A stretch of 37,595 nucleotides of DNA from a virus: positions 1 to 37,595 of IMG/VR virus record IMGVR_UViG_3300032322_000605; one strand, given 5' to 3'. Shown here piece after piece: positions 1-37,595 of this stretch. Every line of letters begins with the position of its first letter. Within the stretch, counting starts at the first letter, position 1. The position numbers and the translations under genes are program-made. Under the pieces are notes generated by a model. That model saw only the letters and a program-made list of their open reading frames with translations. It was not told the origin of the DNA and searched no databases.

Positions 1-27
1 GCCAAGGACGCTAGCAAGGCCGACTGA
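1..27 (+). CDS. 3' end of holin-like gene (complete copy at 37317-37499)
   Basis: The last eight codons and TGA of the small two-segment membrane protein, repeated here because the contig ends overlap. The full gene is described at 37317. Confidence 0.85.
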   Translation, partial: AKDASKAD

Positions 28-123
28 TGGCCTGGTTGTCACAACTCATTGCAGCCATCGTGGCCGAGGTACTGGCGCGATTTGGCGGCGACATTGGAAA
101 GGTAAAGGCAACCAATGCGAAGC
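1..123. repeat. Left copy of 123-bp terminal direct repeat
   Basis: These bases are identical to the last 123 bases of the window (37473-37595). Genes run through the join in frame: the holin-like gene at the right end finishes here with its TGA at 25-27, and the next gene starts at 27. The simplest reading is an assembler overlap from a circular map, that is, a genome that is circularly permuted or has redundant ends. The unit length is then 37,472 bp. The repeat is not necessarily the biological terminal repeat, because it lies inside coding sequence and its length looks like a k-mer overlap. Confidence 0.95.
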
Positions 124-197
124 AAGACAAGACTTTGCTGTCTCGCGCTGGCGAGCGTGTGCGTGACTGGATGCGCACGAGTCACGTTGGTAAGTGA
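27..197 (+). CDS. Small lysis-region protein, possible inner-membrane spanin subunit
   Basis: A 56-aa protein whose ATG overlaps the stop of the holin-like gene (TGATG), so translation is probably coupled. The N-terminal ~20 residues are hydrophobic or amphipathic (MAWLSQLIAAIVAEVLARF). The rest is charged and rich in Lys and Arg. The lipoprotein gene at 115 begins inside it in another frame and overlaps it by 83 bases. Such nesting is typical of Rz/Rz1 spanin pairs. The position just after a holin and before a lipoprotein supports a role in lysis. However, it is short for an i-spanin and lacks a long coiled coil, so the spanin call is inference. It could instead be an antiholin or an accessory membrane protein. 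Confidence 0.6.
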   Translation: MAWLSQLIAAIVAEVLARFGGDIGKVKATNAKQDKTLLSRAGERVRDWMRTSHVGK

Positions 198-348
198 AGG
201 CAGCCCGGTTCGCATTGGCCCTGCCTGCCAGGTGCGTGTTTACACGCTGACTGCTGACGGGTGGGAGCTTTCACCCAACACCGTCACGATCCCAGAGGGT
301 TGGTACTGCGTGCCACCCAGTTACGTCGAACAGCAAGACCCCAAATAA
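115..348 (+). CDS. Small lipoprotein, putative outer-membrane spanin (Rz1-like)
   Basis: A 77-aa protein with a clear bacterial lipoprotein signal. There is a positive N-terminus (MRSKTR), a hydrophobic stretch, then the lipobox VTGC with Cys20 as the expected lipid-modified residue. The mature part is about 58 residues with Pro and Cys and no second membrane segment. The start has an AAAGG site 7 bases upstream. It begins inside the preceding gene in a different frame, as Rz1-type o-spanins commonly do, and follows a holin-like gene. An o-spanin would sit in the outer membrane and help fuse it with the inner membrane in the last step of lysis. The lipoprotein call is firm. The spanin role rests on context. 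Confidence 0.7.
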   Translation: MRSKTRLCCLALASVCVTGCARVTLVSEGSPVRIGPACQVRVYTLTADGWELSPNTVTIPEGWYCVPPSYVEQQDPK

Positions 349-365
349 CGCTTTCCCGTGTTTGG

Positions 366-650
366 TCACTTTGCTTGCATTCGACGCAACAATCTGCCAG
401 CAACCATTGGGTCGAGTGATGTGCCACGCCTAGCCGGCATGGAGTGTTTGATGTTCAGAATGTTTCTCAACTCATCCGCAAACAGCACATCCCCTGACGC
501 TGTTAGGGTCAGCATTGTTCGCAGAGCATCGTGTACAGCTGCAATGTCTGTTGCAACGAGCGCGTGACCATGTGCGTGCATTTGTCCCTGCGCGCTCAGT
601 AGAACATCCATCAGATTTGGTGGTCTTGTAAGTTTCGGCATCCTTGCCAT
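366..650 (-). CDS. Hypothetical protein, last gene of the leftward cluster
   Basis: A 94-aa protein (start MARMPKLTRP) with no domain I recognise and no signal or membrane segment. The middle (about residues 15-65) looks helical. The frame is open up to 710, but the longer form would translate the intrinsic terminator at 661-696, so the ATG at 650 is preferred. A second ATG at 641 is possible. The gene lies downstream of that terminator, so it may be expressed only by read-through or from its own promoter. It runs toward the late lysis genes and ends 17 bases from the lipoprotein stop. Confidence 0.5.
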   Translation of the reverse strand: MARMPKLTRPPNLMDVLLSAQGQMHAHGHALVATDIAAVHDALRTMLTLTASGDVLFADELRNILNIKHSMPARRGTSLDPMVAGRLLRRMQAK

Positions 651-660
651 GCGCGGATAA

Positions 661-696
661 TATAAAAACCCCGACCTGACGGAAGCCAGGCCGGGG
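661..696 (-). terminator. Intrinsic terminator, leftward
   Basis: Read on the minus strand, a 10-bp stem (CCCCGGCCTG / CAGGTCGGGG) encloses an 8-base loop and is followed at once by TTTTTATA. The one imperfect pair is G-U in the leftward RNA but would be A-C in the rightward RNA, which fixes the direction. It begins 27 bases after the stop of the 164-aa gene (723-1217) and should end the main leftward transcript. Confidence 0.85.
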
Positions 697-722
697 CGCA
701 GGGAGAACATACCTCCCCGAGT

Positions 723-1217
723 CTACAGCGAGACAGTACGGTGGTCGCCAAAGATGTTTTGCACATCGGCGCTGGGCGACCAGCGCGCAACCCATGCTCC
801 ATCTGTGGATAGCCACGTTTCGTTTCCTGAACCATCAATCCGTGCGATGGCGTACATGATTTCGCTGGCTGCTCTGCACCCACGTCCAAGCATGTCCATT
901 TCCAATTCAATGGACTTTGCGATGATTGGACCCAAAGGAGAATCAGCCGTCACGATGTCCCGCCGCACGGATTCGATGTCTTGCATGGACAGCGTATGGA
1001 CTGTTCCATAATCGCTCTCACCTAGCATGATCCATGCGATGTGTGTGGCCTCCCACGGAACCTCTTGGTTATGCCATAAGACCGTGCGAGTTTGGGAAAT
1101 TGAAAGCGCCTGCGAGCCTTTTGAAACAACACGCATCTGCCCCTCTAGCCGGCGATTAAAACGGAACATCAGAATCGCCAATCCAACCAGTAGCGAAATG
1201 ATTATCCATTCAGTCAT
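723..1217 (-). CDS. Hypothetical membrane-anchored protein
   Basis: A 164-aa protein with one N-terminal membrane segment (about residues 4-19, EWIIISLLVGLAILMF), followed by Arg-rich residues. This is the usual sign of an N-in anchor with a cytoplasmic or periplasmic body. The soluble part (about 30-164) is not a family I recognise. The start has a GGGGGTGG site just upstream and overlaps the end of the preceding gene by 8 bases, so the two are probably co-translated. A terminator follows the stop. It belongs to a leftward cluster transcribed away from the replication genes. A role in host takeover or superinfection exclusion is possible but unsupported. Confidence 0.65.
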   Translation of the reverse strand: MTEWIIISLLVGLAILMFRFNRRLEGQMRVVSKGSQALSISQTRTVLWHNQEVPWEATHIAWIMLGESDYGTVHTLSMQDIESVRRDIVTADSPLGPIIAKSIELEMDMLGRGCRAASEIMYAIARIDGSGNETWLSTDGAWVARWSPSADVQNIFGDHRTVSL

Positions 1218-1548
1218 TGTCCACCCCCAACCTGGCGTCTACGGCTGCCAATAGTTCCCTGGCATCCAACAGCATTTGCTCGCTGCGTGGATGTGGGTTT
1301 TCGCCTAGAGCTGCATCCGCATCCGCCTGCACCTGGCAACGAATCACGTGCTGGTACACGATCACCCTGCACCGTGCGAGTAGGCGGTGCAGGATCTCCT
1401 CCTCAACCACGGCATTCTGTGATGCTTCGCGAAGTTGGTGAACTGTTGACGTGCTAACAAACTGAACAGATTTGAGATCGTTTCCGGCCGCAGGAAGAGT
1501 GGACAGAATGTCGGAGACGGTTTGTGTTGGGGTCATGGCACGAGCCAT
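1210..1548 (-). CDS. Hypothetical protein
   Basis: A 112-aa protein starting MARAMTPTQT. This start is chosen over an in-frame ATG at 1569 because it has a strong AAGGAG site 8 bases upstream. The body looks mainly helical, with a His/Cys-containing stretch around residues 60-80 (LLARCRVIVYQHVIRCQ). No family is recognised. The N-terminal coding region overlaps the end of the 44-aa membrane gene at 1533-1667, and the C-terminus overlaps the start of the next gene, so the four genes here read as one tightly packed operon. Confidence 0.65.
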   Translation of the reverse strand: MARAMTPTQTVSDILSTLPAAGNDLKSVQFVSTSTVHQLREASQNAVVEEEILHRLLARCRVIVYQHVIRCQVQADADAALGENPHPRSEQMLLDARELLAAVDARLGVDND

Positions 1549-1667
1549 TGTAGGAACTCCTTGCTCCATGCTCCCGCGAGGAAGCCCGCGATTGACAGGG
1601 CACCAAAGGCATAGCCGAGGTAAAAGTCAGTCAGACTCGGCTCACGAACAGGTTGTGGCTTATTCAC
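1533..1667 (-). CDS. Very small membrane protein, translationally coupled
   Basis: A 44-aa reading frame starting with GTG at 1667 and ending with TGA at 1533-1535. Its GTG overlaps the stop codon of the upstream gene as GTGA, a standard coupling arrangement. The product begins MNKPQPVREP and has one hydrophobic, Gly/Ala-rich segment (about residues 15-34, FYLGYAFGALSIAGFLAGAW), so it should be a single-pass inner-membrane peptide. It fills what would otherwise be the only gap in the leftward operon. The function is unknown. Confidence 0.6.
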   Translation of the reverse strand: MNKPQPVREPSLTDFYLGYAFGALSIAGFLAGAWSKEFLQWLVP

Positions 1668-1882
1668 TCGCGACCCTCCGGATAGAGGTCCGCAAACATG
1701 TTGTGAAACAAACGCGATGCCTGTGGGCGCGGATTCAAATTGCGAGCGATCACGCGCTCAATTTGCGACGCCATATCGGCCGAGTCGCCAGACTCATTCA
1801 TGCAGATCAACCGCATGCTGTCGCGAACGAACGTGGCCTCGGACTCTGTGAGATGAACAACGACAAACTTTGACTGTGACAT
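1664..1882 (-). CDS. Hypothetical small protein
   Basis: A 72-aa protein starting MSQSKFVVVH. The ATG at 1882 has AGGAGA about 7 bases upstream, which decides against longer in-frame starts. The N-terminus looks like a short beta strand (KFVVVHLTESEA) followed by helices. The sequence is soluble and the family is not recognised. It is second in the leftward operon, after the sigma-like HTH gene, and its stop overlaps the GTG of the 44-aa membrane protein. Confidence 0.65.
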   Translation of the reverse strand: MSQSKFVVVHLTESEATFVRDSMRLICMNESGDSADMASQIERVIARNLNPRPQASRLFHNMFADLYPEGRE

Positions 1883-1939
1883 GTGTGTTCTCCTGAAACG
1901 GGTTGTGTGCCAGCACCGTGCTGGCGGGGATGTCATCGG

Positions 1940-2161
1940 TCAGCTACGCGACGGACCTTTACGAAATTCGGTGCGATACCCAAACAGGGCTTTGCCGAGT
2001 TTTTGAATTGCACTTGTGTGATGAAACATCGCCTGCTCCATGGTCAAACCCATGATTTCTGCACATTCCTCCAGTGATCGGATTGGCTCCGCCGGCCGCA
2101 GGCGCATTTCTCCGTCGCGCTGCTTCTTGGCCTGGGTGCGGTCAACAATGCGAATTCTCAT
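1940..2161 (-). CDS. Sigma-region-4-like helix-turn-helix protein
   Basis: A 73-aa protein (start [10 protein letters not shown]). Residues 29-59 match the shape of sigma-70 region 4 / LuxR-type helix-turn-helix: [20 protein letters not shown] then [10 protein letters not shown]. This follows the pattern of sigma factors, a first helix, a turn with Gly, a recognition helix, and a final (R/K)KL segment. The N-terminus is basic. It is first in the leftward operon and faces a divergent control region. No Shine-Dalgarno site is present, but a TTGACA/TACATT promoter ends six bases before this ATG, suggesting a leaderless message. It may be a regulator of the early switch or a sigma-like factor for the late genes. 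The HTH call is good; the role is inferred. Confidence 0.7.
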
Positions 2162-2167
2162 ATCTGC

Positions 2168-2195
2168 AATGTACATGGATAACACGCAATGTCAA
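2168..2195 (-). promoter_or_regulatory. Leftward promoter, probably leaderless
   Basis: On the minus strand, TTGACA (2195-2190) is followed after 16 bases by TACATT (2173-2168). The -35 box is consensus and the -10 box matches at four of six positions. The box ends six bases before the ATG at 2161, so the predicted start of transcription is the A of that ATG. Confidence 0.6.
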
Positions 2196-2207
2196 CATCA
2201 TCCATGT
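2173..2207. promoter_or_regulatory. Candidate operator: inverted repeat over leftward promoter
   Basis: ACATGGAT at 2173-2180 and ATCCATGT at 2200-2207 form a perfect 8-bp inverted repeat with a 19-base centre containing the leftward -35 box. The centre-to-centre distance of 27 bases would suit two half-sites or two dimers. The sequence features are visible; binding is inferred. Confidence 0.45.
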
Positions 2208-2227
2208 GCAATGCTGCGTGACACATA

Positions 2228-2255
2228 TTGGACGCATACACTTTGCATTTATAAA
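2228..2255 (+). promoter_or_regulatory. Rightward early promoter
   Basis: TTGGAC (2228-2233), a 16-base spacer, then TATAAA (2250-2255), followed by an AT-rich base. This is a good sigma-70-type match and the best one upstream of the rightward operon. Transcription would start near 2262 and give a leader of about 90 bases before the annealing-protein gene at 2353. Confidence 0.6.
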
Positions 2256-2352
2256 TCCATGCAGAATGTGTACGGAACCCCTTGCGCTTGTGCCGATACG
2301 CTGTATTGTGATGCAGCCAAGCCGCGTCGGCGAGGCACAACAGGAGAACACC

Positions 2353-3432
2353 ATGACAATTGCGAAGATGGATAGTGACACGTTGGGGCTGATTGCCCGC
2401 ACCGTGGCGAAGGGCTGCTCTGCGGATGAGCTGTCCCTGTTTGGTCAAATTTGCCAGCGCACTGGGCTTGATCCGTTCGCCCGTCAGATTTACGCGGTGA
2501 AGCGTTGGGATAGCCGCGAGAAGCGTGAGGTCATGCAGACACAGGTCAGCATCGACGGAGCGCGGTTGACCGCGCAGCGCAGCGGCGAATACGCCGGCCA
2601 GGCCGGACCGTTTTGGTGCGGCGATGACGGGGTTTGGAAGGACGTGTGGCTGTCGCCTGTCCCGCCAGTTGCGGCGAAGGTCGGCGTCTATCGACGCGGA
2701 TTCAGCGAGGCGCTTTGGGCGGTAGCTCTGTGGCGCGAGTACGCGCAGAAGGGCAAGGAAGGCCAACTGATCGGAATGTGGCCGAAGATGCCGAGCCTGA
2801 TGCTGGCGAAGTGCGCCGAGATGTTGAGCCTGCGGAAGGCATTCCCGGCGGAACTGTCGGGCCTTTACACGGCTGAGGAGATGGGCCAGGCAGACAACGA
2901 ACTGCCGATTCCGACGCCAGCGGTTGCTACCAAGCAGCCGGCCAAGCCAGAACCAATTCTGGTTACAGTTGTTGATAACTCTACCACAATTGCACCGAAG
3001 CCCGTTCAGGCGCAGCAGGATGCCCAGCAAGACATTCCTGCTCCCAAGACTACCAAGACCCAGGCCAAGGCCACGGAACGCGCCACAGCGGCTCCTAGCG
3101 CATTTGGCGAGGTGTTGGCATCTCGGCCGCCAAAGGATTGCGCGTGGCGTGGCGGGTTGACCATCAGGCGAGTCGGACAGGGTAAGCCCACAACAAAGGG
3201 GTCGAACCGCTACCCCATCCTGCTGGATGTTGGTGGTACAGAGCAGTGGGCTTCCTGCTTCGATGACCGCGTGATGCAAGCAGCGCAGGATGCCCTGGGC
3301 GGTCAGGCCGTCTCGGGGTTCGTGCAGGAGGGCCAGTATGGCTGGACTTTGTACGGCATCCGAACCGTGTTAGAATCCATTGAACAGCAGGCCGCGCCAG
3401 TCGCGGTTGAGGAAGACCACATTCCGTTCTGA
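2353..3432 (+). CDS. bet: Single-strand annealing recombinase, phage Bet/RecT family, with SSB-like C-terminal tip
   Basis: A 359-aa protein. The start ATG is preceded by AGGAGA. Residues 1-~185 are a typical Bet domain: a D-L repeat-containing N-terminus, then [20 protein letters not shown], the SIDGAR segment, and the region [20 protein letters not shown] before GLYTAEEM. These proteins anneal complementary single strands during phage recombination and end repair. A low-complexity Pro/Gln/Thr linker (about 190-250) joins a second domain (about 255-345) that I cannot name, and the protein ends in EEDHIPF. That acidic tail ending in IPF resembles the protein-binding tip of bacterial SSB. Lambda Bet is 261 aa, so about 100 residues are extra. 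No lambda-type exonuclease partner is seen next to it. Confidence 0.88.
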
Positions 3433-3444
3433 CCCCCCGGAAAG

Positions 3445-3479
3445 CCCCCGGCGTGAGCGAAAGTTCCGCCGGGGGTTTT
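3445..3479 (+). terminator. Intrinsic terminator after the annealing-protein gene
   Basis: A perfect 9-bp GC stem, CCCCCGGCG (3445-3453) and CGCCGGGGG (3467-3475), is followed by TTTTA. The U tract is short, so termination is probably partial. No promoter is obvious between it and the next genes of the same orientation, so it more likely lowers downstream expression than ends the operon. Confidence 0.75.
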
Positions 3480-3499
3480 ACCAACACAGGAGATCAACC

Positions 3500-3637
3500 A
3501 TGAGCAATTACCCACCAGGATTTGATGCTGAGTATTGGTTTGGCGATGACGAGGAACCGGAGGCAGAGGAAATTGATTGCGAGCCGGAACCGCTAGATGA
3601 ACCAGAACCCGATCCGTTTCCACGAGAAGAACCCTGA
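3500..3637 (+). CDS. Very acidic small protein
   Basis: A 45-aa protein starting MSNYPPGFDA, with an AGGAG site upstream. Beyond residue 15 it is almost entirely Glu, Asp and Pro (for example EPEPLDEPEPDPF), with no fold expected. Its charge resembles small phage DNA-mimic proteins or disordered partners, but no family is recognised. It sits between the terminator and the Gp157-like gene, 12 bases before the latter. Confidence 0.6.
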   Translation: MSNYPPGFDAEYWFGDDEEPEAEEIDCEPEPLDEPEPDPFPREEP

Positions 3638-3649
3638 AAGGACAACAAC

Positions 3650-4165
3650 ATGAAAAGTCTTACACGAGTACACGAAGCGACAGCGGCGGCGCAGGAACTA
3701 GAGGAAATGCTGCTTGATAGCAGCGGCGAGTTGACAGAGGAAATGGAAGGCCAGTTTGCGATCCTCACGCAACAGGCTGAAAGTTTTCCTGCTGCAATTG
3801 ATGACGTGTTGGCGCTGGTGCGCGATATTGAGATTCGGGCCGAAGCTCGCAAGGCCGAGGCCAAGCGCATCGCAGACCGCGCACGGCGTGACGAGGCCGT
3901 GGCTGCCTGGTTCAAAAACCAGGTGCTTCGCGTGATGCAGAGTGAGGGCATGAAGAAAGTGGAAACCACGCGGTTCCGTGCAACGGTTGCGATGCCTGGT
4001 GGAAAGCCTGCGCTAGAGTTGATTGGAGATGTTCCACCGGAGTATGTGGAGCAGGAGATCATTCATGTAACAGATAAGGACAAGATCCGCACCGAACTGG
4101 AGAGCGGAAAGGTTCTTCCATTTGCACGATTGGTTGAGAAGCAACCCTATTTGAGGATTTCCTGA
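3650..4165 (+). CDS. Gp157-like phage protein
   Basis: A 171-aa protein of the siphovirus Gp157 type. Residues 1-~65 are helical, with many Glu and Ala (ELEEMLLDSSGELTEEMEGQ). Residues ~65-95 form a coiled coil (EARKAEAKRIADRARRDEAV), then AAWFKNQVLRVMQSEGMKKVET, and a C-terminal beta-rich part with the typical TRFRATVAMPGGKPALEL and VPPEYVEQ. This family is widely linked to phage recombination genes and its biochemical role is not settled. Its place directly after the annealing protein fits that. The stop overlaps the next start (TGATG). Confidence 0.85.
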   Translation: MKSLTRVHEATAAAQELEEMLLDSSGELTEEMEGQFAILTQQAESFPAAIDDVLALVRDIEIRAEARKAEAKRIADRARRDEAVAAWFKNQVLRVMQSEGMKKVETTRFRATVAMPGGKPALELIGDVPPEYVEQEIIHVTDKDKIRTELESGKVLPFARLVEKQPYLRIS

Positions 4166-4473
4166 TGTACGCCAAAGACGCAGCACTAAAGGGCATTCAA
4201 AATGCGCTGGCCGCACGAGGTTTCAGGTGGCCTGAGAAGGGCAAGAAGGACAAGGACAGCGTTGTTGCGCGCCTCATGGCATTCGACGCGCTGCACAACC
4301 TAACCGGCCTGTCGCGTAGCGCAATTTCAATGTTGGTCAGCAACAGCCCCAGCAACACCACAAACATGATTCAGCGCGTGGAGCGGTGTTACCGAACGCC
4401 AATTGACAGGGCGAACTGGATTGTGCAGGCCCGAGCAGCGATTGATGCTGTGCTTTCACAGGAGGCAACATGA
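4165..4473 (+). CDS. Hypothetical protein, possible DNA-binding
   Basis: A 102-aa basic protein (MYAKDAALKG) starting in the stop codon of the Gp157-like gene. It looks all-helical. The segment LTGLSRSAISMLVSN (about residues 49-63) could be a helix-turn-helix, but the match is weak. No family is recognised. It lies in a run of overlapping early genes and its end overlaps the next start by 4 bases, so it is almost certainly translated. Confidence 0.6.
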   Translation: MYAKDAALKGIQNALAARGFRWPEKGKKDKDSVVARLMAFDALHNLTGLSRSAISMLVSNSPSNTTNMIQRVERCYRTPIDRANWIVQARAAIDAVLSQEAT

Positions 4474-4784
4474 ACCTTTTCGATGCAGCAGGGGCAGAGA
4501 GACTGAAGTTGCATGGCAAGGCTGTTGCAGCACAATCACGATCCGAGTTGTTGGGATTGGCGCGTGTGTATGCGTTGATGCTCGTCCGTCGCAACGGCAC
4601 GGTCCATGCCGACGATGTCGCTGGAGCGATGGCGAATGACGGATTGAATTACGCTGACCTTGGAAACGCGGCCGGCAGCGTGTTTGACTGTTCATTCCAA
4701 TGGACTGGTCAGGTCATTCGCAGCTTGAGACCATCCACGCACGGCAGGGTTGTTCGCGTTTGGAGGTTGAAATGCGATACCTGA
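4470..4784 (+). CDS. Hypothetical protein, possible winged-helix fold
   Basis: A 104-aa protein (MNLFDAAGAE) in a run of coupled genes. After two helices, residues 45-100 (NGTVHADDVAGAMANDGL, then NAAGSVFD and a final HGRVVRVWRLK) read like a winged helix: three helices and a beta hairpin. Small proteins with this ending often precede phage methyltransferase genes. The last 13 bases overlap the start of the methyltransferase gene. DNA binding is an inference. Confidence 0.6.
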   Translation: MNLFDAAGAERLKLHGKAVAAQSRSELLGLARVYALMLVRRNGTVHADDVAGAMANDGLNYADLGNAAGSVFDCSFQWTGQVIRSLRPSTHGRVVRVWRLKCDT

Positions 4785-6274
4785 GCGTATGCAGTGGCAT
4801 TGAAGCGGCCACCGTTGCGTGGCATGGCCTGGGTTGGACCCCGGTCGGATTCAGCGAGATCGAACCATTCCCAAGCGCGGTACTCGCGCATCACTATCCC
4901 AACGTTCCAAATTTCGGAGACATGACTCAACATGCAACCTGGCCAATCGAACCCGAAACCATTGATGTCCTTGTGGGGGGAACCCCTTGTCAAAGCTTCA
5001 GCGTTGCCGGCCTCCGAGCAGGACTCGCAGACCCACGCGGAGGACTCATGCTTACCTATCTTGAGATCGCTCGGCGTTTACGGCCTAGATGGATTGTTTG
5101 GGAAAATGTCCCCGGTGTCTTGTCATCGAACGGAGGACGGGATTTTGGTTCCTTCCTTGGAGCGTTGGGGGAACTGGGGTATGGGTGGGCCTACCGGGTC
5201 TTGGACGCTCAATGGGTGCGAACACAACGGCACCCACGCGCCGTGCCGCAGCGCCGGCGACGTGTGTTCGTTGTCGGATGTCTTGGAAACGCAAATGCTG
5301 CCGCCCAGGTTCTCTTTGAGTCCGAAAGCGTGCAGCGGGATTCTTCGACGCGCCGAGCGAAGGGGCAAGGCGTTGCCGCCGATGCTGAAGGCGGCGCTAC
5401 AAGCGGCGGCTGGATGCCAAACAACCCAGGAGTCGTGAGCAGCGTTTGCACCAAATGGTCAAAAGGAACAGGCGGGCCGAGTGGTTCAGAGCATTTCAAT
5501 TTGGTCGCACAGCCCATCGGCTACCGCTGGCAGAACAACGAAACAGGATTGGTTCAGGATGGGACTGCGCCGTCGTGTAGAGCTTCAACAGGTAGCAGCG
5601 GCTTCCATGAGATGAATCACCCAGTCGTGTTGCAGCCATTCACCAAAGCCAAGCGCGCCCAGTCCAACACCGATGACGAGACATGGGTTGATGGTCAAGT
5701 GAACCCGACGCTCTCGCTGTTCGATCAGGGTGATACGCGAGCGACTACGGTAGCGGTGGCGTTCCACCCGTTGCAAGACCCGATCAGCAGCACGGACGGA
5801 TCAACGCATTGCATGGGAACTAGAGGATCGCAAGGCCACGCCAGCATTGCGGTGGCGTTCAAGTCTGGGCAAAGCGCGGCGGCACGGACAATTGGCGCAC
5901 AAGAAGAAGTTGCCTGCACGGTTGAAGCTGGAGGTGGAGGCAACAACAAGCAGGCGGTGGCGGTTGGTGTGGCTCCAACATTGACAGCACACAACGACCC
6001 GTCAAGGTCGCCACAAAGTGCAGAAGTCACGCAACAGGTTGCTGCGGTTCATGCGGCATCGATGACCGTGCGCCGCTTGACCCCTCGCGAATGCGAGCGG
6101 CTTCAGGGATTCCCGGATGAATGGACGCTCATCCCGTGGCGCGGAAAGCCCGCAGACCAATGCCCCGATGGCCCGCGTTACAAGGCGCTCGGAAACAGTA
6201 TGGCTGTTAATTGCATGGAATGGATCGGCGAGCGGATTGATATGATCGAAAAGCGAAACAGCCCCGGCGTGTAA
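4772..6274 (+). CDS. dcm: DNA cytosine-5 methyltransferase (Dcm type)
   Basis: A 500-aa protein. The start MRYLSVCSGI is set by GGAGG just upstream and by motif I, which begins at once (SVCSGIEAATVAWHGLGW). Motif IV is TPCQSFS with the catalytic Cys73. Motif VI is WENVPG with Glu111. Motif VIII is QRRRRVFVVG. The C-terminal motifs are RRLTPRECERLQGFPDEW and ALGNSMAV. These enzymes transfer a methyl group from S-adenosylmethionine to C5 of cytosine. Between motifs VIII and IX there are about 225 residues, a long target-recognition region rich in Gly, Ser and Thr. No restriction enzyme is nearby, so it is probably a protective phage enzyme against host restriction. The target site cannot be read. 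Confidence 0.95.
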   Translation: MRYLSVCSGIEAATVAWHGLGWTPVGFSEIEPFPSAVLAHHYPNVPNFGDMTQHATWPIEPETIDVLVGGTPCQSFSVAGLRAGLADPRGGLMLTYLEIARRLRPRWIVWENVPGVLSSNGGRDFGSFLGALGELGYGWAYRVLDAQWVRTQRHPRAVPQRRRRVFVVGCLGNANAAAQVLFESESVQRDSSTRRAKGQGVAADAEGGATSGGWMPNNPGVVSSVCTKWSKGTGGPSGSEHFNLVAQPIGYRWQNNETGLVQDGTAPSCRASTGSSGFHEMNHPVVLQPFTKAKRAQSNTDDETWVDGQVNPTLSLFDQGDTRATTVAVAFHPLQDPISSTDGSTHCMGTRGSQGHASIAVAFKSGQSAAARTIGAQEEVACTVEAGGGGNNKQAVAVGVAPTLTAHNDPSRSPQSAEVTQQVAAVHAASMTVRRLTPRECERLQGFPDEWTLIPWRGKPADQCPDGPRYKALGNSMAVNCMEWIGERIDMIEKRNSPGV

Positions 6275-6294
6275 CCGGGGCGGTTTCTAAACCG
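6261..6294 (+). other. Two stacked hairpins at the end of the methyltransferase gene
   Basis: GCCCCGG (6261-6267) pairs with CCGGGGC (6275-6281), enclosing the stop codon in the loop. It is followed at once by CGGTTT-CT-AAACCG (6281-6294), a perfect small inverted repeat. There is no U tract, so this is not a standard terminator. It may be a stability or processing element, or a weak pause site, before the next gene. Confidence 0.5.
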
Positions 6295-6326
6295 TACGCG
6301 CCGTAGTGGGCGCAGAGAGGTCTGTT

Positions 6327-7139
6327 GTGATTCTACAACCTGAACGAAGCGAGGGCGCACCGCTTGCGTTCCTGAAGTTCTACGGCAGCGACTTCCTAAA
6401 CGCAACTGCCGCATGGACGATGGAGGAGCGCGGCGTGTACATCACGCTGCTCTGGTACTCGTGGGTGAACGGCGGGTTGCCAGGAGAGATCGAACGCATC
6501 GACCGCATGGCTCCCGGCGCGAAGGCGTGCTGGTCAGTTCTGGATTCCAAGTTTCCCATCAGCCCGGACGGCATGCGCCGCAACGCACGACAGGAGCGCG
6601 ACCGCGAAACAATGCGATCCAAGAGCTTGTCAGCCGCTGAGCGCGGCAAGCGCGGAGCGGAACAGCGATGGGGTAGCCATAGCAACGGAATGGCTATAGC
6701 CATCCAGCAGTCATCGCTAAACGATGGCAACGGTATGGCGAGTCAGAGATCAGAGATCAGAGGTCAGAGTTCAGAGTTCAGAGATCAAACACCAGAACAA
6801 AAACATACGCTCAACGGCGTTGCCGTCGAGCCTGTTTCATCGGTAAATGATCCGAAGCCAAACCGACGAGCCACGATCCCGCAGGCCGCGCTGGACGCGC
6901 TCTGGCAACGGTTCCCGCGCAAGGTAGGCAGGAAGAAGGCCATGGCCCTGCTGGACAAGGCCGTGAGAGAGGTCATGGAAGACTTTGAGCATGACGAGCC
7001 GGTTGATGCGCTGATCTGGATGGAGGAGCGGATCAACGCGCTCGCCAAGCAGCACAAGTTGTCCGACCCGAAGTTCATCCCACACCCCGCGACTTGGCTA
7101 GGCCAGGGACGATACCTTGACCCTGTGGAGACACCATGA
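6327..7139 (+). CDS. Replication protein, DUF1376 (YdaU-like) type
   Basis: A 270-aa protein. The GTG at 6327 has AGAGG upstream and is preferred over a GTG at 6306 without such a site. Residues 12-~100 carry the DUF1376 pattern (LAFLKFYGSDFLNATAAWTM, ERGVYITLLWYSWVNGG, and the Arg-rich SAAERGKRGAEQRWG). DUF1376 proteins are found where phages keep primosome or replication-initiator genes. A low-complexity linker (about 105-165) contains a six-fold heptanucleotide repeat. A second domain (about 170-270) includes ALWQRFPRKVGRKKAMALL and FIPHPATWLGQGRY, typical of phage replication proteins of this layout. It probably helps load the host helicase. The stop overlaps the next start (ATGA). Confidence 0.8.
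   Translation: MILQPERSEGAPLAFLKFYGSDFLNATAAWTMEERGVYITLLWYSWVNGGLPGEIERIDRMAPGAKACWSVLDSKFPISPDGMRRNARQERDRETMRSKSLSAAERGKRGAEQRWGSHSNGMAIAIQQSSLNDGNGMASQRSEIRGQSSEFRDQTPEQKHTLNGVAVEPVSSVNDPKPNRRATIPQAALDALWQRFPRKVGRKKAMALLDKAVREVMEDFEHDEPVDALIWMEERINALAKQHKLSDPKFIPHPATWLGQGRYLDPVETP
6743..6784 (+). repeat. Six-fold heptanucleotide tandem repeat (TCAGAGN)
   Basis: Six consecutive 7-base units: TCAGAGA twice, TCAGAGG, TCAGAGT twice, TCAGAGA, with a partial seventh (TCAAA). It lies in the linker of the replication protein. Seven is not a multiple of three, so gain or loss of a unit would shift the frame. Confidence 0.9.
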
Positions 7140-7588
7140 GAACCGAAACCGCAGCCGTGATTCTTGAACACTTCGGAGGCAGCAGTTGGGCAAAGCCCGA
7201 CTCCAAGCGGCACGCCGAAGCCGCCGGGGTGCTGGATGAGTTCAGCCACGAGGACATCGTGCAGGCGTGCAAGACCATGCGCCTGACCCTCTCGCGCTCT
7301 AGCGTCAAGCCGGAGGAGCTGGCCGGGGAGATTCGGCGCAACACCAAGCGTTCCAGAATTCACGCGCAGGCGTGGAAGGACGGCGTAAACCCGGATGAAA
7401 TTGAACGCGAGCGCAAGCTTGCTCGCAACGCCGTCCTACTTGCTCCGCGTGAAGTCATCGCAGCAGCGGTCGCACGATGCCGAAAGGTCGGCGCGTTAGA
7501 CGGCACGCCGCTGTCGCCCAAGGTTGAGGAATGGAGCGCGTACACGGTCGGAATGGTTTATGCAGCAATTGAGGAGGCACACGGATGA
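7136..7588 (+). CDS. Hypothetical replication-region protein
   Basis: A 150-aa soluble, mainly helical protein (MRTETAAVIL) coupled to the replication protein by an ATGA overlap and to the next gene by a 4-base overlap. It has a charged middle (ELAGEIRRNTKRSRIHAQAW) and a C-terminal region of about 50 residues (ARCRKVGALDGTPLSPKVEE). Its position directly after a DUF1376 protein is where helicase-loader-like genes often lie. I see no Walker motif, so an ATPase loader is unlikely. The function is unknown. Confidence 0.65.
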   Translation: MRTETAAVILEHFGGSSWAKPDSKRHAEAAGVLDEFSHEDIVQACKTMRLTLSRSSVKPEELAGEIRRNTKRSRIHAQAWKDGVNPDEIERERKLARNAVLLAPREVIAAAVARCRKVGALDGTPLSPKVEEWSAYTVGMVYAAIEEAHG

Positions 7589-7776
7589 CTGACTCGGATC
7601 ACATCATGCAACTTCGACAGCAGGTGGCGAATCTGCATGCATCGCTTTTGAAGGCCCAAGCCGAGCGCGATCAGTTGCGACGATCACTCTGCGTGTTGGC
7701 AGCGAATGAAGATCACGCTGCGGCACGCGTCGCCGCTCGGGAATTGATGTGGGACTGCTTTCAGGAGAATCCATGA
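7585..7776 (+). CDS. Small coiled-coil protein
   Basis: A 63-aa protein (MTDSDHIMQL). Residues 8-36 (LRQQVANLHASLLKAQAERD) form a clear short coiled coil with heptad-spaced Leu, Val and Ala. It overlaps both neighbours by 4 bases, so expression is coupled. No family is assigned. Confidence 0.65.
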   Translation: MTDSDHIMQLRQQVANLHASLLKAQAERDQLRRSLCVLAANEDHAAARVAARELMWDCFQENP

Positions 7777-8027
7777 CCCTTCCACGCGAACGGTTTAGAG
7801 CCATTGCCAAGACGCGCAACCTACTGAGGGCGTTGTGTGACGCAAAACGCACGCCTGGTGTACCGAAACCGCTCAGGGACGAGGCGGCAGCTTGCCTGAA
7901 GCACTATCCAACGCCGCTTGATATGGACGAGGCCATCCACGGACTTCGATTGGCTGCACAGGTCTTCGCAGCAGTTGAACCGATCCCACGGAAACTTCGC
8001 CGGCCGGAACGGGAAAATGACGAGTAA
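7773..8027 (+). CDS. BPSL0761-like small protein
   Basis: An 84-aa protein starting MTLPRERFRAIAKTRNLLRA. AGGAGAA upstream fixes this ATG. The opening and the later RDEAAACLKHYPTPLDMDEA match what I remember of the BPSL0761 family, small proteins found in proteobacterial phages and chromosomes: a (Y/R)ER(T/F)RA start and an LLRHYP motif. The family has no known activity. The final 15 residues are basic then acidic. Confidence 0.6.
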   Translation: MTLPRERFRAIAKTRNLLRALCDAKRTPGVPKPLRDEAAACLKHYPTPLDMDEAIHGLRLAAQVFAAVEPIPRKLRRPERENDE

Positions 8028-8039
8028 GATGGGGACACC

Positions 8040-8495
8040 ATGATGGGCCACCAGCCACGGACGGCTAGTGCCCGTGAGATTCTCAAGGCTTGGCAGGATG
8101 CCCTTATGCCTGACGTACTTACCGTTACCGTTGGACTACCGGCGCGCACGCTTTCAGCGAACGCGAGAGTTCATTGGGCTGTCAAAATGAAGGCAACGAA
8201 ACGGGCGCGCATTGAATCGTGGGCGAGCGCGCAGATTGCCATGCACGAGGCTGGCGAGAAGGGCGGATGGAAAGAGTCCACATGCCAGGTCCACTGGTAC
8301 GCACGGGACAATCGAAGACGCGACAAGGACAATTGCCTATCAAGCCTCAAGGCAACATTCGATGGCCTGGTTGATGCTGGATTACTGAAAGACGATTCTG
8401 CCCTGACGCACCTGCCGTTGTTGATTTTCGTTGACTCAAAGAATCCGAGGGTTGAGCTGTTGCTCAAGCGGTGGGAGGTCAGGGATGGCGCGTAA
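8040..8495 (+). CDS. rusA: RusA-like Holliday junction resolvase
   Basis: A 151-aa protein of the RusA family. The signature is RRDKDN (Asp95 and Asp97-Asn98) then LLKDDSAL (Asp118-Asp119). These acidic residues bind the metal that cuts four-way junctions. The usual opening (LTVTVGLPARTLSANARVHW) lies after residue 25. A second ATG at 8106 would start just before it, and may be the true start (129 aa). The first ATG has GGGGA upstream. Resolvases of this type resolve branches before packaging and fit beside an annealing protein. The end overlaps the start of the phosphoesterase gene by 11 bases. Confidence 0.85.
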   Translation: MMGHQPRTASAREILKAWQDALMPDVLTVTVGLPARTLSANARVHWAVKMKATKRARIESWASAQIAMHEAGEKGGWKESTCQVHWYARDNRRRDKDNCLSSLKATFDGLVDAGLLKDDSALTHLPLLIFVDSKNPRVELLLKRWEVRDGA

Positions 8496-9441
8496 TGAAC
8501 TTGAACGTGTCCTAAAGACGTTGGAAGGCCATTACTGGCGCGAGGGCGCATCGCCAGGCTCAAGGTGGACCGTTGAAAAGATGGGCCGCAACATTCACCG
8601 AGTGACCATGCTGGCGGACACGCCGCATGCGTTTGAGTGGAACGGGTTGCTTGCATCTGATCGCCACCACGACAACAGCCACACCGACCAAGACCTTGAG
8701 CGTAAGCACCTCGACGAACTGGTGAGGCGCAAGGGCGGCGTGATCGACTGCGGAGACCTGTTTTGCTGCATGCAGGGCAAGTGGGATCCGCGAGCCGACC
8801 GCAGCGCATGCAGGCCCGAGCACCAGTGCGGCGACTACCTCGACGCGCTCGTGCGCGAGGCGACCGAGTTCTACAAGCCATACGCCAATCGTTTCGTCGT
8901 GATCGGCCGCGGGAATCACGAGACCGCGATCACCAAGCGCCACGAGACCGACCTGACCGAGCGCCTGTGTGCCGGGCTCAGTGCGAGCGCGCCCTGCCCC
9001 GTTTACTCTGGCGGCTACGGCGGCTACGTCCTGTTCCGACTGATCACAAGTAAGGGCGGAAGCTTCTCTTTCCGTGTGCGTTATTTTCACGGGGCGGGTG
9101 GCGGCGCTTTAATGACCCATGGCGTGTTGGACACCCGCCGGCATGCCTCGTTCTGGCCTGACGCTGACATGGTGATTACTGGACACTCGCACCACCACTG
9201 GACCGTGCCAATCGCACGCGAGCGCCTGCGCCAGTTCAACGGGCAAGCCGAGGTGGTGATCGACGAGCAGCTGCATGTGCGCATTGGCACCTACAAATGT
9301 GAGCACGGCGACGGATTTGGGGGATGGTCTGTAGAACGCGGCATGGCACCCAAGAGCAAGGGTGCAGTGTGGATGCGTCTGCACATTGCAGGCAAGCAGA
9401 GCGAGTACCGACTGGCAGCCGAGGTGACCCGTGCTACATGA
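8485..9441 (+). CDS. Calcineurin-like metallophosphoesterase
   Basis: A 318-aa protein starting MARNELERVL. GGAGG lies 6 bases upstream. All metal-binding blocks of the family are present in order: ASDRHHDN (Asp59, His61), DCGDLF (Asp88, Asp91), GRGNHE (Asn144, His145) and ITGHSHHH (His234, His236), with an isolated HG before the last block. Such enzymes hydrolyse phosphodiesters or phosphomonoesters using two metals. The substrate is not clear. In phages they may act as DNA nucleases, nucleotide cleavers or RNA-end enzymes. Residues 1-45 form an N-terminal extension that looks DNA-binding (SRWTVEKMGRNIHRV). In an operon with an annealing protein and no exonuclease, a nuclease role is possible. 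Confidence 0.85.
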   Translation: MARNELERVLKTLEGHYWREGASPGSRWTVEKMGRNIHRVTMLADTPHAFEWNGLLASDRHHDNSHTDQDLERKHLDELVRRKGGVIDCGDLFCCMQGKWDPRADRSACRPEHQCGDYLDALVREATEFYKPYANRFVVIGRGNHETAITKRHETDLTERLCAGLSASAPCPVYSGGYGGYVLFRLITSKGGSFSFRVRYFHGAGGGALMTHGVLDTRRHASFWPDADMVITGHSHHHWTVPIARERLRQFNGQAEVVIDEQLHVRIGTYKCEHGDGFGGWSVERGMAPKSKGAVWMRLHIAGKQSEYRLAAEVTRAT

Positions 9442-9763
9442 GGCCAGACTCACCATCAACTCAAGGCGGTGGAGAATCAAGCTCGTCCGCGCCAAAGACC
9501 TGCCAAAGGACTGGCTAGGCGACTGCGACCACCCGCCAGGGCCGCATCCAACCATCCGTGTCCGCAGGAACCTGCCTCAGCAGCGGCTTGCATCGGTCAT
9601 CGCTCACGAGGTCCTGCATGCGGCGGTGCCTTCGCTGGATGAGGCGACAGTACAGGCCGCCAGCGACGCAATCGGAAGGGCTATGTTTCTGCTACAGTTT
9701 CGCAGAATCAAACCGTCCAAGGAGGACACATGCCGACGCCAGCGAAAGGCAAGCGATTCGTAA
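9431..9763 (+). CDS. Small HExxH metalloprotease-like protein
   Basis: A 110-aa protein starting at GTG 9431, 11 bases inside the previous gene, with GAGGTGA just upstream. Residues 57-64 are IAHEVLHA, so His59, Glu60 and His63 form an HExxH zinc site. The preceding strands (TIRVRRNLPQQRLASV) are like the SprT/ImmA minimal zincin fold. A third ligand might be Glu70 (in SLDEATV). The C-terminal ~20 residues are basic. It is much shorter than active SprT proteins, so it may be a minimal zincin or an inactive relative. Confidence 0.7.
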   Translation: MLHEARLTINSRRWRIKLVRAKDLPKDWLGDCDHPPGPHPTIRVRRNLPQQRLASVIAHEVLHAAVPSLDEATVQAASDAIGRAMFLLQFRRIKPSKEDTCRRQRKASDS

Positions 9764-9996
9764 AGGTGGTGCGGAACCAGGCGACTGGCCGAACCCGCAA
9801 GGTTTCATACGGTCAGGCCGGCAAGGCCAAGGGCGGAGGCGACCGCATTAAGCCAGGCACCGCGAAGGGGGACGCATATTGCGCCCGTAGCTTTGCGCAG
9901 TTGAAGGCACATCCCAAAGCAGCCAAGAACCCAAACAGCCCGTTGCGGCTTTCGCGTGCGAAGTGGAAGTGCAGCGGAAAGACGAGCAGGGGCTAA
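9730..9996 (+). CDS. Basic phage protein with conserved Cys/Trp ending
   Basis: An 88-aa, very basic protein. It has the best ribosome site in the window, AAGGAGG, 5 bases before the ATG. After VVRNQATGRTRKVSYGQAG comes KPGTAKGDAYCARS (about residues 41-54) and a C-terminal NPNSPLRLSRAKWKCSGK. The Cys, NPNSP and (K/R)WKC elements recur in small phage proteins near packaging genes, but I do not know a tested function. Nucleic-acid binding is likely from the charge. The stop overlaps the next start (TAATG). Confidence 0.7.
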   Translation: MPTPAKGKRFVKVVRNQATGRTRKVSYGQAGKAKGGGDRIKPGTAKGDAYCARSFAQLKAHPKAAKNPNSPLRLSRAKWKCSGKTSRG

Positions 9997-10535
9997 TGGG
10001 TAGGCACGCCAACCTTCCGTTCCACCTGTATGTGAACGTGTCCAACGTGGCACTGGGTCCAGAAATGCCCAAGGGGCACACGCGAGGCATATGGCATGCC
10101 GTCTACTGCCGACCTGGACAGGGACTCATGGCTGAATGTCTGCTTGAAAGCGGAGCGCATTGGTGCGGAATTCCCATGCAAATGCTGTTCACCACTGATG
10201 AGGTTGCGAATCCGGTTCATGCCACCGAACCTTGGGGTGCGATGGGTGAACACATTGAAACATTCCATGCCCACTATCTCGAAGGGATGCCCGTAGTTAC
10301 ACTACACCAGCAAGCAAAGGGTCGGCATACGGGCATCATCATCGACTGGGCAGATGGGTTCAGCAGGTATCCGCAGGAACACAAACCCCTGAATCTCATA
10401 AACCTTGATTCTGGACAGTTTGCGTTACTGCCGAACAACTACCTGCTTATGTCGGACAATCACTTTACTCGTGCAGACACAAAGCAGAACCTAAAGTTCT
10501 ACAAGCGAAACGAAACCGTTTACTGGGAGCAATGA
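9996..10535 (+). CDS. Hypothetical protein
   Basis: A 179-aa soluble protein starting MGRHANLPFHL. It is rich in His, aromatic residues and beta-strand patterns, with GHTRGIWHAVYCRPGQGLMA near the N-terminus and HTGIIIDWADGFSR in the middle. The stop overlaps the following start. No family is recognised. It is transcribed with the basic proteins just before the terminase genes and may be a morphogenesis or moron-like gene. It does not look like an endolysin: there is no glycosidase, amidase or peptidase motif. Confidence 0.6.
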   Translation: MGRHANLPFHLYVNVSNVALGPEMPKGHTRGIWHAVYCRPGQGLMAECLLESGAHWCGIPMQMLFTTDEVANPVHATEPWGAMGEHIETFHAHYLEGMPVVTLHQQAKGRHTGIIIDWADGFSRYPQEHKPLNLINLDSGQFALLPNNYLLMSDNHFTRADTKQNLKFYKRNETVYWEQ

Positions 10536-10666
10536 TGGCAAAGAAGTCAAAGAACAGCCTGGTCGGAAACATCAACCGCAGGCGCAAGGCCGGCACCAGC
10601 CGACCAAAGTCCAAGTCAACCGTATCCAAGGCCGCCTATGCACAACTCCGAAAGGGATGGAAGTAA
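10535..10666 (+). CDS. Tiny basic phage protein (MAKKSK type)
   Basis: A 43-aa protein starting MAKKSKNSLVGNINRRRKAG and ending AAYAQLRKGWK. The ATG overlaps the previous stop, with GGGAG 6 bases upstream. Another ATG lies directly before it. Very similar short proteins with RRRKAGTSRPKSKSTVS are common just upstream of terminase or portal genes in podoviruses. The function is unknown. A Lys/Arg-rich chain of this size may bind DNA or RNA. The stop overlaps the next start (TAATG). Confidence 0.75.
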   Translation: MAKKSKNSLVGNINRRRKAGTSRPKSKSTVSKAAYAQLRKGWK

Positions 10667-11057
10667 TGCCATTCAAGTCCAAGGCCCAGCAAAAGTTCAT
10701 GTACGCGAAGCACCCAAAGATCGCAGCACGCTTCGCCAAGAAAACCAAGAGCTTCAAGAGCCTGCCAGCACGCGCAAAGAAGCGAAAGTAATCGCTCTCA
10801 ACGAGCGCGGTTTCCGCATTGGCGCAACGCACCACAATGCCACGATCCCGGAAGAAACCATCCAGCGACTCCGATACCTCCACGAAGAAGAGGGAATCGG
10901 ATATCGACGCCTCTCCAGAATGTTCAATATCCGGCGCGATACAGTTGTCAAAATCTGCCGATACGAGCGACGGGGACAGGTTCCACACGCTTGGAAGAGG
11001 GTCAAAGAGAGTGGGAAGGCCAGCGGGCAAGATGCCCGTGCCGCAGATGGAGGCTGA
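10638..11057 (+). CDS. Helix-turn-helix protein, start uncertain
   Basis: An open frame of up to 139 aa. The conserved part is the last ~85 residues: ALNERGFRIGATHHNAT, EETIQRLRYLHEEEGIGYRR, then LSRMFNIRRDTVVKICRYERRGQ, a clear helix-turn-helix with an Arg-rich end, as in resolvase-type or terminase-linked HTH proteins of phages. The only usual start codon in frame is ATG 10638 (AAGG 6 bases upstream), which would make the first 51 residues antiframe to the 41-aa gene. No ATG, GTG or TTG lies near the domain edge. Its end overlaps the small terminase gene. It may act with the terminase or regulate packaging. Confidence 0.55.
   Translation: MHNSERDGSNAIQVQGPAKVHVREAPKDRSTLRQENQELQEPASTRKEAKVIALNERGFRIGATHHNATIPEETIQRLRYLHEEEGIGYRRLSRMFNIRRDTVVKICRYERRGQVPHAWKRVKESGKASGQDARAADGG
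10666..10791 (+). CDS. Tiny basic phage protein (KSKAQQ type)
   Basis: A 41-aa protein: MPFKSKAQQKFMYAKHPKIA followed by a Lys/Ser/Arg-rich tail with KSLPARAKKRK. The (F/W)(K)SKAQQ(R/K)(F/W)M(Y/F)A opening and SLP near the end are a recurring signature of short phage proteins placed before terminase genes. The function is unknown. The ATG overlaps the previous stop. An HTH reading frame runs through this gene in the -1 frame. Confidence 0.75.
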   Translation: MPFKSKAQQKFMYAKHPKIAARFAKKTKSFKSLPARAKKRK

Positions 11058-11406
11058 ATCGCTCATCAGGTGGATATCCGAAGGCCGGCCCCTGCGCGAG
11101 TGGTGCAGGATCGAAGGAAACCCGGAATGGCGCACCATCTACGATTGGATGGATAAGGACTCGGATTTCTCCGCACGCATCGCCCGCGCACGCGAGGACG
11201 GCTACGACGTGATTGCTGACGAATGCCAGCGTCTAGCCGACCTCGAGCCGATGGATCAGGTACAGGTCCAATGGAGGCGACTACAAATTGAGACACGCCT
11301 CAAGCTGCTTGCCAAGTGGAATCCGAAGAAGTACGGCGACAGGGCGCAGTTGGACCACGGCGGCGGAATCGTTCTGAACGTCGTGACAAATGTCCCACGC
11401 GACTAA
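11011..11406 (+). CDS. terS: Terminase small subunit
   Basis: A 131-aa protein if GTG 11011 is used (124 aa from ATG 11032). It begins MGRPAGKMPVPQMEAESLIR. The HTH segment (ISEGRPLREWCRIEG, then RTIYDWMDKDSDFSARIARA) is the DNA-recognition part, and the second half (RLADLEPMDQVQVQWRRLQI and LLAKWNPKKYGDRAQ) is the usual Terminase_6/small-subunit oligomerisation and large-subunit contact region. It recognises phage DNA and feeds it to the large subunit. It overlaps that gene by 17 bases. The upstream part of this frame is not family-like, so a start near 11011-11032 is preferred. Confidence 0.8.
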   Translation: MGRPAGKMPVPQMEAESLIRWISEGRPLREWCRIEGNPEWRTIYDWMDKDSDFSARIARAREDGYDVIADECQRLADLEPMDQVQVQWRRLQIETRLKLLAKWNPKKYGDRAQLDHGGGIVLNVVTNVPRD

Positions 11407-12724
11407 ACTCAACGTCGAGTTCCCATACGCGCCCAGACCGTGGCAGAAGGATTGCCACAGGACCAAGGCCAGGTTCAAGGTGCTGGCACTTCATCGCCGC
11501 GCCGGCAAGACGGAATTGGCACTTATGGAACTGTTGGACCACGCCGTCAAGTGCAGGCTGGACCTAGGGTTCTATGTGTATTTGGCCCCGTTCCTCAAGC
11601 AGGCGAAAGCCATCGCGTGGGCTAGGTTGAAGCAGAAACTTGATGCGTTCATGCGGGCCGGCGCTATTGACGTGAACGAGGCTGACTTGGCGGTGACATT
11701 CAGGCACAACAAGGCCACGATCCGCCTGTTTGGTGGAGACAACCCAGATGCCTTGCGTGGCGTTCGCTTGGATGGCGTGGTCATTGACGAGGTAGCCAAC
11801 ATCAGGCCAGAGGTTTGGAACGACATCATCCAGCCGGCGCTTTCAGACCGTAAGGGCTGGGCGTTGTTCATCGGAACTCCGGCAGGGATCAACCTGTTCA
11901 GCGAGTTGTTCTACCGGGCCAGCAGCCTGCCTGACTGGTATGCGACCCGCTACACGGTGCATGACACAGACGCGCTAGACCCGGAGGAGGTGCAGCGCCT
12001 TGAGCGCGATATGCCAGAGACGGCGTTCGCACGCGAATATTTGTGTGACTTCAGCGCGGCTGGCAGCGATCAGCTCATCAGCATGTCGGACGTGGAGTCG
12101 GCTTCCAAACTGGTTTACCAAGACGGCGATGTGATTGAATTTCCGCTCATCGTCGGCGTCGATCCTGCCAGGTTTGGTGATGACCGTAGCGTGATCGTGG
12201 TTCGCCAGGGCTTACGCATGGAAAAACCTATGATTCACCACGGTGTTGACAACATGCAATTGGCTGGACTTGTGGCGCAGGTCATTGATGATCGCGACCC
12301 TGACGCCGTGTTTATCGACGTGGGTGGCGGTGCCGGAGTCATCGACCGTTTGCGCCAGTTGGATTACTACATCGTGGAGGTGCCATTCGGTGGCAAGGCG
12401 AACCAGCCAAACCTGTTCGTAAACCGCCGTGCCGAGATGTGGTGGCAGGTCAAGGAGTGGCTCGGCAATGGCGGCAGCATCCCCAATGACACGGCACTAA
12501 AGGCGGAACTGTCAACGCCAACCTATTGGTTTGACGCCGTTGGCAAACGATGCTTGGAGTCGAAGGATGAAATCAAGAAAAGGTTGCAGGGCGGCGGCAG
12601 TCCAGACATCGCAGATGCGCTGGCGTTGACGTTTGCGTACCCGGTGGCAAAGCAACTACCGAGAGAGGTGCGCGAGAAGATCGACACCAGTCCTAAGGAT
12701 TACGATCCATACGAGTCAATGTAG
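11390..12724 (+). CDS. terL: Terminase large subunit
   Basis: A 444-aa packaging motor. Walker A is HRRAGKTE (Lys40, Thr41). Walker B is GVVIDEVA (Asp133, Glu134). A coupling motif, FIGTPAG, follows at about residues 162-168. The RNase-H-like nuclease has VGVDPARFGDD (Asp258), FIDVGGG (Asp310) and the final SPDIADALALTFAYP with Asp406/Asp409 as acidic ligands. It hydrolyses ATP to drive DNA into the prohead and cuts concatemers. The length is usual for podovirus TerL. It starts inside TerS. Its stop lies at the first longer gap of the rightward unit, where the late-promoter-like motif begins. Packaging type (pac or cos) cannot be read directly. Confidence 0.95.
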   Translation: MSHATKLNVEFPYAPRPWQKDCHRTKARFKVLALHRRAGKTELALMELLDHAVKCRLDLGFYVYLAPFLKQAKAIAWARLKQKLDAFMRAGAIDVNEADLAVTFRHNKATIRLFGGDNPDALRGVRLDGVVIDEVANIRPEVWNDIIQPALSDRKGWALFIGTPAGINLFSELFYRASSLPDWYATRYTVHDTDALDPEEVQRLERDMPETAFAREYLCDFSAAGSDQLISMSDVESASKLVYQDGDVIEFPLIVGVDPARFGDDRSVIVVRQGLRMEKPMIHHGVDNMQLAGLVAQVIDDRDPDAVFIDVGGGAGVIDRLRQLDYYIVEVPFGGKANQPNLFVNRRAEMWWQVKEWLGNGGSIPNDTALKAELSTPTYWFDAVGKRCLESKDEIKKRLQGGGSPDIADALALTFAYPVAKQLPREVREKIDTSPKDYDPYESM

Positions 12725-12752
12725 GTGCCCGTAATGACTGAAAAAATCAATA
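12724..12752 (+). promoter_or_regulatory. Late-promoter-like element 1
   Basis: GGTGCCCGTA (12724-12733), with TCAATA (12747-12752) exactly 16 bases after the GTGCCC core. It lies directly after the large terminase stop and 20 bases before the acetyltransferase gene. It is one of three copies in the window, all in intergenic gaps. It does not match the sigma-70 -35 consensus. Confidence 0.6.
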
Positions 12753-12775
12753 CCGTTCGCCGCAGGTTTCCATGA
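12734..12775 (+). CDS. Possible 13-codon leader peptide
   Basis: An ATG at 12734 opens MTEKINTVRRRFP, whose TGA overlaps the start of the acetyltransferase gene as ATGA. The acetyltransferase itself has only a weak AGG upstream, so coupling through this leader is conceivable. If the motif at 12724 is a promoter, its transcript would start downstream of this ATG and would not carry it. The leader would then be read only on through-transcripts. Confidence 0.3.
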   Translation: MTEKINTVRRRFP

Positions 12776-13221
12776 TTCGTGATGCAACAGAAGCGGACCA
12801 TGATGCCATTGTGGTTATGTATCGCCAATTCATGGCGTTCACTCCCTACGCGGACGTGCTAACGGCTAACGATGAAGAGATCAGCGCCACAATCCGGCAC
12901 TTCATCGCGCACGCCAAGGTGTTCGTCTCGGATACAGACGGCACAGTCTCGGGCCTCTTGGTCGCCGTGCTGTCGCCAGCCTGGTACGCCCCAAGGCACA
13001 CAATTGCAACGGAACTGGCATGGTGGGTGGCACCGGAACACCGCAAAGGAACGGCAGCAATCAGGCTCATTCAAGCATTTGAGCAATGGGCGAAAGACAG
13101 TGGCGCAAGCATGGTTGGCATGAGCAATCTTGAGGTTGGTGATGGCGGAGTCGTATCATCCATGCTTGCGCGTATGAACTATCAAGTTTCAGAAAAAACT
13201 CATGTGAAAAGGATCATGTAA
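12772..13221 (+). CDS. GNAT-family acetyltransferase
   Basis: A 149-aa protein with the GNAT pattern: the opening MIRDATEADHDAIVVMYRQF, strand beta-4 (ATELAWWVAPEHRKGTAAIR, where APEHRKGTA is the acetyl-CoA pyrophosphate loop), and a C-terminal MLARMNYQVSEKTHVKRIM. These enzymes move an acetyl group from acetyl-CoA to an amine. The substrate is unknown. The gene lies between the terminase and the portal, where several podoviruses carry a GNAT gene, suggesting modification of a virion or host protein. It starts with ATGA from a short leader and ends overlapping the next ATG. Confidence 0.85.
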   Translation: MIRDATEADHDAIVVMYRQFMAFTPYADVLTANDEEISATIRHFIAHAKVFVSDTDGTVSGLLVAVLSPAWYAPRHTIATELAWWVAPEHRKGTAAIRLIQAFEQWAKDSGASMVGMSNLEVGDGGVVSSMLARMNYQVSEKTHVKRIM

Positions 13222-13574
13222 TGGCAGCACTTACTTCAATCGCAGTCGGCGCATTGGTCGCAACAGCGGCAGCAGCAGCGGCAGGAACCGGCTACGCCGT
13301 TTATGCTGGTGAGCAGGGCAAGAAGGCGCAGAAGGAAGCCATGAATCGGCAAAGCGCGATGCAGGCTCAGGCCACTCAGCAGGCACAGCAGCAGGCAACG
13401 GCATCGCAAGCTGCCATTCGTCGCAGCCAGCAGCAATCACCAGATGTTGCAAGCATCATGGCTGCGGCACAAGAAACTGGCATTGGCGGTCCTGCCTCCA
13501 CAATGCTGACTGGTCCTGCTGGCATTGATCCGTCACAGTTGACCCTTGGCCGAAACACGCTTCTCGGAGGTTGA
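13221..13574 (+). CDS. Small virion-associated membrane/coiled-coil protein
   Basis: A 117-aa protein. A hydrophobic Ala-rich segment (about residues 5-24, TSIAVGALVATAAAAAAGTG) is followed by a Gln/Ala-rich helix (about 35-75) and a C-terminal PSQLTLGRNTLLGG. This tail and the Gln-rich helix are common in a small protein just before the portal in podoviruses. A role in head assembly or DNA entry is inferred. Its start overlaps the GNAT stop (TAATG) and its end overlaps the portal gene. Confidence 0.7.
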   Translation: MAALTSIAVGALVATAAAAAAGTGYAVYAGEQGKKAQKEAMNRQSAMQAQATQQAQQQATASQAAIRRSQQQSPDVASIMAAAQETGIGGPASTMLTGPAGIDPSQLTLGRNTLLGG

Positions 13575-13576
13575 TA

Positions 13577-15295
13577 TTGAGCGAATACCCAGGCAATAAC
13601 AGGTCGTACAACAACGCGCCACAGCGCGACAGGCTGTTTACGCGCTGGGGTCAACTCAAGAGCGAGCGTGCTTCGTGGTTCGCGCATTGGCAGGAAATCA
13701 CTTCATACCTCCTGCCACGAAACGGTCGCTACTTCCGCCAGGATCGCGACAAGGGTTGGCGCCGTCACAACAACATCTACGACAACACCGGAACCCGTGC
13801 GCTCCGAACACTCGGTGCCGGCATGATGGCTGGTGCCACGTCTCCGGCGCGGCAGTGGTTCAGACTCGCAACGCCGGATCCTGAACTGAACTCATACCAG
13901 CCCGTCAAGATGTGGTTGGATGATGTGACCAAGCGAATGCAGTTGGTGTTCCAGAAGTCGAACACATACCGCAGTCTGCACATGATGTACGAGGAGTTGG
14001 GAGCATTCGGAACCGCCGCCAGCATCGTGCTTCCAAACTTCAACAACGTCATCCACCATTACCCGCTGACCTGTGGCGAATACTGCATTTCGACAGACGC
14101 ACAGGGCCGAGTCTGCACGCTCTACCGAGAGTTTGAGATGACGGTCAGTCAGATGGTCAAGGAATTTGGTTACGACAACTGTTCTACTAGCGTGCAGAAC
14201 ATGTACGACACAGGCACGCTTGATACGTGGGTTCCCGTGATCCACGCTATTGAGCCGCGCATGGACCGAGACATGACCAAGCGCGATAGCAAGAACATGC
14301 CGTTCGGATCTTGGTACTTTGAGGTCGGAGGCGAGGATGGCGTGTTCCTGCGTGAGAGCGGTTTCACGTACTTCCCTGCGCTCGTGCCGCGTTGGGCTAC
14401 CGCCGGTGGCGACATCTACGGAAACAGCCCTGGCATGGAGGCTCTCGGAGATGTGAAGCAGCTCCAGCACGAGCAACTTCGCAAGGCGCAGGCCATCGAC
14501 TACCAAACGAAGCCGCCGCTTCAGGTTCCGACGAGCATGAAGAACCGGGATGTGGAAACGCTGCCGGGTGGCATCTCGTTCGTGGATGGTGCCAGCATGG
14601 GAATCAAGACCGCGTTTGAGGTGAATCTCAATCTGAACTACCTGCTGGCCGATATCCAAGATGTGCGCGAGCGCGTCCGTGGATCGTTCTACGCAGATCT
14701 GTTCCTCATGCTCGCTAATGCACCTTACACCCGCATGACCGCAACCGAGGTCGCCGAGCGACATGAGGAAAAACTCCTGATGCTGGGGCCAGTCCTCGAG
14801 CGTTTGCACAATGAACTGCTGGACCCGCTGGTTGAAATTACCTTCACTCAAATGATCCAGTCTGGAGCGGTTCCACCACCTCCGGAAGAATTGCAGGGCA
14901 TGGACCTGAACGTGGAGTTCGTGTCGATGCTGGCCCAGGCGCAGCGTGCCATCGGCACCAACGCCGTGGATCGGTTCGTCGGCAACCTTGGCGCAATCGC
15001 GCAGATGAAGCCTGACATCCTTGACAAGTTCGACAGCGATCAGTGGGCCGACATTTACGCCGACATGCTTGGCGTTGATCCGTCGCTAATCATTGCAGAT
15101 AAGGATGTTGCAATGGTTCGCGGTGCCCGCAACCAAGCGATGGCTGCCAAGGAGCAGATGGCGGTTATGAATCAGCAGTCGCAGACGGCCAAGAACCTGG
15201 CGCAGTCTCCGACGGGACCGGGCCAACAGAACGGCCTGACAGACGTGATGAACATGTTCAGCGGATACGGTTCACCATCACCACTTGAACTCTGA
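13577..15295 (+). CDS. Portal protein (podovirus head-to-tail connector)
   Basis: A 572-aa protein. TTG 13577 is chosen because GGAGG lies 6 bases upstream; the TTG at 13571 would abut that site. Typical connector sequence is seen: RLFTRWGQLKSERASWFAHW near the start, TRALRTLGAGMMAGATSPAR with WFRLATPD, YEELGAFGTAASIV, and DIYGNSPGMEALGDVKQLQH, then TATEVAERHEEKLLMLGPVL (the long clip/stem helix). Twelve copies would form the vertex ring through which DNA is packaged and to which the tail is attached. The C-terminus is Gln-rich. The length fits the T7/BPP-1-like family. Confidence 0.93.
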   Translation: MSEYPGNNRSYNNAPQRDRLFTRWGQLKSERASWFAHWQEITSYLLPRNGRYFRQDRDKGWRRHNNIYDNTGTRALRTLGAGMMAGATSPARQWFRLATPDPELNSYQPVKMWLDDVTKRMQLVFQKSNTYRSLHMMYEELGAFGTAASIVLPNFNNVIHHYPLTCGEYCISTDAQGRVCTLYREFEMTVSQMVKEFGYDNCSTSVQNMYDTGTLDTWVPVIHAIEPRMDRDMTKRDSKNMPFGSWYFEVGGEDGVFLRESGFTYFPALVPRWATAGGDIYGNSPGMEALGDVKQLQHEQLRKAQAIDYQTKPPLQVPTSMKNRDVETLPGGISFVDGASMGIKTAFEVNLNLNYLLADIQDVRERVRGSFYADLFLMLANAPYTRMTATEVAERHEEKLLMLGPVLERLHNELLDPLVEITFTQMIQSGAVPPPPEELQGMDLNVEFVSMLAQAQRAIGTNAVDRFVGNLGAIAQMKPDILDKFDSDQWADIYADMLGVDPSLIIADKDVAMVRGARNQAMAAKEQMAVMNQQSQTAKNLAQSPTGPGQQNGLTDVMNMFSGYGSPSPLEL

Positions 15296-15306
15296 AAGGG
15301 ATCACT

Positions 15307-16101
15307 ATGCCATACCTTGTGCAAGGCACTAATTTCCTTTACGACAATACGACCAACGACATCGTTGGCATCAAGGACGCGGACGGAGGCGAGAAGTACT
15401 TCCCGATCATGCGGAACGAGCCGACGTACGCCACTACAACCACAGCTGTGTCAATCGTCGCTCCTGCCGCGACTTTCACCACGCTGACCTATGAGGACAG
15501 CAGCGGCAGCGTGCGTTTGGTGAGCGACGGCATCCATAGCCTCACGAACGCAGTCGCGCAGAACAGGCTTGTGAGCGTCACTTGGGCTGGCGGTACTGGC
15601 GTCAACGGCCTGTACACCGTCACCGATGTCAGCGCGGCCACTACGAAGATCACTATCAACTACCCGCACGCTGCCGGTCTCGGCACTCCAACCGTAACGG
15701 TTGTCGGTAACGACATCACTCTTGCTTCGGTGACCATTCCGGCGAACGCGATCAAGCTAGGCATGGAACTTGAGCTTGACGCGCTGTTTGCGATGACAGC
15801 AAGCGCCAACAACAAGATCTTCAAGGTAAACATCGGCGATGCCGGATGGTATTCGCAGACGGTTGCCGCATCGAACGCGAGCCTGTCCGTTGATAAGCAG
15901 GCGTGGGCGAACACAGCCACGACCCTAGTTTCAAATGCCCTCGCGGCACCAGGACACGGTACGTCAACTGGCGCAAACGTCACCATGACCCCGACTGGCG
16001 GATTCGGCATCGCGCAGACGTTCGCCATCACCGGGCAGATTGCAACCGCCAACGAGTTCGTCACGCTTGAGGCATGGAATCTCAAGATCACCAGCACGTG
16101 A
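15307..16101 (+). CDS. Structural protein, possible head fibre or decoration
   Basis: A 264-aa protein starting MPYLVQGTNFLYDNTTNDIV. The sequence is beta-rich and Thr/Ala-rich, with no signal and little charge after residue 35, typical of an outer virion protein. The N-terminus (about 1-35) has a motif FLYDNTTNDIVGIKDADGGE like the anchoring part of some head-fibre proteins. The family is not certain. It lies between the portal and the Bbp19-like gene, and its stop is followed at once by the second late-promoter-like element. Confidence 0.65.
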   Translation: MPYLVQGTNFLYDNTTNDIVGIKDADGGEKYFPIMRNEPTYATTTTAVSIVAPAATFTTLTYEDSSGSVRLVSDGIHSLTNAVAQNRLVSVTWAGGTGVNGLYTVTDVSAATTKITINYPHAAGLGTPTVTVVGNDITLASVTIPANAIKLGMELELDALFAMTASANNKIFKVNIGDAGWYSQTVAASNASLSVDKQAWANTATTLVSNALAAPGHGTSTGANVTMTPTGGFGIAQTFAITGQIATANEFVTLEAWNLKITST

Positions 16102-16102
16102 C

Positions 16103-16131
16103 GGTGCCCGTAGGAAATCAATAACTCCATA
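16103..16131 (+). promoter_or_regulatory. Late-promoter-like element 2
   Basis: GGTGCCCGTA (16103-16112), with TCCATA (16126-16131) exactly 16 bases after the GTGCCC core. It starts just after the stop of the previous gene and lies 11 bases before the Bbp19-like GTG start. An extra ATCAATA word also lies nearer (16117-16123). Confidence 0.55.
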
Positions 16132-16141
16132 AAGTTCCGCC

Positions 16142-16489
16142 GTGAGCAATTATGATCCGCTTGACCTGCGCAGCCAGGAACGCAGCAAAGCAGAACGCGA
16201 ACTGCGCGAACGGCTGGCTCGGGAGAATGAAGAAGCGGATATCAAGTGGCTCATGGGCAACAAGCGAGGCCGTCGCATCATTTGGCGGCTTCTGGATCAC
16301 GCAGGAGTGTTCCGTTCGTCGTTCAACACCAACGCGATGGCAATGTCATTCGCCGAAGGTCACAGGAACTACGGACTTCGCATTCTGTCAATGATCCATT
16401 CGCAGTGCCCCGAACTGTATCCAACCATGATGAAGGAGCAGACAGCAGATGAACGAATCAACGATGATGGAAGCCGCAACTCCAACTAA
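16142..16489 (+). CDS. Bbp19-like virion protein
   Basis: A 115-aa protein starting at GTG 16142 (MSNYDPLDLR). The core DIKWLMGNKRGRRIIWRLLD, then SFNTNAMAMSFAEGHRNYGL and CPELYPTMMKE, matches what I know of Bbp19-type proteins of BPP-1-like podoviruses. These lie between portal and scaffold genes. The role is structural or assembly-related but not established here. No strong ribosome site is seen. The gene ends 41 bases inside the next gene. Confidence 0.8.
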   Translation: MSNYDPLDLRSQERSKAERELRERLARENEEADIKWLMGNKRGRRIIWRLLDHAGVFRSSFNTNAMAMSFAEGHRNYGLRILSMIHSQCPELYPTMMKEQTADERINDDGSRNSN

Positions 16490-17123
16490 CGGCTCCCAAG
16501 CATCTTCGGCACCTGAAAGCACCACTGCGACGGCAGAGGCGCTGTATGGTGATGGGCAGAAGGCAACTGCGTCGAAGGACTCTCCAGCCGCCGCGCCGGC
16601 CACGGAGAACAAGGCTACGGATAACAAGACGGAACCCAAGGCCGAAGCGCCGAAGGTTCCTGAACAGTACGAATTCAAGGCGCCTGAAGGCCGAGAATTC
16701 GACTCGGAGGTGGTGAAGAACTTCTCCGAGGTTGCCCGTGAATTGAACCTTACGCAGGATGCCGCGCAGAAGATTCTTGATCGGATGGGGCCAACGCTGG
16801 CTAGCCGTCAGGAATCTCAGGTCAAGGCCATTCGTGGCGAGTGGGTTGCATCGGCTAGGTCCGATCAGGAGTTCGGCGGCGACAAGCTTGCCGAGAACCT
16901 GTCCACCGCCAAGAAGGCTCTTGACACGTTCGGAACATCCGAACTTCGCACGCTGCTCAACGCGTCTGGTCTGGGCGATCACCCGGAAGTAATCCGGTTC
17001 ATGTACCGCGCAGGCAAGGCGATCAGTGAGGATCGGATCGTCACCGGAAGCGTCGGACAGGCCAAGAACGGCCCTAAGACATTCGGTGATCTAGCCGATG
17101 CTCTGTATCCAACCAACACCTAA
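16449..17123 (+). CDS. Scaffold protein
   Basis: A 224-aa protein. The first ~75 residues are disordered and rich in Ala, Thr, Ser, Lys and Glu. The next part (about 76-224) is helical: EQYEFKAPEGREFDSEVVKN, then ELNLTQDAAQKILDRMGPTL, VASARSDQEFGGDKLAENLS and ending KTFGDLADALYPTN. Low complexity plus this helical core, directly before the major capsid gene, is the usual capsid-assembly scaffold layout. It would guide procapsid assembly and leave. The ATG has AAGGAG upstream at a slightly long distance. Confidence 0.85.
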   Translation: MNESTMMEAATPTNGSQASSAPESTTATAEALYGDGQKATASKDSPAAAPATENKATDNKTEPKAEAPKVPEQYEFKAPEGREFDSEVVKNFSEVARELNLTQDAAQKILDRMGPTLASRQESQVKAIRGEWVASARSDQEFGGDKLAENLSTAKKALDTFGTSELRTLLNASGLGDHPEVIRFMYRAGKAISEDRIVTGSVGQAKNGPKTFGDLADALYPTNT

Positions 17124-17144
17124 TTCCACGAAAGGGAATTTCCA

Positions 17145-18167
17145 ATGGCAACGCTTACTTCCAACAACCTCACGCTGGCCGATTGGGCCAAGCGCACCGA
17201 TCCCGAGGGCCGTGTTCCGGTCATCGCGGAACTGCTGTCACAGAGCAACGAGATCCTCGAGGACTGCGTGTTCAAGGAGGGCAACCTGCCCACCGGCGAG
17301 CGCGTCGTGATCCGCACTGGTCTGCCCGCCGTCTATTGGCGTGCGCTGAACCAGGGCATTCCGAACAGCCGTTCGACCACCGCACAGGTGGACGAGGCTT
17401 GCGGAATCCTTGAGGCTCGCAGCGAAGTGGACAAGGACTTGGCAATGCTGAACGGCAACACCGCTCAGTTCCGTCTGTCCGAAGACGTTGCCTTCCTTGA
17501 GGCCATGAATCAGACTCAGGCCACGACCATGTTCTATGGCAACCCCGCCATTGAGCCGAAGTCGTTCCTCGGTCTGGCTGCGCGTTACTCTGCGACGCCC
17601 GGTTCGACTGGCATCGGCCAGAACATCATCGAAGGTGGCGGCACCGGCAGCGACAACACCTCGGTGTACCTCGTTGTTTGGGGCGACAACACCGTTTATT
17701 GCCCGTTCCCAAAGGGTTCGACCGCTGGCCTCATGCACGAGGATCTCGGTGAGCAGACCGTGTATGACGGCAATAACCGTCTTCAGGCGTATGCGACCCG
17801 TTACCAGTGGAAGAACGGTTTGGTCGTGAAGGATTGGCGCTACGTCGTTCGCATCGCGAACATCGACGCCAGCGACATGTCCAACGCGAGCAACACGCAG
17901 GCTTCCAGCGCGGCCACGCAGCTCATCAAGCTGATGACTCGTTCTCTGTACCGGATCCCGAACATGGCAATGGGCCGTGCGGCTTTCTACATGAACCGCA
18001 CCGTTCACGGCGGCCTGTCCATCCAGGCGATGGATCGCGCTCAGAACGTGCTGTCCGTGCAGCAGGGTCTGTCGCAGTTCGGTACCCCCTATTCGTGGCT
18101 GTCGTTCCTCGGCGTTCCGTGCCGCCGTGTCGATGCCCTCATTAACGCAGAAGCCCGCCTTACCTAA
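17145..18167 (+). CDS. Major capsid protein
   Basis: A 340-aa protein starting MATLTSNNLTLADWAKRTDP, with GAAAGGGA upstream. Length, position after the scaffold and sequence (for example EDCVFKEGNLPTGERVVIRT, the DEACGILEARSEVDKDLAML segment and the VPCRRVDALINAEA ending) fit the capsid protein of BPP-1-like podoviruses. These build the icosahedral shell with the HK97 fold. The gene has few rare starts and a regular codon pattern, as expected for the most abundant protein. The long open frame on the opposite strand here is a by-product of that. Confidence 0.92.
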   Translation: MATLTSNNLTLADWAKRTDPEGRVPVIAELLSQSNEILEDCVFKEGNLPTGERVVIRTGLPAVYWRALNQGIPNSRSTTAQVDEACGILEARSEVDKDLAMLNGNTAQFRLSEDVAFLEAMNQTQATTMFYGNPAIEPKSFLGLAARYSATPGSTGIGQNIIEGGGTGSDNTSVYLVVWGDNTVYCPFPKGSTAGLMHEDLGEQTVYDGNNRLQAYATRYQWKNGLVVKDWRYVVRIANIDASDMSNASNTQASSAATQLIKLMTRSLYRIPNMAMGRAAFYMNRTVHGGLSIQAMDRAQNVLSVQQGLSQFGTPYSWLSFLGVPCRRVDALINAEARLT

Positions 18168-18191
18168 TAGGTAAAGCAGAAAGGACACACA

Positions 18192-18695
18192 ATGATTCTT
18201 GACAACAATCTTCGTCTCGGTAGCACCGGGGCGATCACTAACGCTGGCACGTACGTCAACGCGGATGTCGTTGACCTTCAGAGCAACACCGCCTACACCG
18301 CCACGGTTAGCGGCTCGCTCTACACGGTCGGCCAGGGCACCCAGAACCGAGACATCGGCGCTGGCAGTGACCTGTACGTCGTGTTCACCGTCACGACCGC
18401 GCTTGCTGGCGGTACGAACGCAACGTTCCAGGTGGTTGCTTCTTCGTCCGCAACGCTTGCCTCCGGCAACATCATTGTCGGCGAAGTCGGCCCCATCGTG
18501 CTTGCTGATCTTACTCTCGGCCGTCAGGTTGCCGTGAAGATCAGCCAGCAGCAGATCGCTGCAAGCCGACTCCGTTACCTTGGTGCGCAGGTCGTGACTA
18601 CTGGTACGCACTCTGCTGGCGTCGTCAGCGCAGACATCGTGCTGGACATTCAGGACGGTCGTACGGTGTACGCGTCGGGCTTCACGGTCGCCTGA
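18192..18695 (+). CDS. Bbp16-like capsid cement protein
   Basis: A 167-aa protein starting MILDNNLRLGSTGAITNAGT. The MILD opening, the DLQSNTAY segment, then IGAGSDLYVVFTVTTALAGG and a beta-rich C-terminus match Bbp16-type cement proteins that sit on the outside of BPP-1-like capsids and stabilise the shell. It lies 24 bases after the major capsid gene, with AAAGGA upstream. The size and order are as expected. Confidence 0.85.
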   Translation: MILDNNLRLGSTGAITNAGTYVNADVVDLQSNTAYTATVSGSLYTVGQGTQNRDIGAGSDLYVVFTVTTALAGGTNATFQVVASSSATLASGNIIVGEVGPIVLADLTLGRQVAVKISQQQIAASRLRYLGAQVVTTGTHSAGVVSADIVLDIQDGRTVYASGFTVA

Positions 18696-18707
18696 TAGGA
18701 GGAACCC

Positions 18708-18914
18708 ATGCCCAAGTATCGCGCAAAGGTCAAGTGCTTCGTGGACAATGGACTGCGGGAAGTTGGCGATGTGTTTGAGTACAACGGCCCACAGAACAAA
18801 AATCTTGAGCGCGTCGGGTCTGAACCCGAACCTGTTGAGCAGGATGATTCGGTACCGGCACTGCGCCGGCCCGGTCGGCCTCGCAAGACGGCGATTACTG
18901 AACGCATGGACTGA
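18708..18914 (+). CDS. Small hypothetical virion-region protein
   Basis: A 68-aa protein (MPKYRAKVKCFVDNGLREVG), with AGGAGGAA just upstream. The first half looks like a small SH3-like or beta fold (RAKVKCFVDNGLREVGDVFE). The second half is charged, with a basic patch RRPGRPRKT like an AT-hook. The family is not recognised. It is co-transcribed with the cement protein and ends before the hairpin at 18937. Confidence 0.65.
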   Translation: MPKYRAKVKCFVDNGLREVGDVFEYNGPQNKNLERVGSEPEPVEQDDSVPALRRPGRPRKTAITERMD

Positions 18915-18936
18915 CGGTTACTGAACTGGTGTACAA

Positions 18937-18966
18937 GGAGGGTGGTCGGGCAACCGGCCACCCTCC
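18937..18966 (+). other. Strong 13-bp RNA hairpin with GCAA tetraloop
   Basis: GGAGGGTGGTCGG (18937-18949), loop GCAA, then CCGGCCACCCTCC (18954-18966). All positions pair, one as U-G. GCAA is a stable GNRA tetraloop. No U tract follows; the next bases (ATCACTAGGAGG) lead into the connector ribosome site. It sits between the capsid genes and the tail genes. It may be an RNA-stability, processing or partial termination element that sets capsid transcript excess. Confidence 0.75.
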
Positions 18967-18983
18967 ATCACTAGGAGGCAGGT

Positions 18984-19664
18984 ATGGCATCAGAAGTCGA
19001 AATCTGCAATTTGGCACTCGCGCACCTTGGCGATGAGGCAACAGTCGCCAGCATTGATCCGCCGGAAGGATCGGCGCAGGCGGAGCATTGCGCCCGCTTC
19101 TATCCGATTGCCCGCGACGGGCTGCTCCAAATGCATCCGTGGAACTTCGCGTCCCGCCGCGTGTCGCTGGCATCTGTCACGATGCCGTACACGATGTGGC
19201 AATACGCATACGCATGTCCTGGCGACATGATGGTTGCCGTGTCCGTGCTGCCGCCAGAGGCAGAGAACGATTACGCGGTGCGTGCGTATCCCGCCGACCG
19301 CCACGGTTTCGGAGCTACAAATCCGCCCATCACTAACGCTGGCGTGTATGTGCCGCAGGAATACGTGATTGAGACGGACACGCTCGGCAACAAGGTCATC
19401 TACACGAACCAAGAGAACGCGCTGCTTCGATATCAGGCTCTCGTGACGGACCCGACCAAGTTCGATCCGCTGTTTGTTATGTCCTTGTCATGGCACCTTG
19501 CTGGCATGCTGGCAGGTCCGGTCATCAAGGGCGGCGAAGGAGCGGCAGAAGGCAAGCGTTGCGCACAAATGATGCTTGCTTACTTGCAGCAGGCCCGTGC
19601 ATCCGACGCCAACCAGCGAAACGTGCGTCCTGAACACATCACGACCTGGATGAGCGGGCGGTAA
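18984..19664 (+). CDS. Head-tail adaptor / tail tubular protein A-like
   Basis: A 226-aa protein starting MASEVEICNLALAHLGDEAT, with AGGAGG upstream. The ICNLALAHLG opening, ARFYPIARDGLLQMHPWNFA and the YPADRHG segment are typical of the podovirus adaptor that forms a ring below the portal (tail tubular protein A / gp11-like role). The C-terminus has AEGKRCAQMMLAYLQQARAS, a helix for ring packing. It is followed by the long nozzle gene with a 3-base gap, the usual adaptor-nozzle order. Confidence 0.8.
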   Translation: MASEVEICNLALAHLGDEATVASIDPPEGSAQAEHCARFYPIARDGLLQMHPWNFASRRVSLASVTMPYTMWQYAYACPGDMMVAVSVLPPEAENDYAVRAYPADRHGFGATNPPITNAGVYVPQEYVIETDTLGNKVIYTNQENALLRYQALVTDPTKFDPLFVMSLSWHLAGMLAGPVIKGGEGAAEGKRCAQMMLAYLQQARASDANQRNVRPEHITTWMSGR

Positions 19665-19667
19665 ATC

Positions 19668-22600
19668 ATGGCGTCCACACGCATCTACTTCCGTTCGTTT
19701 GCGGGCGGCGAGATGTCGCCAGAGATGTTTGGTCGAGTCGATGACGTGAAATACCAAACTGGTGCAGCGAGGATGCGGAACTTCATCGCCATGCCGCAGG
19801 GTCCGGCAGAGAACCGACCGGGAACCAAGTTTGTGCGCGAGGTGAAGGATTCAACCAAGCGCACCAGGCTGATTCCATTCACATACAGCACAACGCAGAC
19901 GATGGCGATTGAGTTGGGCGCTGGCTACACGCGATTCCACACACAGGGAGCAACGCTAACGCCAGGTTCTCCATCTGCATATGTTGCCGGCGGAACGGCT
20001 GTTACGGTAACGCAATCGGCACAGGCAACTGTAACGCTGCAGCAATCGCAGTTTGCAACCGTAACGATCTCAATCGCTTCGCCTGCGGTAATCACTTGGA
20101 CTGGACACGGATTGCCAAACAACACGGTTGTGACGTTTACAACTACAGACGCGCTGCCAAACGGAATTGAGGTTGGGACAGAGTATTTTGTCGTTAATGC
20201 GGCCGCCAACACCTTCAATGTGTCGCTAACAAGCGGCGGTACTGCAATTGACACGACTGGCGTGCAATCTGGAACGCATAGAGCAAGCACAGGAACGCGG
20301 GTGTCGTGGACTTCACACGGTTTATCAAATGGACAAGAAGTGCTGTTCAGCAGCTCCGGCAGTCTGCCGTCTGGTATGACGCAAAACACTTCGTACTATG
20401 TCCGTAACGCCGGCCCGAATGCATTTCTGGTTGGTAGCGGCGCTGGTGGTCCTTTGGTTTTGACCACAACCGGAGGCAGTGGAGTTCAGACGGCAAGTAC
20501 GCCAGCAATCATCAACTGGACGTCGCATGGACTTGCAAATGGAACTGCAATCGGATTCACGACAACTGGCACGCTTCCAGCAGGAATGCTGCCTGACACC
20601 GTGTACTACGTGAAGAACGCCGCTGCGAATACATTCCAAATTTCTCTTTCAAATGGCGGAACACCAGTAATTACTACTACTGCTGGCAGCGGAACGCATA
20701 CGGCATCAATCCCATACACCGTTGGCGCGCTCGTTTCGCAAGGCGGAACCAATTACTACTGCGTTGCCACGGCAATCAACAAAACGCCTCCGAATGCGAC
20801 GTATTGGTATGCGTTGCCTTCTGGCGTGTATGAGATCCCAAACCCGTATTCCGAGGCGGATCTGTTTGATATTCACTATGTGCAGAGTGCCGATGTCCTC
20901 ACGCTCGTACATCCAAATTACGCTCCACGTGAACTGCGAAGAAATGGCGCGACAACGTGGGTTCTGTCAACGATCAATTTCGCCGCACCGCTATCGCCAC
21001 CGAGCGGATTGACGGCAAGCAAGACTGGAACTGGAACCGGATACGTTTATCAGTATGTGGTCACGGCTGTTGATTCTGACCTGATTAGTGAGTCGGCTCA
21101 AAGTTCATCTGTCAGTGTCAACTTGGATTTCGGAACCGCTGGAAGTTACGTGACGATCCAATGGACAGCCGTTGCTGGAGCTTTTAGATATCGCGTCTAC
21201 AAGTTGCAGGGTGGCTTGTATGGGTTCATCGGCGAAACCGACGGCACATCCATCATCGACAATAACATCGGTCCAGACATGAGCGTTACTCCGCCCGTGT
21301 ATGACGCCGTGTTCAACAGCGCGAACGACTACCCAGGCGCGGTCAGTTATTTCGAACAGCGTCGAATCTTCGCAGGCACGAACAATGCTCCGCAGACGAT
21401 GTTGATGACGCGTAGTGGAACGGAATCGGATATGTCGTATTCGATTCCGACTGAGGAAACTGATCGAATCAAGTTCCGTGTGGCTGCGCGAGAGGCGAAC
21501 ACCATTCGCCACATTGTTCCGCTCACGCAGCTCTTGACGCTCACCAGTGCGGCGGAGTGGAGAATCAGCCCGGTCAACAGCGATGTCATTACACCGACCA
21601 CGATTTCAGTGCGTCCCCAGTCATACATCGGCGCAAATAATGTGCAGCCGTCGATTGTGAACAACACGGTGATCTATTGTGCTGCCCGTGGCGGGCATGT
21701 CCGCGAACTGGGATACTCGTGGCAGGCAAGCGGTTTCGTTACTGGAGATTTGTCACTTCGTGCAGCGCACCTGTTCGACAGTCGTGACATCACTGACATG
21801 TGCTACAGCAAGTCTCCGCAGCCGCTCCTGTGGTTTGTGTCGAACAATGGGTATCTGCTTGGCCTCACGTATGTGCCTGAGCAGCAGGTCGCTGCCTGGC
21901 ATTGGCACGATACGGATGGCACCTACGAATCCTGCACGGCAATCGCCGAAGGTAGCGAGGACGCGCTATACGTCATTGTGAAGCGCACAATCAACTCTGT
22001 CACAAAGCGATATGTTGAGCGGTTTGAAACCCGACAAATCACGGATCTTGAGGACTGTTTCTTTGTGGACTGTGGTCTGTCTTATGATGGCACAAACACA
22101 ACGGCAACAACAGTCACGGTGACTGGCGGATCAACTTGGGGGCCGGCAGACACGCTGACGGTGACTGCATCCAGCGGCATCTTCGTGTTCCCAGGCACGA
22201 GCGATGTTGGCGACGCCATCGTGCTTACTGACAGCGATGGAGTGCAATATCGACTCACGATCTTGTCTACTACCAGTAGCACCGTGGCTACGGCCCGAGT
22301 GGACAAGGTGATACCAGTTGCGCTTCGTAGCGTGGCGACCGCAGTTTGGGCGTTCGCACGTAACACCGTCAGTGGTCTGTCACACTTGGAAGGCAAGACG
22401 GTCAGCATTCTGGCAGACGGTGCGGTACAGCCGCAGGAAACAGTTGTGTCTGGCAGCATCACGCTGGATCGTGCGTTCACCGTGATTCATGTCGGATTGC
22501 CATACGAGAGTGACCTGCAAACTTTGCCATTGACCATCAACATTGACGGCGCTGGACAGGGGCGGCGCAAGAACATCAACAAGGCAACGCTTCGCGTGTT

Positions 22601-22823
22601 TCAGTCGAGTGGCATCTTCGTTGGCCCGGATGCAGACAATTTGGTGGAAGCCAAGCAGCGCAGCACAGAACCGTATGGCAGTCCGCCCGCGCTCAAGAGC
22701 GATGAGGTGGATGTGGACCTGATGCCGAAGTGGGCAAACAGCGGCCAAGTATTCATTCGTCAGCTTGATCCGCTTCCGTTGAGTGTGGTCGGTTTGACTC
22801 TTGAGGTTGTGATCGGAGGCTAA
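19668..22823 (+). CDS. Tail nozzle / tail tubular protein B-like, with inserted repeat domains
   Basis: A 1051-aa protein. The start MASTRIYFRSFAGGEMSPEM and GAARMRNFIAMPQGPAENRP are typical of the long podovirus nozzle protein (tail tubular B-like), and so is the later part (about 530-800), for example LTLTSAAEWRIS and NTVIYCAARGGHVRELGYSW. Between these, residues ~135-345 hold three tandem ~70-residue copies of a domain with WTSHGL..NG, TTG.LP.GM and YYV.NA..NTF, like the E1 FCCH-type domain seen in phage tail proteins. A fibronectin-like domain follows (about 445-520). The inserted domains probably face outward. The last part is beta-rich. Confidence 0.88.
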   Translation: MASTRIYFRSFAGGEMSPEMFGRVDDVKYQTGAARMRNFIAMPQGPAENRPGTKFVREVKDSTKRTRLIPFTYSTTQTMAIELGAGYTRFHTQGATLTPGSPSAYVAGGTAVTVTQSAQATVTLQQSQFATVTISIASPAVITWTGHGLPNNTVVTFTTTDALPNGIEVGTEYFVVNAAANTFNVSLTSGGTAIDTTGVQSGTHRASTGTRVSWTSHGLSNGQEVLFSSSGSLPSGMTQNTSYYVRNAGPNAFLVGSGAGGPLVLTTTGGSGVQTASTPAIINWTSHGLANGTAIGFTTTGTLPAGMLPDTVYYVKNAAANTFQISLSNGGTPVITTTAGSGTHTASIPYTVGALVSQGGTNYYCVATAINKTPPNATYWYALPSGVYEIPNPYSEADLFDIHYVQSADVLTLVHPNYAPRELRRNGATTWVLSTINFAAPLSPPSGLTASKTGTGTGYVYQYVVTAVDSDLISESAQSSSVSVNLDFGTAGSYVTIQWTAVAGAFRYRVYKLQGGLYGFIGETDGTSIIDNNIGPDMSVTPPVYDAVFNSANDYPGAVSYFEQRRIFAGTNNAPQTMLMTRSGTESDMSYSIPTEETDRIKFRVAAREANTIRHIVPLTQLLTLTSAAEWRISPVNSDVITPTTISVRPQSYIGANNVQPSIVNNTVIYCAARGGHVRELGYSWQASGFVTGDLSLRAAHLFDSRDITDMCYSKSPQPLLWFVSNNGYLLGLTYVPEQQVAAWHWHDTDGTYESCTAIAEGSEDALYVIVKRTINSVTKRYVERFETRQITDLEDCFFVDCGLSYDGTNTTATTVTVTGGSTWGPADTLTVTASSGIFVFPGTSDVGDAIVLTDSDGVQYRLTILSTTSSTVATARVDKVIPVALRSVATAVWAFARNTVSGLSHLEGKTVSILADGAVQPQETVVSGSITLDRAFTVIHVGLPYESDLQTLPLTINIDGAGQGRRKNINKATLRVFQSSGIFVGPDADNLVEAKQRSTEPYGSPPALKSDEVDVDLMPKWANSGQVFIRQLDPLPLSVVGLTLEVVIGG
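20088..20700 (+). repeat. Three tandem FCCH-like domain repeats in the nozzle gene
   Basis: Coding repeats of about 210 bases begin near 20090, 20302 and 20511. The encoded units share WT(G/S)HGL.N(G/N), FTTT..LP.G, and a final N(A/T)..NTF segment. They differ at many positions, so they are old duplications and not recent slippage. Confidence 0.85.
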
Positions 22824-22824
22824 T

Positions 22825-23583
22825 ATGGGATTCGTCGTGACAACGCCTGGGAATGGCTTCAGTTATCCGGGATTGGATAACACGCTATTGACCCAATCGA
22901 AAATCCCAGAAATCGCGTCCATGCAAAACGAGGCGGCGTTGAACGCAGCGCAGAGCGGTGGTGCTGGGACTGGATTCAATATGGCTCAGTTGTCGCAGGC
23001 CATGACGATTGCCGGCCCGATCATGGCGATTCTTGGCGCTGCCAACAGTGCCATCGGCTCGTATTACACGGCGCAGAGCCAGCAGAACCAGCTCAAGATG
23101 CAGGCGCAGAATCAGGCGTTTGCAGCCGAGATGGCGCGTGTCAATCAGGGCATGGCGCGGTTTGCTGCCGGCGGAATCATGCGCGAGGGGCAGGAGCGCG
23201 TCGGTCGCTACACAATGCAGGCGGGGCAGGCCCGTGCGTCTGCCAAGGCTGCGCTTGCGGCTCGTGGAGGCGTGTTGAGCGAAGGCGCGCCGGCAGAGGT
23301 TCTTGGAAGCATGGATTTGGTCAAGGAGATCGACAAGCTTTCCATGAATGCGGCCAATGTTAGGGCAGCGGAGGCGGCCAAGTTGCAGGCGTTCAACATC
23401 GGTGTCGGTGCAACGATGGCTGACATCTCTGCGCAGAACCTTCAGGCAACTGCCAGCACGATCTATCCTGGGCTGTCGCTCAGTACAAGTCTGCTCGGCA
23501 GCGCAACAGACATTGCTGGATCGTGGGCGCGAAATAGGCGCATTGAGGAACTTCTGGCTGGCGTTTCTACGCAGAGGATGTAA
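22825..23583 (+). CDS. Internal virion protein, T7 gp14-like ejection protein
   Basis: A 252-aa protein starting MGFVVTTPGNGFSYPGLDNT. GGAGG lies 5 bases upstream. Residues ~58-77 (AMTIAGPIMAILGAANSAIG) form a membrane-type helix, then comes a long Gln/Ala/Met-rich helical part (about 83-220) with ARGGVLSEGAPAEVLGSMDL. This matches the gp14-type internal virion protein that is ejected into the outer membrane or envelope to form part of the DNA channel. Its position as the first of three internal protein genes supports this. Confidence 0.82.
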   Translation: MGFVVTTPGNGFSYPGLDNTLLTQSKIPEIASMQNEAALNAAQSGGAGTGFNMAQLSQAMTIAGPIMAILGAANSAIGSYYTAQSQQNQLKMQAQNQAFAAEMARVNQGMARFAAGGIMREGQERVGRYTMQAGQARASAKAALAARGGVLSEGAPAEVLGSMDLVKEIDKLSMNAANVRAAEAAKLQAFNIGVGATMADISAQNLQATASTIYPGLSLSTSLLGSATDIAGSWARNRRIEELLAGVSTQRM

Positions 23584-23585
23584 GC

Positions 23586-25340
23586 ATGCCGACCGTACCT
23601 ACATCGTTCGTACCGCAGGTTGCTTCGCAGAGCGGTGGTGACATTGGACAGTTCCAAGCACCACAGGTGGCGGTGACAGAGAACCTTGCCGCTCCTCAGC
23701 AGGTGCGGTTCGGTGCAGCCATGACGGGTGCTGGAAATCAGGTGTTCCGTCTTGGTAGTGCTATTCAGGACGGTATTGATGAGGCACAGACCAAGGCCGC
23801 TGATATCGCATTCCTCCAGCAAGCCAATTCCATGCTGCGTGGCGATCAGGGATACCTGCGAACTGTTGGCAAGGACGCTGAGTCGCGGTACGCATCGACA
23901 GCAGACGCATTGACGCAGGCTGGACAATCGACGCTAGACGGACTTCAGAACGATACACAGAAGTCGATGTTCAAGAATGTACTTGCACGGAACATGATGA
24001 CGTTCCAGGCGCAAGCACTCGACCACCGCGACAAGGAAGTGAAGGTCTTTGCGGCAAATGAATCTCGCGCTCGAGCGGATCAGTACGCAGCTCTTGCGAT
24101 TCAGGACTTTGAAAATCGCGGCGAACTGTTGAGTGGTTACGAGATCAATCGTGGCGTGGCCCTAAACGAACTAAAGCAGGCTGCATCGCTGTCCGGCATT
24201 CCAGAGGGTTCGGCGCAGTTCACGGCAATTCAGCAGCAACTTGATACGCAACTTACGACAGGGGTGGTCAATCGACTGATGCTGGACAACCGCTACGACG
24301 AGGCTTACAAGTGGGTTGATGCCCAGCGCAAGGCTGGTAATTTGGAGCGCAGGGCGGGTGACAGCCTGATGGCATCAATTGATGCAAACCGGGATCGCTT
24401 CATAATTGATGAATATGCAACGACCATCAAGGGATATGGGCGCGTTGGAAGCCCAAATGATGAGGCCAACGACCCGCAGGAGGCTCCAGCATCGCTCAGG
24501 GACGCTTTGGACATTGCTGACGGGATCAAAGACCCGGAGATCCGCAAGGGCGTCCAGGCGGCTCTGCGGACCCAATACGGGCAGGAGGAGGCATTGGCTC
24601 GGCAGGAATACAACTTCCTGATCGACCGAACCGAGCAGTTCCTTGCCATACCTGGCAATGACGTAAATAAGATCCCTCCTTCCGCATGGGGCCGGCTGAA
24701 GCCGACCGATCAGGCGCGATTCCTAAAGTCGCAGCGCGAGGTTGATGAACTTGGAGTCATGGAGGAGTTGGCACGCAATCCTTCGGTACTGACTCGCGAG
24801 TACTTGGAAGAAAACCGTGGTCGCATGACGCGGCAGACCTACACCAAGTTGCTCGGAGACATGAACGCTCCAGACAAGGTGATCGCGGCCACGCTTGACG
24901 CAGATCAGGTTGAGGCCACGTTCTTGGCAAATGGAATGACTAGCTTGACGAACCCGCGAACGGACTCGGAGAAGAACGAATCGCTCACGCTCCGCAACAT
25001 GTTCAAGGCGCAGATTGATGACATGCAGAGTGCGATGAAGCGACCGCTGAATCGAACCGAGAAGCAGCGCGTACTGGATCAGGTCATCCTGCAATACAAC
25101 GAAAAGGGATATGAGCCTGATTGGGTATTTGACAACGAGATGCGACTTGGTGCCATGACCGCAGAGCAGCGCCAAACCGCGTACGTCATGGTTGGGAAAA
25201 ATCGCGTTACGTTGTCGAGTGTTCCGCAATCGTTTGTGTCTAACGTGGCGTTGCCAGAGTTCCGCAAGGCGGGCGTCACAAATCCAACCATGCAGCAGAT
25301 CGCCGACTATTGGCTTCGAAAGGGCAGGCCGTCCGAATGA
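23586..25340 (+). CDS. Internal virion / ejection protein
   Basis: A 584-aa protein, 2 bases after the gp14-like gene. It is almost wholly helical, with charged and Gln-rich stretches (GNQVFRLGSAIQDGIDEAQT, QALDHRDKEVKVFAANESRA). The C-terminal part ends ADYWLRKGRPSE. It has the size, order and composition of the second podovirus ejection protein (T7 gp15-like role in the periplasmic part of the channel). No enzyme motif is seen. It overlaps the giant gene by 4 bases. Confidence 0.75.
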   Translation: MPTVPTSFVPQVASQSGGDIGQFQAPQVAVTENLAAPQQVRFGAAMTGAGNQVFRLGSAIQDGIDEAQTKAADIAFLQQANSMLRGDQGYLRTVGKDAESRYASTADALTQAGQSTLDGLQNDTQKSMFKNVLARNMMTFQAQALDHRDKEVKVFAANESRARADQYAALAIQDFENRGELLSGYEINRGVALNELKQAASLSGIPEGSAQFTAIQQQLDTQLTTGVVNRLMLDNRYDEAYKWVDAQRKAGNLERRAGDSLMASIDANRDRFIIDEYATTIKGYGRVGSPNDEANDPQEAPASLRDALDIADGIKDPEIRKGVQAALRTQYGQEEALARQEYNFLIDRTEQFLAIPGNDVNKIPPSAWGRLKPTDQARFLKSQREVDELGVMEELARNPSVLTREYLEENRGRMTRQTYTKLLGDMNAPDKVIAATLDADQVEATFLANGMTSLTNPRTDSEKNESLTLRNMFKAQIDDMQSAMKRPLNRTEKQRVLDQVILQYNEKGYEPDWVFDNEMRLGAMTAEQRQTAYVMVGKNRVTLSSVPQSFVSNVALPEFRKAGVTNPTMQQIADYWLRKGRPSE

Positions 25341-28300
25341 TTCCGTTTACGCCAGACGACCGTCGAGCGCAGTTCGCACCTTCGCAGAATATTGGAGGTG
25401 CAGTAGACCGCGACGTGCTAGACATCATCGGCGCACAACCGCAGCAGACGATGGCGGCGCAAGTCGATTACGAATTGCCAGACATCAAGCCAGTCGATCC
25501 GGATGTTGTGGCAATCGTGAACCAGAATCAGGGTCCGCTTATGGCGTCTCTGATGGGCGCATCGCAGGTGAATCCGGATCAGGCGGCGGAAGCAAAGCGC
25601 ATTGGTTCACAGATTGGTATCGGACAGGACATCGCTTTGCGGAACATGGATGACGTGCGGCAGCGCGCATTCATGGCCGATGTACAGCGCCGCGACATTG
25701 CGCGTGCGAACCCGGTGCTTGCGGGCTTCTTGACCGACAGAACATTTGCGAACGAGGCGAGTGACGATATTGGAACACTCGACCGTGTTGGTTCATTCTT
25801 TGCAGACATTGGCCGTGCAGCTGCCGGTAGGCCAATGTATTACACGGCTGGCGAATTGGCTCGCGGATACATGCGCGGCCAACTTGTCGCAGAGCGTGGA
25901 GAAATTGGTACGAGGGCAATCTTGGGGGAGGCAGAGGAAACAAACTTTGCTCGCGCCAAGCAAATTCAGGCCGAGATGCGTGACCTTGCCGGCGGTGGCA
26001 TTATCGCATCAACTGCCGAAGTCGTGGCGCAAAATGTGGCTCAGGCGCGAGAGGTGGTCGGCGCTGGTTTGGTTGGCGGCGCAGCAGGATCTGTGATCCC
26101 AGGCATTGGCACAATGACTGGATTTGCTGGCGGTTTGGGAACGGGCATTGTTTTGACAACGGCAAAAATGGAAGCCGGAAACCTGTACTTGGACCTTCAG
26201 GAACAGGGTATTAGCGATGACACGGCAGTTCCAATTGCTGTCGGCGCTGGCTTGCTGAACGGCGTGGTTGAAGCCGTTGGCATGAAGGTCGCCGCAGCTC
26301 CGTTTCGACAATTGGCAGTGCGCGTGATGCGCGAGCAAATTGCAGAAGCAATACAGAAGCCGACGATGCGCGCCGCGCTGGCGGCAGCCGGCAAGGCTTA
26401 TGTTGTCCAAGTCGGATCAGAAGCGACAGAGGAAGGTTTGCAGGAGATTGTGAACATTGCCGGCGAGGAACTTGCCAAGGGCATGGAGGGCATCGACAGC
26501 GAAACGACCATGCGAGATGCGGCCAAGCGCGTGCTGGATTCGTTTGTGCAGGGAGCAATGGGCGGGTCCATTCTTGGCGGTATCGGCCCAGGCGCGAACC
26601 TGTATGTCGATTTGCGGCGGGCTAACAAGGCCACGAAGCAGACGCGGTTCTTCGATGATCTGTCAAAGAACGCCACCGAGTCAAAGCTCAAGGCGCGAGA
26701 TGCTGGAGCATACGAACGGTTTGTGGCAGCAACGGCTGACGGAACCGGCGCTGATACGGTGTTTGTTGATGGCGCAACCATTCGCGACGTGCTGACGCAG
26801 GCCGGAGTGACTGACACGCAACTTGACGCCATCATTCCTGGTATGGCGCAGCAGGTGCGTCAGGCCGTCAAACTTGGCAACGACGTTACGCTGCCAACCT
26901 CGCAGTTTGCGGCGCGTTTAGCAGGCACGAAGTTGGGAGACGCACTAATGCCGCATATGCGCCTGTCGCCAGATGCGATGAGCGCAATGGAGGCGCAGCA
27001 GTTTGAGCAGAGCCGCGAGGCGTTGGTTGAGGAGGCTCGTGCCCTGCTTGATGCCAAGACCGAGGCAGAGAGTGCATTTGTTCAGGAAGCGGATCAGATC
27101 GCATCAAGCATGCGCGATAAATTGGTGGCTGCTGGTCGTGATCCTGCAATGGCTGAAGTCGAATCACTTGTGCATCAGGCATTCGTGGTTACGCAGGCTG
27201 CACGTCGTGGGATGACGCCGTCCCAGTTTGAGGCCGAGAGCGGACTGCGCGAGATCGTTGGTGTTCCGCAGGTGCGCGACGAAAGCATGGCTGCTCCTAC
27301 CGGACCTCTTGAGCAGGCGAATCGCAATGTTATTTCAGCTGTTGACGCAGAACTTGGTCGCGTTATGGACGCAGCCAAGGAGGCGAGCCGTGCTGATGGA
27401 AAGCCAAAAAGCAAGGACATACAAACCGCTGCCAAAAAGGCCAAACAACAATGGATTGCGGCCAATCCAGCACGATACGAGGAATACCAGGCCGCGCAGC
27501 GCATGGAAGCTTTGGAGAACGAGCGCGTTCGAGAAGCCGCGGCTTCGGCGTTGGCCGGCAAGATTGATGAATCACTTGCAACGGCGGCAAAGACTTTGAC
27601 CGATGCGGGATTCGTGTTGGATTACGAATCACCTGCGCCGAGCAAATCCAGGTATTACCGCAAGGGAAACACGCTGATTCGCTTGTCCGATCACGAAATA
27701 CCCGTTACGCCAGAGCGAGCCGCAGCGCGTGAAGCCGGTGTCCAAGTTCCATATCGCGATTTTGTGTTTGATGGAACGGCAGTTGACGCAGAGTTGATTC
27801 AGGACTTGAAAGAGTTTGCTGCGCGCACGTCGCCCAACATCATGGAGCAGGCGGCGATGTTTGAGCAGGCTCCCGTCAGCCCAGGCTTCTACTCCGCGCT
27901 CGCAAAGTCCGTCAATGCCATCGACGCCAAGAGCATCGCGCCGTCCGGTTGGAAGGAGCGGATCAAGGGGCTTGTAAACAAGGGCGAGGTGAAGCAGGAC
28001 GAGGTGGACTGGAGCGGCCTGACGGACTGGCTTGACATGCAGGATGGCAAGGTCACAAAGGAGGCCGTGACCGAGTTCCTCAAGAACAACGGCGTGCGCG
28101 TGGAGCGCGTTCAGTTGCAAGAAAATTTAGACACCGTTTGGGTGGTTCGGCGTCGTGATGGACCGCTAGAGACATTTGCAACCAAAGCCGAAGCAGAAAG
28201 TGCAGCGGAGGAATATCAAACCTCCGATGAGCGTGAATACCGCAATGCGGCTGAAGAACTATATGAAGTCATCCAAACCGACGATGAAGAATGGTCGGTA

Positions 28301-31300
28301 TTGGATGCAGGCAACATTCGTAGTACGCACAGTTCATGGGGCAACGCGAATCGTGCCAGACAGAAATACATTGATACGTTTGTTGCGGAAAATCTGGAGG
28401 GATTTGAATATCGCGCAACTGCAACAGATAGAACAAGCGGCGAAACGAAGTACGGCCAATACACACTCCCAGGCGGCGAGAACTACCGCGAGATCTTGTT
28501 GACGCTGCCAAACGATGCGTTGGGAACACGAAACATAATGGAAGGCGACAGGGTTGTTGCTATTGCAAAAAACGAACCTTTCCGATCATCGCATTGGGAT
28601 CAACGCAATGTCGTTGCTCACATCCGATTGAACGACCGCGTCGATGCCAGTGGCAAGCGCGTGTTGTTTGTTGAGGAAGTGCAGAGCGATTGGGGACAGG
28701 CCGGACGAAAGACTGGATTTGTTCCTACCGATATTCGTAGGCAGGAAATTATTGATGAATATAACGCGTCGAAAGCTGCGCTTGATGCTGCCGTTCCCGG
28801 CAGCGCTGAGGCTGAAGCGGCATATGAGCGTTTTGAACGCAATGCGGAGGCGTACAACAACGAAATCAACGACGCTTCCATTCCACGCGCACCGTTTGTT
28901 GAAAATACTGACGGCTGGTTGAACCTCGGCCTCAAGCAGATCATGCTTGAAGCGATCAAGGGAAACTACGACCGCGTTGCGTTCGTAAACGGGCAGCAGA
29001 GCGCGGATCGCTACGACCTAAATAAGCAGGTGCGCGAGGTTTCGTGGACCGGATACGACTCTCGTGGTGCGACAAAGTTGGTCACGATTACTCCGATCCA
29101 AGGCAATCTCATTGAGATTCCAATTGATGATCGTGGCGTTGCTATTTCCACGGGCAGCCAGTTCGACGGCAAGCCGCTGGACGAGATTATCCCGAAAGAG
29201 ATTGCCGACCAGGTCATGTCCGAGCGCAGCGGCGACATTAGCGGCGATGGCCTGAAGGTTGGCGGAAAGGGAATGATCGACTTCTACGACAAGATCGTGC
29301 CTGCTGCCGTAAACAAGCTGCTCAAGAAGTACGGCGGCGGGAAGCTTAGCCAAGTTGGCATCACCGAACAGGGAACGATGCGAAATCTTTCGGTGCGTTC
29401 GGATGGGACGCAGTATTGGCTAGAAGCAAATGATGGAACTCGCTTTAGTGAAAATGTGGCGTCGTATTTGGAAGCGGACGATATCCGTGCGCAATTGGAG
29501 AGCGGCATTAGCAAGCAGCCAGGCTTCGCAGTCACGCCTGAGATGGTCAAGAAGCTTGAGTCCGGCCTTCCGCTGTTTCAGGCTATGCCATCTCCCGGCC
29601 CAGCCCGAGGCGGATATGATCCTGCGCGGCTAAAGATTCTGTTTGGTCCGGGCGCTGACTTTACGACCGGAGCGCACGAACTCACGCATTTCTACGTCGA
29701 TTACTACACCAAGCAGGCGATGGCCGGCACGGCTACGCCGCAGATGCTTGCGGATTTGGATGCCATGTTCAAGTTCATGGGCGTTGCTGGAGACACGCCA
29801 GAGGCACGAATGGCGGCGTTCAACGCAATGCCGTTTGAAACCTCAAGGCCGTTGATTGAAACGATCACCTACAACGCGGAGATCTATCTGTTTGAGGGCA
29901 AGGCTCCGAGTCTTGAACTGGCCGGCGTGTTTGACCGCATGCTTGCGTTCTTCCGCAGGGCGTACAAGAGCATTGCCGACTTCATCACGCAGCAGCAGGC
30001 CATCTACCGCCGAGAGTTTGGCCGCGAACTGCCTGTCCTAAATGACGAACTGCGGGCGGTCTTTGACCGGATGCTGGCAGACGAGCGGCAAATCAAGCAG
30101 GCCCAGGCCGTGGCACAAATGCGCGGCCAGTTCACCGTCAAGCCCGAGGGCATGGACGATGCTGAGTGGGCCGCATATCAGGAGATGGCTGGCGAAGCCA
30201 CCAATGCGGCCATTGCGGATATGACCAAGGCCAGTCTGCGGCAGATGGAATGGCTGTCGCGGGCGCGTAGCCGGATCATCAAGGACATGCAGGCGCGGCA
30301 CACCGCCCAGCGCAAGGAAGTCCGAGAACGTGTCCAGCGCGAGGTGCAGCAGGATCCTTTGTACCGGGCAATGGCGTTCCTGAAGCGGGCGCAAATCGTG
30401 GCACCGGACGGTGCCACTACGAAGGCTGAGGGAGTACACAGGATTGACAGGGTGCTGGCGGCAGAGTTTGCCCCAACCGTAGACCTGGGGCGCCTTGGTG
30501 GTCGTTTTGGCGTCCTACAGGACGATGGGCTGCATCCTGATGTCGTGGCCGAGATGTTTGGCTATCCGGCTGGCGCAAGCCTCCTACAGGCTTTGGCTGA
30601 CGCTAAACCGATGCGGGAGGTTGTGGAGGACCGGACTGACGCGGAGATGTTGCGCGTGTACGGGGAGATGAACACGCCGGAGGCCCGTGAGCAGGAGATC
30701 CAAAAGGCGCTCCACAACGAGGCTAGGGCGCGGCTGGTGGGTGTTGAGTTGCGTTTTATGGGGAAGATTCGGCAGCCAGTACGGGTGCTGATGGAAGCCG
30801 CTCGCCAGGCAGCCCAACAGGTCATCGACCGCAAGCGCGTGGGAGAACTGCGTCCCAGCGAGTTCATCGCGGCAGAGGCCAAGGCATCCCGAGAGGCCAC
30901 GGCTGCGATGCAAAACAACAAGCCTGATATGGCGGTACGCGCCAAGCGGGCGCAGCTCCTGAACAACCAACTGGCAAAGACTGCGCTTGAGGTCCGCGAC
31001 GAAATCGACGATGGAGTTCGGTATCTGCGAAGGGTGTTGCGTGATAGCAATCGCCAGCGTATGGGCGCGGACGTTGCAGACCAAATCGCAGGTCTGCTGG
31101 ATCGGTTCAACATCGCGCCGATGACGGCAGATGAGGCCAATCGCGTCCGAACGCTATCAGAGTTCTTGGCATCGCTTGAGGATCGTGGCCTGGTCCCAGA
31201 CATTGCCGAAGCCATAGGAATGCGTGACACGCGCATCCCGTACAAGAACATGAACATCGCGGACTTCCGCGATCTTGTCAATGCAATCAAACAACTTGAA

Positions 31301-33391
31301 TACATCGGAAAGAACGAACGCAAGATTCTGTTGGCAAAGGAAAAGGCAGAGTTTCAGGCGGTTCGGGATGAGATCGTAAAGAGCGTTGTAGATAACGCTG
31401 GCGACCGCAAGGCCAACGCCAGGACGGCGACTACCAACATCGGCAGGGCCGTCACGGCCATGAAGGGATTCGCGGCGGCGCACCTGAAGGCCGCATCAAT
31501 TGTCCGCATCATGGATGGTGGTAAGGATGGCGGGCCGTTGTGGAACTATCTGATCCGGTCTGCAAACGAAGCCGGAGATACAGAAACGACCATGAGGGCA
31601 GAAGCAACCGCTGACCTGACCAAGATCCTTGAACCAGTATTCCGCGCTGGAAAGCTGGGTGGAAAGGGCATTTTCTTCCCGACGATCAACCGAGCCATGA
31701 ATCGCGAGGCACGCCTAGTCGTGGCCCTAAACATGGGCAACGCTGGCAACATGCAGCGCCTACTGGATGGAGAGGGTTGGAGCATTGAATCCGTCCTTCC
31801 TGTTCTGCAATCGCTGACCGAGGACGAACTAAATACGGTCCAGCAGATTTGGGACTACTTTGAGAAGTACCGCCCAATGATTGGACAGAAGGAACGCCGC
31901 CTGTACGGCAAAGAGCCGGCATGGGTTGAGCCCCAGCCGCTTGTGGTTCAGTCTGCGGACGGAAAGACTGTCACGCTTCGTGGTGGCTATTACCCGATCA
32001 AGTACGATCCTCGAGCATCACAACGGGCCGAAACGATGTCTGAGGCCGATGAGGCCAAGCGCGATTTGGCGGGTTCATACACAACCGCAACGACGCGACG
32101 CAGTTTCGTGAAATCGCGTGTTCGCAAGGTTGAAGATCAACCGCTGCTGTACACACTGGCTGGCATGTATGGCGGAATCAATGATGTGATCCACGATCTG
32201 ACGTGGCACGAATGGCTGATTCAGGCGAACCGTCTGATGCGATCCAAGTCGTTCGATGAGGCTGTGCGAAACCGATACGGACCAGAATATGTGGCGCAGC
32301 TCAAGAACTGGATCAAGGATGTCGCTGCCGGCGAGCGTGGCGTGCAGAACGAAGCCGAGATGGCGCTGAACTTCCTGCGGCAGGGCATTAGTTCTGCTGG
32401 CCTAGGTTTCAACATTGTGAGTGCGGCCATGCAGATCACTGGTTTCAACCAGTCCATTGTGCGCGTCGGCGCAAGGTGGATCGGTCGCGGCATTGCATAT
32501 GTCGCGCAGAATCCGATGATTGCAATGCGAGAGGTAAATGAGAAGTCAGAGTTTATGCGGAACAGAAGCCGCACCCAATTCCGAGAACTAAACGAGATCC
32601 GGAACATGGTGCAAGGCCAAAGTGTCGCCATGCGCCGCGTGCAGATGGGTACCTACTTCCTGATGATGCGGATGCAGCGCATGGTCGATGTACCGACGTG
32701 GCATGGTGCATACGAGAAGGCCATGTACGAAGGACGCGATGAGGAGACTGCTATTGCGCTTGCGGACCAGGCGGTGATTGACTCGCAGGGCGGAGGCATG
32801 GTCAAGGATCTTGCTCGCGTTGAGCGTGGCGGTCCTGCGGTCAAGTTGTTCACGGTGTTTTATGGGTACATGAACACGGTCTACAACATGGCTGCTGTGC
32901 AGACGATGACGAACAAGAACAAGGGCCGTTTGGCAGCCGATTACGTTATGTTGTTCGTTGTTCCAGTTGTTCTGTCCTACATGCTGAAGCAGGCGCTTAT
33001 CCCACGAAAGGGAGGCGAGGACGAGGAGTGGGATATGAGCAAGATTGGACGAGAGCTTGCCGCAGAGCAGTTGTCTTACCTGATGGGAACGATGGTCATT
33101 GCTCGTGAGTTTGGCGAGGTTGGAAAGATGATCTTTGGCGTCGAAGGACCGCGCATGGGCTATGGCGGTCCAGCCGGATTGAGAGCAGTCGGTGAGACAT
33201 ACCAGTTTGCAACACAAGCATCGCAGGGTGAATTTGATACCGCGTTCCGCAAGTCGGCAGTCAACATGATCGGTGCGTTTACTGGCCTTCCGAGCGCCCA
33301 GGTGAACCGCACGCTTGATGGCCTTGAGGCGCTGTATGAGGGTGAAACAAAGAATGTTTTGGCACCACTAACTGGAGCAAAGAAGCGATGA
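25337..33391 (+). CDS. Giant polyvalent internal virion protein with HExxH metalloprotease-like domain
   Basis: A 2684-aa protein, 21% of the genome. ATG 25337 (ATGA overlap with the previous stop) is preferred to a TTG at 25310. A Gly/Ala-rich segment with likely membrane helices is at about 240-300 (GLVGGAAGSVIPGIGTMTGF). Around residues 1100-1120, VLFVEEVQSDWGQAGRKTGF is a hallmark of large polyvalent-protein domains. HELTH at 1447-1451 (in TTGAHELTHFYVDYYTKQAM) is a zinc-protease-type site. Long helical parts follow, and the last third (for example FFPTINRAMNREARLVVALN) is again of the polyvalent type. It probably is the third ejected protein, in the place of T7 gp16, carrying several effector modules into the host. 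Confidence 0.85.
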   Translation: MIPFTPDDRRAQFAPSQNIGGAVDRDVLDIIGAQPQQTMAAQVDYELPDIKPVDPDVVAIVNQNQGPLMASLMGASQVNPDQAAEAKRIGSQIGIGQDIALRNMDDVRQRAFMADVQRRDIARANPVLAGFLTDRTFANEASDDIGTLDRVGSFFADIGRAAAGRPMYYTAGELARGYMRGQLVAERGEIGTRAILGEAEETNFARAKQIQAEMRDLAGGGIIASTAEVVAQNVAQAREVVGAGLVGGAAGSVIPGIGTMTGFAGGLGTGIVLTTAKMEAGNLYLDLQEQGISDDTAVPIAVGAGLLNGVVEAVGMKVAAAPFRQLAVRVMREQIAEAIQKPTMRAALAAAGKAYVVQVGSEATEEGLQEIVNIAGEELAKGMEGIDSETTMRDAAKRVLDSFVQGAMGGSILGGIGPGANLYVDLRRANKATKQTRFFDDLSKNATESKLKARDAGAYERFVAATADGTGADTVFVDGATIRDVLTQAGVTDTQLDAIIPGMAQQVRQAVKLGNDVTLPTSQFAARLAGTKLGDALMPHMRLSPDAMSAMEAQQFEQSREALVEEARALLDAKTEAESAFVQEADQIASSMRDKLVAAGRDPAMAEVESLVHQAFVVTQAARRGMTPSQFEAESGLREIVGVPQVRDESMAAPTGPLEQANRNVISAVDAELGRVMDAAKEASRADGKPKSKDIQTAAKKAKQQWIAANPARYEEYQAAQRMEALENERVREAAASALAGKIDESLATAAKTLTDAGFVLDYESPAPSKSRYYRKGNTLIRLSDHEIPVTPERAAAREAGVQVPYRDFVFDGTAVDAELIQDLKEFAARTSPNIMEQAAMFEQAPVSPGFYSALAKSVNAIDAKSIAPSGWKERIKGLVNKGEVKQDEVDWSGLTDWLDMQDGKVTKEAVTEFLKNNGVRVERVQLQENLDTVWVVRRRDGPLETFATKAEAESAAEEYQTSDEREYRNAAEELYEVIQTDDEEWSVLDAGNIRSTHSSWGNANRARQKYIDTFVAENLEGFEYRATATDRTSGETKYGQYTLPGGENYREILLTLPNDALGTRNIMEGDRVVAIAKNEPFRSSHWDQRNVVAHIRLNDRVDASGKRVLFVEEVQSDWGQAGRKTGFVPTDIRRQEIIDEYNASKAALDAAVPGSAEAEAAYERFERNAEAYNNEINDASIPRAPFVENTDGWLNLGLKQIMLEAIKGNYDRVAFVNGQQSADRYDLNKQVREVSWTGYDSRGATKLVTITPIQGNLIEIPIDDRGVAISTGSQFDGKPLDEIIPKEIADQVMSERSGDISGDGLKVGGKGMIDFYDKIVPAAVNKLLKKYGGGKLSQVGITEQGTMRNLSVRSDGTQYWLEANDGTRFSENVASYLEADDIRAQLESGISKQPGFAVTPEMVKKLESGLPLFQAMPSPGPARGGYDPARLKILFGPGADFTTGAHELTHFYVDYYTKQAMAGTATPQMLADLDAMFKFMGVAGDTPEARMAAFNAMPFETSRPLIETITYNAEIYLFEGKAPSLELAGVFDRMLAFFRRAYKSIADFITQQQAIYRREFGRELPVLNDELRAVFDRMLADERQIKQAQAVAQMRGQFTVKPEGMDDAEWAAYQEMAGEATNAAIADMTKASLRQMEWLSRARSRIIKDMQARHTAQRKEVRERVQREVQQDPLYRAMAFLKRAQIVAPDGATTKAEGVHRIDRVLAAEFAPTVDLGRLGGRFGVLQDDGLHPDVVAEMFGYPAGASLLQALADAKPMREVVEDRTDAEMLRVYGEMNTPEAREQEIQKALHNEARARLVGVELRFMGKIRQPVRVLMEAARQAAQQVIDRKRVGELRPSEFIAAEAKASREATAAMQNNKPDMAVRAKRAQLLNNQLAKTALEVRDEIDDGVRYLRRVLRDSNRQRMGADVADQIAGLLDRFNIAPMTADEANRVRTLSEFLASLEDRGLVPDIAEAIGMRDTRIPYKNMNIADFRDLVNAIKQLEYIGKNERKILLAKEKAEFQAVRDEIVKSVVDNAGDRKANARTATTNIGRAVTAMKGFAAAHLKAASIVRIMDGGKDGGPLWNYLIRSANEAGDTETTMRAEATADLTKILEPVFRAGKLGGKGIFFPTINRAMNREARLVVALNMGNAGNMQRLLDGEGWSIESVLPVLQSLTEDELNTVQQIWDYFEKYRPMIGQKERRLYGKEPAWVEPQPLVVQSADGKTVTLRGGYYPIKYDPRASQRAETMSEADEAKRDLAGSYTTATTRRSFVKSRVRKVEDQPLLYTLAGMYGGINDVIHDLTWHEWLIQANRLMRSKSFDEAVRNRYGPEYVAQLKNWIKDVAAGERGVQNEAEMALNFLRQGISSAGLGFNIVSAAMQITGFNQSIVRVGARWIGRGIAYVAQNPMIAMREVNEKSEFMRNRSRTQFRELNEIRNMVQGQSVAMRRVQMGTYFLMMRMQRMVDVPTWHGAYEKAMYEGRDEETAIALADQAVIDSQGGGMVKDLARVERGGPAVKLFTVFYGYMNTVYNMAAVQTMTNKNKGRLAADYVMLFVVPVVLSYMLKQALIPRKGGEDEEWDMSKIGRELAAEQLSYLMGTMVIAREFGEVGKMIFGVEGPRMGYGGPAGLRAVGETYQFATQASQGEFDTAFRKSAVNMIGAFTGLPSAQVNRTLDGLEALYEGETKNVLAPLTGAKKR

Positions 33392-33392
33392 T

Positions 33393-33421
33393 GGTGCCCG
33401 TATCCGTGACCGATATCAATA
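33393..33421 (+). promoter_or_regulatory. Late-promoter-like element 3
   Basis: GGTGCCCGTA (33393-33402), with TCAATA (33416-33421) exactly 16 bases after the GTGCCC core. It follows the stop of the giant gene directly and lies 31 bases before the tail-fibre start. It would serve the fibre and lysis genes. Confidence 0.6.
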
Positions 33422-33452
33422 GGTTTGCACCGACTTCACAGGAGTCCTGACC

Positions 33453-35198
33453 TTGACAATTAGCAGCACAACGCGCATTGCCGGCCCGTTTGTTGGAACT
33501 GGATCTGCCAGCGTCTTTCCATTTACCTTCAAGGTATTCGCGGCGTCTGATCTGGACGTGATCCGCCTGAACAGTTCAACTGGCGTTGAAACGACGCTAG
33601 TGCTGACGACGGATTACACGGTCACACTGAACGGCAATCAAAACACGAATCCTGGCGGAAGCGTCACGCTGGTCGCTGGCGCACTCGCGAGCGGATTCAC
33701 GCTGACAATCACTTCAGACATCGCCAACCTTCAGCCAACCGACCTGACGAACCAGGGCGGGTTCTACCCCGAGGTCATCACGGACTCGCTGGACCGGGCA
33801 ACGATCCAAATCCAGCAGATGTTTGAGGACGTGGGCCGCAGCCTGAAGGGTCCGATTTCGGACGGCAGCCTGAACATGGAGCTGCCAACGTCGGCGATCC
33901 GCGCAAGCAAGTTCCTGTATTTCGACAGCAATGGGTTGCCATCTGCTGCTGCGGGAACCAACACGGGAAACAACACTTCTCCTGTCAGCCTTACGCTGAC
34001 AGCCAACAATGCAAACAGCGGCGTTGGTCGCGATGTGAGTTTTTTCGATTACACAACGCAAACGATGCGAGTTGCTTCAGGCGGCAACCTGATCCTTGGA
34101 GATCAGAATGCGGCCGGGGATACGCAACGCGCATTTGACATTTACAACTATGCAAATGGTGCGTCAGCCTCTTCTCAAATTCGGTTGATTACTCACAACA
34201 CTTCGGGAAGCCCGTCTTCAGTTGGTCAACTGACCAAGTATCAAACTGGCTCATTCGCCATTCAAAATACGGACACCAATGCTGCTGCGCACATGCGGTT
34301 TGATGTTGGATCAAGCGAACGAATGCGCATTGATTCTTCTGGCCGCGTTGGCATTGGAACTGCAAATCCACAAGCGCCATTGCAAGTTGCTGGTAAATTT
34401 ATTTATGGAACAGTTGCAACCCCAAGTTCATTGGAATCTGATGGCTCAAGCAATTCTGTGAGCAATGCATGGAATGAGCATAGATTTCAGACTGGTGGAA
34501 ATGAGCGACTGCGTATTGAGGCATTAGGCGACCTAATCCTTGGAAATGCGAATGCGGCTGGCGACACATCCAGGCTGTTCGACATTTACAACTACGCAAC
34601 TGGCGCATCTGCGTCATCTGGGATTCGTCTGATTACTCACAACACCGCAGGCAGTCCGTCCTCAATCGGACAAATCCTCAAGTATCAGACTGGCGCATTT
34701 CGGTTGCAAAACACCGACACAAATGCTGCGGCGCATACGTCATTTTGGGTAGGAAACACAGAACGAATGCGTATTACTTCTGCGGGAGAAGTATTTATTG
34801 CAGGAACCACTGATCAAGGCGCATACAACCTTCAATGCAACGGCACGGGTGTGTGGGGCGCTGGTGCGTATGTGAACGGATCTGATAGCCGAATTAAACA
34901 CGACATCAATCCCATTGGCTCATGCCTTGATATTGTTGCTGCTATTGAGCCAGTGACCTTTGTGTACAACTCTGATTGGTCATTTGATCAAACTGTGCAA
35001 ACCGGATTCATTGCGCAGCAGTTGCAAACCGCCCTGGCTGGGCAACCCTATCTTGAAGGGATTGTGTCGCAAGGTGGTGAATACCTGAATGTTGCATATC
35101 AGAACATCATTCCACTTCTGACCAAATCCATTCAGGAACTCAAGGCAATCGTGGAATCCCAGGCCGCTCGCATTGCTGCATTGGAAGCCAGCGCATGA
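33453..35198 (+). CDS. Tail fibre with T7-like N-terminus and S74 self-cleaving chaperone domain
   Basis: A 581-aa protein starting at TTG 33453, with AGGAG 9 bases upstream. Residues 1-~150 match the T7 gp17-type tail attachment part (FVGTGSASVFPFTFKVF, then DSLDRATIQIQQMFEDVGRS). Two copies of an ~85-residue module lie at 213-297 and 361-445. The C-terminal ~105 residues are a peptidase S74 intramolecular chaperone: GSDSRIKHDINPI gives the Ser477/Lys482 dyad, and FVYNSDW, TGFIAQQLQ and a coiled coil (IQELKAIVESQAARIAALEA) follow. This domain trimerises the fibre and then cuts itself off. The gene overlaps the next start by 4 bases. Confidence 0.92.
   Translation: MTISSTTRIAGPFVGTGSASVFPFTFKVFAASDLDVIRLNSSTGVETTLVLTTDYTVTLNGNQNTNPGGSVTLVAGALASGFTLTITSDIANLQPTDLTNQGGFYPEVITDSLDRATIQIQQMFEDVGRSLKGPISDGSLNMELPTSAIRASKFLYFDSNGLPSAAAGTNTGNNTSPVSLTLTANNANSGVGRDVSFFDYTTQTMRVASGGNLILGDQNAAGDTQRAFDIYNYANGASASSQIRLITHNTSGSPSSVGQLTKYQTGSFAIQNTDTNAAAHMRFDVGSSERMRIDSSGRVGIGTANPQAPLQVAGKFIYGTVATPSSLESDGSSNSVSNAWNEHRFQTGGNERLRIEALGDLILGNANAAGDTSRLFDIYNYATGASASSGIRLITHNTAGSPSSIGQILKYQTGAFRLQNTDTNAAAHTSFWVGNTERMRITSAGEVFIAGTTDQGAYNLQCNGTGVWGAGAYVNGSDSRIKHDINPIGSCLDIVAAIEPVTFVYNSDWSFDQTVQTGFIAQQLQTALAGQPYLEGIVSQGGEYLNVAYQNIIPLLTKSIQELKAIVESQAARIAALEASA
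34089..34343 (+). repeat. Tail-fibre duplicated module, copy 1
   Basis: It encodes an 85-residue unit beginning LILGDQNAAGDTQRAFDIYN. It matches copy 2 (34533-34787) at about three quarters of positions, including IRLITHNT, KYQTG, NTDTNAAAH and ERMRI. It is in the same frame 444 bases apart. A region of 63 different residues lies between the copies. Confidence 0.9.
34533..34787 (+). repeat. Tail-fibre duplicated module, copy 2
   Basis: It encodes an 85-residue unit beginning LILGNANAAGDTSRLFDIYN, the partner of 34089-34343. The copies are close enough for homologous exchange but clearly diverged. The module lies directly before the self-cleaving domain. Confidence 0.9.
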
Positions 35199-35419
35199 CT
35201 AGTTCTCACACCGAAGAACTGTTTCTTGCGATTGGCCGGCTAGAGGGCAAGGTCGATTCCCTGATCGCCATGCAAAGCCACCAGCAGGATCAGCTCAAGG
35301 AGCATGACTCACGTATCCGCTCGCTCGAGCATTCGCGGGGCTATATGCTTGGATGGTCAGCGGCCATCGGAGCGAGCATGAGCCTTGTCGCTAACTACCT
35401 CATCCGCGCATTCAACTAA
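35195..35419 (+). CDS. XhlA-like small membrane protein
   Basis: A 74-aa protein (MTSSHTEELF). Residues 5-45 form a coiled coil (AIGRLEGKVDSLIAMQSHQQ), and residues 52-70 form one membrane helix (MLGWSAAIGASMSLVANYLI). This layout, a coiled coil followed by a C-terminal membrane anchor, is the haemolysin XhlA type that often sits in phage lysis regions. Here it lies between fibre genes. It starts inside the fibre stop codon. It may assist the holin or anchor the lysis complex. The function is inferred from layout. Confidence 0.65.
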   Translation: MTSSHTEELFLAIGRLEGKVDSLIAMQSHQQDQLKEHDSRIRSLEHSRGYMLGWSAAIGASMSLVANYLIRAFN

Positions 35420-35428
35420 AGGATCAAC

Positions 35429-35971
35429 ATGCCTACCGACATCATCATCGCTACGGATAAGCCAAGTTACCTGACGACTGGCCTCGTCACCGCTAGCAGC
35501 GGTACCTACGACACCTCCGTCCCGACTGCCACGATCCCGTCCACGACCGGGCAGACGTTTCTGGTTCCGACGAACCTTGGCGACAAGCCGAGCCTGCTGC
35601 GCTTGACGCCGTTCCACAGCGCGAACAACGCAACGACGCCTGGCTTCCGCGTAATCGGCTGGACAACGTACGTGCAGACGAACGGCACCCCGGTGTATAT
35701 CCCGACGTTGCTTGCCGACTGCGCTTGCTCGTACAACGCTACATCCGGCAGCATCCCGAGCTTGTCTGTGAACGGCACGACGCAGCACTTCTTCCATGCG
35801 ATTAGTGTTGGCACTGGTGTTCCGACCGTGAACGTCTACAGCCCAGGCACGGCAGCGGCTGCTGGTACGCCGCCAGCCGGCGTGGTGATTGACACCATCG
35901 GTATGCAGTACATCACGATCCAGGTTGAGTCTTCGACCGGAACGATGGGTTGCTTCTACGCCTTCATCTGA
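35429..35971 (+). CDS. Structural protein, possible outer virion or fibre protein
   Basis: A 180-aa protein starting MPTDIIIATDKPSYLTTGLV, with AAAGGA upstream. It is Thr/Ser/Ala-rich, low in charge and probably all beta, with the segment TGQTFLVPTNLGDKPSLLRL and a hydrophobic end (TGMGCFYAFI-like). It is not a family I recognise, but composition and place among fibre genes suggest a virion surface protein. It has no signal peptide. Confidence 0.6.
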   Translation: MPTDIIIATDKPSYLTTGLVTASSGTYDTSVPTATIPSTTGQTFLVPTNLGDKPSLLRLTPFHSANNATTPGFRVIGWTTYVQTNGTPVYIPTLLADCACSYNATSGSIPSLSVNGTTQHFFHAISVGTGVPTVNVYSPGTAAAAGTPPAGVVIDTIGMQYITIQVESSTGTMGCFYAFI

Positions 35972-35983
35972 TCGGAGCTAGCG

Positions 35984-36853
35984 ATGCGAAGCCTCTTGGG
36001 TCGGTTCCACCGTCCGAACGTTCGTTCGCAGACCGAGCAGTTGGTTATGTTGAACAACCTCGCAGGCGGACCATATTCCGTTGAAGTGTTTGTCATCGCT
36101 GGCGCCGGTGGTGGTGGGCGTAATTCTGGCGCTGGTGGTGGTGCTGGAGGCGTTCTTTTACTAACTCCTACGCTAGCCCCGGCCGCCTCTTACACCGTCG
36201 TTATAGGTGCTGGCGGAAATGGCGCGGTAGGTTCAGGAAACGGCGCTAGTGGTACTGGTTCCACTTGGGATGGCAACTCATCAACTGGCGGCGGTGGTGG
36301 TGGGTCTATCAATGCAAATGGTATTGCTGGTGGTTCAGGTGGTGGAGCAGGTGGAATTTCCACGACGGGGGGCACAGGAACTAGCGGTCAGGGAAACAAA
36401 GGCGGCGACGGAAATGCTTTATCGAATGCCATTTCGGGAGGTGGCGGAGGTCAAGCGTCAGCCGGAGGTAATGCAAATTCAGGCACATTGACTTCCGGCA
36501 ACGGAGGAACGGGAATCACCATTGCCGGTGTTTCATACGCTGGAGGCGGTGGTGGTGGTGGTTCAGCTCAAACGGGTAACCTAGGAACCGCTGGCACTGG
36601 TTCAAGTGGTGGTGGAAATGGTGGAGCAGGTGTTGCCGGAAGCAACGCAACGTCTAACGGATCAGGCGGCGGTGGCGGCGGTAGAACAGCCGGTGGAGCG
36701 GGTCAATCCGGTGGCAATGGAGCGGACGGCCTTGTCGTTGTGAAATACGCGGGATCTCCGAGATCTGTTTCTTACACAGGATCGATGTCCACATCTCAAG
36801 ACGGTGGATTTACCTTCCACCTGCTTTCTACAAGCGGAACATTTACAGCATGA
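35984..36853 (+). CDS. Glycine-rich adhesin-like protein
   Basis: A 289-aa protein. From about residue 35 it is dominated by Gly, with Ser, Ala, Asn and Thr (VFVIAGAGGGGRNSGAGGGA, repeated GGGGGG blocks near 105, 155, 190 and 235). It ends with a short ordered part (DGLVVVKYAGSPRSVSYTGS). The VFVI(A)GAGGGG start and the (L)VVVKY end frame the Gly-rich domain of many phage receptor-binding adhesins, where stacked polyglycine helices present variable loops. The first ~30 residues are basic. It probably is a receptor-binding tip or tail accessory. The gene overlaps the next by 4 bases. Confidence 0.75.
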   Translation: MRSLLGRFHRPNVRSQTEQLVMLNNLAGGPYSVEVFVIAGAGGGGRNSGAGGGAGGVLLLTPTLAPAASYTVVIGAGGNGAVGSGNGASGTGSTWDGNSSTGGGGGGSINANGIAGGSGGGAGGISTTGGTGTSGQGNKGGDGNALSNAISGGGGGQASAGGNANSGTLTSGNGGTGITIAGVSYAGGGGGGGSAQTGNLGTAGTGSSGGGNGGAGVAGSNATSNGSGGGGGGRTAGGAGQSGGNGADGLVVVKYAGSPRSVSYTGSMSTSQDGGFTFHLLSTSGTFTA

Positions 36854-37161
36854 TCTACGCAGCAGAACTTAATGACGACAACATTGTCCTACGGGTTGTT
36901 TGCGCCGAATCTGTTATTTGGTGCAAAAACAATTTGGGCGGCGAATCCTGGTACGAGGCATGGCGTAATGGCGGACAACGATTCAACTTTCCTAGCGCAG
37001 GGTTTACATTCGATTCAATTCGCAACGCTTTTATACCTCCCAAGCCTTATGTTTCTTGGGCGTTGAACGAATCGACCTGCAATTGGGAAGCCCCTACTCC
37101 GATACCGCCAGGGGGGCCGTGGGAATGGGACGAAAATATTGAGGAATGGGTTGCCGTATGA
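36850..37161 (+). CDS. Small fibre-associated phage protein
   Basis: A 103-aa protein starting MIYAAELNDDNIVLRVVCAE. The second half has IPPKPYVSWALNESTCNWEA and PTPIPPGGPWEWDENIEEWV, the Trp/Pro-rich ending of small proteins often placed after fibre genes in many phages. It may be a fibre-assembly chaperone or a minor tail protein. It starts inside the previous stop (ATGA) and ends overlapping the next small frame. Confidence 0.7.
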   Translation: MIYAAELNDDNIVLRVVCAESVIWCKNNLGGESWYEAWRNGGQRFNFPSAGFTFDSIRNAFIPPKPYVSWALNESTCNWEAPTPIPPGGPWEWDENIEEWVAV

Positions 37162-37265
37162 AACTTGCCGCTTGTATCTGTGTCGTGGTCAAGCGCATCG
37201 ATTTTGAGCCTGCGCGTTGCGGGCGAACTGACGTTTGCGCAGATCACGGCTGTACATATTCTTGA
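37158..37265 (+). CDS. Possible 35-aa cysteine-rich peptide
   Basis: An open frame of 35 codons starting with an ATG that overlaps the previous stop (ATGA). The product MKLAACICVVVKRIDFEPAR then CGRTDVCADHGCTYS has five Cys (6, 8, 21, 27, 32). The hydrophobic N-terminus with Cys6 could be a short lipoprotein-like or membrane segment. It has no family match and could be chance. The start overlap is its main support. The following ~50 bases before the holin are untranslated. Confidence 0.4.
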   Translation: MKLAACICVVVKRIDFEPARCGRTDVCADHGCTYS

Positions 37266-37316
37266 CTCTCCACCGTCCAACCCCATGCGGGTCTGGGCCT
37301 AACAAAAGGAACCAAC

Positions 37317-37499
37317 ATGAAGCAGAACTGGAAGACCACTAGCGCTGGCATCGCCGCAATCCTCGTCGCCGTTGGCTCGGCTTTGAAGGCGTTCACGGAT
37401 AATGACGCCACCACGGTGCCGGACATTGGTGCGTGCATCGCGGCCATCATGGCTGGCGTGGGCCTGATCCTCGCCAAGGACGCTAGCAAGGCCGACTGA
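37317..37499 (+). CDS. Holin-like small membrane protein
   Basis: A 60-aa protein starting MKQNWKTTSAGIAAILVAVG, with AAAGGA about 7 bases upstream. Two hydrophobic segments lie at about residues 8-26 and 37-54 (DIGACIAAIMAGVGLILAKD), separated by a short polar loop, and the C-terminus is charged (KDASKAD). Size and two-segment layout fit a class II or small phage holin that makes holes in the inner membrane at the end of infection. The next gene overlaps its stop across the contig ends. An endolysin is not visible beside it. Confidence 0.75.
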   Translation: MKQNWKTTSAGIAAILVAVGSALKAFTDNDATTVPDIGACIAAIMAGVGLILAKDASKAD

Positions 37500-37595
37500 T
37501 GGCCTGGTTGTCACAACTCATTGCAGCCATCGTGGCCGAGGTACTGGCGCGATTTGGCGGCGACATTGGAAAGGTAAAGGCAACCAATGCGAAGC
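37473..37595. repeat. Right copy of 123-bp terminal direct repeat
   Basis: Exact copy of bases 1-123. It holds the last codons of the holin-like gene (stop at 37497-37499) and the first 32 codons of the 56-aa gene that is complete at 27-197. The two window ends are therefore contiguous on the real molecule. Confidence 0.95.
37499..37595 (+). CDS. 5' part of the 56-aa lysis-region gene (complete copy at 27-197)
   Basis: The first 32 codons, cut by the window end. The same bases are present at 27-123, so this is not a second gene. It confirms that the two ends join. Confidence 0.9.
   Translation, partial: MAWLSQLIAAIVAEVLARFGGDIGKVKATNAK

Follow-up and report, generated by a model that had tools for sequence, protein, structure and literature searches.

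A predicted leaderless early regulator gene and a candidate late-promoter class in a BPP-1-like phage genome

The mRNA of the lambda repressor gene cI is leaderless. Late transcription in Gram-positive phages is activated by RinA, ArpU and Ltr, small regulators encoded near terS, which are thought to switch on the packaging genes. An Ltr late activator has been treated in PMC13123087, and leaderless genes adjacent to the −10 hexamer have been described for Deinococcus (PMC12340547). In phage T4, MotA/AsiA act through an activator box that lies ahead of a sigma-70 −10 hexamer and replaces the −35 hexamer (PMC6755090). For BPP-1 (Rauchvirus, NC_005357), the literature searched contained no description of how the late genes are transcribed.

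In this study, we analysed a phage sequence of 37,595 bp, in the following called the window, which means the whole stretch of DNA under investigation. Its ends carry an exact 123-bp direct repeat (positions 1-123 and 37473-37595); the window is therefore probably a complete genome, either circularly closed or terminally redundant. It shares the gene order HTH-terS-terL-GNAT-...-portal-...-Bbp19-protease-capsid-...-giant protein-fibre with BPP-1, and both phages bear the late elements described below in the same gaps (terL/GNAT, Bbp19, fibre). BPP-1 differs in the spelling of the element, which is GGTGCCCGTG, in having no detected homologue of the leftward regulator gene sig4, and in carrying genes annotated as cI/cro as well as an integrase, which were not found in the window. 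Throughout, the evidence for the readings of sig4 and of the late elements is comparative. The features of the divergent early region are the following:

366..710, minus strand: L5, gene of the leftward operon, assigned by synteny
723..1217, minus strand: L4, gene of the leftward operon, anchor of the family
1210..1569, minus strand: L3, gene of the leftward operon, assigned by synteny
1664..1882, minus strand: L2, second gene of the operon, with a strong Shine-Dalgarno (SD) site AGGAG
1940..2161, minus strand: sig4, 73-aa protein with a helix-turn-helix (HTH) of the sigma-region-4.2 type, leads the leftward operon
2168..2173, minus strand: −10 hexamer TACATT of the leftward promoter P_L, six bases 5' of the sig4 ATG
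2190..2195, minus strand: −35 hexamer TTGACA of P_L, unchanged in G001-G003, G042 and L313-L315
2220..2237, minus strand: candidate operator, direct repeat ATGCGTC-N4-ATGTGTC with an 11-bp period
2353..3432, plus strand: RecT-like annealing protein, first rightward gene, with an SD site AGGAG

The preliminary description of this DNA had assigned a 73-aa protein to the first leftward gene, preceded by a promoter TTGACA-N16-TACATT which ends six bases before the ATG, without an SD site. The reading frame, start and coordinates were confirmed, with the ATG at 2161 and the stop at 1942-1940 on the minus strand, and so was the promoter: the sig4 strand reads TTGACA-N16-TACATT-GCAGAT-ATG. No SD match of at least 3 nt was found 5' of the sig4 ATG; most other genes in the window possess one. 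Both strands were scanned for sites with at least 10/12 matches to the sigma-70 hexamers, a spacer of 15-19 and at least 4/6 matches in the −10 hexamer, and besides P_L only two other sites in the genome reach 10/12. Three close relatives (G001-G003) share both hexamers with the window and keep its 6-bp gap before the ATG, which makes four genomes in all. In one of them (G003, locus L006) the spacer is rewritten and an alternative upstream ATG at 2176 is gone, which supports ATG 2161 as the start of sig4. The hexamers recur with different spacers in G042 and L313-L316, and their retention while the spacers change indicates that P_L is a real promoter. The position of the −10 hexamer and the lack of an SD site, kept in the four genomes, support the leaderless geometry proposed earlier, and the predicted sig4 transcript probably begins on its own ATG. 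A further leftward promoter upstream may exist and would give the sig4 mRNA a leader. The geometry read from the sequence for sig4 resembles that of lambda cI and the Deinococcus genes (PMC12340547), which likewise lack an SD site and have the −10 hexamer only a few bases from the start codon.

All members of the sig4 family, at least 20 loci, lie within a sig4-L2-L3-L4-L5 operon, in which most relatives have sig4 in second place behind an extra gene, L0, and not leaderless. In G042 and L313-L315, TTGACA-N16-TACATT with unrelated spacers is followed by about 40 bases containing AGGAG and then by L0, whose end is overlapped or abutted by the sig4 homologue. G004 has TTGACG-N17-TAGGTT, then a leader with an SD site and then L0. 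Since the same P_L is found with a leader and L0 in G042 and L313-L315, the leaderless form is local to the window lineage, where it seems to have arisen when L0 was lost together with its leader.

A leaderless gene at a divergent early promoter also invites comparison with a lysis-lysogeny switch, in which sig4 would be a cI/Cro-like repressor; the preliminary description had likened the start of its message to that of lambda cI. The analogy concerns only this leaderless start: neither an integrase nor a protein with an HTH_3/XRE domain was found in the window, and no integrase was found in the ten phages searched. The second place of sig4 in the operon of most relatives also speaks against this role, which we consider improbable.

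The sig4 family was gathered by synteny upstream of recT and comprises two phage groups. Single sig4 homologues yielded few new members as queries, and a profile built from all sig4 rows was too variable for this purpose; L4 was used as query instead. No relatives of sig4 or L4 were found in bacterial genomes, and none of sig4 among GenBank phages. The family consensus is P[IL]RT.EE.AE.LGLT.EQV...E..A..KLR.ALS.YGY.KE. For the window protein no significant match was obtained in Pfam, PHROG, NCBIfam or PDB, and hits to TRAP/MtrB (Pfam, NCBIfam, PDB) with E values of 0.1 or worse were treated as chance. The homologue of G004 passes the Pfam family Sigma70_r4 (PF04545) with 24.7 against a cut-off of 24.1 bits, in the segment LRTLAEVSEMTGLTWEQVRYIEENAFDKI, and also resembles the C-termini of RpoH, RpoS and RpoD below their respective cut-offs; those of G033/G034, G035 and G042 remain under the Sigma70_r4 cut-off. 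AlphaFold places the HTH helices of sig4 at residues 30-37 and 41-67 (pLDDT blocks 88-94, mean 71.8), and the family consensus and these helices agree with an HTH of the region 4.2 type. With this model as query, Foldseek listed domain 4 of sigmaA, region 4 of SigR and LuxR-type HTHs near the top, at non-significant E values (>2). The likeness to sigma region 4 claimed earlier is thus retained for the motif, by way of the 4.2-type HTH and the G004 homologue, but not as a detectable match of the window protein itself, and the comparison of folds points the same way without reaching significance.

In common with sigma-70 region 4 (PF04545), sig4 has an HTH of the 4.2 type, but it has only the second half of that domain. 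Region 4.1 is absent, the Sigma70_r4 match being confined to model positions 21-50, and the sig4 model has low confidence for residues 1-20 and no long helix before residue 30. Region 2, responsible for −10 recognition and core binding, is absent as well from the 73 aa, which contain no other domain. Because regions 4.1 and 2 are missing and only region 4.2 is kept, sig4 is not a sigma factor. A partial sigma-4 domain might alternatively belong to an anti-sigma or sigma-appropriation-type protein which contacts RNA polymerase rather than DNA, and T4 AsiA/MotA are phage proteins acting at sigma region 4 (PMC6755090). The half that sig4 keeps is, however, the DNA-reading HTH and not region 4.1, and we regard such a function as quite improbable.

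The second set of features concerns the late genes, all on the plus strand:

about 10788..11057, plus strand: conserved core of a Bbp27-like HTH protein directly 5' of terS; open frame from ATG 10638
12724..12756, plus strand: late element 1, GGTGCCCGTA-N17-TACCGT, 3' of terL
16103..16135, plus strand: late element 2, GGTGCCCGTA-N17-TAAAGT, six bases 5' of the GTG of the Bbp19-like gene
33393..33425, plus strand: late element 3, GGTGCCCGTA-N17-TAGGTT, before the tail-fibre gene

The three exact copies of GGTGCCCGTA reported before were found again at 12724, 16103 and 33393. Comparison of equivalent late-gene sites across BPP-1-like phages revealed that the elements are bipartite, with the general form RGTRCCCGTR-N17-TANNNT. 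Among 38 distinct sequences, 37 have TA exactly 17 bp past the box, and 37 have T at position six of the hexamer. By our own arithmetic, box and hexamer together have an expectation of about 0.01 per genome, versus 3-4 occurrences observed. The sites lie after terL, before the Bbp19-like gene and before the fibre gene; some phages have a further site before terS or in the tail region. Within a phage, every site carries the element in the same spelling. For instance, the complete genome G044, which has a 127-bp repeat, carries AGTACCCGTA at all three sites; in BPP-1 the elements are located at 24132 (terL/GNAT), 20747 (Bbp19), 6185 (fibre) and 26294 (before terS). CCCGTA-N17-TANNNT has the spacing usual for sigma-70 promoters but a −35 that is foreign to them, and the late elements appear from these comparisons to be a real, apparently undescribed promoter class. 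This arrangement is the same as for T4 MotA/AsiA (PMC6755090); the proteins and the box differ, and for the late elements such a mechanism is a proposal.

Other functions of the element were also considered. As a hairpin or read-through signal it was rejected on inspection: complementarity between its two halves is inconsistent, and the reading frames past the terL stop vary between phages. G033 has a lone GGTGCCCGTA, which was attributed to chance because the N17-TANNNT half is missing. A search for repeated 10-mers after the stop, made in the phages that have another late module, gave nothing comparable to GGTGCCCGTA.

Further observations were made at individual sites. Element 2 reads TAAAGT-TCCGCC-GTG without an SD site (16103-16142), and the Bbp19-like late gene may be leaderless too. 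In some relatives an ATG follows the hexamer of the element after only 1-2 bases; hence that start cannot in every case serve the gene immediately downstream. The window, G042 and G044 have a gene between the portal gene and element 2 (15307-16101 in the window) that the close relatives G001-G003 lack. The BPP-1 (L334) element at 26294 lies inside the annotated start of terS, which suggests that this start has been annotated too far upstream. Caulobacter phage SR18 (L338) has the box GGTGCGCATG at 2271, 22711 and 38791 (terS, fibre and Bbp19-like sites) together with a diverged homologue of the HTH protein.

In the preliminary description, sig4 and the late elements had been joined into one switch, in which sig4 would take over from sigma region 4 at GGTGCCCGTA and turn on the late genes. 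Its 4.2-type HTH and its co-occurrence with GGTGCCCGTA in G000-G004 and G042 agree with this model, but the distribution of the two does not. Seven complete genomes that carry elements (G044, DC33, BPP-1, ctEw122, ctQRb9, zth2-2 and SR18) gave no detectable sig4 homologue, and the sig4 operon is present in G013-G015 and G033-G035, which have another late module and no elements. In addition, the recognition helix of sig4 is 39-50% identical between G000, G004 and G042, whereas the element is identical in all three. A partnership of sig4 with the late elements is very improbable on these grounds, and the HTH protein encoded before terS fits the data better.

Directly upstream of terS, the window encodes the Bbp27-like HTH protein. 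In the window lineage there is no ATG, GTG or TTG at the start of its conserved core (10788-11054), and the exact start codon is uncertain; in G004 and G044 the gene overlaps the small ORF before it by GTGA. Among the TerL loci in which the region before terS is visible, the HTH protein is present in 54/55 loci with elements and absent in 16/17 without (Fisher p ~7e-14, with clades that are not independent). Its recognition helix changes with the spelling of the element: [IL][RK]RDTV[VI]KICRYERR is found in 35/35 GGTGCCCGTA loci (one with KRDTV), and [AR]W[YTF]TV.KI[AC][KR]YQRR in 19/19 AGTACCCGTR loci. BPP-1, DC33, ctEw122, ctQRb9, zth2-2 and SR18 all combine the HTH protein with 3-4 elements in corresponding places. 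The record of Limnohabitans phage DC33 names Inoviridae, a taxonomy line which is probably wrong because this phage possesses the elements of BPP-1-like tailed phages and the HTH homologue.

From these data, the Bbp27-like HTH protein is the most likely candidate for the reader of the late elements. The late promoter would have RGTRCCCGTR where the −35 hexamer normally lies, a 17-bp spacer and TANNNT as −10, and the HTH protein would activate it by standing in for sigma-4 binding at −35. In its small size and its position near terS the protein resembles RinA/ArpU/Ltr, with which no sequence relation was shown; unlike in those systems, the late genes here are interspersed with 3-4 promoters that share a single spelling. 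AlphaFold predicts a tri-helical protein (core pLDDT 77-89) without a nuclease part, and Foldseek found likeness to domains of DeoR and of ECF sigma region 4; the E values (>0.3) were not significant, and the folds are thus indicative only.

A different assignment would leave the reading of the elements to a host factor, an alternative sigma or activator, with the protein before terS having a role in packaging or being a relic of an HNH-type endonuclease. The BPP-1 homologue Bbp27, located at the same place before terS, is annotated as endonuclease, and the families neighbouring the HTH protein carry endonuclease/HNH annotations. Two loci also break the association, namely L129/G041 with the HTH protein and no element at the examined sites (terL), and L121, a 4.4-kb fragment, with an element and the HTH region replaced. 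Against it, each phage keeps to a single spelling of the element, which changes along with the HTH recognition helix, and the predicted fold is a simple tri-helical HTH devoid of a nuclease part. We consider this assignment rather unlikely and lean, with somewhat more than even confidence, towards BPP-1-like phages having an unrecognised class of late promoters, the box of which is read by the Bbp27-like HTH protein, with protein and box co-evolving in each phage.

For sig4, a function as early-region regulator is more likely than one as late switch. The protein, a putative small DNA-binding regulator, would be made early from a promoter of host sigma-70, its gene leading the conserved leftward operon. 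Its probable place of action is the early divergent control region, a natural location for such a regulator, where it would work by autoregulation, by control of transcription on the recT side or by both; its site would perhaps be the direct repeat at 2220-2237. This repeat, as ATG[TC]GTC-N4-ATGTGTC with at most one mismatch, occurs once per genome in the divergent region of 6/6 phages with window-type sig4, compared with 0.4 copies expected per shuffled genome; a scan of 19 genomes found it at no other place. It is inverted in G004 and missing from the remaining sig4 phages, which are not of the window type. As reader of the repeat, sig4 is a weak candidate because its recognition helix diverges among phages which have the repeat in common. 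Taken jointly, we find it fairly probable that sig4 is an early regulator and not the partner of the late elements, for which the Bbp27-like HTH protein is the best candidate reader.

The assignment of the late switch is thereby moved from sig4 to an HTH candidate that is open to direct testing. Nature provides both matched and mismatched combinations of HTH protein and promoter spelling, including those of BPP-1, the model phage for tropism-switching retroelements. The sig4 gene itself would represent a natural before/after example, in which a leader and an upstream gene were lost and the downstream gene turned leaderless.
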